Positions 1-64,000 of a stretch of DNA of 64,000 nt are shown here, one piece after another. Source of the DNA: Pseudofrankia saprophytica (GTDB taxonomy: Bacteria; Actinomycetota; Actinomycetes; Frankiales; Frankiaceae); contig NZ_KI912266.1 in NCBI RefSeq assembly GCF_000235425.2, positions 2,300,142 to 2,364,141 of the forward strand, read 5' to 3'. Below the pieces are notes generated by a model that did not search any database, was not told the DNA's origin, and worked only from the letters and a program-made list of their open reading frames with translations. Each line of letters opens with the position of its first letter. The first letter of the stretch is position 1. A program made the translations under genes and the position numbers.

Positions 1-220
1 CGACGCCCTCTACCTGCAGGCCTTCGCCGCGCTGGGCGTCTCTCCAGGAGCGAGGGCCTACTACGACGCCCACCGCGCCCGCGGCGCCACCCACCACCAG
101 GCCCTACGCGCACTGTCGAACCGGCTCGTCGGCATCCTCCACGGCTGCCTACGCCACCACACCCCTTACGACGAAGCCACCGCCTGGCCCAGCCAGACCG
201 ACCAGAAGATCGCCGCTTGA
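1..220 (+). CDS. IS110-family transposase, C-terminal fragment (cut by window edge)
   Basis: The last 72 codons of an open frame that runs off the left edge and stops at 218-220. The peptide has the look of the C-terminal transposase_20 half of IS110-family DEDD transposases: a helix rich in Ala/Leu ending in YYDAHRARGATHHQALRAL, then a segment with ILHGCLRHHTPYDEA close to the stop. IS110 elements carry no terminal inverted repeats, so the right end of the element cannot be placed by eye; it should lie shortly after 220, just before the convergent glycosyltransferase stop at 241. Family assignment is from residue pattern only. It marks a mobile-element edge against the polysaccharide locus. 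Confidence 0.75.
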   Translation, partial: DALYLQAFAALGVSPGARAYYDAHRARGATHHQALRALSNRLVGILHGCLRHHTPYDEATAWPSQTDQKIAA

Positions 221-240
221 CAGTTAGAACCGTGGGATAT

Positions 241-1467
241 CTAGGACGCGCCCCTCTCGGGTGGCGGCAGCTGGTCGCGCATGCGCCGCAGCAGTGCCTC
301 GTGGCCCAGGTTGCGCAGGACGTAGGCGCGGCCGGACCGGCCGAGCAGCCGCGCGCGGTCCGGGTCGGCGATCAGTCCACAGACCTCGTCGACGAACGAC
401 GCCGGCTCGTCCGCGACGAGAAGGTGGGTGCCCGCCTCCCAGCTCAGCCCCCGGCTGCCCGTACGGGTGCTCACCACCGGCGTGCCGAGCGCCATCGCCG
501 CGACAGCCTTGATGTTCACCCCGGAACCGGACCGCATCGGGTTCACCGACACCGTCGCCGCCGACACGTACTCGTCGGTGCTCGGGACGTCGGTGTACAG
601 CTCGACGCCGGTGACGCCGCCCAGCCAGTCGGCGAGACCGGGCTCCGGCCGACGGCCCACCACCTGGAACACCGCGTCCGGGTAGCGCGCGCGAATGCCG
701 GCCCAGCAGTTGTCGACGAACCAGTGCAGCGCCTCGATGTTCGGTGGCGTGTCGAGCGAGCCGACGAACACCAGCGTCGCGGGCGCCCGCCGGGGCTCGT
801 CCGAGCCGGTGGCGGACGTGCCGCCCGGGGCCAGCACGTCGAGAGGCAGGAACGGCGGCAGGTGGAAGGTGGCCACGCTCGCCCGCTCGCTGCGCCAGAG
901 GTGGTCCTCGATCGAGATGTCGCCGATCGCGGTCACCAGCGGAGAGTGGTAGAGCGTCCGCTCGGCCAGCTGGAGCTTGCGGTACTCCATCTCGTAGGCG
1001 GCGGCGCGCGGCCCGGAGGAGCTGCGCGCCAGGGCCTTGAAGAACTCCGACTCGATGTTGTGCGCCCGCACCAGGTGCGGGAGGCGCCAGATCCGGGCGA
1101 TCTCCTCGCCGAGATGCGACCCCCGGTAGCTGTAGCTGATCACGGCGTCCGCCCGCGGCGGGGTGGCCTGAAGCGCCCGGCGTAGCGACCCGACCGGCCG
1201 GGAGGCGTACATGTACGGCTGCGCGCGCAGGTGGGCCAGTGGGCTGGAGTCTCGCGGCAGCCGAATCACCGCGGCACCGGGGACGGCCGCCTCATATCCC
1301 TCGACATCGAGCTCGTCGCGGGTTGGAACCAGCAGCTGCATGCGGATGCCGGCGTTCGAGGCCGCCGTCAGGAAGCCGAAGGTCTCGACCCGCCCGCCAG
1401 CGTCGGCCGGCAGGAACGGCTCCTCGACGACCACGATCCAGCGTTCGGCGTCGCTCACGGCGCTCAC
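241..1467 (-). CDS. GT4-type glycosyltransferase
   Basis: A 408-residue soluble protein with the GT-B layout. The N-terminal half has AHNIES (135-140), typical of sugar transferases that work on lipid-linked oligosaccharides. The C-terminal nucleotide-sugar domain starts around VGSLDTPPN (236-243) and ends with GSGVNIKAVAAMALG (314-328), the place where GT4 enzymes have their E-x7-E helix; here the first Glu is Ala. Likely role is transfer of one sugar in polysaccharide repeat-unit assembly on the cytoplasmic face of the membrane; donor and acceptor unknown. The start is GTG at 1465-1467, with a second in-frame GTG nine bases in. It is divergent from the GT2 gene at 1733. Confidence 0.85.
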   Translation of the reverse strand: MSAVSDAERWIVVVEEPFLPADAGGRVETFGFLTAASNAGIRMQLLVPTRDELDVEGYEAAVPGAAVIRLPRDSSPLAHLRAQPYMYASRPVGSLRRALQATPPRADAVISYSYRGSHLGEEIARIWRLPHLVRAHNIESEFFKALARSSSGPRAAAYEMEYRKLQLAERTLYHSPLVTAIGDISIEDHLWRSERASVATFHLPPFLPLDVLAPGGTSATGSDEPRRAPATLVFVGSLDTPPNIEALHWFVDNCWAGIRARYPDAVFQVVGRRPEPGLADWLGGVTGVELYTDVPSTDEYVSAATVSVNPMRSGSGVNIKAVAAMALGTPVVSTRTGSRGLSWEAGTHLLVADEPASFVDEVCGLIADPDRARLLGRSGRAYVLRNLGHEALLRRMRDQLPPPERGAS

Positions 1468-1732
1468 TGTAGCCCGCGGGCAAGTGGTGCCTACCGGCCC
1501 ATCCCCTCGGGATGTTGTCCGTCCCGAGTGCTGTCATCCACGGCTCGCGGTCCGTGCGCGGGCAGGCTGGGCGACGCGGCGCGGTATCGCCGCCCGTCGG
1601 GCGGCTTTGGCTGGTGGCGCTGGATCCGCGGCGATCTCCGTGAGTGTCCGGAAACACATCTGTCCGTGTGCGGCGCGGCGCGCGACGCCCCCATCGACCC
1701 CTGGTAACCCAAGGCAGCTACGGTTACTTGTC

Positions 1733-3142
1733 ATGGCAGGAGTGCGGGCCCTCGGCCGTGGCGCCACCGTCGCCCTTCTAGGGGCGACGACCCTTTGGGG
1801 TCACGTTCTGTATCCGGTTTACATCGGGCTGAAGAGCAGGGGTCTCACCCCGGAGACGCCGACGGACCCGGACGAATGGCCGTCGGTGAGCGTCGTCGTC
1901 GCGGCATACCGCGAGGCCGCGGTCATCGGCACCAAGCTCGACGAGCTGCTGGCCACCGACTACCCGGGCTCCATGGAGATCATCGTCGTCGCGGACGACG
2001 AGGACACCGCCACCGCGGCGCGGCGCGCCGGGGTGCGGGTGCTCTCCTCCGGCGAGCGGCTGGGCAAGGCGCGGGCCGTCAACCGCGGGGTCTCGGCGGC
2101 CACCAGCGACATCGTGCTGCTCACCGACGCCAACGCGGCGCTCGCGCCCGGGGCGATGCGCGCCGCCATGCGGCACTTCGGCGACCCGACCGTCGGCGCC
2201 GTCGCCGGCGAGAAGCAGGTCGACGACCCGCAGGGCGCGCAGGGCTTCTACTGGAAGTTCGAGTCCTGGCTCAAGCGCTGCGAGTCGGCGACGGGCGCGA
2301 CCATCGGCGTCGTCGGGGAGTTCCTGGCGTTCCGGCGGGAGGCCTTCCGCCAGCTGCCCGGTGACACGGCGGTCGACGACGCCTGGCTCGCCCTGGACGT
2401 CCTCGAGAGCGGCCTGCGGGTGATCTACGAGCCCGAGGCGTACTCGATCGAGACGTCGAGCCCGACCTACTCCGAGGAGTGGGAGCGCCGGACGCGGATC
2501 GTCGCCGGCAACCTCGACATGATGTGGCGGCGGCGCGCGACCATGGCGCCGGGGGCGCTGCAGGTCACCCCGCAGCTGTGGGGGCACCGGGTGGTGCGCT
2601 CCTCCTTCGGCCCGATGGCGCATGTCGCGCTGGTGGCGATGAGTGTCCCGGCGGCGCGGCACAGCTGGGCCGCGCGGCTGTTCCTCGCCGGCAACGTCGT
2701 CGGCGCGACCAGCGCCGGCGCGCTCGCGGTGGGCAGGACGCCGCCAGGCCCGACCAGGCTCGCCGCGCAGGTGTTCTTCCTGCAGGCGGTGGCACTGGGC
2801 GGGGTGCGCCGTTTCCTGGCGCACGACCGGCCGGCGGTCTGGCCGAAGCCGGAGCGGCTGGCCCCTGCCTCGGCGGGGGCGCCCGCCCTGACCGCGCCGG
2901 GCGAGGAGCCCGCGCCGGGCGGTGGCGCCGCGCCGGCCGCCCCCACCACGCGGGGCGCCGTCGACGCGGGTGAGCCGGTCATCGGCCCCGAGGCGGCGGC
3001 GACGGGCCCGATCATTCTGCCCCCGGGCTTCGGGTCCGGGCGGATCTACGACCCCGAGGCGTTCGAGCAGGGCGAGTACAAGGGTGGCATCGGTTCCGCG
3101 CGGCCGCAGGGGCAGGCGCGGACGTACGGGCCGGCGCAGTAG
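1733..3142 (+). CDS. GT2-type membrane glycosyltransferase (cellulose/hyaluronan synthase-like)
   Basis: A 469-residue protein with a short N-terminal membrane segment (about 10-30), a GT2 catalytic core and several hydrophobic C-terminal segments (about 285-370). Core motifs are VVVAAYREA near 54, TDAN at 131-134 in place of the usual DxD, VDDAW at 214-218 as the ED-like base motif and EEWERRTRI at 248-256, resembling the QxxRW acceptor-site region of processive synthases. This suggests membrane-coupled polymerisation or transfer. The last 95 residues are Pro/Ala/Gly-rich and probably disordered. I chose ATG 1733 because the longer frame from 1211 overlaps the divergent gene. A TACGGT -10-like hexamer at 1719-1724 would make the message nearly leaderless. 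Confidence 0.85.
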   Translation: MAGVRALGRGATVALLGATTLWGHVLYPVYIGLKSRGLTPETPTDPDEWPSVSVVVAAYREAAVIGTKLDELLATDYPGSMEIIVVADDEDTATAARRAGVRVLSSGERLGKARAVNRGVSAATSDIVLLTDANAALAPGAMRAAMRHFGDPTVGAVAGEKQVDDPQGAQGFYWKFESWLKRCESATGATIGVVGEFLAFRREAFRQLPGDTAVDDAWLALDVLESGLRVIYEPEAYSIETSSPTYSEEWERRTRIVAGNLDMMWRRRATMAPGALQVTPQLWGHRVVRSSFGPMAHVALVAMSVPAARHSWAARLFLAGNVVGATSAGALAVGRTPPGPTRLAAQVFFLQAVALGGVRRFLAHDRPAVWPKPERLAPASAGAPALTAPGEEPAPGGGAAPAAPTTRGAVDAGEPVIGPEAAATGPIILPPGFGSGRIYDPEAFEQGEYKGGIGSARPQGQARTYGPAQ

Positions 3143-3186
3143 GCCGGCGGCAGGAAGGCCGGACGGCGCACTAGGGAGTTGTGACG

Positions 3187-4281
3187 GTGACCGACCAGTG
3201 GACCACCGCGGGGGAGCACGACGCCGAGACCGCCGGGGCGAAACCGGCGGTGCCGAGGCGCGCGGAGACCTCGGGCGAGGAGCCGGGCCTGCGGCCGTCG
3301 TGGGTCAGCGACCGCCAGGCGGGCCCGGGCGAGCACGGACCGGCCGTCGACGGGTTCGCCAAGGCGGCCTGGCAGACTGAGCCGGTGGCCGATCCACAGT
3401 GGGCGTACGAGGTCGTCATCGTCAGCTTCCACAGCCGTGGTCAGCTCGAACAGATGCTTGCCGGCCTTCCTTTGGACATTCCGGTCGTCATCATCGACAA
3501 CGCCAAGGGAGCCGACCGGATCCACGAGCTGGTGGCGGACCGCCCGAACGGCCGCTACCTCGACTCGGGCGGCGGCAAGGGCTTCGCCAAGGCCGCCAAC
3601 ATGGGCATCCGGTCGTCGGCCTACGAGTACGTCATTCTCGGTAACCCCGACAGCCGGCCGACCGTCGAGATCATCGAGGCGCTGGTCGACGACCTGCGCG
3701 CGGATCCGACCCTGGTCACCAGCGCGGCGACGATGAAGGGGCTCGACGGCAAGCCGGAGCTCGGCAACGGCGGCTGGGAGCCCACCCCGCGCAGGGTGCT
3801 GCTGCACGTCCTAGGCGCGCACAAGCTCGCGCCGTCGTCCGCGCTGTTCGCGAGGCCCGTGCCCGGCCGGGCGATGGAGCCCGACTGGCTGACGGGCGCC
3901 TGCATGGCCGTGCGCCGGCAGACCTTCCTCGACCTCGGAGCCTTCGACGAGACGTTCTACGTCTACAACGAGGACATGGCGCTCGGCCGGGCGATCCGGG
4001 AGGCGGGGCTGCGCCAGAAGCTGCGCACCGACCTGCTGGTGCCGCACGGCGCCGGTGGCTCCGGCGCGGCCAAGACCTGGATGCTGCAGATGCGCGGCGC
4101 CTCGATGATCCGGTACATGCGCAAGCACAACGCCCCGGGCAGGGTGAACGCGATGCGATCCCTGCTGGTCGCCGGTTACGCCGGCCGGACCATGTTGTCT
4201 CGCGCCCGCGGCCGTACGTCGACGGCGCAGGAACATGCCGCGTACATCAAGGGCCTGCTGGTCGGACCGCCCAAGCCCTGA
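3187..4281 (+). CDS. GT2-type glycosyltransferase, rhamnosyltransferase-like
   Basis: About 364 residues. A 70-residue acidic, likely disordered N-terminus precedes a GT-A domain of the WbbL/RfbN rhamnosyltransferase kind: VVIVSFHSR, then VVIIDNA, a Gly-rich GGGKGFAKAANMG loop, NPDS near residue 154 as the metal site, and YNEDMALGRAIREAG near 262 carrying the catalytic base. Likely adds a deoxyhexose to a lipid-linked chain; the sugar is not proven. GTG 3187 is preferred over GTG 3181 because GGGAG at 3174-3178 lies eight bases before it and only two before the other. It follows the membrane GT2 after 44 bases and is probably co-transcribed. Confidence 0.83.
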   Translation: MTDQWTTAGEHDAETAGAKPAVPRRAETSGEEPGLRPSWVSDRQAGPGEHGPAVDGFAKAAWQTEPVADPQWAYEVVIVSFHSRGQLEQMLAGLPLDIPVVIIDNAKGADRIHELVADRPNGRYLDSGGGKGFAKAANMGIRSSAYEYVILGNPDSRPTVEIIEALVDDLRADPTLVTSAATMKGLDGKPELGNGGWEPTPRRVLLHVLGAHKLAPSSALFARPVPGRAMEPDWLTGACMAVRRQTFLDLGAFDETFYVYNEDMALGRAIREAGLRQKLRTDLLVPHGAGGSGAAKTWMLQMRGASMIRYMRKHNAPGRVNAMRSLLVAGYAGRTMLSRARGRTSTAQEHAAYIKGLLVGPPKP

Positions 4282-4511
4282 GGCCGAATCGGCGGCCGGT
4301 TCCGGGTGAGCCTGAACTTCTCAGGTGAGCCTGGATTCCGAGGCGCCCGCTGGTCTCGTTGTCGTCCGCTTGTCGTCCGCTCCGCCTGGGCGGGATGTCA
4401 CGTTCGAGACCGGTCGTCTCCTGGGTGCCCCCGTTGTGGAAAACTGCCGGAAACCAGGAGGTGTCCGCGGTTCGCGGTGCTCCGTCGCCGCTCGCCGAAG
4501 GGGGCGCGCCC

Positions 4512-5861
4512 GTGCCACCCGCGCCCGCCCACGCCCGATGGCCCCGGCGCCGCGTCCTGCCCGGGCTGCTGGCGACGGCACTGACCGGCGGGATGCTGCT
4601 GGCCCCGGGCCTCGCCGGTGCCGCGCTCGCCACGCAGCGTGGGGACGGCCCGTGGTATGTGAGCGCGCTGCGGCTCGACGAGGCGCACCAGATCTCGACC
4701 GGCGCCGGCGTCGTGGTGGCCATCGTCGACGGCGGCGTCGACGCGACCGTGCCGGCGCTTGCCGGCCAGCTGTTGCCGGGCCTCGGCATCGGCCCGGACG
4801 CGGCGGCGGACGGGCTGCGCGACGACGACCCCGACGGCCACGGCACCTCGATGGCCGGCATCGTCGCCGCCCGCGCCGTCGGGCCGGGCGGCCAGCCGAC
4901 CGGGTTCGCCAGCGTGGCGCCCGACGCGAAGATCCTCTCGATCTCCACCGGCCGGGAGACCGACTCCGACGAGGTGGCCGAGGCGATCCGGCTGGCGACG
5001 GACCGGGGCGCCAAGGTGATCAGCCTGTCGCTCGGGTCCTCCGGCCCTCCCGAGCCCGGCGAGCGGGCGGCCGTGCGCTACGCGCTCGCGCGCGACGTCG
5101 TCGTGGTCGCCGCGGCGGGCAACGTCGACTCCGACGACCACGACCCGGCGGACCACGCGATCAACTCGCCGGCGAACATCCCCGGCGTCATCGCGGTGAC
5201 CGGCTCGAACCCCCGCGGTGACTTCTGGGACGGCTCGGCGAGCGGCCCGCTGGCGGTGCTCGCCGCTCCGGCGCCGAGCATCCGCGCGCCCGTCCCGGCG
5301 GCGCTGTCCCCGAGCGGCGCCCAGACCGCCGACGGGACCAGCAACTCGACCGCGATCGTCGCCGGGGTGGTCGCGCTGGTCAGGGCCGAGCATCCGGAGC
5401 TGGGCGCGCCGAGCGTGATCGACCTGCTCGTCAGGACGGCGGACGACAAGGGGCCGTCGGGGCGCGACGAGTGGTTCGGCTTCGGCGTCGTCGACCCGGT
5501 CGCCGCGCTGCGCGCCGTGCCGCTGCAGGTCGCCACGAACCCGCTGCTGGTCACGCCGGCCCCGCTCGAGCCCGGCCCGCTGAAGACCGACGAGGATGCC
5601 CTGGTGGGTGCGGGCGCGGCCGGCGAACGAGGCACCGGCGCCGCCGTGCCGACACCAGCGGCCCCGGGCGCCGCGACGAGCGCCCCCGCGGGCCTGGCCG
5701 GGGCGGGCGGGGACTCGAGCCCTGGCGTGCTGGCCTGGGTGGGTGGCCTCGCCGCCGCGGTGCTCGCCGGCATGGCGGTCGGCATCGGCGCCTTCGTGGC
5801 GAGGATGGCCCTGCGCCGCCGCGGCACCCCACTACCGCCCGGCGGGGCCGCCTGGTCCTGA
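4512..5861 (+). CDS. Mycosin-like S8 serine protease, secreted and membrane-anchored
   Basis: A subtilisin-fold protease of about 449 residues. The Asp-His-Ser triad is visible as AIVDGGVD (Asp about 73), GHGTSMA (His about 110) and DGTSNSTA (Ser about 277), with the oxyanion Asn in AAAGN (about 204). A twin-Arg-like basic n-region and hydrophobic core (about 10-40) form a signal peptide, and a C-terminal transmembrane helix (about 400-425) followed by Arg residues anchors it, which is the MycP layout of type VII secretion. No ESX core gene (EccB-E, WXG100) is in this window. GTG 4512 gives the cleanest signal peptide; GTG 4461 is possible. An Ala/Pro-rich linker of about 60 residues precedes the anchor. 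Confidence 0.85.
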   Translation: MPPAPAHARWPRRRVLPGLLATALTGGMLLAPGLAGAALATQRGDGPWYVSALRLDEAHQISTGAGVVVAIVDGGVDATVPALAGQLLPGLGIGPDAAADGLRDDDPDGHGTSMAGIVAARAVGPGGQPTGFASVAPDAKILSISTGRETDSDEVAEAIRLATDRGAKVISLSLGSSGPPEPGERAAVRYALARDVVVVAAAGNVDSDDHDPADHAINSPANIPGVIAVTGSNPRGDFWDGSASGPLAVLAAPAPSIRAPVPAALSPSGAQTADGTSNSTAIVAGVVALVRAEHPELGAPSVIDLLVRTADDKGPSGRDEWFGFGVVDPVAALRAVPLQVATNPLLVTPAPLEPGPLKTDEDALVGAGAAGERGTGAAVPTPAAPGAATSAPAGLAGAGGDSSPGVLAWVGGLAAAVLAGMAVGIGAFVARMALRRRGTPLPPGGAAWS

Positions 5862-5925
5862 CGGGACGGCCCGTCGCCCGGTGGGGAAGCCGATCTTGCC
5901 GATACCGGCTCGGTAGCATGGGGGA

Positions 5926-7215
5926 ATGACGAGCGCGCTACTGGAGGAGCTGTCCTGGCGTGGGCTGATCCACGACAGCACCGATCCCGCCGAGCTGCGG
6001 GACCATCTCGACGGTGGCGCGCGCCGTGTCTACATCGGCTTCGACCCGACGGCGCCGTCGCTGACGATCGGCAACCTGCTGCCGATGACCCTGCTGATTC
6101 GCGCGGCGCGAGCCGGCGTGGCGCCGGTGGTGCTCTTCGGCGGTGGCACCGGCCTCATCGGTGACCCCTCCGGGAAGTCCGTCGAGCGCACTCTGCTGTC
6201 CGCCGAGGACGTCGCCGCGAACGTCGCGCGCCATCAGGAGCTGATGCGCGGCATCTTCGCGCGAGCCCTCGAGCCGGAGCAGATGCCGCAGTTCGTCGAC
6301 AACGCGGCCTGGCTCGGCCGGCTCGGCATGATCGAGTTTCTGCGCGACGTCGGCAAGCACTTCCCGGTCGGCGAGATGACCAGGCGGGACACGGTGCGCC
6401 GCCGGCTGGACGACCCGAATATCGGCCTCTCCTACACCGAGTTCAGCTACGCGCTGCTGCAGGCGTACGACTTCCGCCGGCTGTGCGAGGACCACGGGGT
6501 CACGCTCCAGATGGGCGCGTCCGACCAGTGGGGCAACATCGTGGCCGGCATCGACTACGTGCGCCGGGTGCTGCGCACCCCGGTGTACGGGATCACCTGC
6601 CCGCTGCTGCTGCGTTCGGACGGCACCAAGTTCGGCAAGTCCGAGAAGGGCGCGGTCTGGATCTCCGCCGACCGCACCTCGCCGTACACCTTCTACCAGT
6701 TTGTGATCAATCTCTCGGACGAGGATGCCCGCCGGTTCGCGCTGTTCTTCTCGCTCACCGGCCGGGAGACGTTGGAGAAGCTGTTCGCCCAGCACGCGGA
6801 GACCCCCGCGCGCCGGGCGCTGCAGCGCCACCTGGCCCGCGAGATGACCACGCTGGTGCACGGCGAGGCGGCGACGGAGGCGGCCGAGGCGGCCTCGGAG
6901 GCGCTGTTCCGGGGGGACGTGCGCGCCATCGGCCCGCAGATGCTGGGTGACGTGTTCGCCGACGTGCCCAGCATCGACGAGCCGGCCGCCCGGCTCGAGG
7001 GGGACGGCTGGCCGGTCGTCGACCTGCTGATCGCCGTCGGTCTCGCCAGCAGCAGGCGGGACGCTCGCGAGCACCTGGGCAACGGCGCCGTCCTCGTCAA
7101 CGGCACCAAGGTGGCCGACCCCGCGGCGACCCTCGTCACCGCCGACCTGCTGCACGGCTCGGTGATCCTCGTGCGCCGCGGCCGCCGCGAGTGGCGCGTG
7201 GTCCGGTTCTCCTAG
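5926..7215 (+). CDS. tyrS: Tyrosyl-tRNA synthetase
   Basis: A 429-residue class I aminoacyl-tRNA synthetase that charges tRNA-Tyr in the cytoplasm. Signatures are YIGFDPTAPSLTIGNLLP (36-53, HIGH-type motif as TIGN), the Tyr-binding QMGASDQWGNIVAG, and KFGKSEKG as the KMSKS loop. A C-terminal S4 RNA-binding domain (about 355-425) ends in RRGRREWRVVRF. Length is normal for the bacterial enzyme. It lies alone between polysaccharide genes. The -10-like TAGCAT at 5914-5919 is six bases from the ATG, so the transcript may be leaderless; the G-run at 5920-5924 is also too close for a standard ribosome-binding site. Confidence 0.97.
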   Translation: MTSALLEELSWRGLIHDSTDPAELRDHLDGGARRVYIGFDPTAPSLTIGNLLPMTLLIRAARAGVAPVVLFGGGTGLIGDPSGKSVERTLLSAEDVAANVARHQELMRGIFARALEPEQMPQFVDNAAWLGRLGMIEFLRDVGKHFPVGEMTRRDTVRRRLDDPNIGLSYTEFSYALLQAYDFRRLCEDHGVTLQMGASDQWGNIVAGIDYVRRVLRTPVYGITCPLLLRSDGTKFGKSEKGAVWISADRTSPYTFYQFVINLSDEDARRFALFFSLTGRETLEKLFAQHAETPARRALQRHLAREMTTLVHGEAATEAAEAASEALFRGDVRAIGPQMLGDVFADVPSIDEPAARLEGDGWPVVDLLIAVGLASSRRDAREHLGNGAVLVNGTKVADPAATLVTADLLHGSVILVRRGRREWRVVRFS

Positions 7216-7620
7216 GCGGCTGGTTCGCCGGCGGCGTGAGCCCTTACCGGATCCGCCACCGGCCGGCTCGTGGTCCGTGCGTTGTCTCCCGCCCGGGCCG
7301 CCGTGGGACGCGTCGCTGCCGGTGTCACCCTGGCCACCAGCAGGTCCGGTGCCGGCGACCGTCGTCGCTGCCGCGCAGCGTGATGGTCTCGCGACCTGGG
7401 CACCGCTTGGGGGGCGGCGGTCGCGGCGGCCGTCGCGCCGGTCGGTACGGTTCTGGTCGGGACATCGGCCGTGCCCTGAGCCAGCGGCGCGCATCCGTGG
7501 TGGCGCGTGTCCGGACATCCGGCCGATGTGGAGTAACAGCCCAGCGGGCCGCGGCCGTCCGGTCACGTGGCTGGGGGGCATGGGGGCCGCGGCGCCCTGG
7601 AGTAGCGGGAGGACTCGCGC
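7216..7620. other. Intergenic region between tyrS and the sugar-nucleotide operon
   Basis: 405 bases with no credible coding frame; the open frames present have Arg-rich compositions typical of non-coding high-GC DNA. A GGGAGGA at 7607-7613 is the ribosome-binding site of the following epimerase gene. A promoter for that operon is expected here, but I see no convincing -35/-10 pair. Confidence 0.5.
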
Positions 7621-8646
7621 ATGAAGGTGCTCGTCACGGGCACGGAGGGATACCTCGGCAGCCTGCTGGCGCCCGAGCTGCTTCGCGCCGGCCACGACGT
7701 AATCGGCGTCGACACCGGCTACTACAAGTTCGGCTGGCTCTACCGGGGCACCGACCGGACCGCGCTCACCCTGGACAAGGACCTGCGCAACCTCACCGTC
7801 GAGGACCTCGCCGGGGTGGACGCCGTCGTGCACATGGCCGAGCTGTCCAACGACCCGCTCGGCGCGCTGGCACCCGACGTCACCTACAAGGTGAACCACC
7901 AGGGCTCGGTGCGCCTGGCGACCCTCGCCAAGCAGGCCGGTGTCGAGCGGTTCATCTACATGTCCTCCTGCAGCGTCTACGGCGTGGCCACCGGCGAGGA
8001 CGTCACCGAGCGGTCCGGGGTGAACCCGCAGACGCCGTACGCCGAGTGCAAGGTGCTCGTCGAGCGTGACGTCATGCCCATGGCGGACGACACCTTCTCT
8101 CCGACCTTCCTGCGGAACGCGACCGCGTACGGCGCCTCGCCGCGGATGCGGTTCGACATCGTGCTGAACAACCTGTCCGGCGTGGCCTGGACCACCGGCG
8201 AGATCGCGATGACCTCGGACGGCACCCCGTGGCGGCCGCTGGTCCACGGCCTGGACATCGCCAAGGCGATCAAGTGCGTGCTGGCCGCGCCGCGTGACGC
8301 CGTGCACAACCAGGTCTTCAACGTCGGCGACAGCTCGCAGAACTACCAGGTCAAGGAGATCGCCGACGCCGTCGCGACGGTCTTCACCGGCTGCAAGCTC
8401 TCCTTCGGTGACAGCGGTGGGGACAACCGCAGCTACCGGGTGAACTTCGACAAGATCCACGCCGAGCTGCCTGGCTTCTCGTGCGACTGGAACGCGCTGC
8501 GCGGCGCCCAGCAGCTGTATGACGTGTTCTCGAGGATCGATCTCGACGAGGCGACGTTCACCGGTCGCGGTCACACCCGGCTCAAGCAGCTGCAGTACCT
8601 CATCGCCACCAAGCAGCTCGACGCCGACCTCTTCTGGACATACTGA
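7621..8646 (+). CDS. NAD-dependent epimerase/dehydratase (extended SDR)
   Basis: A 341-residue extended SDR. The Rossmann dinucleotide motif is VTGTEGYLG (5-13), and the catalytic Ser-Tyr-Lys set is SSCSVYG followed by YAECK near 140-144. Extended SDRs of this type epimerise, dehydrate or reduce nucleotide-bound sugars. Substrate is not certain; the neighbouring RmlC-like and C-methyltransferase genes, and the CDP-glucose-type cytidylyltransferase at 27544, suggest a 4-keto-6-deoxy sugar nucleotide. The stop overlaps the next start (ATGA at 8643-8646 region), so both are translationally coupled. Start ATG 7621 has GGGAGGA seven bases upstream. Confidence 0.88.
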   Translation: MKVLVTGTEGYLGSLLAPELLRAGHDVIGVDTGYYKFGWLYRGTDRTALTLDKDLRNLTVEDLAGVDAVVHMAELSNDPLGALAPDVTYKVNHQGSVRLATLAKQAGVERFIYMSSCSVYGVATGEDVTERSGVNPQTPYAECKVLVERDVMPMADDTFSPTFLRNATAYGASPRMRFDIVLNNLSGVAWTTGEIAMTSDGTPWRPLVHGLDIAKAIKCVLAAPRDAVHNQVFNVGDSSQNYQVKEIADAVATVFTGCKLSFGDSGGDNRSYRVNFDKIHAELPGFSCDWNALRGAQQLYDVFSRIDLDEATFTGRGHTRLKQLQYLIATKQLDADLFWTY

Positions 8647-9212
8647 TGATCATCACCCCGACCGAGATCGACGGGGTGTTCATCGTCGACGTGGAGTCGT
8701 TCACCGACGAACGCGGTCTGTTCGCCCGGACGTTCTGCCGGGACGAGTTCGCCGCCGCCGGGCTCGCGGTCGACGTCGCCCAGTGCAGCGTCGCCTACAA
8801 CCGGCGCGCCGGGACGGTCCGCGGCATGCACTGGGCTGGCGAGCCGGTGCGCGAGACGAAGCTGGTCCGGGTGACCAGGGGCGCGCTGCTCGATGTGATC
8901 GTCGACACTCGGCCCGGCTCGCCGACCTGGCTGCGCCACGTCGCCGTCGAGCTGACGGCGGACAACCGGCGGGCACTGTTCATCGACGCCGGCCTCGCTC
9001 ACGGCTACCAGACCCTGGCGGACGACACCGAGGCCACGTACCAGATGAACGTGCCCTTCCAGCCGGGCCACGACCGGGGGCTGCGTCACGACGACCCCGT
9101 GCTCGGCATCGACTGGCCGCTGCCGGTCAGCGTGATCTCCGACAAGGACCGGTCCTGGCCGTTGCTGGCCGCGGATGCCGCCGCCGCGGAGGTGGGCGTC
9201 AGGCAGGCGTAG
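8646..9212 (+). CDS. RmlC-like dTDP-4-dehydrorhamnose 3,5-epimerase family protein
   Basis: A 188-residue cupin of the RmlC family. It keeps the early block (ERGLFARTF, then VRGMHWAGEP with the catalytic His near 59), ETKLVRVTRGALLDVIVDTR, AHGYQTL and the closing LGIDWPLPVS. In RmlC a Tyr in the TTxYYAP segment is the general acid; here the equivalent stretch reads TYQMNVPFQPG, apparently Val-Pro-Phe at that place. The fold is safe, but 3,5-epimerase activity is doubtful and a related activity such as single epimerisation or isomerisation is possible. It is coupled to the preceding SDR. Confidence 0.85.
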   Translation: MIITPTEIDGVFIVDVESFTDERGLFARTFCRDEFAAAGLAVDVAQCSVAYNRRAGTVRGMHWAGEPVRETKLVRVTRGALLDVIVDTRPGSPTWLRHVAVELTADNRRALFIDAGLAHGYQTLADDTEATYQMNVPFQPGHDRGLRHDDPVLGIDWPLPVSVISDKDRSWPLLAADAAAAEVGVRQA

Positions 9213-9549
9213 CCACCTTCCGCGTCCCGGCCGGTACCGGGCGAGTCGCCCTTGTACTCGGCATGTGCCTTCCCGGGCCAGCGAGAGACGGGCGATACCA
9301 TGACGTCGCGAGAGGGTCCAGGCCACACGCCTGACGGGCGCGCGTGGCTCGCAGGTCGTGCCCGTCAGTTAGTGGGATCGTCACATCTGTCTGGTCGGAT
9401 AGTCGGCGGATGCGGCGCTCGGGCCAAGGGTCCGGGCACCGCGAGGCCAACCTACCGGTCTCGGCCGAGCGCCGAGCCGTAAGACGACGAGCAACGAGAC
9501 CGAATGTCCGGCCGGGCCACCGAGCCGGGCCCACAAGGCAGGGGAGCGC
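9213..9549. other. Intergenic region before the C-methyltransferase gene
   Basis: 337 bases without a credible gene. It holds CACATCTGTC at 9382-9391, a 10-mer also found upstream of the GT2 gene at 1655-1664, and the methyltransferase ribosome-binding site GGGGAG at 9541-9546. A start of transcription here is likely, since the upstream gene ends 337 bases earlier. Confidence 0.45.
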
Positions 9550-10806
9550 ATGGCAGGGGAAGCGGCCGCGGCCACCGAGGTGACGACGTGCCGGTCGTGT
9601 GGGGGCGAGCGGCCAAGGCTGTTCCTGTCGCTGGGTGCGACGCCGATCGCCAACCGGCTGGTCCGGGCGGACGCGCTGGACGCCGTCGACCCGAGTTTTC
9701 CGCTCGAGGTCGGCTTCTGCGAGAGCTGCGCCCTTGTCCAGCTCACGCACGTGCTGCCGGCCGACCAGATCTTCGACGAGGACTACCCGTACTTCTCGTC
9801 GTTCTCCGACATGCTGGTCCGGCACGCCGAGAAGCAGGTCATCGACCTGATCGAGAGCCGCAACCTCGGGCCGGACAGCCTGGTCGTCGAGGTGGCGAGC
9901 AACGACGGCTATCTGCTCAAGGCGTTCGTCGAGCGCGGAATCCCGGTGCTCGGCATCGAGCCGACGCCGGGCCCGGCCGCGGCGGCCCGCGAGATCGGCG
10001 TGCCGACGCGGGAGGAGTTCTTCGGCGCCGAGCTCGCCCAGCGTCTCGTCGACGAGGGCCTGCGCGCCGACGTGATCATCGCGAACAACGTGATGGCGCA
10101 CGTGCCGGACCTGAACAGCTTCGTCGAGGGATTCTCGATCCTGCTCAAGGATGACGGCATCGTCAGCGTCGAGAACCCAGGCGTGCGCGCGCTGCTCGAG
10201 CACACCGAGTTCGACACCGTGTACCACGAGCACTTCTGCTACTTCTCGACGATCGCCGTCGAGGCGCTGATGCGCCGCCACGGCCTCGAGCTCGTCAGCG
10301 TCACCGAGTTCCCCGAGCTGCACGGCGGGACGCTGCGCTGGCGGGCGGGCCGGTCCGGCGCCGCGGCGCCGGATGACTCGGTGGCGCGCGTGCTGGCGGG
10401 CGAACGGGCCGCCGGGCTGGACTCGTTCGAGCGATACGGCAGCTTCGGCGCCGAGGTCCGCGAGCTGCAGGACCAGCTGCGCGCGCTGCTGGCGGACCTG
10501 AAGGCGCAGGGCAAGACGGTCGCGGCCTACGGCGCCGCCGCGAAGGGCGCCACGCTGCTCAACTCGACCGGCATCGACACCGAGCTGATCGACTTCGTGG
10601 TCGACCGCAACGTGCACAAGCAGGGCAAGTACATGCCGGGCGCCCGGCTGCCGATCCTGCCGCCCGAGGCCCTGGCGGAGCGGCAGCCCGACTACCTGCT
10701 CCTGCTCGCCTGGAACGTGAAGAACGAGATCATGGCGCAGCAGGCTGAGTACGCGGCGCGTGGCGGCAAGTTCATCGTCCCCGTGCCGCGCCCAGTCGTC
10801 CTGTAG
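9550..10806 (+). CDS. Class I SAM-dependent sugar C-methyltransferase (NovU/TylC3-like)
   Basis: A 418-residue protein with the three-part layout of deoxysugar C-methyltransferases. An N-terminal zinc-binding domain has TCRSCGG (14-18) paired with FCESCALVQL (about 56-65). The central Rossmann fold binds SAM through VVEVASNDGYLLKAF near 113. The C-terminal Methyltransf_14 domain has AAYGAAAKGATLLN and ends in VPVPRPVVL. Relatives methylate C3 (or C5) of NDP-4-keto-6-deoxy sugars, using a His/Glu-rich site seen here as YHEHFCYFS. It probably makes a branched-chain sugar with the enzymes at 7621-9212. Confidence 0.88.
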   Translation: MAGEAAAATEVTTCRSCGGERPRLFLSLGATPIANRLVRADALDAVDPSFPLEVGFCESCALVQLTHVLPADQIFDEDYPYFSSFSDMLVRHAEKQVIDLIESRNLGPDSLVVEVASNDGYLLKAFVERGIPVLGIEPTPGPAAAAREIGVPTREEFFGAELAQRLVDEGLRADVIIANNVMAHVPDLNSFVEGFSILLKDDGIVSVENPGVRALLEHTEFDTVYHEHFCYFSTIAVEALMRRHGLELVSVTEFPELHGGTLRWRAGRSGAAAPDDSVARVLAGERAAGLDSFERYGSFGAEVRELQDQLRALLADLKAQGKTVAAYGAAAKGATLLNSTGIDTELIDFVVDRNVHKQGKYMPGARLPILPPEALAERQPDYLLLLAWNVKNEIMAQQAEYAARGGKFIVPVPRPVVL

Positions 10807-10971
10807 GCCGCGGATGAGGACCACGAGGCGGGCCACCGTGTTCGCCGGCCTCGAGGAGCGGCCCGCCGAGTGCCCGCGGCGCTGGCCTGGGGAGCGCGCG
10901 CACCCCCACCACCACGCGTCGGCGCAGGCACCCGCGTCCCGGCCGGTCGTCACCGTGCGCGGTGCCTCTCC

Positions 10972-13578
10972 GTGACCGACCTGGACATCGAGGACGACCG
11001 GGAGCGGCCCCGGCGTCCCCAGCCGGACGGCTCACGGCGGGACGCTCCCGCGGGCCGTCCCTGGACGCCCGAGGTGGAGCCGCGCGGCGCGGCGGCGCCC
11101 GGGCCCGCCGCCGGGCAGCGGCCGCCGGCGCCCGCCGGCCCGGGGGAGCCGCCGCGTGCCCGCGGCGACGACGCGCGCGCCCGTGATGACGTTCACGCCC
11201 GTGATGACGTTCACGCCCGCGACGACGCCCGCCCCCGCGACGACGATCCGCGGGCCGGACGGCCCGTCCGGCCGGGCGGGCCCCGCCGACCCGCCCAGGT
11301 CGACCCGCCCGAGCCACCTCGTAATCCTGACCGGCCGGAGCCGCCTGACCGGTCCGGGCGGGCCGAGCGGGCCGGCCGAGCGCGCCCCGACGGGCCGGCC
11401 GCCGCCGAGCGCACCGAGGTGATCTCGCGCGCGGACGCGCGTCCGAGCAGTCCTGCCGCCCCAGAGCGCACCGAGGTGATCTCCCGTCCGGACGTGCGCT
11501 CGAGCAGCCCGGCCGCCGCCGAGCGCACCGAGGTGATCTCCCGCGCCGACGCGCGTGGGGAGCGCACCCGCGTCCAGCGCCCGGTTGGTGATCATGGAGC
11601 CGCGCCGCGCCGCGCCGTCCCCACCACCGCGCCGCCGCCCGCCGAGTCGTTCGTGCCCGCGGCCGCGCGGAAGCCGGGGCGCCAGGGCGGCCAGCCCGCC
11701 TCGCCGGCCGGACCGGCCGCGGGACGCCCGCGGGACGGGCAGGACCCCCACCCCCACCCCCACCGCCGGACCGGGACCGGCAGGCCGCGGGAGGAGGGGC
11801 AACAGACACCCGCTCGCTCGCGCGAGGACCACGTCCTGCCTCAGCCCTTCCAAAACGGCTTCATGAACAGCTTCACCCAGACGATCGACCTCACCGCGCT
11901 GCGCCGCCGGCTCGAGGAACAGGACGCGGCCGGCCGCACCGACGCCACGGCCCGGCTGCACGGGCGAGACCGGACCGGCGCCGATTCGGACGGCACCCAG
12001 CTCCTGCACCGCGACCCGGCCGGGCACCGCCGGCGGCCACCGGCGGACGGCGGGGACGAGCTGGGCCTGCGCGACCTGGACGCCGTCGAGGAGCCGCGCA
12101 AGCCCGCGGCGGCCACCTGGGCCCGCGGCGAAGAAAAAGCGCCGGCCAAGGGCTCGGTCCGCAGCCGCGCCATGTGGACGCTGCTCGACCAGCTCATCTC
12201 CAGCGGCACCAACTCGATCCTGATGTTCATCGTCGCGCGGGAGGTCACCAAGTCGGAGTTCGGCGCCTTCTCGGCCGCCTTCGCGGTGTTCGCCGTCGTC
12301 ATCGGGTTCTCCAAGGCCACCGGCGGTCAGCCGTTGGGCATCCGCTACTCCGGTGCTCCGCGGTCGGTGTTCTCGGCCGCGGCGGCGAAGGCCACCGGCT
12401 CGGCGCTTGTGCTCGGCCTGATCGCCGGGTTCGGCTGCGCGGTGGTCGGCGCGCTGCTGGGCGGCGCGGTCGGCACGGCGCTCGTGACGCTCGCGGTGGT
12501 GCTGCCGGGCCTGCTCGTGCAGGACCTGTGGCGGCAGGTGTTCTTCGCGCAGGGCCGCCCGGCGGCGGCGGCGGCCAACGACGGGGTCTGGGGCGTCGTC
12601 CAGATCGTCGGCGTGGCCGTGCTTCTGGTCCGCCACGTCGCGCTCGCCTCGCCGATGCTGCTCGCCTGGGGCGCGGCCGCGGCCGTGGCCGCCCTGATCG
12701 GCGTGGTGCAGGCCGGGTTCTGGCCCGCCCCCAGCCGCGCGTTGGACTGGGTCCGCGAGCACCGGGACATCAACGGCTACCTCGCGGCCGAGTTCGTCAC
12801 CGTGCAGGGCGCGCTGAACACCACCCTGCTGGTGATCGGTGCCATCAGCACGATCGAGCTGCTCGGCTCGCTGCGCGGCGTGCAGACCGTGCTCGGCCCG
12901 ACGACGATCTTCGCGATCGGCATCGTCAGCTGGGCGATTCCGGAGTTCTCCCAGCGCAAGGACATGAGGGCCGCCGCCCGGGTGCGTGCGGCCTACCTGC
13001 TGTCCGCGGCCGTCGCCGCCATGGGCATCGTCTGGGGCCTGGCCTTCCTCGTCTTCGGTCAGATCGAGACCGGCGGGATGCCACTCGGCGAGCATCTGCT
13101 CGGCCCCACCTGGGCCGGGACGCACCACCTGCTGGGGCTTTCGATCATCCAACAGGCTGGCGCGGCGTCCACAGTAGGGGTGAGCTGCATGCTCATCGCT
13201 CTCGGCCGAGCCAAGGACACCTTCCGCCTGAACGTGATCATGGCGCCGCAGCTTCTGCTCTACCCGGTCATCGGCGCGCTGGTCGGCGGCGGGACCGGCG
13301 CGGTGATCGGTTTTATCGCGGCCAACTGGGTCATGGTGCCGGCGTGGTTCCGGCTGCTCGGCCGCGCCGCGAAGGAGGCCGAGCAGGCGTGGGACGAGAC
13401 CCAGGCCGCGCAGGGACAAGGGCCCCGCGATCCCGGGGCCGGGGGAGACCAGCCGGACCGGGTGGATGACCGGCTGGAGCACAGCGACCGGCGGGACCGG
13501 CGCGGCGAGCGGGACCGGGACCAGCGGCCCGGTCAGGGACGCGGCGCGCCGGCATCAAAGCACCTGAGCGTGGAGTGA
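10972..13578 (+). CDS. Wzx/MATE-like polysaccharide flippase with long repeat-bearing cytoplasmic tail
   Basis: About 868 residues. Residues from about 400 to 825 form many hydrophobic helices in the pattern of Wzx/MOP flippases (RAMWTLLDQLISSGTNSI opens it), which move lipid-linked glycans across the membrane. The first 395 residues are Pro/Arg/Asp-rich and disordered. They contain short RDDVHA repeats (about 73-90) and three tandem 19-residue units starting ERTEVIS at about 146, 165 and 184. The C-terminal 50 residues are also charged and disordered. GTG 10972 is preferred over the longer frame from 10870, whose extra residues are Arg/Pro-rich. It lies between the methyltransferase and a GT-like gene with which it almost overlaps. 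Confidence 0.85.
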   Translation: MTDLDIEDDRERPRRPQPDGSRRDAPAGRPWTPEVEPRGAAAPGPAAGQRPPAPAGPGEPPRARGDDARARDDVHARDDVHARDDARPRDDDPRAGRPVRPGGPRRPAQVDPPEPPRNPDRPEPPDRSGRAERAGRARPDGPAAAERTEVISRADARPSSPAAPERTEVISRPDVRSSSPAAAERTEVISRADARGERTRVQRPVGDHGAAPRRAVPTTAPPPAESFVPAAARKPGRQGGQPASPAGPAAGRPRDGQDPHPHPHRRTGTGRPREEGQQTPARSREDHVLPQPFQNGFMNSFTQTIDLTALRRRLEEQDAAGRTDATARLHGRDRTGADSDGTQLLHRDPAGHRRRPPADGGDELGLRDLDAVEEPRKPAAATWARGEEKAPAKGSVRSRAMWTLLDQLISSGTNSILMFIVAREVTKSEFGAFSAAFAVFAVVIGFSKATGGQPLGIRYSGAPRSVFSAAAAKATGSALVLGLIAGFGCAVVGALLGGAVGTALVTLAVVLPGLLVQDLWRQVFFAQGRPAAAAANDGVWGVVQIVGVAVLLVRHVALASPMLLAWGAAAAVAALIGVVQAGFWPAPSRALDWVREHRDINGYLAAEFVTVQGALNTTLLVIGAISTIELLGSLRGVQTVLGPTTIFAIGIVSWAIPEFSQRKDMRAAARVRAAYLLSAAVAAMGIVWGLAFLVFGQIETGGMPLGEHLLGPTWAGTHHLLGLSIIQQAGAASTVGVSCMLIALGRAKDTFRLNVIMAPQLLLYPVIGALVGGGTGAVIGFIAANWVMVPAWFRLLGRAAKEAEQAWDETQAAQGQGPRDPGAGGDQPDRVDDRLEHSDRRDRRGERDRDQRPGQGRGAPASKHLSVE
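11407..11577 (+). repeat. Three tandem 57-bp in-frame repeats
   Basis: The 20-mer GAGCGCACCGAGGTGATCTC is identical at 11407, 11464 and 11521, giving an exact 57-base period. Each unit encodes ERTEVISR followed by an Asp-Ala/Val-Arg and Ser/Ala/Pro spacer in the flippase N-terminal tail. Confidence 0.95.
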
Positions 13579-13583
13579 GTCAC

Positions 13584-14489
13584 ATGCGGCTGTACGTAGT
13601 CTGCCGATCGGTCGGTTCTGAGAACGCGAAGAACCGGCCGAGTTTTTACAGCAAGACTCTCGCGTTGGCCTCGTTGTTGCGCGCGGTGGAGAACGTCGAT
13701 ATTCCCACTCAGGTGGTGTTCGCGAACGACGGGCCGATCCCGCCGGAACGACTGGCGATGATGTCGGGCGCGGGAGAGGTGCTCCCGATCAGGGGCGGCA
13801 GCAACCGTTCGTCCTACCGACTCGTGCTGCGCCTCCCTCGGCAACGCGGCTGGGCCGAGAACGATCTCGTGTGGTTCGCCGAGGACGACTATCTCTACGC
13901 CGCCGATGCCCTGGCGGGCGTCGTGGCCGCCGCGGGCAAGCTGCCCGAGGCCGACTACTTCACCATCTACAGCCGGCTGCGGTTCGCTCCCGGCGCGACC
14001 CGCCGGCGTCCGACGATCTCGGCGCTGGACCGCGCCGAGGGCGACGACGAGGCCGTGCCGATCGGCCGGGCTCGCTGGTACCGGGCCGTCAGCTCCACCA
14101 GCACCTTCGGTGCCTGGGTGCACACGATCGTCGCGGACGAGCGGCTGCTGCGGACGGCGCCTTTCGTCGGCGGAGCCTTCGACCACGCGACCTGTCTCGC
14201 CTACCAGGGCTACCGGCCGTTCGGCCTCTCGGAGCTGGGCGGTGAGCCGCTCGACGAGCCGGACGAGCACCCGGCCGTGAAGCGGTTCGCCCGCCGGGTC
14301 GCGCTGACCGGGGTGCGCAGCACGCTCAACGCCGTGGCGCTGACGCGGCCCGAGCACAGCCGGCGCGTCCTGGTCGCGCCCGACCCGGACCTGGCGACGC
14401 ACATGGAAGAGGGGCAGCTCGCTCCGGGCACCGACTGGGAGGCGGAGGTACGGTCCGTCGAGGAGTGGATGCACGCCGCGTTGAAGTAG
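13584..14489 (+). CDS. Glycosyltransferase-like protein of unknown specificity
   Basis: A 301-residue soluble protein. The beginning MRLYVVCRSVGSENAKNRP and the central LVWFAEDDYLYAADALAGV (near 95-113) resemble a GT-A fold with an EDDY metal site, followed by a Ser/Thr-rich STSTFGAW and a VGGAFDHATCL segment. I do not recognise a named family. Its position directly after the flippase and before the chain-length gene argues for a role in the same polysaccharide pathway. ATG 13584 has GGAG eight bases upstream; a GTG at 13575 overlapping the flippase stop is possible. Confidence 0.65.
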   Translation: MRLYVVCRSVGSENAKNRPSFYSKTLALASLLRAVENVDIPTQVVFANDGPIPPERLAMMSGAGEVLPIRGGSNRSSYRLVLRLPRQRGWAENDLVWFAEDDYLYAADALAGVVAAAGKLPEADYFTIYSRLRFAPGATRRRPTISALDRAEGDDEAVPIGRARWYRAVSSTSTFGAWVHTIVADERLLRTAPFVGGAFDHATCLAYQGYRPFGLSELGGEPLDEPDEHPAVKRFARRVALTGVRSTLNAVALTRPEHSRRVLVAPDPDLATHMEEGQLAPGTDWEAEVRSVEEWMHAALK

Positions 14490-14734
14490 GCGGCGTCCAC
14501 GCGCGAACTCCCGGGGATTGGCGGGGTGTTGCCGCCCTGGCGATTTGTGCCTCGGCCGGCTGGGCTATGCTCACATTCCGGGCCTCAAGGTCAAGAAAAC
14601 TGCGGTCGTGAGGTGTTGGTCGTCGTGCAGGTGCCCACCGTTGTGAGGTGCCAGAGCGCGCCAAAACGGGGCCGCTCGGTGGCTCCCTCAGGATCGCGGA
14701 ACTCCACCGCGTCAAGTGGAAGTGAGGCGGAGCG

Positions 14735-16270
14735 GTGAGCTCAGCTGGTTCTCAGACGGGCGACGGCGGGAACGCGCCGGCGTTGTCACTGCTGCGGGTC
14801 CTCGGGCGCCGCTGGTTCCACATCGTGATTGCTGTGGTCGTCGCGGGCGCGCTGGGTCTGATCGTCAGCATGGCGGTCACCCCGACCTACAAGTCGACCG
14901 CTCGCGTCTTCCTCTCCACCGACGCGACCGAGGCGGGCGGCTCCGTCGACCTCAGTCGAGTGGTGCAGACACAGGCGGAGCTGGCCACGTCGAAGCAGGC
15001 CGTCACGCAGGTGGCGACCAAGCTGCACCAGAACCCTGGTTATGTCGCGGCGCACGTCACCGCGGTGCCGGCGGACTCCGCCTACTACTTCACGATCACC
15101 GCGCTGGCGGACACCCAGCTCAGGGCGAACCAGCTGGTCAGCAACACCCGGGACGTCTACAAGACCCTGCTGACGAACTACAACGGCGGTGACCAGGCCA
15201 CCGTCGACGCGCTCCAGAAGGCGTGGAACGAAGTACGGACGCAGCTCGGCGCCGCCACCCCGGGCAGCCCGAACTACAACGTTCTCAACGACACGTTGAC
15301 CAAGCTGAACACGAAGCTCACCGACGCGAAGGTGGCGCAGGCCATCTCGGCGACCACGGTCGGCTTCACCGAGGACCCGAACGACGCGGGCCGAATCGCG
15401 CCCAAGCCGTTCACCAGCGTTCTGATCGCCGGGCTCATTGGGCTCTTCGTCGCCATCGCCGTCATCTGGGTCCGCTACCTGCGCCGGCCGACGGTGCTCG
15501 ACGGCCGGGCGGCCGCAGACTCCCTCGGCGCGCCGCTGATCGTCGGCGCCTCCGGCGTCACGCCAAGCATCGACACGATCGTCTCGGCGATGGCGGCGGT
15601 GCTCTCACCGACGGTCAAGGTCGTGGCCCTCACGCCGGCGGCCGCCGGCGACCTGACCTCCGAGACGGTGGCCGGCGTCGCGGCCAGCTGGTCCGACGAC
15701 CAGGGCGTCGTGCTCGTCCTCGACGCCTCGCCCAGCTCCGAGGTCCGTTCCATGCTGGAGCGGCTGCCGCGGGCGACCTCCGGGGAACTGCCGCGGTGGG
15801 CGCACGAGCCGACCTGCCTCGCCCGGTCCTCCGGGAGCGGCCGGGGCCATGTGCTCTACAACCGGGTGTCGCCGTCGCGGGCGTCCCGGCCGGGCGGGCT
15901 CGCGCCCATCCTGGCCGACCGCGCGCCGGTCGTCGACCTCGTGCTGCTGCTGACGCCGCCGCTGACCGACCTGCCGATGACCGCTGCGTCCGCGCTGCAG
16001 GCCGACGCCGTCGTCGTCATCACCTCGCCGGACACCCGCACCGACGAGCTCGCGTCGGTGCCGCGGGACTGGCCGGCGCTCGCGGAGCGGATCGTCGGCG
16101 TCATCCACGCCGAGCGGGGCGGATTTCGCCCCTCGACGATAGCGGCGGAGACCCGTGGCGGCGCCCGCCCGACCGTCGGCGGCACCATCGACCGGGATCT
16201 GGACCACCGCGACGGCGACCCCGAGGTCACCGACCGCTACGCCCGCCCCAGCGGCGGCAGGGAGTACTAG
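14735..16270 (+). CDS. Wzz-type polysaccharide chain-length/co-polymerase protein without kinase domain
   Basis: A 511-residue protein with the Wzz topology: a cytoplasmic start, a transmembrane helix at about 27-49 ending in TPTYKSTARVFLS, an extracytoplasmic helical domain (about 50-225) and a second helix at about 228-247 (SVLIAGLIGLFVAIAVIW). The cytoplasmic C-terminus resembles the P-loop fold of tyrosine autokinases (VVALTPAAAGDLTSETVAG near 290) but has no GxxxGKT/S Walker A, so it is unlikely to bind ATP. It should set polymer length with the Wzy-type protein at 16876. GTG start with GAGG ten bases upstream. A strong terminator follows. Confidence 0.85.
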   Translation: MSSAGSQTGDGGNAPALSLLRVLGRRWFHIVIAVVVAGALGLIVSMAVTPTYKSTARVFLSTDATEAGGSVDLSRVVQTQAELATSKQAVTQVATKLHQNPGYVAAHVTAVPADSAYYFTITALADTQLRANQLVSNTRDVYKTLLTNYNGGDQATVDALQKAWNEVRTQLGAATPGSPNYNVLNDTLTKLNTKLTDAKVAQAISATTVGFTEDPNDAGRIAPKPFTSVLIAGLIGLFVAIAVIWVRYLRRPTVLDGRAAADSLGAPLIVGASGVTPSIDTIVSAMAAVLSPTVKVVALTPAAAGDLTSETVAGVAASWSDDQGVVLVLDASPSSEVRSMLERLPRATSGELPRWAHEPTCLARSSGSGRGHVLYNRVSPSRASRPGGLAPILADRAPVVDLVLLLTPPLTDLPMTAASALQADAVVVITSPDTRTDELASVPRDWPALAERIVGVIHAERGGFRPSTIAAETRGGARPTVGGTIDRDLDHRDGDPEVTDRYARPSGGREY

Positions 16271-16289
16271 GAACAAAGCTCGGGTTCAA

Positions 16290-16334
16290 GCCCGGCCCAG
16301 GGGACATCGTCCCCTGGGCCGGGCTTTTTCTTTC
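16290..16334 (+). terminator. Rho-independent terminator after the Wzz gene
   Basis: A perfect 16-bp stem, GCCCGGCCCAGGGGAC at 16290-16305 with its complement at 16309-16324, a 3-base ATC loop, then TTTTTCTTT. This is a textbook intrinsic terminator on the plus strand closing the operon that began upstream. Confidence 0.93.
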
Positions 16335-16429
16335 GTCCTCCGTGTCGCACAGGGCGGCGGCGGGGGCGTGCGTGCGTTCCGGTGTGACCGCGTTGCCGCG
16401 TTGCCGGGGCCCCGCTGCTGCCGCACGTG

Positions 16430-16501
16430 CTTCAGCCCGCCTGAACCTTCAGCCCGCCTGAACCTTCAGGCCCGCCTGAACGTGCTTCAGGACGCCTGAA
16501 C
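16430..16501. repeat. Four tandem 17-18-mers, each a small palindrome
   Basis: Units at 16430-16446, 16447-16463, 16464-16481 and 16485-16501. The first two are identical (CTTCAGCCCGCCTGAAC); the others differ by one or two bases. Each unit holds TTCAG(G) facing CCTGAA, so each can fold on itself or bind a dimeric protein. Confidence 0.9.
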
Positions 16502-16787
16502 GCCGCCCCGGAGGGCGGGGGCTTCGGCCAGAGACGTCCCCCGCGGAGTCCAGGTGGTGTGCGACCTGGGACGTAGTGGGGTGTCTCTGCTCCGCGTCGC
16601 TCTTCGCGGGTGCGCGGGACGCGGCTGGTGAGCCCCGAGCGAAGCCGACGGGTCTCTGGATGCCCTCGCCCAGACGGCCGGCGACCCGACCGCGCGGTGA
16701 GGCCGGCAGGATGGCATGAGGTTCGAGCGCCGGTGCCCTTCTCGAAGGCGCCCTTGTCGACCCGGCGACCTGCGTCCTGAAACGAAT

Positions 16788-16823
16788 GAGCCCCTTCAGG
16801 CCAAGGTTGGCCTGAAGGGGCTC
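16788..16823 (-). terminator. Perfect 15-bp hairpin, probable terminator of the Wzy-type gene
   Basis: GAGCCCCTTCAGGCC at 16788-16802 pairs with 16809-16823 around AAGGTT. It lies 53 bases past the stop of the minus-strand gene at 16876. The U-tract on the minus strand is weak (ATTCGTTT), so efficiency is uncertain. The stem shares TTCAGG/CCTGAA with the repeat array nearby. Confidence 0.6.
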
Positions 16824-16875
16824 TCACCGAACCGTGCCCGCGAGGTCGGGGGCCGTGGGATCCGGCCGAAGAACG

Positions 16876-18219
16876 TCAGTGCTGCTCGGCGTAGCTCCGT
16901 TGCGCGGGGACCACGGCGCGCCGATAGGCGGGCTTGCGGGAGACCAGCGGATGCAGGTCCTCGCAGAACCAGGTCAGTAGCAGGAGGACGAGGTAGCCGA
17001 CGACCGGGCTGAGCAGGCTGCTCGACAGCACGAAGTAGAAGAACAGAAGAGAACCGGACAGCACGAACGACGGCGAGCCACGAATGAACGCGGTGGCAAG
17101 GAAGAGCAGGAAGGCGACGCCGCCGATCAATCCGTACTCGAGGATCAGCTTGGGCACGAGCGCGTAGTTCAGCGGCAGCCCGGTCCTGGCGAGGAAGGCG
17201 GCTGAGTCACGGTCGGACCAGCCGGGCCCGTGGCCCACCAGCGCCGTGCCCGGATGTTGGGAGAGGTCGTCGTACATCCGGGTGTAGGGCTGCACGAACC
17301 GCAGGCTGCCGCTGGACTGGCTGGAGGAGGTCTCCGTGGCCCGGGAGGCAAAGATGTCGGCGGCCGGGGTGAGGGACAGCACCGCCACGATCACCCCCAC
17401 GATGGCCAGCGCGGAGACCGTGAACCTGACGCCCTTGTGGACCGCGAGCAGCACACCGGCGACCCCGAGGAGCAGTACTCCGGTACCCGACACCGTGCTG
17501 AGGATGGCCAGCAGGTACAGCGGGTACCGCCACCAGCGCATCTTGCGCAGCACCCCGACGACCAGGCCCATGGCCAGGAACTGCGAGGTGTACGACGCCT
17601 CCAGCCCGAGGAAGGCGTTCGACTTGTAGAGCGTGGAGCCGTACCGCACGGGATACGAGGTGTTGAAGTCGTGCGCCAGGAACTGCGACGGCACGATGCT
17701 GGCGAGGACGTCCGAGTACTTCCAGCCGACCAGCTGGAGCGCGAACTGCAGCACGGCGAGGCCGGCGAACACGGAGGTCATGATGACGAACCGGTCGAGC
17801 AGCCGGGGCAGGAGCACCTTGCTGTGCGCGCGCGACAGCCCCAGGCAGAACGGCGCGTAGACGGCCACCAGTAGCAGCAGCGAGTTCAGCGAGACGTTGT
17901 CCTCGCCACGCGTGAACGCGAGGAACGCGACGGCGCAGCAGACCGCCATGGCGATCAGGTAGGCCCTGGTGCGCACCAGGTGGATGCGCAGGCCGCCCCG
18001 GGCCACCATCAGCAGCATGCCGAACAGGACCACCGGTAGCACCACGGAGACGCCGGTTCCCCCGACGGGGACCGAGATGCGCTGCAGGAACAGCTCGCAG
18101 AACATCAGGACGGTCAGGATGCGGAGAGTCGACCGGTCCGCCTCGGCCGCACGCTGCGCCGCATCCGGAGTCGGGATCACCCAGGTACGCGGGATGCGGG
18201 TGGTCAGCGTCGTCACCAT
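16876..18219 (-). CDS. Wzy/O-antigen-ligase-type membrane polymerase
   Basis: A 447-residue integral membrane protein with about 11 hydrophobic segments. The long non-membrane loop at about 290-345 has the Wzy_C-like pattern MYDDLSQHPGTALVGHGPGW, followed by hydrophobic helices with a short loop PKLILEYGLIGG. Such proteins polymerise lipid-linked repeat units or ligate glycans on the outer face of the membrane. With the flippase and Wzz it completes a Wzx/Wzy-type export set. It is divergent from the GH26-like lipoprotein gene. Start taken as the ATG at 18217-18219; no clear ribosome-binding site is seen. Confidence 0.82.
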   Translation of the reverse strand: MVTTLTTRIPRTWVIPTPDAAQRAAEADRSTLRILTVLMFCELFLQRISVPVGGTGVSVVLPVVLFGMLLMVARGGLRIHLVRTRAYLIAMAVCCAVAFLAFTRGEDNVSLNSLLLLVAVYAPFCLGLSRAHSKVLLPRLLDRFVIMTSVFAGLAVLQFALQLVGWKYSDVLASIVPSQFLAHDFNTSYPVRYGSTLYKSNAFLGLEASYTSQFLAMGLVVGVLRKMRWWRYPLYLLAILSTVSGTGVLLLGVAGVLLAVHKGVRFTVSALAIVGVIVAVLSLTPAADIFASRATETSSSQSSGSLRFVQPYTRMYDDLSQHPGTALVGHGPGWSDRDSAAFLARTGLPLNYALVPKLILEYGLIGGVAFLLFLATAFIRGSPSFVLSGSLLFFYFVLSSSLLSPVVGYLVLLLLTWFCEDLHPLVSRKPAYRRAVVPAQRSYAEQH

Positions 18220-18472
18220 GTCCGGCCGTCTCCTGTCGACCTTGTGTGGTCTGCCACTACCACTCCATCGCTAGGCGGCCGCCGCGCGGCCTGTACGGTG
18301 CTGGCCGCTGCCGCGGCGTCTACGTTGCGGGCCGAGACCGCGCCCGTCGGGAGCCTTGGGCGCGCTCCGGGCGGGCGGTTCGACTCATACAGTGACACCT
18401 GGGTGTTTGCCCGGGCGGAAGTCGCAAATATGAGCATCGACGCCGTCAAGCAGTTCACTCTATGCCGTCTTT

Positions 18473-18509
18473 GCTGGCGTCCCGGCGCCGGGGGCGCCGG
18501 GACGCCAGC
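18473..18509. other. Perfect 17-bp inverted repeat
   Basis: GCTGGCGTCCCGGCGCC at 18473-18489 is exactly complementary to 18493-18509 around a GGG loop. There is no U-tract on either strand. It lies between divergent promoters, so a classical terminator role is unlikely unless it insulates them. Confidence 0.85.
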
Positions 18510-18563
18510 CCACAACGGCCAGGCTCCAGCTGGGAACTTGGTGGTGGGCGGCCGTCGTCGTGT

Positions 18564-18576
18564 CTAGGTGACAGGT
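18564..18576. promoter_or_regulatory. 13-base element shared with the other GH26 upstream region (copy 1)
   Basis: CTAGGTGACAGGT, which matches 12 of 13 bases at 28925-28937. Both copies lie in a divergent region between a polysaccharide gene on the minus strand and a GH26-like gene on the plus strand. Probable operator or activator site; the protein is unknown. Confidence 0.4.
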
Positions 18577-18704
18577 AGGTGCCTAAGTCGGCGAGTCTTA
18601 CGTAAGGTAAGGGTTGTCGACGGCAGGGCGCTCTCGTGACATCCGGTCCGCCGGTGTGCAGATCGCGACGCGCCCGGGGAGGGACGCCGAGCGGCATCGC
18701 CGTC

Positions 18705-19847
18705 ATGAAGGGAAAACGGGTGGGGGAGCGCCATGGCACAGGTCGGGGGTCGGGCGGGTCATCCCCGTCGACCGTGGCCGCTGGGAGGGCGCCCGCTCGC
18801 GCCCCCAGGCGACGCCGGGCGGGTGGTCGCGCCATCCGGGCGGGGGCCGCGCTGACGGCCGTCCTGGTCGCCCTGGCAGGGCTTGCCGCGTGTTCGAAAT
18901 CGGACAAGGACAAGTCCGACAAGCCCAGCCCCGCCATCGCGTCGCTTGGTGGCCTGGGTGTGCGCTGGATGTCCGGCGCGAACGCGAACTACCCGATGGA
19001 CATCGACCAGTGGGCGAAGTGGACCGGGCGGCCCGTCGACCTGGCGCTGATGTTCGTCACGCGCGACAGCTGGGCCAATTTGGTCTCCCCGCACTGGCCG
19101 CTGGATGCCTACACCAGGGACAAGTGGCCGGGTCAGATCTCGGTCGCCGTACCGCTCTGGCCGGTCGACCACAGTGGCGCGCCGGTCGACGGCGCGAACG
19201 AGAACGACTGCGCCGCCGGCGCCTACGACCAGTACTTCGCGCAGCTCGGGGGAAACCTGCAGAAGTACGGCCGCCCCGACGCGATCGTGCGGCTTGGCTG
19301 GGAGTTCAACGGCGACTGGTTCAACTGGTACCCGCGCGATGTCGAGGTCTGGAAGAACTGCTACCAGCACGAGGTGGCCGCGCTGCGCTCGACCGCCCCC
19401 GAGGTCCAGATCGACTGGACCATGAGCATGCACCGCGACACGTTGCCCGACGGGACCGATGTCTGGGCCGCCTACCCCGGCGACGACTACGTCGACATCA
19501 TCGGGGTCGACTACTACGACATGGCCCCGCCCGCGCCCACGGAGAAGATCTGGGACGACCTGTGTGACAACCCGTCGGGCCTGTGCAACATCGTCAAGGA
19601 GGCCCGGGCGCACGGAAAGAAGTTCTCCGTGCCCGAGTGGGGGGTCGTGAGCGCCAGCGACGGCGGCGGCGACAACCCCTTCTTCGTCGAGAAGATGTAC
19701 GAGACGTTTCGGGCGAATACGGACGTTCTCGCCTACGAGTCCTACTGGAACAACCACGAGCCCGACAACGTCCACTCGTCGTTGCTCAACCCGGTGCTGA
19801 ACCCGAGGTCGGCGAAGCGCTACCAGCAGCTTTTCGGCGCGGGCTGA
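18705..19847 (+). CDS. GH26-like glycoside hydrolase, lipoprotein
   Basis: About 380 residues. A basic n-region and hydrophobic core end in LAGLAACS, a lipobox, so the mature protein is tethered outside the membrane. The catalytic domain fits GH26: LGWEFNGDWFNWY supplies the acid/base Glu and FSVPEWGVV the nucleophile Glu late in the chain; VDIIGVDYYD is a typical strand between them. GH26 enzymes cut beta-mannans or related beta-glycans, so this one probably trims or releases the locus polysaccharide. It shares this whole architecture with the protein at 29251. ATG 18705 is chosen; GTG 18636 and GTG 18774 are alternatives. Confidence 0.82.
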   Translation: MKGKRVGERHGTGRGSGGSSPSTVAAGRAPARAPRRRRAGGRAIRAGAALTAVLVALAGLAACSKSDKDKSDKPSPAIASLGGLGVRWMSGANANYPMDIDQWAKWTGRPVDLALMFVTRDSWANLVSPHWPLDAYTRDKWPGQISVAVPLWPVDHSGAPVDGANENDCAAGAYDQYFAQLGGNLQKYGRPDAIVRLGWEFNGDWFNWYPRDVEVWKNCYQHEVAALRSTAPEVQIDWTMSMHRDTLPDGTDVWAAYPGDDYVDIIGVDYYDMAPPAPTEKIWDDLCDNPSGLCNIVKEARAHGKKFSVPEWGVVSASDGGGDNPFFVEKMYETFRANTDVLAYESYWNNHEPDNVHSSLLNPVLNPRSAKRYQQLFGAG

Positions 19848-20148
19848 CCGGTTCCGCCGAGGCCGGGACCTGGGCGCACGGCGGGGCTCCTGGGAGATGC
19901 CGGTCCACCTGGCGCTCGCGCGCCGCGCGGACGAATCCGGACTGGCCATATCGGGAACGACCCGCTATGTCCTCATGACCGCCCGCGCGATAACCTGCTC
20001 CCAACGTGCGCCGGAAGGTCGCAGGCGCCGCCGCGCCAACAGCGCTCACATCATCATCAGGTCGGCGGGCGAGCCGAGACTGGTGCTCTGATGTGGCCTG
20101 CGCTGGTTTCGACCCCGGGCACATCGGTCGGACCTGGAGGCCCGAAAC
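19848..20148. other. Intergenic region before the FkbM gene
   Basis: 301 bases with no credible gene. GGAGG at 20136-20140 is the ribosome-binding site of the FkbM gene. I see no clear terminator or promoter. Confidence 0.45.
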
Positions 20149-20904
20149 ATGGGGGAGCAGATCAACCGACAGCTGGGCAGCGCACGGCGGGTGGTGAACG
20201 AGCTCGGCCTTGGCCCGGCGCTCAAGGCGGTGCGCCGCAACGTCCTGCCCACCGCCCGGCGAAACGCGGTCGACGACAGGAACCTCGCGCTGCTGCTTGC
20301 CTTCGTGCTGGACGCGGAGGCGAACTGCATCGATGTGGGGGCGCACCGCGGCGACGTCCTCCGGGTGATGGTGCACAACGCGCCGCGCGGCCAGCACATG
20401 GCCTTCGAGCCGATTCCGGACTTCTACGAGGACCTGCGTGCCGCGTACCCGTCCGTGGTCGTGCGCCGCGCCGCGCTGTCCGATCAGGTGGGCACCAGCT
20501 CGTTCGCGTACGTGCGCAGCCGCCCGGCCTACAGCGGGCTGCGTGAGCGGCTGCCGGAGGGGACGGAGGAGGTCGAGCACATCCAGGTGGACGTCGAGAC
20601 CCTCGACGACACCGTGCCCGCCGACTACTCGCTCACCCTCCTCAAGATTGACGTCGAGGGCGGTGAGTACGGGGTCCTGAAGGGCGGACTGAAGCTGCTG
20701 ACCCGGTCTCGGCCGCATGTCGTGTTCGAGTTCGGGTCGGCCGCCCGCGAGTACGGCACGACGCCCGACCAGATGTACGACCTTCTCGACGGCGACGTCG
20801 GCCTGCGTATCTACGACATGACCGGCGCCGGCCCGTACACCCGTTCCCAGTTCCGGCAGATCTTCGAGTCCGGCCGGCGGTTCAACTTCGTCGCCCACGC
20901 CTGA
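20149..20904 (+). CDS. FkbM-family SAM-dependent methyltransferase
   Basis: A 251-residue protein with the FkbM fold. SAM binding is through NCIDVGAHRGDVLRVM (about 62-77) and AFEPIP (about 85), and the family hallmark LLKIDVEGGEYGVLKG lies near 164-179. Members O-methylate sugars or polyketides. In this locus it most likely caps or decorates a sugar hydroxyl of the polysaccharide. ATG 20149 has GGAGG eight bases upstream. It stands alone between the first GH26-like gene and the deacetylase. Confidence 0.88.
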   Translation: MGEQINRQLGSARRVVNELGLGPALKAVRRNVLPTARRNAVDDRNLALLLAFVLDAEANCIDVGAHRGDVLRVMVHNAPRGQHMAFEPIPDFYEDLRAAYPSVVVRRAALSDQVGTSSFAYVRSRPAYSGLRERLPEGTEEVEHIQVDVETLDDTVPADYSLTLLKIDVEGGEYGVLKGGLKLLTRSRPHVVFEFGSAAREYGTTPDQMYDLLDGDVGLRIYDMTGAGPYTRSQFRQIFESGRRFNFVAHA

Positions 20905-21111
20905 CCGTCGTCGCCCGGGCCAACCATTCAAAGAGTGGTCCGCGCGGGCGGGATGCGCGTTCGGGACGCTGACGACCGCGGCTCTTCGGCGCGGGTTGAC
21001 CTGCGCCTGCCGGCCGCAGAGGGCCCAAGGGCCCTTCGATAGGCTCATCTCGGTCATCGATCGAGTCGGGTCCGGGTGCGCGGGGGATCCGGGTGCCGCG
21101 GAGGAGTGGTG

Positions 21112-22023
21112 ATGGACGGGTCCAGCGACGGCGAAGCCGGTGGTGGCGGCGCGGGCTCAACTGCGCGGGCGGTGACGGCCGTGCGGGGACTGGTGCGGCC
21201 GGCCGCGCTGCGCGAGGGAGCCCTGCAGCCGGCCCGCTCGGCCTACCGGCGGGCGTGGATGCGCCGCGGCCGGGACATCACCCGGGCGATGTCCCGGGCC
21301 TCGTGCCTGGTGGTCGCTCCGCACCCCGACGACGAGACCCTCGGCTGCGGGGTTTCGATCATGCGCAAGCGGGAGGCCGGTACCCAGGTCACCGTGGTGA
21401 TCGTCAGTGACGGCGCGGCGGCCGAGCCGGCGTACCTCCCGCCCGCCGAGCTCATCGCCCTGCGCAAGGAGGAGGCCCGCCGGGCGGGCAGCCGCCTCGG
21501 GCTGCGGGCGGCGGACATCCGCTTCCTGGACGTGCCCGACACCATGGTCGGGGAGCACGTCGACGAGGTGGCCGACCGGCTCGCGGAGCTGATCAAGGAG
21601 CTGGGGCCCGAGCAGCTGCTCATCCCGACCTCCTGCGAGGGCCACCCCGATCACGACGCGACGAACGTGGCCGCGCTCGAGGCCGCCAAGAAGGCCGGAT
21701 TCACCGGCCAGGTTCTCGAGTACGGCGTCTGGATGTGGACGCACTGGCCGTGGACCCGCGGTTATGGCACCGAGGGGTACACCCCTCGGCGCATGCTGCG
21801 CGACCCGATGGACCGTATCCGCGAGGTGCGCCCGCTGCTGGTGGGCGCCAAGGGCTACCGCGCGCGCCAGGCATACGCGCTCGCCGCGCACAGCAGCCAG
21901 GTCAGCGGCCCGAACGGGGGCGGGGCCACCCTGCCCAGGTCGCTGCTCGCGGCCACCCGAGGCCCCTTCGAGCTCTACCTGGAAGCCGGAGCGCTGTCAC
22001 ACCTGAACTTCACGCGGGCCTGA
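21112..22023 (+). CDS. PIG-L/LmbE-family N-deacetylase
   Basis: A 303-residue zinc hydrolase. The signature VAPHPDDETLGCG (near 72-84) and a second metal motif GHPDHDATN (near 180) match PIG-L/LmbE enzymes such as GlcNAc-PI deacetylase, MshB and Mca. It is distinct from the Mca-type paralogue at 60382. Members remove N-acetyl from sugars; here a precursor or polymer GlcNAc-type residue is the likely substrate. The 35 residues before the domain are Gly/Ala-rich. ATG 21112 has GAGGAG five bases before it, better than the GTG-type start at 21076. Confidence 0.85.
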   Translation: MDGSSDGEAGGGGAGSTARAVTAVRGLVRPAALREGALQPARSAYRRAWMRRGRDITRAMSRASCLVVAPHPDDETLGCGVSIMRKREAGTQVTVVIVSDGAAAEPAYLPPAELIALRKEEARRAGSRLGLRAADIRFLDVPDTMVGEHVDEVADRLAELIKELGPEQLLIPTSCEGHPDHDATNVAALEAAKKAGFTGQVLEYGVWMWTHWPWTRGYGTEGYTPRRMLRDPMDRIREVRPLLVGAKGYRARQAYALAAHSSQVSGPNGGGATLPRSLLAATRGPFELYLEAGALSHLNFTRA

Positions 22024-22048
22024 ACTCGAGCATCTCCCGGAGGCCTGC

Positions 22049-22093
22049 GTCTCTCGCGGGCTTGAGTCTCTCGCGGGCCAGTCTCTCGCGGGC
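22049..22093. repeat. Three copies of a 13-mer in the 3' flank of the deacetylase gene
   Basis: GTCTCTCGCGGGC occurs exactly at 22049-22061, 22066-22078 and 22081-22093, with two degenerate relatives on either side (22032 and 22099). It lies in a 217-base gap between convergent genes. Function unknown. Confidence 0.85.
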
Positions 22094-22240
22094 GAGAATC
22101 TCCCGCGTGCCTGAGTCTGGCCCGCGCCCGGCCGCCAGTCGGCGGTCGCGGCGGTCGCCGGTCGTGCCCGGTCGGCCCGCGCGGGCGTCTGGACGCCCGC
22201 GTACGGTCGGCCGGCGGCTGGGGAACCGGCGGCCGGGGAA

Positions 22241-23509
22241 TCAGTGCTGGGCGTCCTCGGCGGGCTTGTCGTGCTGGAAGCGGGCGACCGCCTCCCGGTA
22301 GACCGCCTCGCGGTCGCGGGCGATCTGGAGTGGATCAAGACGAGCCGCGCCGGCCCGGCCGTTCGCCCCGACGGTCTCGGCGAGCTTCGGGTCGGTCAGG
22401 TAGGCGGCGAGCGCGTCGGCGAGCGCCTTCGGGTCCTCCGGCGGGACCACGTCGCCGGCGTGCCAGTCCTGCACGAACGGCGCGATGCCGGTCCGGCTGG
22501 TGGTCACGACCGGGCGGCCGGCGGCCATGCCCTCGACCGCCGCGATGGAGAAGCTCTCGAACCGGCTCGGCACCGCCACCACCCGGGCCTGCCCGTAGAC
22601 GTCGGCGAGCTCGCGCTGCCCGACGTGGCCGGTGAAGACGACCGGCACGTTCAGCTCGTTCGCCCGTCGTTCCAGCCAACGCCCGGTCGGCACGCCGTCT
22701 ATGTGCCCGGACGAGCTGCCGGCGAGGATCAGCTTCGCGTCGATGTCCCGGGCGGCCAGGATGGCGAGCGCGTCGAGGAGGACGTCGATGCCCTTGTTCG
22801 GCTCCAGCCGGCCGACGGTGGCGACCACGGGACCGGTGCGACCCACACCCGACACGGCCGCCCAGGGGCTCGCGTCGAACGGGTTCGGCACGATCGTCAC
22901 GTCCTGGCGGCGCAGCCAGCCGTACGGGCGGACGGTGTCGACCAGCAGCTGGGACGGCGAGGTGACCACGGTCGCGTGGTCGGAGGTGATGCGGTCCAGC
23001 CGGTCGGCGATCCGGCCGCGGACGGACAGGTGCGGGCTCGCGAGGCGCAGCGTCAGCATGGTCGGCGCGTGCATGTGGACGACGACCGGGCAGGACCGGG
23101 TGACCACCTGCATCAGCGCGCGGGTCTCGCCGTCCTGCGTCTCGATCACGTCGGGGTGCAGCCCGGTCTGCCGCAGGTAGGCGGCGTACGACAGGGTCAG
23201 GCTCATCCGTAGCGAGATCGAGTCACGCGGGTAGTTCGGGCCGGTGAGGAACCGGGCGTATTTGCCAAGGGCGCGGCTGATCGGAACGCGCAGGAGGGGG
23301 CGGCGATGCACGTGGACGCCGTCCACGACCTCGTCCACAACCCGGTGACCCTGGGCGCAGATTACGTGAACGTCGTGACCGATCGTGGCGAGGGCCGATG
23401 CCAACACAGCTGTGTAGATACCAGCGCCATCCCAGACAATCGGGGGATACTGCTCACAGAGGAACGTGATGAGCAACTTTCTCTCACCGTTCACGTTCCG
23501 ACGCTCCAT
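22241..23509 (-). CDS. GT4-type glycosyltransferase
   Basis: A 422-residue GT-B enzyme with the full GT4 set: ITFLCEQYPPIVWDGAGIY at the acceptor side, VHMHAPT mid-way, VATVGRLEPNKGIDVLLDA opening the donor domain and VVAVPSRFESFSIAAVEGM near 325-343, where Glu-Ser-Phe-Ser and a Glu eight residues on form the E-x7-E retaining site. Likely a retaining sugar transferase acting on lipid-linked repeat units. ATG 23509 has GGAGG eight bases upstream on the minus strand; the open frame extends to 23602 without a better site. It is the last gene of the minus-strand cluster, 183 bases after the SDR gene. Confidence 0.9.
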   Translation of the reverse strand: MERRNVNGERKLLITFLCEQYPPIVWDGAGIYTAVLASALATIGHDVHVICAQGHRVVDEVVDGVHVHRRPLLRVPISRALGKYARFLTGPNYPRDSISLRMSLTLSYAAYLRQTGLHPDVIETQDGETRALMQVVTRSCPVVVHMHAPTMLTLRLASPHLSVRGRIADRLDRITSDHATVVTSPSQLLVDTVRPYGWLRRQDVTIVPNPFDASPWAAVSGVGRTGPVVATVGRLEPNKGIDVLLDALAILAARDIDAKLILAGSSSGHIDGVPTGRWLERRANELNVPVVFTGHVGQRELADVYGQARVVAVPSRFESFSIAAVEGMAAGRPVVTTSRTGIAPFVQDWHAGDVVPPEDPKALADALAAYLTDPKLAETVGANGRAGAARLDPLQIARDREAVYREAVARFQHDKPAEDAQH

Positions 23510-23692
23510 GCGGTCGACCTCCACCGCCGCCGCCGCCTGCGGCCCTTCGTTGGACCACCGGTGAATCACCGCACACCTCGGTTTCCGGACGCGTGGGCGC
23601 ACCAGCCCATCGATGGTGCATGGACCGCGCGCTGGCCGTGCCGGTGGGCGAAGTCGGCAACGTCACTCTACTGTTGTCCGACTTCGGGGACA

Positions 23693-24457
23693 TCAGTAGC
23701 TCTTCTTGGCCGGCCGCAGGTGGAGCTCGGTCACCTCGGCGCCGGGCGGCAGGCTCAGCACTCCCGCCACGACCTCCGCCACGTCCTGCGGCTGAACCAA
23801 CAGCTCTGGTGCGTAGGGCCGGCCCTCCTTGGCGAAGATGGCCTCCTGCCGAGGAGTCGCGGTGCGGCCCAGATGGATGCCGCATACCCGGATCCCGTCC
23901 GCGTTCACCTCCTGGCGCAAGCTGTCCGTTATCGCCCGCATCGCGTGCTGGGTGGCCGCGAACTGGCCGGTGTTCGCGCCGGCCCGCACGCCCTGTGACG
24001 AGTTCACCACCACTACGTCGCCGCCGCCCGCGCGCAGCGCGGGCAGCAGCTCCTGGGTGAGAGCGTAGGGCGCCCGCACGTTCGCCGCGTACAGCGCGTC
24101 GAGATCCGCGATCTCGGCGTCGGCGTGCGGGCCGCTGGCGTAGCCGCCGGCACTGTGGACCAGGAGGTCCACCCTCGGACCGGCGAGCAGGCCCGCGACC
24201 AGCGCGGAGCGCGCCTCGTCGTCGGTCAGGTCGACCTGCGCCGGGCTCAGCTGACCGGCCATGCCGGCCCGCGTCGCCCGAGCGGCGGCGCCCGGCAGGG
24301 CGTCCAGGCGGGTCTTGTCCCGCCCGACCGCGGTCACCGCCGCTCCCTCGGCGACCAGTCGAAGCGCGATCGCCCGGCCGACGCCGCTGGACGCGCCGGT
24401 GACCACCGCGACCCGGCCAGCCAGCCGCTGGCTCGCCGAGCCTGGCTCGGAGGTCAC
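23693..24457 (-). CDS. Classical SDR-family protein lacking the Tyr-Lys catalytic pair
   Basis: A 254-residue SDR. The cofactor motif VVTGASSGVG (about 17-26), LVHSAGG in the NNAG position and VVVNSSQG with the catalytic Ser region are all present. The YxxxK site reads FAATQ in GQFAATQHAMRAIT, so both catalytic residues are replaced. It begins with GTG 24457 whose bases overlap the stop of the dioxygenase gene (GTGA). Either it has a changed chemistry or it is a non-catalytic partner, perhaps of the IspD-like enzyme two genes upstream, as the reductase/cytidylyltransferase pairs for CDP-ribitol work together. Confidence 0.85.
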   Translation of the reverse strand: MTSEPGSASQRLAGRVAVVTGASSGVGRAIALRLVAEGAAVTAVGRDKTRLDALPGAAARATRAGMAGQLSPAQVDLTDDEARSALVAGLLAGPRVDLLVHSAGGYASGPHADAEIADLDALYAANVRAPYALTQELLPALRAGGGDVVVVNSSQGVRAGANTGQFAATQHAMRAITDSLRQEVNADGIRVCGIHLGRTATPRQEAIFAKEGRPYAPELLVQPQDVAEVVAGVLSLPPGAEVTELHLRPAKKSY

Positions 24458-25374
24458 CGTGTCCCCTCGTAGACCAGGATCGCGTCCGCCATCGGGGGGA
24501 CCTCGTCGTACTCGAGGCACACGTCCTCGGGCAGCCGGGTGAGGTCGGTCGCGCGCAGGTAGTCCCGCATGGTGGTACCGGTGCAGGCCGAGTCGGCGTT
24601 CGGCGCGCCGATGTGGCCGAGCACGTCGTCGTGGTGGACCGTGCGGAAGTCGATGCTGAACCGGGTGCGCCCGGAGGTGTTCGGCACCGACGAGTGCAGC
24701 TGCTGCGCGGAGAAGATGAGCATTCCACCGGCCGGGGCGATCACCCTGGTCTGCGGGAAGAGCTCGACCTCCTCCTGCGGCTTCGGCTGCACCCGGGTGT
24801 CGCTCTTGATGTGCTTCGCGGCCGACGCCCGGTTGGTCGCGTTCCATTCGTAGTAGTTGTATGTGGAAGAACTGTTCTCGACCGGCCGGCCAAAGTACTT
24901 CGGGTGGAAGGCCAGGCCGTTCTCGGGGACGATGTCGAACACCGGGAACCACCAGTTCAGCTGGCAGAACGGCGCCGAGTACCAGGTGTCCCGGTGCGGG
25001 TGGAACGCGTAGGCGATGCCCGAGGTGAGGTAGTCGTCGCTGGTCGACGTGCGCAGCCGGGGCACGTCGAAATAGGTCTTCTCCGGGTCGGCGCCGTGCT
25101 CGACGAGCACCTCCCGGATCAGCTCCTTGCAGCGCGGGTGGTGGATGAACCGCGGCTTGAGATCGGCGAGCAGCGCGGCATAGTCCTCCACCTCCATGTG
25201 GTACTGCGCGGTCTCCGGGTCGAGGTCGCCGAACGCGTCGCGCACCAGCTCCCTGGTGAACTCGACGAACGCGAGCGACGCCGGCTTCGGCCCGTAGACG
25301 AACAGGTCGCCCGCGTACAGGCGGGCGCGCCGCTCGTCATCGGACAGCGTGGACTCGACCAGTACCGTGCTCAT
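24454..25374 (-). CDS. PhyH-like Fe(II)/2-oxoglutarate dioxygenase
   Basis: A 306-residue protein with the double-stranded beta-helix of phytanoyl-CoA-type dioxygenases. Iron ligands are visible as HPHRDTWY (HxD, near 125-132) and the distal His in QQLHSSVPN (near 226-234), with RTRFSIDFR supplying the 2-oxoglutarate-binding Arg. Substrate unknown; within a sugar-nucleotide operon it may hydroxylate or oxidise a CDP-linked intermediate or a glycan substituent. It sits 11 bases after the IspD-like gene and overlaps the SDR start by four bases. Confidence 0.82.
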   Translation of the reverse strand: MSTVLVESTLSDDERRARLYAGDLFVYGPKPASLAFVEFTRELVRDAFGDLDPETAQYHMEVEDYAALLADLKPRFIHHPRCKELIREVLVEHGADPEKTYFDVPRLRTSTSDDYLTSGIAYAFHPHRDTWYSAPFCQLNWWFPVFDIVPENGLAFHPKYFGRPVENSSSTYNYYEWNATNRASAAKHIKSDTRVQPKPQEEVELFPQTRVIAPAGGMLIFSAQQLHSSVPNTSGRTRFSIDFRTVHHDDVLGHIGAPNADSACTGTTMRDYLRATDLTRLPEDVCLEYDEVPPMADAILVYEGTR

Positions 25375-25385
25375 CAGACTCCCCC

Positions 25386-26120
25386 TCAGTGCCCGGCCGA
25401 TGCGGCGACCAGGCCAGCCCCGGCCGCGAGCAGTCGCCGGGCCATCGTCAACTCTTCCGGCGTGGTCACGTGAATGTTCATCGGCTCGCCCGGCACCACG
25501 ACGACGGCCGCGCCGAGCGCGGCGACCATCGCCGAGTCCTCGACGGCCTCGGTAGCGCCCGCGTGCGCCGCGCGCAGCAGATCCGCGCGGAACGCGTGCG
25601 GAGTCTGCACCAGCCGGTGGGTCTCACGCACCAGCGAGCGCCCGGCCACCAGGGCGTCGGTCAGGCCACGATCGGCGTCGCCCGGGCCGACCTCCTTGAC
25701 GACCTCGGTGAGCGGGAGTCCCGGGACGGCCGCGTCCGCGCCGCCGCGCACCGCGGCCACCACCCGGTGGTAGAGGTCGGCGGTGGCGAGCGGATGGGCG
25801 GCATCGGTGATGACGATGACGCCCGCGGCGGCCGGCACCGCCGCCAGGCCCGCGCGCACCGACTCGGCCCGGGTGGCGCCGCCGCTGGTCACCAGCACCT
25901 CCGGCGTCCCCGAGGTGAGCTCCGGGCGCCAGCGGTCCAGCAGCGCGGGCGGGAGCACCACGACGACGCCGTCGCTCACGGGGCCGGCGGCCAGCACCGG
26001 ATGCTCGACCAGTGGGCGCCCGCCCAGGTCGAAGAACTGCTTCGGCCCGCCGAACCGAGTACCGCCGCCGCCGGCCAGTACCACCGTCCAGACCGGGCCG
26101 GCCGCGGCATGGGTGCTCAT
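25386..26120 (-). CDS. IspD/TarI-like cytidylyltransferase
   Basis: A 244-residue nucleotidyltransferase. The CTP-binding loop is VVLAGGGGTRFGGPKQFFDLGG (about 14-35; motif GGxGxRxGxxxxK), followed by ITDAAHPLAT in place of DxAR and ETHRLVQTPHAFR near 169, typical of IspD and TarI. Paralogues make CDP-methylerythritol, CDP-ribitol or other CDP-alditols. Because it lies in a polysaccharide operon next to an SDR, a CDP-alditol for the polymer is more likely than isoprenoid synthesis; the isoprenoid enzyme is usually beside ispF, absent here. ATG overlaps the preceding stop by four bases. Confidence 0.82.
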   Translation of the reverse strand: MSTHAAAGPVWTVVLAGGGGTRFGGPKQFFDLGGRPLVEHPVLAAGPVSDGVVVVLPPALLDRWRPELTSGTPEVLVTSGGATRAESVRAGLAAVPAAAGVIVITDAAHPLATADLYHRVVAAVRGGADAAVPGLPLTEVVKEVGPGDADRGLTDALVAGRSLVRETHRLVQTPHAFRADLLRAAHAGATEAVEDSAMVAALGAAVVVVPGEPMNIHVTTPEELTMARRLLAAGAGLVAASAGH

Positions 26121-27529
26121 GAGACGACCTCGGGTACCGGCGCGCCCGGGGTTCCCGCTGCGTCCGCGTCCGCGTCGTCGTCGCGGACCAGCAGGCCCAC
26201 TCCGGCCAGCGCGTCGACCGCGGCGGTGACCGAGTCGAACTCGATGGCGGCCCGAGCCGCGATGTCGAGCAGGTCGTGCGCCCCGTCGGCGAGGTTGAGG
26301 ACCCAGAGCAGGCCCATCTCGACGGCCTGGCGGTTCATCGTCGCGCCGATCGCGCGGTACAGCCCGCGGCGGCCGAGCTGCGGCTCGCCGTAGGGGCTCG
26401 TGTTGCGCCAGACCGCGTTGCGCTCGCAGATCTCGATGATCCGCGTGAGCAGGCCGAACGACTCGGCCAGGCTCTCCGGGCTGACGAAGTCCAGGTTGTC
26501 GGCGGAGGTGTGGTACTCGGGGTACTCGCCGTGCTGGCCGCGCCCGAACCGGCCCACCGGCAGGTCGAAGCCCGGGGAGCAGAACTGCCGCTCGTCGTAG
26601 CCGTACGGCGAGAAGTCGACGACCCGGTGCGGCCGCCCGGTCTCCGCGAGCGCGACGGCCGCGGCTCGGTCGACGACCGCGTCGCCGCGCCTGCTGCGCT
26701 TGTAGGTGGGCTGGGAGCGGTCGCCGAGGCCGGTCAGCACCAGCCCGTGCCGGATCCGGCCGACGACGTCCCGGTTCTGGGCGAGCCAGGTGATCGAGCC
26801 GATCGTGCCCGGGATGAACAGCAGCCGGAACGTGTGCCGCCGGCGGGGCAGGGCCGCCAGGTGATGAGCCAGCTCCGCGAGGATCGCCATGCCGGACCCG
26901 TTGTCGTTCGCGGTCGACGGATGGCACGTGTGCGTCGTGATCAGGAACTCTTCCGGCTCGCCGCCCGCCGGCGTGGGCTCGGTCGCGGGCAGGACGATCT
27001 CGGCGTAGGTGAGCGAGCCGTCCGTGAGGGTGGTGTCGATGACCACCTCGTACTCGCCGTCCGGCAGCGCGCGCAACGCGGTGTCCGTCAGGCAGAAGCC
27101 CCAGTTCTCGTTCCAGTAGGACGTCCGGTACGGGATCCAGTCCGGCCGGTCCGGCATCGAGAACAGGTGCGGGCGCAGCTCGTCGAGGCTCAGCCGGGCG
27201 CGGGTGGGGACGCTGTAGCCCAGCAGGTGCAGTGGGTGGTCGGCGATGTCGACCACCCGCGACCCGTCCGGACCGACCAGGTAGGCGGCCCGGACGTTCC
27301 ACTCCCTGGGCACCGTCCAGTCGAGCACCGGCGTGCCCGAGGGCACCTCGTGGACCTCGAACGGGATCTCGGCGCCCCCTCGCCCCCCGGCGACGGCCTT
27401 CTGGACGATCTCAAGGGTCGCCCGGACGCCGTCGCCGGTGATGCTGCGCACCGGTGCCGCGCCCAGCGCGGCGACCAGGTCGTGCAGCCGCTCGCCGAGC
27501 GCGGCGTCCTGGGCCTCTGAAGTACTCAC
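26117..27529 (-). CDS. DUF4910 aminopeptidase-like zinc protein
   Basis: A 470-residue protein of the DUF4910/DUF2172 type: an M28-like metallopeptidase core with the metal motif TTHTCHPSTANDNGSGMA (His and Asp ligands, near 207-224), EYPEYHTSADNLDFV near 345-359, and a C-terminal winged-helix-like region. The ending is an Asp/Ala-rich tail. These proteins occur in capsule and O-antigen gene sets beside cytidylyltransferases and C-methyltransferases, but no reaction is established to my knowledge. A deacylase or amidase step on a sugar intermediate is inference. Gene order and the 4-base overlap with the IspD-like gene imply one operon. Confidence 0.82.
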   Translation of the reverse strand: MSTSEAQDAALGERLHDLVAALGAAPVRSITGDGVRATLEIVQKAVAGGRGGAEIPFEVHEVPSGTPVLDWTVPREWNVRAAYLVGPDGSRVVDIADHPLHLLGYSVPTRARLSLDELRPHLFSMPDRPDWIPYRTSYWNENWGFCLTDTALRALPDGEYEVVIDTTLTDGSLTYAEIVLPATEPTPAGGEPEEFLITTHTCHPSTANDNGSGMAILAELAHHLAALPRRRHTFRLLFIPGTIGSITWLAQNRDVVGRIRHGLVLTGLGDRSQPTYKRSRRGDAVVDRAAAVALAETGRPHRVVDFSPYGYDERQFCSPGFDLPVGRFGRGQHGEYPEYHTSADNLDFVSPESLAESFGLLTRIIEICERNAVWRNTSPYGEPQLGRRGLYRAIGATMNRQAVEMGLLWVLNLADGAHDLLDIAARAAIEFDSVTAAVDALAGVGLLVRDDDADADAAGTPGAPVPEVVS

Positions 27530-27543
27530 CGTGACCTATGGGC

Positions 27544-28383
27544 TCAGTCGGTCCAGACCCGCCAAGGGGCGGCGCCCGCGTCCCAGAGCTGGTTGAGCTC
27601 GGTCCAGTCCCGGAACGTGTCCATCCCCATCCAGAACCCCTCGTGGGGGTACAGGGTGAGCTGCCGGTCCCGGGCGAGCTGCTGCAGCGGGTAACGCTCC
27701 AGCATGAGGGACGGGTCGTCGTCGACGTACTTGTCGGCGAACTCCCGCTCGAAGACGAAGTAGCCACCGCTGACCCAGCCGGTCTGCGGCGGCTTCTCGG
27801 CGAACAGGCTGACGCCGTCGCCGTCCGTCTCCAGCTCGCCGTACCGGCTCGAGGGCCGCACCCCGGTCACGGTGCCCATCCGGCCGCCGCGCACGTGCGC
27901 GTCGAACAGCGCGGCCACGTCGATCGAGCCGACGCCGTCACCGTAGGTGAGTAGAAAACGCGGGCCGGTCAGGTACTGGCGGACGCGGCGCAGCCGGGCC
28001 CCGGTGCCGTTGAGCAGGCCGGTCTCCGCGAAGGTGACCTCCCAGTCCTCGTCGCCCTCGGCGTTGTGGAACTCGGGGGTGTGGTCGTCCGAGAGCGTCA
28101 GCGTGAAGTCCGCCACCTGCTCGCGGTAGTTGACGAAGTAGTTCTTGATGGCGTCGCTCTTGTAGCCCAGGCACAGGACGAAGCGGCGGAAGCCGTAGTG
28201 GCTGTAGGTCTTCATGATGTGCCAGAGGATCGGCTTGCCGCCGATGTCGACCAGCGGCTTCGGAAGCTTCTCGCTGGCCTCGCGCAGCCGGGTGCCCATC
28301 CCACCGCAGAGGATGACGACCGGGATGTCCGCGGCGCCGGGGACGGTGCGGGCCGGCGTGGACGCCGAGCTCGGGGGTGTCAC
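27544..28383 (-). CDS. rfbF: Glucose-1-phosphate cytidylyltransferase
   Basis: About 279 residues. VVILCGGMGTRLREASEKLPKP is the nucleotidyltransferase signature (kept here in shortened form: GGMGTRL then EKLPKPL), with ILWHIMKTYSHYGF, NYREQVADFTLTL, LTYGDGVGSID and a late EGFWMGMDTFRD, all characteristic of RfbF rather than RmlA. It makes CDP-glucose from CTP and glucose-1-phosphate, the entry to CDP-4-keto-6-deoxyglucose sugars. GTG 28383 with GGGAGAG nine bases before it is preferred over the longer start at 28461. First gene of the minus-strand operon; no CDP-glucose 4,6-dehydratase of the usual RfbG type is adjacent. Confidence 0.9.
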   Translation of the reverse strand: MTPPSSASTPARTVPGAADIPVVILCGGMGTRLREASEKLPKPLVDIGGKPILWHIMKTYSHYGFRRFVLCLGYKSDAIKNYFVNYREQVADFTLTLSDDHTPEFHNAEGDEDWEVTFAETGLLNGTGARLRRVRQYLTGPRFLLTYGDGVGSIDVAALFDAHVRGGRMGTVTGVRPSSRYGELETDGDGVSLFAEKPPQTGWVSGGYFVFEREFADKYVDDDPSLMLERYPLQQLARDRQLTLYPHEGFWMGMDTFRDWTELNQLWDAGAAPWRVWTD

Positions 28384-29250
28384 GGCTGTTTGCTCTCCCA
28401 GGGTCGGACCCGGGCATGCTCCCGGGCGTTGGTCTGCCGGCGTTCGAGCGGGCTGGGGCAACGCCGGGCGGTCACGGCCGAGGTGGCCACAGCCCTTGAC
28501 CGGTCGTGGCCCAGACGGCCGGGCCGCCGATGGGAACCAGGGGCCGTTCCCCTGGCAGGGACCGCGGGTCCTGGCCGGTCCGGAAGATCAGCTGCTCCCA
28601 CTCCCGCGGTGACGTCCGGGACGCTGCCGGAGTAACCGTACCGTACTGAACTTCTCGGCCCGCGCAGACTAGGTCGGCCGCTTCGGGCCCGCCTACCGGG
28701 CCTTTCGGCGCGGCGAGGACCTGACGCGGGACCCGCAAGGACGGGCCAGAGGTCGGGCGGTGGCCGCGCGGTGGCGGGCGCGCCGCCCTGGGCCGTCGTG
28801 CGTTCGTCATCGCGACGCCGCGTCCACGGACCGGGACGTCACGGCTCTTCCGGAGGCCGCGCCGTGGCGGATCCGTAACGGCGCGTGCTTGTTGGTCTGC
28901 TTGGCGCACACCAGCTCGCGGCGCCTAGGTAACAGGTGATATGTCTCGTTGCTGCGGCGCGCGGCTCTCGTGCGGGTGTCGGGCCGGCAACCACCGGGCC
29001 GCCTGAAGCGTCCTCTTCTTGTCGTTCTCATCCAGTCTGAGCGGCAGCTAGGGGAAAGGCTCAAGGCCGGTCGCTGTGTGTGCTTGCGCACAGATCCGGC
29101 GAGTCCGGGTGTGTCACCAGGTGCCCGGCTTCGCTGTGCCGCCCCGAGGGGGCGGTCAGCGGACGTAGTAAGTTTCGGTACCTTTCGGGCGCCGCCGACC
29201 CACTCTGCCCTGGTTGGGACGGCGCCGCACCGCGACGGAGGTGAGTGTGG
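28384..29250. promoter_or_regulatory. Large divergent control region between rfbF and the second GH26-like gene
   Basis: 867 bases with no convincing gene; open frames are Arg/Pro-rich. It holds the shared 13-mer at 28925-28937 and, further right, GC-rich dyads such as CCGCCCCGAGGGGGCGG at 29139-29155. GGAGG at 29238-29242 is the ribosome-binding site for the GH26-like gene. A long 5' leader or a small RNA could lie here; I cannot match a known riboswitch. Confidence 0.5.
28925..28937. promoter_or_regulatory. 13-base element shared with the other GH26 upstream region (copy 2)
   Basis: CTAGGTAACAGGT, 12 of 13 identical to 18564-18576. It is 314 bases before the GH26-like start at 29251 and about 540 bases before rfbF on the other strand. 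Confidence 0.4.
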
Positions 29251-30537
29251 GTGGCCCGCCGTGGTGGATCGACCCGGGAGCACGCGCGCGAGGAGCTCCG
29301 CTACTACGGTGACGAGGCCCGACGCTGGTATGACTGGCTGGTCCAGATCTCGGGCGGCCCGGCGAAGTTCAAGAGCCGGATGCTGCCGGGAATCGCGGTG
29401 GCCCTAGTCCTGGTGCTCGGCCTGACGGCCTGGGCCGTGACGCCGAAGCCGGGCGGGCACGACGACGAGGGCGCCGACTTCGTGGCCGCCTCCTCGACGG
29501 CCGCCGCCACCGTCGCTCCGACGGGCCCCGACGCGCCGGCCACGTCCGCGCCGGCAGCCGCCCCCACCGGACCGCCCCCGCGGCCGCGCGCGCAGCCCGC
29601 GAAGACCAACGGGCCGTGGCCGGCCGGGATGTCCGCCGGCAACACCGGCCAGGCGAACGCCTTCGCCAGCTACCGCGGCCGGCCCAACGACGTGGTCGTC
29701 ATGTTCACCGCCCGCAACAGCTGGGGGGCGATCACCGGGCCGTGGATCGGCGACAGCGCCAACCACTTCAGCGGCTTCGCCGGCACCTGGGTCGTCTCCG
29801 TGCCGATGTTCCCTGACCCGCCGGCCGGAGCGGACAGCGACGCCTGGAACCGGCAGCACATGGCGGCCTGCGCCTCTGGCGCCTACGACGGCTACTTCCG
29901 GCAGTTCGGCAACTGGCTCAACCGCAGCGGTCGGTCGGACTCGTTCGTCCGCATCGGCTGGGAGTTCAACGGCAAGTGGTTCGCCTGGCGGGCCCTCGAC
30001 GCCCAGCAGTGGGTCCAGTGCTTCCGGCACGAGGCGCTCGCGCTGATCTCGGTGGCCCCGCGGGTGCGGATCGACTGGACGGTCAACTCGCGCACCTCGC
30101 TGCCGAACGGCGGCGACCCGTTCTCCGCCTACCCGGGTGACGACGTCGTCGACGTGATCGGGATCGACACCTACGACCAGTACCCCCCGAGCTACGACGT
30201 CGGGACGTTCAACGCCAAGTGCGAGGACGGCCCCCTGCTGCCGGGCGCCTGCTATGTGATCAATTTCGCGCAGCTGCACAACAAGCTGTTCTCGGTGCCG
30301 GAATGGGGGCTGGTCGACAAGGGCACCCCCGCGGGCCAGGCGGGCCAGGCGGGCGGCGACAACCCGTTCTACATCCAGCAGATGGCGAATCTCTTCCGGC
30401 AGTACAGCGGCATGCTCGCGTACGAGGCCTACTTCAACGACAACGATCCCCACAACGTGAACTCGTCGCTCACGAACCCCGTGCAGCAGCCCAACGGTTC
30501 GGCGGCCTACCGCTCGCTCTGGTCGGCCACCCAGTAG
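29251..30537 (+). CDS. GH26-like glycoside hydrolase, membrane-anchored
   Basis: About 428 residues. A charged cytoplasmic start, one transmembrane segment (LPGIAVALVLVLGLTAWAV, near 45-63) and a Pro/Ala/Thr linker to about 120 place the enzyme outside the cell. The catalytic domain parallels the lipoprotein at 18705: RIGWEFNGKWFAW gives the acid/base Glu, FSVPEWGLV the nucleophile, and VDVIGIDTYDQYP the intervening strand. The anchors differ, lipid versus helix. GTG 29251 is chosen because GGAGG ends eight bases earlier; GTG 29245 is too close. It closes the polysaccharide locus, so trimming or release of the polymer is likely. Confidence 0.82.
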   Translation: MARRGGSTREHAREELRYYGDEARRWYDWLVQISGGPAKFKSRMLPGIAVALVLVLGLTAWAVTPKPGGHDDEGADFVAASSTAAATVAPTGPDAPATSAPAAAPTGPPPRPRAQPAKTNGPWPAGMSAGNTGQANAFASYRGRPNDVVVMFTARNSWGAITGPWIGDSANHFSGFAGTWVVSVPMFPDPPAGADSDAWNRQHMAACASGAYDGYFRQFGNWLNRSGRSDSFVRIGWEFNGKWFAWRALDAQQWVQCFRHEALALISVAPRVRIDWTVNSRTSLPNGGDPFSAYPGDDVVDVIGIDTYDQYPPSYDVGTFNAKCEDGPLLPGACYVINFAQLHNKLFSVPEWGLVDKGTPAGQAGQAGGDNPFYIQQMANLFRQYSGMLAYEAYFNDNDPHNVNSSLTNPVQQPNGSAAYRSLWSATQ

Positions 30538-30581
30538 AGCGGGCGCGAGGCGCGCCGGACCTCCCAGATCACTGCCTGGTA

Positions 30582-31022
30582 CTACCCGCGGCGTGACCGG
30601 TCGGCGTCGTCGTACAGGCCGGAGACGAAGGCCTCGGCGACGCCGACCTGCGCGCGCAGGGCGGCCAGCTTCTCCTCGGCGAGCACCACCCACGTACGCA
30701 GGCGCTCCTCCAGCGCGGCTCGCACGTCCGGGGCCATGCCCGGATGCGAGAGCTCGTCGCGCAGGGTGAGTAGTGATCGCATCTCCTCAAGGGTGAAGCC
30801 GAGGGGCTTCATCATCTTGATCAGGAAAAGCCGGTCGACGGCGTCCTCGTCATAGAGCCGGAAGCCGCCGGCGGTGCGGCCAACCGGCATCAGCAGCCCG
30901 GCCTCCTCGTAGTAGCGGACGGTGCGCAACGACAGGTCGACCCGCTCGGCGACGTCCCCGATCTGGTAGAGGTCGGCGCGACCGGTTTTTGGCGTGGACT
31001 GGCCACGGCGCGTGGAAGACAA
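30582..31022 (-). CDS. MerR-family transcriptional regulator
   Basis: About 146 residues if it starts at TTG 31022. The winged-helix DNA-binding region is YQIGDVAERVDLSLRTVRYYEE followed by AGLLMPVGRTAGGFRLYDEDAVDRL (motif shown in two parts), then a coiled-coil dimerisation helix with TWVVLAEEKLAALRAQVG. No Cys cluster for metal binding is seen, so the signal is unknown. The open frame reaches 31244, but the extra 74 residues are low-complexity and lack a good start. CTTGACGTAAGGG just upstream may be part of its own promoter. It is convergent with the GH26-like gene. Confidence 0.85.
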   Translation of the reverse strand: MSSTRRGQSTPKTGRADLYQIGDVAERVDLSLRTVRYYEEAGLLMPVGRTAGGFRLYDEDAVDRLFLIKMMKPLGFTLEEMRSLLTLRDELSHPGMAPDVRAALEERLRTWVVLAEEKLAALRAQVGVAEAFVSGLYDDADRSRRG

Positions 31023-31518
31023 CTCTACCCTTACGTCAAGTGAGACTGGCGGGCCCCTGCCGGGCAGGCCAGCTGCTGGCAGATGACTGTACGTCGCGTC
31101 GACCCTTCGGCCCACCCCACTGATCCCGCCCGCGCCCGTTCGTCCGCCGGCCACCGCGGGCCACTGCCGGCGGTCGTGGCGGGGGACGAGCTGACCCACG
31201 CGGCCGGGCGCTCCCGTACCCTGACCATGGAGTTGCTCGCTCATTCAGGTCGGGCTCTTTCCAGGTCGGGCGATGGCCAGCTCACGCTCGCCAGCCGAGC
31301 GTCACGCTTGCCAGCCGAGCGGGCCGCGGGACGGGCGCCCGGCCGCGCCCCCAGCGTTGCCCGGAGCTCCGGCGCCGCACGCCGGGCAGAAGCCGCGGCC
31401 CGGCTGACGTTGCAGTCAGAGACGGTGTTGTAGTCCAGACCGTGCGCCCGCGCGGGCGCACATCGACATCCAGGATCCGGTGGTCGCGCCGGACCTGGAA
31501 GAGGCCGGGACGGATCCG
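31023..31518. other. Intergenic region between the MerR gene and mfd
   Basis: About 500 bases with no gene. It carries a 20-bp tandem duplication (31282-31321) and two AGGTCGGGC copies near 31248 and 31263. A TTGCAG at 31410 and TAGTCC at 31431 are spaced by only 15 bases, too short for a confident mfd promoter. Confidence 0.45.
31282..31321. repeat. Tandem 20-bp duplication
   Basis: TCACGCTCGCCAGCCGAGCG at 31282-31301 is followed directly by a copy with one C-to-T change at 31302-31321. No function is evident. Confidence 0.9.
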
Positions 31519-34500
31519 ATGACCCTCGCGCCGCTGCTCGACGCTCTCACCGCCCGGCCGGGCGGTGAGCCGGCGCTGTTGCGTGCCCAGGACGCCCTCG
31601 CCGCCGGCGGCCCCGGCGGCCCGGTGGTGCCGGTAGATCTCTCGGGACCGCCGGGCCTGCGCCCGTTCGCGGTCGCGGCGCTGGCCCGCGCGGGGCGGCA
31701 GGTGCTGGCCGTGACCGCCACCGGGCGGGAGGCGGAGGACCTCGCCGACGCGCTGGGCAGCGTGCTCGGGCCGGACAACGTCGCGGTCTACCCGAGCTGG
31801 GAGACGCTGCCGCACGAACGGCTCTCGCCGCGCGCCGACACGGTCGGGCGGCGCCTCGCGGTGCTGCGCCGGCTCGCGCACCCCGACACCGGGCCGGGCG
31901 ACGGGCAGCAGGCGCCCGACGGGCGCGCGGCGTCGGCCGGGCCGCTCTCGGTCGTCGTCGCGCCGGTGCGGGCCGTGCTGCAGCCGCAGGTCGCCCGCCT
32001 CGGAGACCTCGAGCCGGTGCTGCTGCGCCGCGGCGACACCGCCGACCTCGAGGCGGTCGTCGAGCGGCTGGTCCAGATCGCCTACCACCGGGTCGACCTG
32101 GTCGAGCGGCGCGGCGAGATCGCGGTGCGCGGCGGCATCCTCGACGTCTTCCCGCCGACCGAGGAGCACCCGCTGCGGGTCGAGTTCTTCGGCGACGAGA
32201 TCGAGGACGTCCGGCCGTTCTCGGTGGCCGACCAGCGCGCTCTCGACGGCGAGAAGGCCGGGGGGCAGGGCGCCCCCGGCGGCGGGTACGCGCTGTTCGC
32301 GCCGCCGTGCCGCGAACTGCTGCTCACCGACGACGTGCGCGCCCGCGCGGCCCTGCTGGCCGGTGAGCACCCCGACCTCGTCGAGATGCTCGACAAGATC
32401 GCCTCGGGTATCCCGGTGGAGGGGATGGAGGCGCTCGCGCCGGTCCTCGTCGAGCGCCTGGTGCTGCTTCTCGACGAGCTGCCCGCGGGCACCCAGGTGC
32501 TGCTGTGCGACCCGGAGCGCATCCGCGCCAGGGCCGCCGAGCTGGTCCGCACCAGCCAGGAGTTCCTCGCCGCCTCCTGGAGCTCGGCCGCGCTCGGCTC
32601 GGACAGCCCCATCGACCTCGGCTCGGCGGCCTACCGCTCGCTCGCCGACGTGCGCGCCCGCGCGGCCGAGCTGGGCCTGCCCTGGTGGACCGTCAGCCAG
32701 TTCGGCGCCCTGAACGCCGGGGAGGACGCCGACGAGGCCACCGCGGCCTTCGACCCGCCCGACGAGGCCGTGGCGTCCAGCCTGCGCCCGGCGCCCGCCT
32801 ACCACGGCGACACCGCCCGCCTGGTCGCCGACGTCAAGGGCTGGCTGAACGACTCGTGGCGGGTCCTGTTGGTCACCGCCGGCCACGGCCCGGCGCAGCG
32901 GCTCGCCGAGCTGCTGCGCGAGGCCGACCTCGGCGCCCGGGTCGCCGACGACGCCGAGCTCGCGCCGTCCGTCGTCACCGTCACCCAGGGGCAGCTGTCC
33001 ACCGGCTTCGCCAGCGACCTGCTGCGCCTGGCCGTGCTCACCGAGACCGACCTCGCCGGCGCCCGCGGCGTCACCACCAAGGACATGCGCCGGCTGCCGA
33101 GCCGGCGGCGCAAGGGCATCGACCCGTTGGCGCTGGCCGCCGGCGACCTGGTCGTGCACGAGGCGCACGGCGTCGGCCGGTATGTCGAGATGGTCACCCG
33201 TACCGTCGCCGGCGCGAAGCGCGAGTACCTGGTGCTCGAGTACGCCAAGGGCGACCGGCTCTACGTCCCCACCGACCAGCTCGAGCAGGTCACCCGCTAC
33301 GTGGGCGGTGAGGGCCCGACGCTCGACCGGATCGGCGGGGCCGACTGGGCCAAGCGCAAGAGCCGGGCACGCAAGGCGGTCAAGGAGATCGCCGGCGAGC
33401 TGATCCGGCTCTACAGCGCCCGGATGGCGGCGCCCGGCTACGCGTTCGGCCCTGACAACCCGTGGCAGCGCGAGCTGGAGGACGCCTTCCCGTTCCGGGA
33501 GACCCCCGACCAGCTCTCCGCGATCGACGAGGTCAAGCGGGACATGGAGCGCCCGGTCCCGATGGACCGGGTGATCTGCGGGGACGTCGGCTACGGCAAG
33601 ACCGAGATCGCCGTGCGGGCCGCGTTCAAGGCGGTGCAGGACGGCAAGCAGGTGGCAGTCCTGGTCCCGACCACGCTGCTCGTCCAGCAGCACTACCAGA
33701 CCTTCTCCGAGCGGTACGCGGCCTTCCCCGTGATCGTGAAGGCGATGAGCAGGTTCAACACGGCCACCGAGCAGAAGGCCGCTATCGCCGGGATGGCGGA
33801 CGGCTCCGTCGACGTCGTCATCGGCACCCATCGACTGCTGTCGAGCGAGACCAAGTTCAAGGACCTGGGGCTCGTGATCGTCGACGAGGAGCAGCGGTTC
33901 GGCGTCGAGCACAAGGAGCACCTGAAGAAGATGCGGACGGCGGTGGACGTGCTCACGATGAGCGCCACCCCGATCCCGCGGACGCTGGAGATGTCGATCA
34001 CCGGCATCCGGGAGCTGTCGACGATCGACACCCCGCCCGAGGAGCGCCACCCGGTGCTCACCTCGGTCGGCGCCTACGACCAGCGCCAGGTGGCCGCCGC
34101 CATCCGGCGCGAGCTGCTGCGCGAGGGGCAGGTCTTCTACATCCACAACCGGGTCGAGTCGATCGACAGGGCCGCGGCCCGGCTGCGCGAACTGGTGCCC
34201 GAGGCGCGGATCGCGACCGCGCACGGCCAGCTGAACGAGGACCTGCTCGAGAAGGTGATGGTCTCCTTCTGGGAGAAGAGGTTCGACGTCCTGGTCTGCA
34301 CGACGATCGTCGAGTCGGGCCTGGACATCTCCAACGCCAACACGCTCATCGTCGAGCGGGCCGACGTCTTCGGCCTGTCCCAGCTGCACCAGCTGCGCGG
34401 CCGGGTCGGGCGCGGGCGCGAGCGGGCGTACGCCTACTTCCTCTACCCGCCGGACCGGCCGCTCACCGAGACCGCGCACGACCGGCTCGCGACCATCGCG

Positions 34501-35193
34501 CTGAACACCGACCTCGGCGCGGGCATGGCCGTCGCGATGAAGGACCTGGAGATCCGCGGCGCCGGCAACCTGCTCGGCGGCGAGCAGTCCGGGCACATCG
34601 CCGCCATCGGCTTCGACCTCTACGTGCGGATGGTCGGCGAGGCGGTGGCCGACTACAAGGGGCAGGCGCCCGAGGAGCTGTCGGACGTCAAGGTCGAGCT
34701 CCCGGTCGACGCGAGCCTGCCGCACGACTACGTCGGCAGCGAGCGGTTGCGCCTCGACGCCTACCGCCGGATCGCCGCCGCGGCCAGCGGGGCCGACCTC
34801 GACGAGGTCCGGGCCGAGCTCGTCGACCGCTTCGGCGCGCCGCCGGAGCCGGTGGAGAACCTGCTGGCCGTCGCCTCGCTGCGGGTGCTCGCCCGCGGCT
34901 ACGGCCTGGCGGAGATCACGCTGGCGGGCAAGCAGATCCGCTTCGGCCCGCTGGAGCTGCGGGAGAGCCAGACGCTGCGGCTGCAGCGGCTGTACAAGGG
35001 CGCCGTGGTCAAGCCGGCGGCCCGCACGGTGCTGGTCCCGGCCCCGAGCCTGACCGGCCGGATCGGCTCGCCGCCGCTGCGTGACAAGGCGCTGCTCGCC
35101 TGGGCGGCCGACCTGCTCGCCGCCATCCTCGGTGACTCCGTCGCCGCCGCCGCCAGCGTCGCCACCGGTAGCGCGCCCGGCAGCCGACCGTGA
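31519..35193 (+). CDS. mfd: Transcription-repair coupling factor
   Basis: A 1,224-residue ATP-dependent translocase that removes stalled RNA polymerase and recruits UvrA. N-terminal UvrB-like domains include [20 protein letters not shown]. The RNA-polymerase-interacting domain has [14 protein letters not shown]. The motor shows Walker [16 protein letters not shown] (about 692), the DEEQ box IVDEEQRFG and helicase motif VI in [16 protein letters not shown]. The TRCF domain closes the protein. ATG 31519 aligns with the usual [10 protein letters not shown] beginning; GTG 31480 with AGGA four bases before it is an alternative. An Ala/Pro-rich tail of about 20 residues follows the last domain. Confidence 0.96.
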
Positions 35194-35269
35194 GGGCTCG
35201 CGTGGGTGGGCCGTGAATGGCACGCATTGGGGTGGGGTCGGGTGCGTCACCCCTGATGGGGAAGCTAAC

Positions 35270-36088
35270 GTGGCGTCCGTGAAGTCACCACGTCTGCAAG
35301 GCCGGCGGCCCTCGTCCCGGGGGGCACTGTTCGGTGCCGCGCTCGCGCTGGTGGCGGTGGCCATGACCGCCTGCACGAGTCATGCCGGCGCCGCCGCGCA
35401 GGTCGACGACCAGACGATCGACACGGCCACCGTGAGCGCCATCGCGGACCGCGGCATGGAGGCGTACACGGCCTACGCCGCCGCGCATCCGGATGTGGTC
35501 GCGCAGCGCGAGTCCCAGCAGGGCCCGATCACCCGTGACCTCGTGCAGCGCCGCGCGCTGAACAGCCTCATCCGGGTCAGGCTGGACGAGGCGAAGGCGC
35601 GTGAGCTCGGGATCACGCTCACGCCGCAGGACTTCGACGCCTACTACCAGGCGCTCGCGGTGACCCAGGCCGGCAGCGTCCCCGCCTTCGAGGACGCCGT
35701 CGGCGTGCTCGGATTCGCGCCGCAGGACGTCCGGACCCAGGTGCACGTCGACGCGCTCGAGTCCAAGATCGCGGACAAGGTCGCGCCGGACCTGGTCGGC
35801 ACGGACGCGCAGGCGAAGTCGGCCTATGACGGCCTGCTGGCCCAGTTCGGGGTGAAGTCCCTGCCGCTCAGCTACGAGCAGCTGCGGCCGTTCCTGGCCC
35901 GTGACATCGTCGAGGGAACCGCGCGCTCGGACAAGGTCACCCCCGAGCTGGTCAAGCTCTCGCGTCAGGTCGGGGTGTCGGTGAGCCCGCGGTTCGGGGC
36001 GTGGAGCGTCGACGACCTGCAGGTGCTGCCGCAGTCCGGTTCCATCGCGACCACGGCGACGCCGGATCAGCAGCTGAGCCTGTCGTGA
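35270..36088 (+). CDS. SurA-N-like lipoprotein, putative periplasmic chaperone
   Basis: A 272-residue lipoprotein: basic start, hydrophobic core GALFGAALALVAVAMTAC with lipobox MTAC, then VDDQTIDTATVSAI, the helical SurA_N chaperone layout that in other actinobacteria lies between mfd and mazG. No parvulin catalytic domain follows, so isomerase activity is not expected. It probably binds unfolded exported proteins or cell-wall components. GTG 35270 has GGGGAAG six bases before it. Its stop overlaps the mazG start (GTGA). Confidence 0.82.
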   Translation: MASVKSPRLQGRRPSSRGALFGAALALVAVAMTACTSHAGAAAQVDDQTIDTATVSAIADRGMEAYTAYAAAHPDVVAQRESQQGPITRDLVQRRALNSLIRVRLDEAKARELGITLTPQDFDAYYQALAVTQAGSVPAFEDAVGVLGFAPQDVRTQVHVDALESKIADKVAPDLVGTDAQAKSAYDGLLAQFGVKSLPLSYEQLRPFLARDIVEGTARSDKVTPELVKLSRQVGVSVSPRFGAWSVDDLQVLPQSGSIATTATPDQQLSLS

Positions 36089-37311
36089 CCGAGGCCGGCC
36101 TGGCCCGGGTCACGCTGCTCGCGACCAGCGCCCGGGTCGCGCCGGGCCTGCTCACCGCGCCTGCCTGGGACCTGGTGCGCAAGGCTCCGGTGCGCTGCGC
36201 CGACCCGGCACACCCGCAGCTGCCCGCGCTGCGCGCGGCCGGCGCCGACGTCGAGGTCCTCGCGTTCCCGGAGCCGGCGCTGTTGGAGTCGGTGCTCGCG
36301 GAGCTGCGCGCCGCCGCCCTCGCGGCCGGCGCGGACGAGGTGGTGTGGCTGCTCGAGCCGGAGGCCGGCTGGCCGGGCGCCTCGGCGGCGCTCGACGCCG
36401 CCCTGCGCGCGCACGCCGGGACCGAGCCGGAGGCGGTCCGCATCGTCGCGGGGACGCACGACGTGGCGGGCGCGGTGCTGCTGGACGCGGTCGCCGTGAT
36501 GGACCGGCTGCGCTCGCCAGGCGGCTGCCCGTGGGACGGCGAGCAGACCCACGCCTCGCTGGCCCCATACCTGCTGGAGGAGGCCTACGAGGCCTACCAG
36601 GCGATCGAGGACGCGCAGCCGGCCGAGCTGCGCGAGGAGCTCGGCGACGTGCTCATGCAGGTCCTGTTCCACGCGCGGGTCGCCGAGGAGGCGACGGACG
36701 GCGACGTGGACCGGGGCGGTGGCCGGTTCGACGTGGACGAGGTCGCCGCCGGGCTGGTGAACAAGCTGGTGCGCCGGCACCCGCACGTGTTCGGCGACGT
36801 GGCCGTCGCCGGCGCCGACGAGGTGCTCGCCAACTGGGACGCCATCAAGGCCGTCGAGAAGGGCCGCCGGTCGGTCACCGAGGGTGTTCCGCTGACCCAG
36901 CCGGCCCTCTCGCTCGCCGCGAAGCTGCAGAAACGCGCCCGCAAGATCGGCGTTCCCGCCGACCTCGTCCTGCCCGCCGCGCCGTGGTCCGAGACCGATG
37001 CCGCGACGGTCGAGGGCGAGGCCTGCGAGGGCCTGCCCGTGGCGGACGGCCCCGGCACGGCCGCCGAGGCGGTCGCGGCGATCGCGGCCGGCCCGGAGCT
37101 GGACGAGCGCGGGATCGGCGACCTGCTGTTCGCCGCCGTGGCGCTGGCCGACGCGGCCGGCGTGGACGCGGAGTCCGCCCTGCGCGCGCGTGCCCGCGCC
37201 TTCCGCGACGCCCTGGCCGCGGCCGAGGAGTCCGCCCACGCCGACGCCGTCGATCCGGCCGGGCAGGACCCGGCCAGCTGGCGCCTACGGTGGTCGTCTC
37301 CCGCCTCCTGA
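36085..37311 (+). CDS. mazG: Nucleoside triphosphate pyrophosphohydrolase MazG
   Basis: A 408-residue actinobacterial MazG. The NTP pyrophosphohydrolase core begins at VAVMDRLRSPGGCPWDGEQ and has EEAYEAYQAIE and EELGDVLMQVLFHAR, the two EExxE/D metal motifs (near 170-210). A partial second MazG repeat follows (LSLAAKLQKRARKIG to GDLLFAAVALADAAGVDAE). The first 130 residues are a divergent domain seen in actinobacterial homologues (LLATSARVAPGLLT). The enzyme cleans NTP pools, including oxidised or non-canonical nucleotides. GTG start is coupled to the SurA-like gene by a 4-base overlap. Confidence 0.9.
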   Translation: MTEAGLARVTLLATSARVAPGLLTAPAWDLVRKAPVRCADPAHPQLPALRAAGADVEVLAFPEPALLESVLAELRAAALAAGADEVVWLLEPEAGWPGASAALDAALRAHAGTEPEAVRIVAGTHDVAGAVLLDAVAVMDRLRSPGGCPWDGEQTHASLAPYLLEEAYEAYQAIEDAQPAELREELGDVLMQVLFHARVAEEATDGDVDRGGGRFDVDEVAAGLVNKLVRRHPHVFGDVAVAGADEVLANWDAIKAVEKGRRSVTEGVPLTQPALSLAAKLQKRARKIGVPADLVLPAAPWSETDAATVEGEACEGLPVADGPGTAAEAVAAIAAGPELDERGIGDLLFAAVALADAAGVDAESALRARARAFRDALAAAEESAHADAVDPAGQDPASWRLRWSSPAS

Positions 37312-37392
37312 CCGCATCCTGACCAATTTGAGGTCATGTTGGGTGAGTGGTGGGTGGTTACGGTGACATGGGGGTGGTCGTAGCCTCTGGGC

Positions 37393-41224
<3,832 letters not shown>

Positions 41225-41250
41225 GCCGCCCAACCGGCTGACCAGCTGCC

Positions 41251-41631
41251 ATGCCGCGCCTGCCCCGGCGGACGACGCTCACCACCCGTGCCACCCTGCT
41301 GGCCGTGGTGATCTGCGTGCTCGTGCTGACGCTCGCCTATCCGCTGCGGCTCTACCTGCAGCAGCAGGCGGACATCGCCGCGCTGGCCAAACAGAACGCG
41401 GCGGCGCAGGCGCGCGTCGACGCGCTGCGCGCGACGGTCTCGAAATACGACGACGACGCCTGGGTCGAGGACGAGGCGCGCCGAAGGCTGCACTACGTCA
41501 AGCCGGGGGAAACGACCTACCTGGTGCCCGTCACGCCGTCGCCGAGCCCGGCGGCGGCGGGCGGTCGCGGGCGCTCCAGCCCCGACGACGCCTGGTACAG
41601 CCAGCTCTGGTCCCAGGCGAGCGGGCGTTGA
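41251..41631 (+). CDS. FtsB/DivIC-like septum formation protein
   Basis: A 126-residue bitopic protein: basic start, one transmembrane helix (about 14-34) and a coiled coil (LRLYLQQQADIAALAKQNAAAQARVDALRATVSKY, here cited by its ends at about 34-68). The end of the family domain is DDDAWVEDEARRRLHYVKPGE. FtsB/DivIC proteins join FtsL and FtsQ in the divisome at midcell. It lies 26 bases after eno and 48 before the DUF501 gene. Confidence 0.9.
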   Translation: MPRLPRRTTLTTRATLLAVVICVLVLTLAYPLRLYLQQQADIAALAKQNAAAQARVDALRATVSKYDDDAWVEDEARRRLHYVKPGETTYLVPVTPSPSPAAAGGRGRSSPDDAWYSQLWSQASGR

Positions 41632-41679
41632 GCGGCCCGCGCGGCCGCGGAGCACAGCCAGGACACGGCGCGTGGCCAG

Positions 41680-42267
41680 ATGAGTGACGGGGGCGGGCGG
41701 GAAGCGGCCGGTGGTCTGGACCGCGATCTCGAGGTCGTCGAGGAGCAGCTCGGACGGCGGCCGAGGGCGGTCCGGCGGGTCGCGCACCGCTGCTCCTGCG
41801 GCCTGCCCGACGTCGTCGAGACGGCGCCGCGGCTGGAGGACGCCACCCCGTTCCCGACGCTGTACTACCTGACCTGCCCCCGGGCCGCGGCAGCGATCTC
41901 CCGGCTGGAGGCGGCCGGGGTGATGCGGGAGATGACGGCCCGCCTCGGCGAGGACCCGGGGCTCGCCGCGGCCTACCGCGCCGCCCACGCGGACTACCTC
42001 GCCCGCCGGGACGCGCTGGACGTGCTGCCGGGCAACCCGGGCGCCGGCGGCATGCCGGACCGGGTCAAGTGCCTGCACGTGCTCGCCGCCCACAGCCTGG
42101 CGGCGGGACCCGGGGTGAACCCGTTCGGCGACGAGGCGCTCGCCGCCACCGGCGACTGGGGCGCCCGCGGGCCTTGCGTCCAGTCCCCGTCACCCGTGAC
42201 AGCGGGGACGACCGGACCTCTCAGCGGACCTTCTGACGACGAGGACGAGAAGGGAGCGGGCGGATGA
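41680..42267 (+). CDS. DUF501 family protein
   Basis: A 195-residue protein whose first 145 residues match the DUF501 pattern: LGRRPRAVRRVAHRCSCG, PTLYYLTCPRAAAAISRLE, and a closing VKCLHVLAAHSLAAGPGVNPFGDEAL. Cys residues in CSCG and CP/KC could bind metal. No function is established. The C-terminal 45 residues are low complexity. It overlaps the Ppx start by four bases (ATGA), so it is coupled to polyphosphate or stringent-response metabolism. Confidence 0.9.
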   Translation: MSDGGGREAAGGLDRDLEVVEEQLGRRPRAVRRVAHRCSCGLPDVVETAPRLEDATPFPTLYYLTCPRAAAAISRLEAAGVMREMTARLGEDPGLAAAYRAAHADYLARRDALDVLPGNPGAGGMPDRVKCLHVLAAHSLAAGPGVNPFGDEALAATGDWGARGPCVQSPSPVTAGTTGPLSGPSDDEDEKGAGG

Positions 42268-43211
42268 GCCGTGTCGCAGCCATCGACTGCGGTACCAACT
42301 CGATTCGGCTGCTGGTCGCCGACATCGAGCCCGGCGATGGCCAGGGACCCGGCGAAGCCGGGCCGCGACTGCGCGAGTTGACCCGCCGGATGGAGATCGT
42401 CCGGCTTGGCGCCGGGGTGGACCGCACCGGTGAGCTCGCCCCCGAGGCGCTGAAGCGCACCCTTGCCGCGCTGCGTGACTACGCCGCCGAGATCGACCGG
42501 CTGGGCGCCACCAGGGTGCGGATGGTCGCCACCAGCGCGACCCGGGACGCGCGCAACCGCGCCGAGCTCGTCGACGGGGTGCGGGCGATCCTCGGGGTCG
42601 ACCCCGAGGTGATCACCGGCGACGAGGAGGCCGCGCTGTCCTACGCCGGCGCCGCGGCGGAGCTGCCCGGCGCCGCGACCCCCATCCTGGTCGCCGACAT
42701 CGGCGGCGGCTCCACCGAGCTGGTGCTCGGCGACGCCTCCGGGGTGCTCGCCGCCCGGTCGGTGAACGTCGGCTGCGTCCGGATGGCCGAGCGCCATTTC
42801 CGTTCCGACCCGCCCGACCCGGACGAGGCGGCGGCGATCGTCGCCGACGTCCACGCCGCCCTCGACCTGGCCGAGCAGGTGGTGCCGATCCGTACGGCGG
42901 CGACGCTCGTCGGGGTCGCCGGCACGGTCACCACGGTCGCGGCGCTGGCCGCCGGCCTGCCCGAGTACGACTCCGACCGGATCCACCTGCTGTCCACTCC
43001 AGCCGAGGCGATCGCGGAGGTGACCGGCAAGCTGCTGGCGATGACGCACTCCGAGCGGGCCGCCCTCCCGGTCATGCACCCAGGCCGGGTCGACGTCATC
43101 GCGGCGGGCGCGCTGGTGCTGCGCACCCTCGTGGAGCGGGTGGGGCTGCCGGCGGTGGTGGCCAGCGAGCGCGACATCCTCGACGGCATCGCCTTCTCGC
43201 TTGGACGCTGA
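42264..43211 (+). CDS. ppx: Ppx/GppA-type phosphatase
   Basis: A 315-residue ASKHA-fold enzyme. [18 protein letters not shown] is the phosphate-1 loop, [13 protein letters not shown] the adenosine-type region and [16 protein letters not shown] phosphate-2. [14 protein letters not shown] holds the catalytic Glu. This short two-domain form hydrolyses polyphosphate or pppGpp; which one cannot be read from sequence. ATG overlaps the DUF501 stop. Confidence 0.9.
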
Positions 43212-43387
43212 GGAACCGGGCTCGCGGGCGCCGGTGGGGCCGGGGACCGGCTGGCCCGGCGACCCGGCGACGGCGGCGACGCCGGTGGCCCGGTCGCCCG
43301 GGGACGCCGCCCGGCTGGCCGCGACGGCACCGGACGCGGCCGAGGTCGACGCCCCGCTCGTCGGTCTGCCGGGCCTGCCCACGGCTG

Positions 43388-44080
43388 GTGGCGTGGCGCG
43401 AGGAGGTCGCGCGGGCCCGTCGAGCCGCGTACGCCACCGAGCGGTACTGGGGTCGCCCGATGCCCTCGTTCGGGCCGCCGGACGCGCGCGTGCTGCTGGT
43501 GGGGCTCGCGCCAGCCGCGCACGGCGGCAACCGCACCGGCCGGATCTTCACCGGTGACCGCAGCGGCGACTGGCTGTTCGCGGCGCTGCACCGGGCGGGT
43601 CTCGCGAGCGTGGCGACGTCGACGGCGGCGGGCGACGGCCAGCGGATGCTGGGGGCGAGGATCACGGCGGCGGTGCGCTGCGCGCCACCGGTCAACAAGC
43701 CCACGCCGGCCGAGCGGGATGCCTGCCGACCCTGGCTGGTCCGTGAGCTGGAGCTTCTCCGCCCGACGCTGCGGGCCGTCGTGGTGCTCGGCGGTTTCGC
43801 CTGGCAGGCGCTCTGGCCGGGGCTGAAGGCCGCCGGCTACCCGGTGCCTGCCCCTCGTCCCGCCTTCGGCCATGGCACCCGCGTCGAGCTGCCCGACGGG
43901 CCGCTGCTGCTCGGCTGTTACCACCCCAGCCAGCAGAACACCTTCACCGGTCGGGTCACGGCCGAGATGCTCGAGGACGTGCTGTCCGCCGCCGCCCGGC
44001 ATGCCGGCCTGGGCCCGCCCGACGACGACCGCGGCGCGCGCGACGGCGCTGACATCCGGACCGGGCCGGGCAGCCGGTAA
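43388..44080 (+). CDS. Family-5 uracil-DNA glycosylase; 5' end apparently frameshifted
   Basis: The conserved core is intact: [19 protein letters not shown] (motif A), FAWQALW, and [11 protein letters not shown] (motif B) of UdgB enzymes, plus two of the four Fe-S Cys ([17 protein letters not shown]). The other two normally precede the WREE helix. Just upstream, in the same frame, 43367-43390 reads CRACPRLV, the expected CxxC, but that frame has no start codon further left and its upstream translation is Arg-rich. The plausible N-terminus ([20 protein letters not shown]) lies in the frame of 43201, which would join by removal of one base near 43366. The annotated GTG 43388 would lose the cluster ligands. 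Either a sequencing error or a broken gene. Confidence 0.8.
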
Positions 44081-44305
44081 CCGGGCAAAGAGCTCGCAAG
44101 AGACAGGCCGGCCACCCGAATTGCCCTGGGCCATGCCACCTATGGATCGCCCGACCCGCGCGGTCGTGGCCTATATCACCGGTGTCTCGTACGTCATAGT
44201 CGGCTAGCCAAATGATGTATTCGTGGTCCACGTCACGTCTGGGCGGCTTCGGCGCGGCGGTACCCGAGGTGCCCGTCTCGCGCTTGGGGCGTACCAGTTG
44301 GCGCC

Positions 44306-45706
44306 GTGGGTACCGCCTTTCCCATGGCATTTGGTGGGGAGCCACGCATCCTCGTCGTCGGCGGTGGTTACGTCGGGATGTACACGGCCCTGCGGCTGCG
44401 GCGCCGGCTGCGTCCAGGTGAGGCGAGCGTGACCGTCGTCGAGCCCAACTCCTACATGACCTACCAGCCGTTCCTGCCGGAGGCGGCTGCCGGCAACCTG
44501 GAGCCACGGCATGTGGTTGTCCCGTTGCGCAAGGTGCTTCGTGGCTGTGAGATGATCAGTGGGCGGGTTACCAGCATCGCGCACGCGTATCGTCTCGCCA
44601 CGGTCCGTACTGTCGGCGGTGACGAGTACGACCTTGGTTACGACATCCTCGTGCTGGCGCCCGGCTCGGTCGCCCGCACGCTGCCGATCCCGGGGCTCGC
44701 GGATCTCGGCGTCGGATTCAAGTCGGTCGCCGAGGCTATTTACCTGCGGAACAAGGTGATAAATCGGATCGACGCCGCGGCGTCGACGCGCGACCCCGTC
44801 GAACGCGTCCGCGCGCTCACCTTCGTCTTCATCGGCGGCGGATACGCGGGAATTGAAGCGCTCGCGGAGCTCGAGGACATGTCGCGTTACGCGTGTTCCT
44901 ATTATCCTGACATTAGTCCGAACGACCTGCGATGGGTGCTCGTCGAGGCGACCGACCGCATTCTTCCCGAGGTCTCGCCGGCCATGGGGCTTTACACCGT
45001 CAAACAGCTCGAGCACCGTGGGATCGAGGTCCGGCTGAGCCGGCGCGTCACCAGCCTGGTGAACGGCCACGTCGAACTCGACGACGGCACCGAGTTCGAC
45101 GCGGACACGATCGTGTGGACCGCGGGCGTGCGCGCCAACCCGGTGCTCGGCCACACCGACCTGCCCCTCGACGAACGAGGCAGGCTGCGGGCCAACCCCT
45201 TCCTTCAGGTCGAGGGGGTTCCCGACGCCTGGACGGCGGGCGACTGCGCCGCCGTGCCCGACCTGACCGGGCCGCCGGGCGCCACCACGAGCCCGTCGGC
45301 CCAGCACGCCGTCCGCCAGGCTCGCAGGCTCGCGGACAATCTGGTCGCCCACCTGCGCCGCGAGCCGATCCAGCCATACGAGCACAGGTACGCCGGCAGC
45401 GTGGCCTCCCTCGGCCTGCACCGTGGCGTCGCCGACGTCTATGGCATCAAGCTGCACGGGTGGCCGGCCTGGTTCATGCACCGGACCTACCACCTCAGCC
45501 GCCTGCCGACCTTCAACCGGAAGGCCCGCGTGCTGGCCGACTGGACGCTGGCCCTCCTCTTCCAGCGGGAGATCGTCTCGCTCGGCTCGCTCGCCGACCC
45601 GCGGGCCGACTTCCGGCGCGCGACCGCGGCGCCATCCGAGCCCGCCCCCGCCGCCGTCAGAACCGGCGCGGGCATCGCCAGGGGATGGCCGATCGGCCCG
45701 GTATGA
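44306..45706 (+). CDS. Type II NADH dehydrogenase (NDH-2-like)
   Basis: A 466-residue flavoprotein. The FAD-binding Rossmann motif is ILVVGGGYVGMYTALRLRR (15-33), the NADH-binding one FVFIGGGYAGIEALAE (about 172-187), with WTAGVRANPVL and the FAD-contact motif WTAGDCAAVPD. A C-terminal amphipathic and hydrophobic segment (LHGWPAWFMHRTYHLSRLPT) is the usual monotopic membrane anchor. It oxidises NADH and reduces quinone without proton pumping. ATG 44324 is an alternative start; neither has a good ribosome-binding site. The gene stands alone. Confidence 0.9.
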   Translation: MGTAFPMAFGGEPRILVVGGGYVGMYTALRLRRRLRPGEASVTVVEPNSYMTYQPFLPEAAAGNLEPRHVVVPLRKVLRGCEMISGRVTSIAHAYRLATVRTVGGDEYDLGYDILVLAPGSVARTLPIPGLADLGVGFKSVAEAIYLRNKVINRIDAAASTRDPVERVRALTFVFIGGGYAGIEALAELEDMSRYACSYYPDISPNDLRWVLVEATDRILPEVSPAMGLYTVKQLEHRGIEVRLSRRVTSLVNGHVELDDGTEFDADTIVWTAGVRANPVLGHTDLPLDERGRLRANPFLQVEGVPDAWTAGDCAAVPDLTGPPGATTSPSAQHAVRQARRLADNLVAHLRREPIQPYEHRYAGSVASLGLHRGVADVYGIKLHGWPAWFMHRTYHLSRLPTFNRKARVLADWTLALLFQREIVSLGSLADPRADFRRATAAPSEPAPAAVRTGAGIARGWPIGPV

Positions 45707-45928
45707 CGGCGCCGGATGCGTTGCCGGGCATGGCATCCGCGCGGGTGGGCCGCGACGCGGAGCGGACATATCGTCCTATGCGGAAGCAGTCGAAGACCAT
45801 GACCGTCCTGTGATGACCACGCGACTTCCTATGACGGTCCGCACCGATCTGTCCGCGCGTTGTTCACCTCAACGTCACGAAGGGTGACGACTGCCCCGTC
45901 TGTCCGCCGTCCGGGTGATTTCTCCATG
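45707..45928. other. Intergenic stretch before the tRNA-like gene
   Basis: About 220 bases with no credible gene; two TATGACGGTCC-type stretches occur near 45828 (one) and a GACCGTCC near 45799. The part from 45910 is markedly richer in A/T than the rest of the window. Confidence 0.4.
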
Positions 45929-45957
45929 TTGTGTTATTCCCAGAACCTACGTAGCGT
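45929..45957 (+). promoter_or_regulatory. Candidate sigma-70-type promoter of the tRNA-like gene
   Basis: TTGTGT at 45929-45934 and TAGCGT at 45952-45957 are separated by exactly 17 bases, and transcription would start near 45964, about 20 bases before the predicted 5' end of the tRNA. No experimental support. Confidence 0.4.
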
Positions 45958-45983
45958 GGTAGAAATATCAGCGATGTAGACGA

Positions 45984-46058
45984 GCCGGTGTATCCCAACA
46001 GGTAGAGGAGGCTGTCCTAAAAACAGCTCGAGTGTCGGTTCGACTCCGACCACCGGCA
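45984..46058 (+). tRNA. tRNA-like sequence, class I, anticodon UAA (Leu?), atypical
   Basis: A 75-base cloverleaf. Acceptor GCCGGTG (45984-45990) pairs with CACCGGC (46051-46057), discriminator A, no encoded CCA. A 3-bp D stem TCC/GGA encloses a loop with conserved GG. Anticodon stem GCTGT/ACAGC is perfect, with the 7-base loop CCTAAAA, giving UAA at 34-36 but C instead of U at position 33. A 6-base variable loop precedes T stem GTCGG/CCGAC and loop TTCGACT. Leucine tRNAs are class II with a long variable arm, so identity as a normal Leu tRNA is doubtful. Could be a decaying, mobile-element or specialised tRNA. Confidence 0.6.
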
Positions 46059-46088
46059 CGAGCCAGCGTTCCATGCTTGCCGCCTTTG

Positions 46089-46247
46089 GCGGCTTCGCCG
46101 AGGGCCGCGATATTGCCCCGGGGCCGAGCCCCGGACCCCGCGCCAAGGGGGCTTCGCCCCCTTGGATCCCCCTCCGGTCTCGCGGCTTCGCCGAGAGTGG
46201 CGATATTGCCCCGAGCCCGGACCTCGAGGGAAGGGGCTTCGCCCCTT
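46089..46247. repeat. Duplicated 32-mer, each followed by a GCTTCGC hairpin
   Basis: The 32-base element at 46089-46120 recurs at 46182-46213 with three differences; both begin GCGGCTTCGCCGAG and end CGATATTGCCCCG. Each copy is followed by a hairpin: CCAAGGGGGC/GCCCCCTTGG at 46143-46165 and AAGGGGC/GCCCCTT at 46231-46247, both with TTC loops. The hairpins may end tRNA transcription. Confidence 0.85.
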
Positions 46248-46579
46248 GGACCTCGCTTCGGTTGCGCTTGCTGGGGTTTCTTGTATTGGTTGACTGTGGG
46301 GCTCATTGTGCTTCCGGCGCGCGTTGTCGTGGCCGTTCTGTAGCTCTGGGTACCCAGGTTCGCTCCCGCCTCGCCCGGTAGGGGCGGTTCCGCCTGGCCG
46401 GCTCGGCGCGCCGGGCGGCGAGTGCCCCTCGATGGGCCGGCGGGGTATGGGGAACCGCTGGGTGCGGGGTGACGTTTATCGTTTGCGGTTAGTGCTGGGT
46501 GGCGTGCGGGGCACGCTCCGGCGCGCGGGGCGGCAGGGCGCTGCTCAGTAGGTCAGCGCGAAGAGGGCGGCGAGCCGAC
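46248..46579. other. Intergenic region before the Bax-inhibitor-like gene
   Basis: About 330 bases without a credible gene; short G/T-rich stretches such as TGGGGTTTCTTGTATTGG near 46273 make it less GC-rich than usual here. A promoter for 46580 is expected but not clear. Confidence 0.4.
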
Positions 46580-47386
46580 ATGGCGAGGATGCGATCAAGT
46601 AACCCGGTCTTCACCCGGATGCGTTCGGCACCGGCCGGTCGGGATGAGACAACCTGGCCGCCGAACCCGCGGGGCGGGATGCCCGGAGCGCCGACGCCGG
46701 AGGACCTGGCGCGGATCTACCGGCAGCCGAACGGGCTCACCATCGATGACGTCGTGATGCACACGCTCGGGCTGTTCGGGCTGGCGGGCGTCGGCGGTCT
46801 CGTCGGCTGGCTGCTCGTTCCGGGCTCGCCCGGACTGGTCATGGTCGCCGGCATCGCGGGGTTCGTCCTGAGCCTGGTGATCGGGTTCAGCGGGCGGGCG
46901 ACGCCGCCCCTGGTGATCGCGTTCGCGGTGCTGGCCGGTATCGGCGCCGGCGGCCTCTCCCGGACGTACGAGTCGGCCTACTCGGGGATCATTCCCCAGG
47001 CCCTGCTCGGTACAGCCCTGATCTTCACGACCATGCTGATCGCCTACCGCAGCCGCCGCATCCGGGCGACGCCGCGGCTGGCGCGCATCGTCGGCTCGGT
47101 GCTGCTCGCCGTCGTCGCCCTGAGCCTGATCGATCTCGTGCTGCGGCTCACGACCGGCAGCCACCTGCCGGTGATGAACGACGCCACCCCGCTGGGGATC
47201 CTGTTCAGCCTGGTGGTGCTGGTGTTCGCCAGCCTGCAGTTCATCCTCGACTTCGACTACATCGAGCAGGCGGTGGCGGCCAGGGCGCCCCGCGCGGAAG
47301 CGTGGCGGGCCGCGTACGGCCTGCTCATCGGCTTCCTCTGGGTCTACCTGGAAATGCTCCGCCTCCTGTCGAAGCTGCGCCGCTAG
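46580..47386 (+). CDS. Bax inhibitor-1/YccA family membrane protein
   Basis: A 268-residue protein that begins MARMRSSNPVFTRM, the recognisable start of actinobacterial Bax1-I/YccA proteins. After a soluble stretch of about 55 residues with LTIDDVVMHT it has seven hydrophobic helices, ending in the family-typical AWRAAYGLLIGFLWVYLEMLRLL. Members are thought to be pH-dependent calcium-leak channels or modulators of membrane proteases. The open frame extends up to 46499, but the extra residues are Arg/Ala-rich. A bidirectional terminator lies about 90 bases beyond the stop. Confidence 0.9.
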   Translation: MARMRSSNPVFTRMRSAPAGRDETTWPPNPRGGMPGAPTPEDLARIYRQPNGLTIDDVVMHTLGLFGLAGVGGLVGWLLVPGSPGLVMVAGIAGFVLSLVIGFSGRATPPLVIAFAVLAGIGAGGLSRTYESAYSGIIPQALLGTALIFTTMLIAYRSRRIRATPRLARIVGSVLLAVVALSLIDLVLRLTTGSHLPVMNDATPLGILFSLVVLVFASLQFILDFDYIEQAVAARAPRAEAWRAAYGLLIGFLWVYLEMLRLLSKLRR

Positions 47387-47474
47387 GGCGGGAAGGAGGC
47401 CAGGGCGCCGGCGCGTCCCGCCCTGGACCTTCCAGATCGCCGGCCTTCCAGGTCGCCGGCCTTCTACATCGCGG

Positions 47475-47510
47475 TCCTGCCGGATCGGCGGCGAGGCCGA
47501 TCCGGCAGGA
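47475..47510. terminator. Hairpin between convergent genes
   Basis: TCCTGCCGGATCGGC at 47475-47489 pairs perfectly with 47496-47510 around a 6-base loop. It lies between two genes that converge (stops at 47386 and 47529), so it can serve both. There is no U-run. Its CCGGATCGGC arm recurs in the hairpin at 58984. Three imperfect copies of CGGCCTTCCAGGTCGC-type sequence precede it. Confidence 0.7.
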
Positions 47511-47528
47511 ACCCCGCCGCCGAGACGG

Positions 47529-47939
47529 TCAGCCTGAGCGGGTGGGGCCCGCGGTATCGATGGTGACGCGGATCAGGCAGCGCTGGTCGCGGACCATCGC
47601 GGCCCGGTAGTCGTCCCAGTCGGGGTGCTCACCGGAGACACCGCGGTAGTAGGCGATCAGGCCGTCCATCGCCGCTGGGAGCGTGACGATCTCGGCGTGG
47701 CCGCTGATCTGCGCCCAGGCGCCGAAGAAGCCGTCGTTCAGCACGCACAGGTCGACCGCCGGCTCGCGTTCGATGTTGCGCACCTTGTAGGCGGTCAGGC
47801 GGCTGCTGATGATGACCAGGCCGGCTTCGTCGACCCCGACGGTGACGGGTGACAGCTGCGGCCCGCCGTCGCGACGGCGGGTCGCCAGCACCGCTCGGTG
47901 ATTCTCCTGGACGAACGCGCGTGCGGCATCGACATCCAT
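47529..47939 (-). CDS. PPOX-class, F420-type split-barrel protein
   Basis: A 136-residue pyridoxamine-5-phosphate-oxidase-like protein. The opening MDVDAARAFVQENHRAVLATRRRDGGPQLSPV matches the PPOX class F420-dependent proteins of actinobacteria, followed by IISSRLTAYKVRNIEREP, where the Lys and Arg contact the cofactor phosphate. It probably reduces or binds an unknown small molecule with F420H2 or FMN. GACAAT (revcomp of 47946-47951) lies six bases before the ATG, so the mRNA may be leaderless. Confidence 0.85.
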   Translation of the reverse strand: MDVDAARAFVQENHRAVLATRRRDGGPQLSPVTVGVDEAGLVIISSRLTAYKVRNIEREPAVDLCVLNDGFFGAWAQISGHAEIVTLPAAMDGLIAYYRGVSGEHPDWDDYRAAMVRDQRCLIRVTIDTAGPTRSG

Positions 47940-48013
47940 GCCGCCATTGTCGCGGAGGCGAGATCGGTCGGATCCCCCGCGGTGCCGCGGCCTGGCTCGG
48001 TAGGGCCTCGGAG

Positions 48014-48250
48014 TCAGACCCTGATCGCGCGGCGGCGCATGTCGGACTCGTGGACGAGCGCGGCGGCGTAGCAGTGTGGGAGGTCGTACTCGTCGCGCAG
48101 CCAGTTGACACGCTCCGGGAACCGCAGCAGGCCTGGGCCGTCGGCGATCCGCGCGAGCCAATGGGCTAGATCGTGGCCGGTGACCTTTGGAAGGCGCTCG
48201 ATGAGACTCTGGTGGGTCTGCGGGGTCTGGACGGAGCGAAACTGAGACAT
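48014..48250 (-). CDS. DUF4287 small protein
   Basis: A 78-residue protein: TPQTHQSLIERLPKVTGHDL, then a helix with WLRDEYDLPHCYAAALVHE. This is the DUF4287 helical domain, which occurs alone or fused to DUF5655. No function is known to me. AGGAGG seven bases before ATG 48250 on the minus strand is a strong ribosome-binding site and supports this short start over the 224-residue frame. Confidence 0.8.
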   Translation of the reverse strand: MSQFRSVQTPQTHQSLIERLPKVTGHDLAHWLARIADGPGLLRFPERVNWLRDEYDLPHCYAAALVHESDMRRRAIRV

Positions 48251-48358
48251 GGGCGCCTCCTGAGCTGAACCCGGCGTCAACGGACCATGAAGGGAGGGTG
48301 CATCACGACGAACGGTAGGGCAAGACCCGGCGTCGTCCTCGTCAGGTAAGGTGCCCGG

Positions 48359-48760
48359 ATGTCGGAATCGGTCCATGGGCCGGCCCGCGATCTGGCCCGC
48401 GAGCTCCACCGGTTGCTCGACCGCCTCCGGAGCTGGAGCGCGGCCTCCTGGGGCGTGCGCGCGGCCGCCGGTGGCACGCGGGCCGAGCGGGCCACGGCGC
48501 TGGCCCGTGAGCTGGCTCGGCTGAGCCGCGTGGCGGGCTCCGGAGCCCCCGACGGCGCGCAGCCGCCACCACTCGCCGCCCACGGCCTCGCCGACCAGCT
48601 GACCGTGCTCGCGGAGGACCTGCTCGACCTGCTCAGCCGGGCCGACCTCGACCCGGCCCGGCGCGCCCAGCTCATCGCCGAGTCCCACGAGGTCGTGACC
48701 GCGGCCCGCGCCGACCTCGACGGCGTCGGTTTCGGCTTCGCCGGCACTCGCGGCCGCTGA
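48359..48760 (+). CDS. Small helical protein, unrecognised
   Basis: A 133-residue Ala/Arg/Leu-rich, mostly helical protein (ESVHGPARDLARELHRLLDRL to HEVVTAARADLDGVGFGF). No membrane segment, Cys or motif is visible. Codon third-position GC and a -10-like TAAGGT at 48347-48352, exactly six bases before ATG 48359, support a real leaderless gene. Function unknown; it is divergent from the DUF4287 gene and convergent with the SGNH gene. Confidence 0.6.
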   Translation: MSESVHGPARDLARELHRLLDRLRSWSAASWGVRAAAGGTRAERATALARELARLSRVAGSGAPDGAQPPPLAAHGLADQLTVLAEDLLDLLSRADLDPARRAQLIAESHEVVTAARADLDGVGFGFAGTRGR

Positions 48761-48772
48761 GACGACGGTTCG

Positions 48773-50032
<1,260 letters not shown>

Positions 50033-50107
50033 GAACCGTTTCCTCCGTCGATTCGGTCTCCCTCACCGAACTGCCGGATTGACTCTGGGTGATATCGGGG
50101 CGCCTCG

Positions 50108-51766
50108 TCAGAACCGAAAGTAAATGAACGGGGCGACGTCCTGCTGGCCGACGAACGAGTACATGACCAGCAGGAAGGCGGCGACGGCGAGCGCCTGGAC
50201 GGGCAGCCTCAGCTGGTCGAAGGCACCCTGGGCCGCCGCCCACCAGCGCGCCGGCACCGCGGCCAGGCCAAGGCCGACGACGATCGCGAGGATCACTGTC
50301 GGCGTCACCAGGCCGACGGCGAGACCACCGGTCACCAGCCGGCGCAGGATCTCCCCGGTGGTCGTCAGGTCGGGGGACCGGAACAGCACCCAGGCGGCGC
50401 AGACAAGGTGGAAGGTCACGATCCGGCGCACCCAGCGGCCAGCCGCCGTCCCCGCCGTTTCGGGTGCTTCCGTCCCCGGTGCCGCGGTCCCCGGTGCCAC
50501 CGTGACGAGCCGCGCCGCGACTGGGGCTGGAGCTTGAGCCACGGCCGTCAACGCCGGCGTGAGGGCGGGGGAGCCGGCCGGATCGAGCCTGGCGGGGTCA
50601 CCGCCCGCACGCGGATGCGGGATGGTCCCCGAACGGGCGGCATGGTCGGCGGCCAGCGGCATGAGCGCGTCGACCGGGCGGCGGTGGCCGTGGGGGCGGG
50701 CGCGGCGGCGGACGAACGCGCGCTCGGCCGCCAGACCGGCCCCGTGCGCCGCGCCCCAGCAGACGAACGTCCAGGCCGCTCCGTGCCACAGCCCGCCGAG
50801 AACCATCGTGATCAGCAGGTTCAGCTGGGTGCGGCGCGGGCCGCGCCGGCTGCCACCAAGTGGCACGTAGACGTAGTCGCGCAGCCAGCGTGAGAGCGTC
50901 AGGTGCCAGCGTCGCCAGAACTCACGCAGGCTGGTCGCCGCGTACGGCCGGTCGAAGTTGTCCGGGAAGCGGAAGCCCAGCAGCAGGGCGATCCCGATGG
51001 CGATGTCCGAGTAGGCCGAGAAGTCACAGTAGATCTGCACGGCGTAGCCGTAGATCGCGACGAGTACCTCGATGGACGAGTGCTGCCCCGGCGTGTCGAA
51101 GACCGGGTCGACCAGGCGGCGGGCCAGCAGGTCGGCCAGCACCACCTTCTTGACCAGGCCGCCGCAGATCAGGAAGACGGCGCGGGTCGCCGGGACGGCG
51201 GCGCGGTCGCGCGGGCTCGCCAGCTGCGGGATGAACTCCCGTGCCCGCACGATCGGCCCGGCGACCAGGTGCGGGAAGAACGCCTCGTAGACGGCGAAGT
51301 CGATCAACTTCGCCGGCCTGGTGTCGCCGCGCCAGACGTCGATGACGTACGAGAGCGCCTGGAACGTGAAGAAGGAGATGCCGATCGGCAGCGCCACCTG
51401 CAGGAGGGGCAGCGGTGCGCCGAGCCCGATCTGGTCGAGCGTTCGGTCCACCGACAGGGCGAAGAACCCGTAGTACTTGAACCAGGCCAGGAGGCCGAGA
51501 TCCGCCGCGATCGCGCCGATCAGGATCCTTCGGTCACGGCGGCGGGCCAGCAGGGTGGCGGCGGCCTGGTTGACCAGCGTCGACGCGACGAGCAGGAGCA
51601 CGAACCGGGTGTCCGTGTAGCCGTAGAAGAAGTAGCTCGCCGCCAGCATGAACGGCTTCCAGTACCGCGGCCGCGGCATCAGCCACCACGACAGGGCCAT
51701 CACGACCAGGAAGAAGGCGGCGAACTCGATCGTCGGAAAGACCACATGCACCGCCCTCGTCGCCAT
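50108..51766 (-). CDS. MBOAT-family membrane O-acyltransferase (AlgI/DltB-like)
   Basis: A 552-residue multi-pass protein. The MBOAT signature is complete: FPHLVAGPIVRAREFIPQL, FCDFSAYSDIAIGIALLLGF (QIYCDFSAYSD), FWRRWHLTLSRWLRDYVYVPLGG and the catalytic His in LGGLWHGAAWTF (near 324). A non-membrane insert of about 90 residues (about 350-440, Pro/Ala-rich) separates the last helices, which is unusual. It should move acetyl groups from cytoplasmic acetyl-CoA for the SGNH partner. The common beginning VVFPTIEF suggests GTG 51748, with GAGG eight bases before it, as an alternative start. Confidence 0.9.
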   Translation of the reverse strand: MATRAVHVVFPTIEFAAFFLVVMALSWWLMPRPRYWKPFMLAASYFFYGYTDTRFVLLLVASTLVNQAAATLLARRRDRRILIGAIAADLGLLAWFKYYGFFALSVDRTLDQIGLGAPLPLLQVALPIGISFFTFQALSYVIDVWRGDTRPAKLIDFAVYEAFFPHLVAGPIVRAREFIPQLASPRDRAAVPATRAVFLICGGLVKKVVLADLLARRLVDPVFDTPGQHSSIEVLVAIYGYAVQIYCDFSAYSDIAIGIALLLGFRFPDNFDRPYAATSLREFWRRWHLTLSRWLRDYVYVPLGGSRRGPRRTQLNLLITMVLGGLWHGAAWTFVCWGAAHGAGLAAERAFVRRRARPHGHRRPVDALMPLAADHAARSGTIPHPRAGGDPARLDPAGSPALTPALTAVAQAPAPVAARLVTVAPGTAAPGTEAPETAGTAAGRWVRRIVTFHLVCAAWVLFRSPDLTTTGEILRRLVTGGLAVGLVTPTVILAIVVGLGLAAVPARWWAAAQGAFDQLRLPVQALAVAAFLLVMYSFVGQQDVAPFIYFRF

Positions 51767-51842
51767 CGGTAGCCGGTGTCACCTTACTCAAGGTGATCCC
51801 ATCGATACTGATAGCGACTGTCGGTGGCGAGGCCGGTAACTC

Positions 51843-52307
51843 TCACATGCCGGGCTTGATCACCATCAGGAAGACGATCGCGACCCAGCAGGACGTGGTG
51901 ACCAGGCCGGTGAGGGCGAGCCACGGGAGCCGATGGCGGGCCGCCATCCCGGTCTGCTCGATCTCGGCGACCGCCGTCGCGACGCCGCTGGCCAGGATGG
52001 TGACCGTGAGCAGGGTGGCGATCGCCCAGAGGGCCACGGAGCTGGTGATCCAGCCGTCTCCGTAGTGGCGCACGCTGCCGAACGGCCCCTGCCGGACCAG
52101 GACCAGGCCGAGGGCGACGACGCCGAGCGAGGCCGCGGCGGCCAGCCGCAGCACCAGCGGCGCCGGGCGCAGCAGCGGGAGCGCCCGCAGGCCGACGAAC
52201 GTCATCGCGGGCAGGCAGAGCCCCGCGAAGGCCAGCGGGCTGATCACGAACAGGGCGCCCACGACGTGCAGGGCCAGAACCAGCCCGTACGGCCCACTGT
52301 GCGGCAT
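51843..52307 (-). CDS. DUF2269-type small membrane protein
   Basis: A 154-residue protein with four hydrophobic helices, starting MPHSGPYGLVLALHVVGALF and ending VTTSCWVAIVFLMVIKPGM. The pattern (histidine in the first helix, LHVVG) fits the DUF2269 family, function unknown. ATG 52307 is chosen because the frame further up (to 52373) is Ala-rich and non-helical; GTG 52313 is possible. It follows the serine protease on the same strand and precedes the MBOAT gene. Confidence 0.7.
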   Translation of the reverse strand: MPHSGPYGLVLALHVVGALFVISPLAFAGLCLPAMTFVGLRALPLLRPAPLVLRLAAAASLGVVALGLVLVRQGPFGSVRHYGDGWITSSVALWAIATLLTVTILASGVATAVAEIEQTGMAARHRLPWLALTGLVTTSCWVAIVFLMVIKPGM

Positions 52308-52454
52308 GCGCACGACGCTACCGACCGCCCGAAGCGCCGCGAGGGCCGGCCCCGCCGCGAGGGCCGGCCCCACGCCCGCCTGCCGGGTCCGCGATCGTCG
52401 CCTCCTGCTGGGATGAGCGCGCGGCGCTCGTCTCAGCAGGGCGTCATCGGTCTG

Positions 52455-53840
52455 TCACAGGCCTATCGCGTGCTGGTACAGGTCTCGGATCGCCGGGCCG
52501 AACCAGGTGCCATAGATGGTGCCGGGATCTGCCGAGTAGGCGTAGCTGACCACCGAGTCCACGGTGCCCCCGCCACCGGCGAACCCGGTGAACCAGGCGC
52601 CTCCGCTCGCGCCGGCGGTCATGGCGCAGGGCACGCCGAGCGAGGTCCCGCCGTTGGGGTCGGCGGTGGGCGTGGCGGAGCAGTACATCAGCGTCGTGCC
52701 GTCGTAGGGCGGAAGCTTCGGGTAGCCGAGAACGGTCTGCGGCTGCCGGCCCGTCCCGAAGCCGATCGGGAAGGCCCCGCCGATCACGGCCTGGACCGTT
52801 CGGCCGCCGAGCGGCCGCAGGGCCAGGAAACCCACGTCCTCGCTGAAGTTCTGCTGGTATCCCCAGCCGTTCGTGACGGTCAGCTGCCGGGCATGCCAGA
52901 CGCCGTAGGGCGAGGCGCCGTTCGCGTAGCCGGGGATGAAGATGACGTTGGTGGCGAACCCGCCTCTCGCGCCCCCCTCGTGCAGGCAGTGCCCGGCGGT
53001 CAGCACGAGGTCGCCGCCGGTGCTGTCGACCACGGTGCCGGAGCAGGCGTAGTCGGTGCCGGCGATCGTGCTGAACAACGCTCCCTCGGCGCGTGCCGCG
53101 AGCCCGCCGCCGCGGTAGGGCATGACCTGGTTGCCCGCGAGCGGTACCCGGCCGGGCACCGCGGCGCTGGGTACCACAGCGCCGGACAGTTGGCCGTCGG
53201 GTGGCTGGGCGTCGGGTCGCTGGACGCCGGGTGGCTGGGCGTCGGGCGAGCGCGGGCCAGGCGCCAGGCCCGCGGCCGGGCTGGCGGGCTGGGCGTCCGG
53301 CGCGAGTGTGCCGGGCCGCTGGGCGACGTCGCCGTCGACGGCCTGGGCCCGGCGCCCCGGCGTCCAGTAGCGCGCCAGTTCCTCGTCGGTCTGCGCCTGG
53401 CGTTGGGACGTCACCGGAGCCGTCGGGACCCCGGCGACGGGATCGTCGGTCACGCCCGAGGACGCGGGCTCCGACGAGGGGCTCGGGGCCGGTCCCAGCA
53501 GGAACAGGGCGGCGATGGCCGCCACCGCGACCGTGAGCCCGGCGAGCCAGGGGCGCCGCCGCCGCGCGGCGCCGTGCCGCCAGCCGCCGCCGGGCGTCGT
53601 GCCGCCGCGACCACCCGTGCGTTGGTCGAGACCGTCCCGCTGGCGACGCTGGCTCCGCTGGCCGACCAGGGCCCGCGGGCCGCGTGGCCCGGATCGCTCG
53701 TGTCGGCCGCGGGGGCGGGACCAGCCACGCCGGTCACCGCGACGGCGATGTTGGCCTCGTTTGGAACGCGTGACGCCGGACGGATCTGTGGCGCCGTCTT
53801 CCAGGGTCGACGAAGACCCCACCCCGATCTGTGAAGACAT
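52455..53840 (-). CDS. Membrane-anchored trypsin-like serine protease
   Basis: A 461-residue protein with a 95-residue Arg/Gly-rich cytoplasmic start, a transmembrane helix (about 98-116), a disordered linker with repeated PDAQPP, and a V8/trypsin-type domain. The triad is His in VLTAGHCLHEG, Asp in NFSEDVGFLAL and Ser in MTAGASGGAWFTGF. Such proteases act on envelope proteins or sense stress outside the cell. Length is longer than usual because of the start. ATG 53840 is the only good start; it faces the ABM-like gene on the same strand. Confidence 0.85.
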   Translation of the reverse strand: MSSQIGVGSSSTLEDGATDPSGVTRSKRGQHRRRGDRRGWSRPRGRHERSGPRGPRALVGQRSQRRQRDGLDQRTGGRGGTTPGGGWRHGAARRRRPWLAGLTVAVAAIAALFLLGPAPSPSSEPASSGVTDDPVAGVPTAPVTSQRQAQTDEELARYWTPGRRAQAVDGDVAQRPGTLAPDAQPASPAAGLAPGPRSPDAQPPGVQRPDAQPPDGQLSGAVVPSAAVPGRVPLAGNQVMPYRGGGLAARAEGALFSTIAGTDYACSGTVVDSTGGDLVLTAGHCLHEGGARGGFATNVIFIPGYANGASPYGVWHARQLTVTNGWGYQQNFSEDVGFLALRPLGGRTVQAVIGGAFPIGFGTGRQPQTVLGYPKLPPYDGTTLMYCSATPTADPNGGTSLGVPCAMTAGASGGAWFTGFAGGGGTVDSVVSYAYSADPGTIYGTWFGPAIRDLYQHAIGL

Positions 53841-53960
53841 GAGTGCGGACGGTAACAGCGGCGACCGGGGTTCCCGCGCTCCGAACGGGCTGGGCCAGCC
53901 CGGGCAGCTGGGTCAGTGGGGGCACTCGGGGTCCCGACCCCAGTCGGGCCCCAACCGTGG

Positions 53961-54434
53961 TCAGGCGGTCGGGTCCGGCGCCGACGGCGGCAGCGCCCGA
54001 TCGGCGTCGACGCGGGCCGTGGCCTCGGTCCAGGTCGGCGGCTCGGCCGCGGCGTCGTGCGCCCAGAAGACGAACGTGGAGTCCGCCATCGCGGGCCCGA
54101 GCGTGCGCATCGCCGCCCGGTGCTCGGGCGAGCGCACGAACCCGTCGAGCGCCCGCCGGTCGGTCCAGCCCGACAGCGTCCAGTACTCGCCGCGCATCGG
54201 GCGGGCGACGAGTGATACCCCGAGAGCGCCGGGGGTGGCCAGCAGCGCGCGCCGTACCCGCAGGGCGTGCCGGAGCATCGTCACGGTGTGCCGGCGGGAG
54301 GCGATCGAGAACCGGGAGGCCATGACCACCGGTGCGCCGGCCGACGGGTCGGGCGTCTCGGTGGGCGCGGTCGTCGCGGTGGCGGACGCGGCCGAGCCGG
54401 CGGCGGACGGCGTGGACCAGGGAATGGTGGCCAT
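53961..54434 (-). CDS. Monooxygenase-like (ABM/DUF3291-type) protein
   Basis: A 157-residue protein. After about 37 low-complexity residues comes a compact alpha/beta domain: RHALRVRRALLATPGALGVSLVARPMRGEYWTLSGW (cited by its ends), then FVRSPEHRAAMRTLGP, the layout of antibiotic-biosynthesis-monooxygenase and spheroidene-monooxygenase-like folds. Substrate unknown. ATG 54434 has AGGAG six bases before it. It is divergent from a PadR regulator and shares an operator region with it, so it is the likely regulated target. Confidence 0.7.
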   Translation of the reverse strand: MATIPWSTPSAAGSAASATATTAPTETPDPSAGAPVVMASRFSIASRRHTVTMLRHALRVRRALLATPGALGVSLVARPMRGEYWTLSGWTDRRALDGFVRSPEHRAAMRTLGPAMADSTFVFWAHDAAAEPPTWTEATARVDADRALPPSAPDPTA

Positions 54435-54453
54435 CTGAAGCTCCTGGGACTCT

Positions 54454-54529
54454 TACGGTCCATAGTAGACCGTCTGTTTCGGACGGTCATAACTATAGTA
54501 TGAATCGGACCGTCCGCAAGGGGTAGTCT
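54454..54529. promoter_or_regulatory. PadR-type operator and divergent promoters
   Basis: GACCGTC at 54468-54474 faces GACGGTC at 54482-54488 across 7 bases; GGACCGTCC, itself a palindrome, follows at 54507-54515, and a half-site TACGGTCC lies at 54454-54461. TATAGT (54494-54499) and TAGTCT (54524-54529, seven bases before the PadR start) are -10 candidates on the plus strand, TACTAT (minus strand of 54462-54467) for the monooxygenase-like gene. Confidence 0.6.
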
Positions 54530-54536
54530 GCGAGCT

Positions 54537-55142
54537 GTGGAAGAGGAAGACGCGCCCGGCGCGACCCACCCGCCCTCGTCGGCGCCGGGCGCGGCGTCGC
54601 TGACGCCGGTCTCCTACCTGGTGCTCGGGCTCGTGGCCAGGCACGGCACGGCCACGCCCTACGACCTGAAGACGTTCGCCGCGCAGTCGGTCGGGAACTT
54701 CTGGTCCTTCCCGCACGCGCAGCTCTACAAGGAACCGCCGCGGCTGGCCGAGGCCGGCCTGCTCGCCGAGGAGCGCGAGGAGTTCGGGCGCCGCCGCCGA
54801 ATCTTCCGGATCACCGACGCCGGCCGGTCGGCGCTCACCGACTGGCTCGCCGGCGGCGAGACGGCACTGGGGGAGTTGCGCGCGCCGGGCCTGCTGAAAC
54901 TCGCGTTCGCGGAGCTGGGCCGCCCGGCGGACGCGGTGACGCTCGCGCGTGGGCAGGCGGCCGCTCACCGGGCGCAGCTCGCCACCTATGAGACGTTGGC
55001 GGCGCTCCCGACGGACGCGATGCCGTGGTCCCTGCGGCGCGCGCTGGAACTCGGCCTCGGCTATGAGCGGCTGCAAGTGGACTTCTGGGAGAAACTGCTC
55101 GCGGACCTCACCGCCGGCCGGATCCCCCCGCCCACCGACTAG
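54537..55142 (+). CDS. PadR-family transcriptional regulator
   Basis: A 201-residue repressor. After a Pro/Ala start of about 22 residues, the winged helix has SYLVLGLVARHGTATPYDLK and FWSFPHAQLYKEPPRLAEAGLL, then the wing EFGRRRRIFRITDAGRSAL. The C-terminal helical dimerisation region ends LQVDFWEKLLADL, typical of the Vir_act_alpha_C type. It probably represses the divergent monooxygenase-like gene through the GACCGTC sites. GTG start; the -10-like TAGTCT seven bases upstream suggests little or no leader. Confidence 0.9.
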   Translation: MEEEDAPGATHPPSSAPGAASLTPVSYLVLGLVARHGTATPYDLKTFAAQSVGNFWSFPHAQLYKEPPRLAEAGLLAEEREEFGRRRRIFRITDAGRSALTDWLAGGETALGELRAPGLLKLAFAELGRPADAVTLARGQAAAHRAQLATYETLAALPTDAMPWSLRRALELGLGYERLQVDFWEKLLADLTAGRIPPPTD

Positions 55143-55235
55143 ATGCTGTGTCGTCCCATGGTCTTGGACCTCACTGCCAAGCGGCAGCCGACCGCCCGTG
55201 GTGACGGCGCATCGGCGCAGCGCCCGGGGTCCCTG

Positions 55236-55256
55236 CCGGATCGCGAAGCGATCTGG
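55236..55256. terminator. Small hairpin between convergent genes
   Basis: CCGGATCGC and GCGATCTGG form a 9-bp stem with one G-U pair and a GAA loop. It lies 94 bases after the PadR stop and 135 bases past the VWA gene stop on the other strand. The core matches the hairpins at 47475 and 58984. Confidence 0.5.
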
Positions 55257-55334
55257 GAGGTCTGCCAGCCACCTCGGCAACCCTGAGCCAACCTAGCCAC
55301 CGTCATAGGCCGCAGGCCGGATCCAGGTGGCGAG

Positions 55335-55362
55335 GGCGCCCGGCGCCCGGCGCCCGGCGCCC
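55335..55362. repeat. Four tandem GGCGCCC heptamers
   Basis: Perfect units run from 55335 to 55362, followed by GGCGCG. They lie in the gap just past the VWA gene stop. No function is apparent; slippage is likely. Confidence 0.9.
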
Positions 55363-55390
55363 GGCGCGGAGCGTCTGCCGCCGGACCGCC

Positions 55391-57382
55391 TCAGCGGGCC
55401 GCGCGGCGGCCGCCGCGGGAGCGCAGGTAGTCGTGGACGACGTACTGGTCGAGCGCGTTCGGGTCGGGGGAGAGCACTCGGCCACCGTTGCGCCGGGCCA
55501 TCTCCTCGACGAAGCGCACCAGCCGCGGCTCGGTGTCCAGCATGAAGACGTTGATGTTGACACCGCGCCTGGTCAGCCGGTCGACCTCGGCGAGGGTGAG
55601 CTCCAGCGTCTCCGGCATCGGCGGCCACGAGAAGGCCGGTGTGCCGTCGCGCAGCAGATGCGCCGTCGGCTCGCCGTCGGTCACGACCATGACGACCGGC
55701 TCCGACTCGGGGTAGCGCGACAGCAGCCGGCCGGCGATCAGCAGGGCGTGCTGCAGGTTCGTGCCCTGCACCATCTCCGAGTCGAGGCCGGCCAGCTCCA
55801 CCGGCCGCAGCTCGCGGGCGTAGTCCGAGAAGCCGATGATATGGATCTTGTCCTGCGGGAACTTCGTGGTCACCAGGGTGTGCAGGGCCAGCGCCGTCGA
55901 CTTCGCTATCCCCCAGGTGCCGCGCAGCGCCATCGAGTAGGACAGGTCGACGAGCAGGCAGACGGCGGCCGAGGTACGTCGCTCCGTCTCGGCCACGGCG
56001 AAGTCCTCGACCTTCAGCCGGATCGCCCCGCCCGGGCCGGGCGGGCCTGACCGGAGCACCGCGTTGCGCACGGTCCGTACGACGTCGATCGGCTGCGTGT
56101 CCCCGAACTCCCAGGCGCGCGCGGTACCGATCAGCTCACCCGCGCCGCCGGCGTCGGTCTGCGCGTGGTCGCCGCGCGCGCCCGACGAGATCTGCCGGAA
56201 GATCCTGGCCAGCGCCGACTGGCCGATCCGGCGTACCGCCCGGGGCGTGAGCTCGAGGCGCCCGGAACGGCGGGTGATGAAACCCGCGCGTTCCAACTCG
56301 CGCTCGATCTGCTGAAGCTGGCGCAGGTCGTCGACGGCGGAGCGGCCCAGCGCCGCGGCGACCGCCTCCGGGTCGACGTCGTCGAGCGAGGCTCCCGGGT
56401 AGTCCTGGCTGAGCGCGGCGGCCAGCTCGTCGAGCTCGGCGAGCTCCTCGATCGCCGACGTCGCGTCGCCGAGGCCGAGCCCGGCCCCGCCGCCGCGCGG
56501 GTCGCCGAAGCCGTTCGCTCGCCCCGACGGGCGCATGCCCCAGTTGAGGTTCGGGCGGGCGGCCCGAAGCGCGTCGCCGAGCTGGGAGAGCTCGTCGGCC
56601 AGGCCCATGTCCTGGACGGCGGAGGCCATCAGCTCGGCCAGCTCCTGGCGCTGCTTCGGCGACAGGCCCGCGAGCAGGCGGGCGGCGGCGGCCGAGCGGC
56701 GGGCCAGCGTGTCGACCAGTTCCTCGAGGTTGCCGGGCTGCTCGGGGAAGAACTCCCCGAACTCGCGCATGAACTCGCGGAACGCCTCGTCGGTGTCCTC
56801 GCCGCGGGCGTCCTGGGCCAGCAGCTCGTTGAGCGCGCGGACCATGTCGCGCACCCGGCCCATGTCCTCCGGGGTGGCGCCGGTCAGCGCCTCCTTCATC
56901 CCGCGGAACTGGGAGTCGAGGACCTCGCGGCGCAACAGGTCGGCGATCTGGTCGTAGGTCTCGCGGGCCTGCTCGGAGCGCCAGTCGTAGTCGGCGAGCT
57001 CGCGCACCGCGCGGGCCGGGTCGCCCGGCAGCGCGTCCAGTTCGGCCTCGCGCATCCGCGCGTCGTCCGACGGGTCGGGGAACAGAGCCGCCCGCTCCTG
57101 GCCGATCGCGGTGTCGAGCAGCCGGCGCACCTCCTGCAGCGTGCCGTCGAGCCGGCCCCGGGAACGCACCTCCCGGCGGCGCCGGTCGACCGCGCGGCGA
57201 AGGTCGTCGAGCCCGCGCCGGTCGTTCATGCCGCGGCGCAGCAGCGAGTCGAGGGCCTCGCGCGGCGTGCGGCCTTCCAGCACCTGGCGGGACATCTCGT
57301 CGAGGGCGTCGGTGGCGGCGAACGGGAAGTCGAGCGGGTCGGGGCCGCCCGCCCAGGGGCCGTAGCGGAACTCGTTGCTCAC
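55391..57382 (-). CDS. VWA-domain protein (Rv0959-like), partner of a MoxR-type ATPase
   Basis: A 663-residue cytoplasmic protein. The first 450 residues are helical (MSNEFRYGPWAGGPDPLDFP at the start). The C-terminal von Willebrand A domain has the MIDAS motif LLVDLSYSMALRG (DxSxS, near 468-480), GTNLQHAL with the MIDAS Thr, and VVMVVTDGEPTA. Together with the upstream ATPase it matches the mycobacterial Rv0958/Rv0959 pair in order and size. MoxR-VWA systems act as chelatase-like or chaperone assemblies that mature other proteins; the client is unknown. No signal peptide. Confidence 0.87.
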   Translation of the reverse strand: MSNEFRYGPWAGGPDPLDFPFAATDALDEMSRQVLEGRTPREALDSLLRRGMNDRRGLDDLRRAVDRRRREVRSRGRLDGTLQEVRRLLDTAIGQERAALFPDPSDDARMREAELDALPGDPARAVRELADYDWRSEQARETYDQIADLLRREVLDSQFRGMKEALTGATPEDMGRVRDMVRALNELLAQDARGEDTDEAFREFMREFGEFFPEQPGNLEELVDTLARRSAAAARLLAGLSPKQRQELAELMASAVQDMGLADELSQLGDALRAARPNLNWGMRPSGRANGFGDPRGGGAGLGLGDATSAIEELAELDELAAALSQDYPGASLDDVDPEAVAAALGRSAVDDLRQLQQIERELERAGFITRRSGRLELTPRAVRRIGQSALARIFRQISSGARGDHAQTDAGGAGELIGTARAWEFGDTQPIDVVRTVRNAVLRSGPPGPGGAIRLKVEDFAVAETERRTSAAVCLLVDLSYSMALRGTWGIAKSTALALHTLVTTKFPQDKIHIIGFSDYARELRPVELAGLDSEMVQGTNLQHALLIAGRLLSRYPESEPVVMVVTDGEPTAHLLRDGTPAFSWPPMPETLELTLAEVDRLTRRGVNINVFMLDTEPRLVRFVEEMARRNGGRVLSPDPNALDQYVVHDYLRSRGGRRAAR

Positions 57383-57539
57383 CGTGTGATCCCGTGCCTC
57401 TCAGGGCCTCGCTTCGCGAGGTTCCACGCCCCTGTGGTTCAGGGTGCGTCCGCCCCGCGCCGCTCTCTGTCATGTCCCGCTGGCCCCGAGATCCCGGCCC
57501 GCCGTGGGTACCCGTCCCCGCCGGCGGCGCCGCTCGCGG

Positions 57540-58928
57540 TCAGCCGCCGTAGACCGTCCGTCCGGGCAGTTCCTCCTTGGCGAGCCGGCGGTTGAGGTGC
57601 AGGCCCTCCATCGCCAGCTCCAGCGCCGCGGCGGCGACCCCCGGCGACTCGGCGCCGTCCACCCCGAGCTTGGTGAGCATGCCGGCGAGCCCGGGGACCG
57701 GGCCGACCCGGCGCAGCAGCTCGGCGGCCGGGACCAGGTCGCCGGTCTCCACCGGGCCGTCCGCGTCGAAGCGCTTCTGCAGCCCGGCCAGGTCCGTGCC
57801 GGCGAGCCGGGCCCGGAACGTCTCGGCGATCGCCCGGCGCAGCAGGTGGGTGAGGATCTCGTCCTCCCTGCCCTCCTCGAGCGCCTCGAACTCGACCTTG
57901 CCGCGCACGGCCGGCACGATCGATCCGAGGTCGACGACCCGGGCCGTCGGGACGTCCTCGCCGGTCAGCGCCGCTCGCCGGACCGCGGAGGCGGCCACCG
58001 TCTCGGCGGCGGCGACGGCGAGCCGGGCCGACACGCCGGAGCGCTGGTCCACCTGGGGGGCGTCGCGGACCAGCCGGGTGAAGCGGGCGACGATCTCGAT
58101 CAGGTGGTCGGGCAGCGCCGGCGCGCCCAGCGGGGAGCCCTCCCAGGCCAGCACCGCCTCCTGGCGGATGAGCCGCAGCTCGTCGTCGAGGCGCAGCGGG
58201 TAGTGGGTGCGCACCTCGGCGCCGAACCGGTCCTTGAGCGGGGTGATGATCCGGCCGCGGTTGGTGTAGTCCTCCGGGTTGGCGGAGGCGACCAGCAGCA
58301 GGTCCATGGGAAGCCGCAGCAGGTAGCCGCGGACCTGGATGTCGCGTTCCTCCAGCACGTTGAGCAGCGCCACCTGGATGCGCTCTGCCAGGTCAGGCAG
58401 CTCGTTGACGCTGAAGATGCCGCGGTTGCAACGGGGAACCAGGCCGTAGTGGACGGTCTCCGGGTCACCGAGGGTGCGACCCTCGGCGACCTTCACCGGG
58501 TCCACGTCGCCGATCAGGTCGCCGACGCTGGTGTCCGGGGTCGCGAGCTTCTCCCCGAACCGGTCGTCGCGGTGCCGCCACGCCACCGGCAGCTCGTCGC
58601 CCACCTCGGCGTGCAGCGCGCGGCAGCGCCCGCAGACGGGCGCGTACGGGTGATCGTTGATCTCGCAGCCGGCGACCACCGGCGACCACTCGTCGAGCAG
58701 GCCGACGAGCGTGCGGATGAGGCGGGTCTTGCCCTGGCCGCGCTCGCCCAGGAAGACGATGTCGTGGCCGGCCAGCAGCGCGCGCTCCACCTGGGGCAGC
58801 ACCGTGTCGTCGAAGCCGACGATGCCGGGGAACCGGTTCTCACCGGCGGCCAGCCTGGTGAGCAGGTTGTCTCGTAGCTCGGTACGCACGGAGCGGTACA
58901 CGTGCCCGGACGCGCGCAGGCCGCTCAC
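57540..58928 (-). CDS. MoxR/Mg-chelatase-type AAA+ ATPase (Rv0958-like)
   Basis: A 462-residue AAA+ ATPase. Walker A is GERGQGKTR (about 61-69), Walker B-like IFSVNELPDL (about 170), with sensor LLLVASANPEDYTNRGR. A CxxC pair lies in APVCGRCRALH between them, a possible zinc site. Downstream the lid and C-terminal region follow the Mg-chelatase I pattern. It works with the VWA protein of the next gene. GTG 58928 is preferred: the frame extends to 59093, but the extra sequence spans a hairpin (58984-59012) that ends in GAGTTTTG on this strand. Confidence 0.87.
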   Translation of the reverse strand: MSGLRASGHVYRSVRTELRDNLLTRLAAGENRFPGIVGFDDTVLPQVERALLAGHDIVFLGERGQGKTRLIRTLVGLLDEWSPVVAGCEINDHPYAPVCGRCRALHAEVGDELPVAWRHRDDRFGEKLATPDTSVGDLIGDVDPVKVAEGRTLGDPETVHYGLVPRCNRGIFSVNELPDLAERIQVALLNVLEERDIQVRGYLLRLPMDLLLVASANPEDYTNRGRIITPLKDRFGAEVRTHYPLRLDDELRLIRQEAVLAWEGSPLGAPALPDHLIEIVARFTRLVRDAPQVDQRSGVSARLAVAAAETVAASAVRRAALTGEDVPTARVVDLGSIVPAVRGKVEFEALEEGREDEILTHLLRRAIAETFRARLAGTDLAGLQKRFDADGPVETGDLVPAAELLRRVGPVPGLAGMLTKLGVDGAESPGVAAAALELAMEGLHLNRRLAKEELPGRTVYGG

Positions 58929-58983
58929 GGTCGTGCCCGCTGGCGTCGAGCCCGCGGCTCCCGCCGGATCGACGGCAAAACTC

Positions 58984-59012
58984 GTACCGGATCGGCGAAG
59001 CCGATCCGGTAC
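58984..59012 (-). terminator. Hairpin between greA and the MoxR-type gene
   Basis: GTACCGGATCGGC at 58984-58996 pairs perfectly with 59000-59012 around GAA. On the minus strand it is followed by GAGTTTTG, a weak intrinsic terminator. It would end greA transcription about 280 bases past that gene. The stem core recurs at 47475 and 55236. Confidence 0.65.
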
Positions 59013-59290
59013 GCCGTCGACTCGGGAGGCCCGAGACGGGACGGCCGCCGACGACGAGGCGGTGGGACGGGGCGGGACCGGCAGATCTACCACCCCACCG
59101 ACGCTACCGCCCGGCTACGGCTTCGCCAGCCCGGTTGCCAAACTCACCCCGAATCGGGTCCCCTCCGCGTGCCCGCTGATCAGGGCAGTTCCGGAAGGTT
59201 CGAGAGCTGAAAGCCCCTGCCGGCGGGGGGCAGTCACCGGCGCAGTCACCGGGGGAGGCCCCGGTGGCGCGACTACCCGACCGCCGCGGC
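59013..59290. other. Intergenic region after greA
   Basis: About 280 bases, no gene seen. Repeated CAGTCACCGG (near 59232 and 59244) and GC-rich dyads are present. Confidence 0.4.
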
Positions 59291-59776
59291 TCAGCGGGCG
59301 TACGGGGCGACGGAGACGATCTCGACGGAGGCGCCCCGGCCGTTCGGGAGGGTGTAGTTGACCTTCTCGCCGGCCTTGTGGCCGTTCACCGCGCCGCCGA
59401 GCGGAGAGGCGGGGGAGAAGACCTCGATGGCCGCGCTGTGGTCCTCCCGGGAGCCGATGAGGAACCTCTCGGTGTCCTTCTCGCCGGGGAAGCGGACCTC
59501 GACGACCATGCCGGGCCCAGCCACGCCGGCGGTGCCCGCCGCCGGCTCGCCCACCTTGGCGTCCCGCAGCAGGTCGGTGAGCTGGCGGATGCGGGCCTCC
59601 TGCTTGCCCTGCTCCTCCTTGGCGGCGTGGTAGCCGCCGTTCTCCTTCAGGTCGCCCTCCTCGCGGGCGGCCTCGATCTTGTTGGCCAGCTCGGTGCGGC
59701 CGGTCGTGGTGAGGTAGTCGAGCTCGGAGCGAAGCCGGTCGTAAGCCTCCTGGGTGAGCCAGGTCTGCTGGGTCAC
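59291..59776 (-). CDS. greA: Transcription elongation factor GreA
   Basis: A 161-residue factor that enters the RNA polymerase secondary channel and stimulates cleavage of backtracked transcripts. The N-terminal coiled coil spans about 10-80 with the acidic tip in REEGDLKENGGYHAAKEEQGK. The C-terminal FKBP-like domain has FSPASPLGGAVNGHKAGEKVNYTLPNG-type sequence near 128-150 (SPLGGAVNGHKAG). GTG start with GAGGAG eight bases before it. Gene order greA-mca (divergent) is common in mycothiol producers. Confidence 0.95.
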   Translation of the reverse strand: MTQQTWLTQEAYDRLRSELDYLTTTGRTELANKIEAAREEGDLKENGGYHAAKEEQGKQEARIRQLTDLLRDAKVGEPAAGTAGVAGPGMVVEVRFPGEKDTERFLIGSREDHSAAIEVFSPASPLGGAVNGHKAGEKVNYTLPNGRGASVEIVSVAPYAR

Positions 59777-60381
59777 GCGTCACGCTCCTCGTAGCAAAGC
59801 AAATACTCAGATTATCAGGAAGATCTAGAAACTCCGGACGACACACGACGCACGCCCATCCGGCGAAGGGCGGTGATCCGGCGGTCCTCGACGTCCTGGA
59901 CCCCGTCGGTCACATCCCCAGGTCCGGAGACGCTGACACCGACGGTCACGCGGCGCCTGCCCTGTGTGCCAGGACGGACAACGCCGACGTCACGCCGCGC
60001 CGCGACCGCGCGCCCCCTCGTCGGACCTCACTGTCCCAGGGACGCGTGCGCGGACGGTGCATTGTGCCACGGCGTTCGGTGACTTTTCCATAACGAACGT
60101 GAACTTGGCCACGGTCGGGGTCCGGTCGGGGCCCGGTCGTGGCAGTGGGCGCCCCGGCCTGTCGGGCGTCTGGCGGCCCCCTCGCGTGGTTCCGGATCGG
60201 AGCCAGCCGCCTGATGGTCTCGCTGGTGGGAGTTCGTGGCCCTGGCCCTGGCGGGCCGGGTCCGGTCGCGGCCGCGGCGTGTCGCGGGCGGGTCGCGTGA
60301 CGTCGGACACATTGACGTGCATGGCCTGGTGAGACGCCGTGGCGAGTCTGGCCTGTCGGGGGTATCAGCCACAATGGCCCT
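59777..60381. promoter_or_regulatory. Divergent region between greA and mca
   Basis: 605 bases without a credible gene. An A/T-rich stretch at 59795-59830 (with TGATAATCTGAG on the minus strand) is the probable greA promoter. CACAAT at 60370-60375, six bases before the mca ATG, fits a leaderless start. The rest shows nothing recognisable. Confidence 0.5.
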
Positions 60382-61356
60382 ATGCCGGTGAACCCCGAGG
60401 CAGCCTCCGCTGGCAGCGGCTTCGCCGCCGAGCGCGCGGTCGCCGCCGAGCCCCTGTCCGAGCCCAAGGCCGCGTCGGGCCGCGGTCTTCGGCTGATGGC
60501 CATACACGCCCACCCCGACGACGAGTCCAGCAAGGGCGCCGCGACGATGGCGCGCTACGTGAGCGAGGGCATCGAGGTTCTCGTCGTCACCTGCACGGGC
60601 GGCGAGGCGGGCAGCGTGCTCAACCCGGCGCTGGACAAGCCCGAGATCGTCGAGCGGCTGTCCGACCTGCGCCGCGAGGAGATGGAGCGGGCGCGGGCCA
60701 TCCTCGGCGTCCGGCAGACCTGGCTCGGCTTCGTCGACTCGGGCCTGCCGGAGGGCGACCCGCTGCCGCCGCTGCCGGCGGGCACGTTCGCCACGCTCGA
60801 CCCGCGGGAGGCGGCCGCGCCGCTGGTCCGGCTGATCCGTGAGTTCCGGCCGCAGGTCATCACGACCTACGACGAGAACGGCGGCTACCCGCACCCCGAC
60901 CACATCATGACCCACAAGATCAGCGCGGTGGCGTTCGAGGCGGCCGGCGACCCGGAGCGCTACCCGGAGCACGGCGTGGCCGCGGATCTTGAGCCGTGGC
61001 AGCCGCTGAAGCTCTACTACCACCTCACCTTCCACAAGGCGCGCATCCTGGCGCTGCACGAGGCGATGCAGACCCGTGGCCTCGAATCGCCCTACGGGGA
61101 GCGGCTGGAGAACTGGATCGACCGAGCCGAGGACAGCGCCCGGCTCACGACCAGCGTCGAGTGCGCCGACTACTTCGAGGTGCGTGACCGGGCGCTGCTG
61201 GCCCACGCCACCCAGGTCGACCCGAACGGCCCCTGGTTCCGGGTGCCGATGGACCTGCAGCGCGAGGCCTGGCCCACGGAGGACTACCAGCTCGCCCGTT
61301 CTCTCATCGAGGTCGGCACCCTCCCCGAGGACGACCTCTTCGCCGGCATCCGGTAG
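60382..61356 (+). CDS. mca: Mycothiol S-conjugate amidase
   Basis: A 324-residue zinc amidase of the PIG-L fold that cleaves mycothiol S-conjugates into GlcN-inositol and a mercapturic acid for export. AIHAHPDDESSKGAATMARY (40-59) is the diagnostic start of Mca, followed by CTGGEAGSVLNPAL, the metal His in NGGYPHPDHIMTH and YYHLTFHKARILALHEAM. The end LARSLIEVGTLPEDDLFAGIR is also typical. About 33 extra Ala-rich residues precede the domain. This is the strongest evidence for mycothiol and thus an actinobacterial host. Likely leaderless. Confidence 0.95.
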   Translation: MPVNPEAASAGSGFAAERAVAAEPLSEPKAASGRGLRLMAIHAHPDDESSKGAATMARYVSEGIEVLVVTCTGGEAGSVLNPALDKPEIVERLSDLRREEMERARAILGVRQTWLGFVDSGLPEGDPLPPLPAGTFATLDPREAAAPLVRLIREFRPQVITTYDENGGYPHPDHIMTHKISAVAFEAAGDPERYPEHGVAADLEPWQPLKLYYHLTFHKARILALHEAMQTRGLESPYGERLENWIDRAEDSARLTTSVECADYFEVRDRALLAHATQVDPNGPWFRVPMDLQREAWPTEDYQLARSLIEVGTLPEDDLFAGIR

Positions 61357-61457
61357 CTTCCCCGGCCTCCGCGAGGTCCGCGGGTCCGGCGGGAACCCCG
61401 GGGGCCCCGCCTGGCTGTGCGCCGAAGATGCGCTGGTGATGGGCGTAAGGTCAGGTT

Positions 61458-61736
61458 GTGAACCAGGTGCTTGCTGGGCCGGTGCTTGCGGCCGATGAGG
61501 TCAGCGGTGGGACAGCTGGGCTGCTCATCGTGGTCTTCCTTGTTGTGGCGGCTGGTTTGGTCTTCTACTTCATGTTCGGCAGCCTCAAGCGGCTGCGCAG
61601 CAACGTCGACCGGGGCGCCTTCGGGGCCGCGAGGGCCGGCGCTCCTTCGGCCGAGGGCGGCGCCGGCGACAAATCCGGGCAGGTCGCCGTTCCCCGCCAG
61701 GCCGACGGGTCCGCGGACACCGACCGCAACGCATAG
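61458..61736 (+). CDS. Small single-pass membrane protein
   Basis: A 92-residue protein with one helix (TAGLLIVVFLVVAAGLVFYFMFGSL, cited by its ends at 19-43), a basic patch KRLRSNVDRGAFGAARAG and a charged tail. Similar small proteins follow mca in other actinobacteria; no function is known. GTG 61458 is preceded by TAAGGT at 61446-61451, six bases away, so it likely has its own leaderless transcript. Confidence 0.75.
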   Translation: MNQVLAGPVLAADEVSGGTAGLLIVVFLVVAAGLVFYFMFGSLKRLRSNVDRGAFGAARAGAPSAEGGAGDKSGQVAVPRQADGSADTDRNA

Positions 61737-61740
61737 AAAC

Positions 61741-61761
61741 GGGCGCGCGGGTCACGCGCCC
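61741..61761. terminator. Candidate hairpin after the small membrane protein gene
   Basis: GGGCGCG and CGCGCCC form a 7-bp stem with a 7-base loop just 5 bases after the stop. C-run instead of U-run follows, so termination is uncertain. The remaining 222 bases up to leuS hold no gene and no clear T-box. Confidence 0.35.
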
Positions 61762-61983
61762 CCGCCGACCAGCGCCGTCGCCCGAACGCCGGAGCCGCCC
61801 GCTTGATCTGGCCGGTGGCGGATGCCGACGGCCGGCGCGCCGGCTGGAAATTCGGTCGCCCCGGTACGCTCGGACGGAGACGATCGACACTGTCCGCGCC
61901 CGCGGCCGCCTGATGTGGAGCCGCGTGATCACACGCGCGCGTGGATCGCGTGGATCATGACCCGCCGAGTGGATGCGACGAGA

Positions 61984-64000
61984 ATGACCGACAACGCTCA
62001 GGACATCACGACCCCACCCGCCACCGCGGCGGCGGAGACCGAGCCGTCGTTCCGGTACGGCGCGCGGCTCGCGGGTGAGATCGAGAACCGGTGGCAGACC
62101 TGGTGGCGCGAGCGAGGCACGTTCGCGTCCCCGAACCCGGTCGGACCGCTGTCCGACGGGTTCGAGGAGGTCAAGGGGCTGACCCCGTTCTTCGTCCTGG
62201 ACATGTTCCCGTACCCGAGCGGCGCGGGGCTGCACGTCGGCCACCCGCTGGGCTACATCGGCACCGACGTGTATGCGCGCTACCTGCGGATGACCGGGAA
62301 GCACGTGCTGCACACCTTCGGCTACGACGCCTTCGGGCTGCCCGCCGAGCAGTACGCCATCAACACCGGCCAGCACCCGCGGGTGACGACCGAGGCGAAC
62401 ATCCGGAACATGCGACGCCAGCTGGGCCGGCTGGGCCTGGGTCACGACACCCGCCGCGAGATCGCGACCACCGACGTCACGTACTACCGGTGGACGCAGT
62501 GGATCTTCAAGAAGATCTTCGACAGCTGGTACGACGAGCGCCTGGACCGGGCCCGCCCGATCGCCGAGCTGGTCGCCGAGTTCGAGGCGGGCACCCGCGT
62601 CCCGAGCCAGGAGACGAACCCGTCCGGCCTGCCCTGGGGCGAGCTGGACGCCACCGAGCGTCGCAGGGTCGTCGACGGCCACCGGCTGGCCTACCTGGCC
62701 GAGGGCCTGGTCAACTGGTGCCCCGGGCTGGGCACCGTGCTGGCCAACGAGGAGGTCACCGCCGAGGGCCGCAGCGACATCGGCAACTACCCGGTGTTCC
62801 GCCGCCCGCTGCGCCAGTGGACGCTGCGGATCACCGCCTACGCCGAACGGCTGATGGCCGACCTGGATCTGGTCGACTGGCCGGACTCGATCAAGCAGAT
62901 GCAGCGCAACTGGATCGGCCCCTCCGATGGCGCCCACGTCACGTTCCCGGCCTGGATCGGCGGCCCCGACGACCCGCCCGGTCCCGCGCTGGCGGTAGAG
63001 GTGTACACCACCCGCCCGGACACCCTGCCCGGCGCGACGTTCATGGTGCTGGCGCCCGAGCACCCGCTGGTCGAGCACCTGACGGCCGCCGCCTGGCGCG
63101 ACGGCACCCCGGACGGCTGGAAGTTCGAGGAAGCTCGCCCGGTCGACGTCGCCGAGGCCGAATGGACCCCCGCCGCCGCCGTCGCCGCCTACCGGGACTT
63201 CGCCGGCAAGCGCAGCGATCGCCAGCGCGGCGAGGAGGTCGACCGCACCGGCGTCTTCACCGGTGCCTACGCCCGCAACCCGATCACCGGGGTGGCCATC
63301 CCGATCTTCCTGGCGGACTATGTGCTGCTGGGTTACGGCACCGGCGCCGTCATGGCCGTCCCCGCACACGACCAGCGCGACTTCTCCTTCGCCCGCGAGT
63401 TCGGCCTGCCGACCCCACCGGTGCTGGCGCCCAGCGACGACTTCCTGGCCGAGCACGGCCTGTCCTCGAAAGACTCGGTCGACGTCTGGCCGGTGGCGTT
63501 CTCCGGCGAGGGCGAGTACCTGCCCGCCCCGCCCGGCGCCCCGGTGCTGACCGGCCTGTCCAAGGCCGACGCGGTGAAGACCACCGTCTCCTGGCTGGAG
63601 GACGCCGGCCGTGGCCGGGCCGCCCGGTCCTACCGGCTGCGCGACTGGCTGTTCTCCCGGCAGCGCTACTGGGGCGAGCCGTTCCCGATCGTCTACGACG
63701 AGACCGGCCTGCCGATCGCCGTGCCCGACGAGGCGCTGCCCGTCGAGCTGCCGGAGATGACGGACTTCCGGCCGACCCCGATGGCCGACGACGACGCGTC
63801 CGAGCCCGTGCCGCCGCTGGCCCGGGCCACCGACTGGACGACGGTGACGCTGGATCTGGGCGACGGGCCGCGCCAGTACCGGCGCGAGACGAACACGATG
63901 CCGCAGTGGGCCGGCTCCTGCTGGTACTACCTGCGTTACCTGGACCCGACGGACACGGAGCGGTTCGTCGACCCGGAGATCGAGCGCTACTGGATGCAGG
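61984..64000 (+). CDS. leuS: Leucyl-tRNA synthetase, N-terminal 672 residues (cut by window edge)
   Basis: A class Ia synthetase that charges tRNA-Leu. HIGH motif: FPYPSGAGLHVGHPLGY (74-90); WQTWWRERGTF precedes it. The CP1 editing domain is present with the TTRPDTLPGATFMVLAPEH motif and YGTGAVMAVPAHDQRD. The frame continues through SRQRYWGEPFPIVY and TMPQWAGSCWYYLRYLD to the edge; the KMSKS loop lies beyond. ATG 61984 is used; ATG 61957 in the same frame would add nine residues. No stop is found inside the window. Confidence 0.96.
   Translation, partial: MTDNAQDITTPPATAAAETEPSFRYGARLAGEIENRWQTWWRERGTFASPNPVGPLSDGFEEVKGLTPFFVLDMFPYPSGAGLHVGHPLGYIGTDVYARYLRMTGKHVLHTFGYDAFGLPAEQYAINTGQHPRVTTEANIRNMRRQLGRLGLGHDTRREIATTDVTYYRWTQWIFKKIFDSWYDERLDRARPIAELVAEFEAGTRVPSQETNPSGLPWGELDATERRRVVDGHRLAYLAEGLVNWCPGLGTVLANEEVTAEGRSDIGNYPVFRRPLRQWTLRITAYAERLMADLDLVDWPDSIKQMQRNWIGPSDGAHVTFPAWIGGPDDPPGPALAVEVYTTRPDTLPGATFMVLAPEHPLVEHLTAAAWRDGTPDGWKFEEARPVDVAEAEWTPAAAVAAYRDFAGKRSDRQRGEEVDRTGVFTGAYARNPITGVAIPIFLADYVLLGYGTGAVMAVPAHDQRDFSFAREFGLPTPPVLAPSDDFLAEHGLSSKDSVDVWPVAFSGEGEYLPAPPGAPVLTGLSKADAVKTTVSWLEDAGRGRAARSYRLRDWLFSRQRYWGEPFPIVYDETGLPIAVPDEALPVELPEMTDFRPTPMADDDASEPVPPLARATDWTTVTLDLGDGPRQYRRETNTMPQWAGSCWYYLRYLDPTDTERFVDPEIERYWMQ

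Follow-up and report, generated by a model that had tools for sequence, protein, structure and literature searches.

Repeated threonine motifs in the N-terminal tail of a Wzx-like flippase of Pseudofrankia saprophytica: probable docking sites for FHA domains

A gene for an apparent polysaccharide flippase in Pseudofrankia saprophytica encodes a long tail in which one threonine motif, ERTEVIS, recurs in tandem, and this raises the question of what the tail is for. The gene lies in a window of 64,000 nucleotides (the whole stretch of DNA that was analysed), to which all coordinates given without a contig refer. A preliminary description of the sequence proposed that the repeated threonines are docking sites for FHA domains. 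The gene, its main parts and one neighbor are as follows.

10972 to 13578, plus strand: gene for the putative Wzx-like MOP flippase, 868 aa, GTG start
10972 to 12150, plus strand: predicted disordered N-terminal tail, residues 1-393, pLDDT below 50 over most of its length
11890 to 11952, plus strand: short predicted helix, residues 307-327 (AlphaFold model)
12157 to 13416, plus strand: predicted MOP-fold membrane domain, residues 396-815 (AlphaFold model, Foldseek)
14735 to 16270, plus strand: neighboring gene for a Wzz-like chain-length protein (PF02706, E 6.6e-9)

The GTG start at 10972 is supported by a 93%-identical relative (L054), where ATG stands at the corresponding TDLDIEDD. In an AlphaFold model built from a 23-row alignment, the membrane domain (396-815) is modelled with confidence and has the MOP fold, and pLDDT is below 50 in most of residues 1-390. 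The tail, which has many charged residues, is thus predicted to be disordered, as the preliminary description had it, with the correction that it is N-terminal. Among the Foldseek matches listed for this model, ranking by E-value puts the MATE protein NorM first and ranking by target-normalised TM puts WzxE, the lipid III flippase, first (0.74); MurJ appears at a TM of 0.57-0.63. The membrane domain has no Pfam match at E 0.001; the best Pfam model, Polysacc_synt, reaches only E 8.5 and 6.1 bits against a cut-off of 28.2, which does not identify the family. The adjoining genes, which encode Wzz-like, dTDP-sugar isomerase, epimerase and methyltransferase proteins, provide a polysaccharide context, and glycosyltransferase and nucleotidyltransferase genes lie at most about 17 kb away. 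A 17-base short tandem repeat, CTTCAGCCCGCCTGAAC, is found 3' of the Wzz-like gene (16430-16501). By the modelled fold and genomic context only, there is a fair case that the 868-residue protein is a Wzx-like flippase, and the flippase label used earlier can stand on that footing. We ruled out MviN/MurJ as its identity, as it has no match to the MurJ profile and the single PF03023 match in the genome is MurJ, encoded by a separate gene elsewhere.

The threonine sites in the tail are listed here.

11407 to 11463, plus strand: repeat unit 1, ERTEVISRADARPSSPAAP, with T148 (TRF, exact-core search, unit comparison)
11464 to 11520, plus strand: repeat unit 2, ERTEVISRPDVRSSSPAAA, with T167 (TRF, exact-core search, unit comparison)
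11521 to 11577, plus strand: repeat unit 3, ERTEVISRADARGERTRVQ, with T186; its 3' end is a degenerate ERT (11560-11577)
11875 to 11913, plus strand: conserved island TQTIDLTALRRRL with T302 and T304, the latter with Leu at +3; pattern in 25 of 41 tails
11989 to 12012, plus strand: extra site DGTQLLHR, with T342 (motif count, sequence)

An identical 20-mer, GAGCGCACCGAGGTGATCTC, starts at 11407, 11464 and 11521, a spacing of 57. No such exact repeat arose in 100 shuffles, and TRF reports a period of 57 with 2.8 copies and 82% matches. Comparing the units two at a time gives 10, 16 and 19 mismatches over 57 bases, and only the first 20 bases are invariant; the 57-base period is exact, as described before, but in sequence only the core is. 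Across the three units the ERTEVISR codons have undergone synonymous changes only (positions 21 and 24), while the remainder of the unit alters residues. Unit 3 leads into a fourth ERT (ERTRVQ) with no hydrophobic residue at +3. Counted from the GTG at 10972, the three ERTEVIS threonines are residues 148, 167 and 186, just as reported before, and the Thr-Gln-Leu-Leu placed near residue 343 has its Thr at 342, an offset of one residue. The TQTIDL site (T302/T304) is an additional tail site that the preliminary description did not include. In the window tail by itself, the motif [DE]xT[QE]xΦ (Φ, hydrophobic) occurs 4 times against 0.03 in shuffles, and with two repeat units taken out it still occurs 2 times against 0.02. 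Further tandem repeats are present in the tail at 11165-11245, where an 18-base repeat codes for HARDDV runs, and at 11349-11401.

The membrane domain has a match in 31 of 35 Frankiaceae genomes, and the family accounts for 41 of the 80 named loci (L108-L150 minus L140 and L146). Two nearer groups of relatives mostly have long tails that can be aligned only at short islands, and a third group, at 42-47% identity, has short tails. Throughout, the tail was taken as the last 350 residues of the open frame, which may take in residues before the true start, and alignments A1 and A2 excluded L061, L069 and others. The closest named relatives are Pseudofrankia sp. BMG5.36 (93%) and P. asymbiotica (86%). 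ERTEVIS-type copies number three in the window, two in BMG5.36, one in P. asymbiotica, two in F. nepalensis and none in AgB1.9, and full-motif sites number four, three, two, three and four in the same order, AgB1.9 having four [DE]GTQ sites in place of ERTEVIS. The three tandem copies are a local amplification of one such site in one lineage; that the number of repeats tunes a response is a guess. Homologues that keep the repeat and lack the TxxI core, which would speak against the docking proposal, were found in small part only, as ERTGRAR, ERTGRPR and ERTRVP stand beside ERTEVIS in L108 and L109. We set aside a long tail outside the Frankiaceae: upstream frames were obtained for 16 of the 39 non-Frankiaceae loci, several of them short (18-71 aa) and others long with the start unsettled.

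To describe the motif across the family we used 41 of 71 Frankiaceae tails, 30 rows more than 96% alike having been removed. The full motif [DE]xT[QE]xΦ occurs 43 times in this set, against 0.7 (maximum 4) in shuffles, and is present in 26 tails; the shorter T[QE]xΦ occurs 59 times against 6.2 and is present in 29. The serine control S[QE]xΦ (7 against 6.1) and the form with the hydrophobic residue shifted to +4 (5 against 6.3) show no excess in the same 41 tails. Two other controls are above chance, namely [DE]xS[QE]xΦ (5 against 0.7), whose occurrences are of two types, DLS[EQ]EI and DLSQLL, in tails that are related, and the reversed motif (7 against 0.8). The full motif is missing from 15 of the 41 tails, and T[QE]xΦ from 12. 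The fifteen comprise all ten of the short-tailed paralogue at 42-47% identity, L111 (its tail truncated by a contig end), the divergent relatives L120, L125 and L127 (52-54% identity), and L121, which bears DQTDYI and STQVM instead. In the tails of other clades the motif sits elsewhere in the tail.

A count that presupposes no motif gives a similar picture. In the 28 tails of at least 200 residues, hydrophobic residues after Thr peak at +3, with a frequency of 0.26 (background 0.11; Ser 0.12), and the accompanying preferences are an acidic residue or Q/E at -2, with Q/E again at +1. The excess of Thr over Ser at +3 has a p of 3e-9 in these pooled tails, which are related, so that the counts are not independent; weaker excesses for Thr appear at +2 (99/520 vs 65/539, p 0.002) and +5 (79/509 vs 52/534, p 0.005). 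Six representatives from different clades contain the motif 14 times against 0.14 in shuffles. In these six, a hydrophobic residue stands at +3 of 37/114 Thr and 11/115 Ser (p 2e-5), no significant difference is seen at +1, +2 or +5, and the balance at +4 favors Ser (Thr 7/114 vs Ser 19/114). Our control was a set of 303 ORFs from the window and the 41 Frankiaceae loci, chosen by a simple GC3 rule, which may include false ORFs and are partly interrelated. They contain 16 motifs in 122,498 residues and none in 18,979 disorder-like residues, and show no gap between Thr and Ser at +3 (0.236 vs 0.244 overall; 0.141 vs 0.131 in disorder-like residues), with small differences at some other offsets. 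As far as sequence can indicate, the tail sites match the "pT+3" rule for FHA ligands, with Thr rather than Ser and a hydrophobic residue at +3, and a few serine forms also exist. The T302/T304 island follows a pattern of its own, xx[DE]LxxLxx[RL]L, found in 25 of the 41 non-redundant tails; counting back three residues from the first Leu gives Thr in 24 of these and Ala in one, the Leu itself belonging to the search pattern.

Two further membrane proteins of this genome bear on how widely the motif is used. The separate MurJ (L188, G000:C1:1391678-1393003) has its own long N-terminal tail, containing DQTMVVPR. In 30 Frankiaceae MurJ tails, drawn from the loci listed and taken with the membrane start cut off, a hydrophobic residue stands at +3 of 93/483 Thr and 24/426 Ser, the excess for Thr being confined to +3, and [DEN]xTxxΦ occurs 28 times against 4.4 in shuffles while [DEN]xSxxΦ occurs once against 3.9; these tails are related and were not thinned, so p values overstate the difference. 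A weak kinase-profile match lies downstream of the MurJ frame end (C1:1393622-1394137), perhaps a detached pseudokinase. We set aside the idea of a code common to actinomycete MurJ proteins at large. Matches were found in 71 non-Frankiaceae genomes, one locus was taken from each of 40 genera, and the 25 tails longer than 80 aa have a hydrophobic residue at +3 of 12/143 Thr and 19/164 Ser, a weak indication that the Thr/+3 signature is missing there, many of the open frames probably running through other sequence.

The second is a DedA-type (VTT, PF09335) membrane protein (L088, G000:C1:1447733-1448554) with HDTTQVLVR in its C-terminal tail. It was picked by a DNA-pattern match, so the evidence lies in its relatives only. 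Thirty of the listed DedA-type loci including L088, not thinned for relatedness, have tails of at least 50 aa in 21 cases, and 19 of these 21 contain TxxΦ with an Arg at either +4 or +5 (observed 19, shuffled 1.6), as do none of the nine shorter tails. The serine form is also in excess (7 against 1.9), and specificity for Thr is therefore not clear in this protein. The same motif occurs in a further protein (L105, G000:C2:89314-89337), as DDDRTQLIAR within a stretch that resembles a linker. We did not retain the strict DNA pattern as a marker of many clients; it has 25 genomic sites, as against 5 for a reversed control pattern, and 3 of the 25 are in the flippase gene; of the others, two whole frames were examined (L088 and L105). 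It is possible, though we consider it doubtful, that one phosphothreonine/FHA code operates on several transporters with a link to lipid carriers, namely the Wzx-like flippase, MurJ and the DedA-type protein. Disordered tails would then do what a pseudokinase domain does on mycobacterial MurJ, and a kinase-FHA hub would use them to co-ordinate lipid-carrier traffic for the wall and for exopolysaccharide. The serine excess in the DedA-type tails weakens this shared-code reading.

The docking proposal calls for FHA- and PknB-like genes, and the genome has both a potential reader and Ser/Thr kinases, as a profile search gave 22 FHA-domain matches and 83 kinase matches, 80 of the latter above the cut-off. 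FhaA is present (FhaA_N at E 1.6e-39, plus an FHA domain), its gene adjoining a second FHA gene with two kinase genes nearby. Seven ABC transporters have two FHA domains each (L001, L002, L006, L007, L008, L009 and L010) and are candidate multivalent partners resembling Rv1747. One FHA gene (G000:C1:2278206-2278457) precedes the flippase array by about 33 kb, and we set aside the idea that an FHA gene is linked to the flippase. FHA genes are common, so their presence in the genome is weak evidence, and a site may be a kinase target with no FHA protein to read it. Most FHA domains are described as recognizing phosphothreonine only, in a portion of PMC3146460, and specificity classes for pTxxD and pTxxI/V are distinguished in a portion of PMC6468809.

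We consider it probable that the flippase tail is an FHA docking array, in which kinase target sites are read by an FHA protein. This is the best reading because the motif grammar is strongly over-represented in tails that can hardly be aligned, and because FhaA, other FHA proteins and many kinases are encoded. The 15 tails lacking the full motif, the above-chance counts of [DE]xS[QE]xΦ and of the reversed motif, and the weaker excesses for Thr at +2 and +5 tell against it, as do, in small part, the ERT units without the core in L108 and L109. The tail would be a flexible array of Ser/Thr-kinase targets that follow [DE]-x-T-[QE]-x-[ILV]-x-R, together with a single T-x-[DE]-L site running into the short helix. 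A kinase would phosphorylate the tail threonines, and an FHA-domain protein would read them, FhaA being the first candidate and the double-FHA ABC transporters others. The partner might recruit, block or position the flippase, with an effect on flipping that could be of either sign, and export of the lipid-linked sugar unit would then follow envelope kinase signals.

We think it unlikely that the sites are kinase targets with no FHA reader, the charge of the phosphate itself altering tail conformation, membrane contact or flippase activity. The richness of the tail in charged residues would suit such a role, and the PknB (QTAAV) and FhaA (HTGQF) phosphopeptides of mycobacteria, as given in part of PMC4322841, also place a hydrophobic residue at +3, so that kinases and FHA domains may favor the same sequences; the predominance of Thr over Ser where +3 is hydrophobic, however, fits an FHA reader and is less expected of Ser/Thr kinases in general. 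It is improbable that the motif is an unphosphorylated binding peptide, such as a beta strand joining the sheet of a partner, with Thr, Val and Ile favored as beta-branched residues. ERTEVI, TQII, TQVV and TEYI do look strand-prone, and the pooled tails show weaker excesses at +2 and +5, in keeping with a strand, but TMVVPR and TVALPR of MurJ have little in common except the Thr and the +3 hydrophobic, and the hydrophobic excess in MurJ tails is at +3 only. A functionless neutral minisatellite in a disordered high-GC tail is very improbable, for although the tail has other tandem repeats (11165-11245, 11349-11401), copy number differs among relatives and some ERT units lack the core, the ERTEVISR codons show only synonymous changes beside a remainder that changes residues, and other clades bear the motif elsewhere in their tails, at 14 against 0.14 in six of them.

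If FHA docking is the correct reading, kinase-FHA control in the actinobacteria would not be confined to peptidoglycan but would also govern how other lipid-linked sugars are flipped, it would work via short repeated motifs in disordered tails, and the sharing of lipid carrier between wall and exopolysaccharide in the Frankiaceae would become a simple peptide-binding question. The similar motifs on two other transporter-type proteins point to a possible common on/off switch. Among the matches listed in our literature search, apparently no paper is on FHA control of a Wzx flippase, and a search with Frankia gave nothing on FHA and flippases; no paper was found that combines four of the five topics DedA, FHA, threonine kinase, undecaprenyl phosphate and MurJ.

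Several known systems share parts of this arrangement. The N-terminal ETTS phosphosite of GarA/OdhI has an acid before the Thr and a hydrophobic residue at +3 and is read by an FHA domain, with the difference that the site is read within one small metabolic regulator. In SQ/TQ cluster domains, repeated TQ sites are bound in their phosphothreonine form by the FHA domains of Rad53 and Dun1 (from a section of PMC3146460), although these clusters are eukaryotic and are served by other kinases. The phosphothreonine form of the CwlM peptide NDRPTGTFTFAELLA binds the FHA domain of FhaA, according to part of PMC6180346, and the island SFTQTIDLTALRRRL opens in a similar way, with T-x-T-hydrophobic, a short likeness judged by eye; CwlM itself is not a flippase, unlike the Wzx-like protein here. 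The nearest parallel is mycobacterial MurJ/MviN, for which control with PknB and FhaA goes back to Gee et al. 2012, as cited in PMC11898655 and PMC6180346; phosphorylated MurJ/MviN and CwlM bind FhaA, in the accounts excerpted from the same two papers. MurJ and, by its predicted fold and context, the protein described here are MOP-fold flippases of a lipid-linked precursor, and FhaA and kinases are encoded here too. In mycobacterial MurJ, a pseudokinase domain at the C terminus recruits FhaA (PMC6180346, in part), whereas the candidate sites here are several short motifs, located in the disordered N-terminal tail of a different, Wzx-like flippase. The flippase array is likely to be a variant of control of the MurJ-FhaA type.
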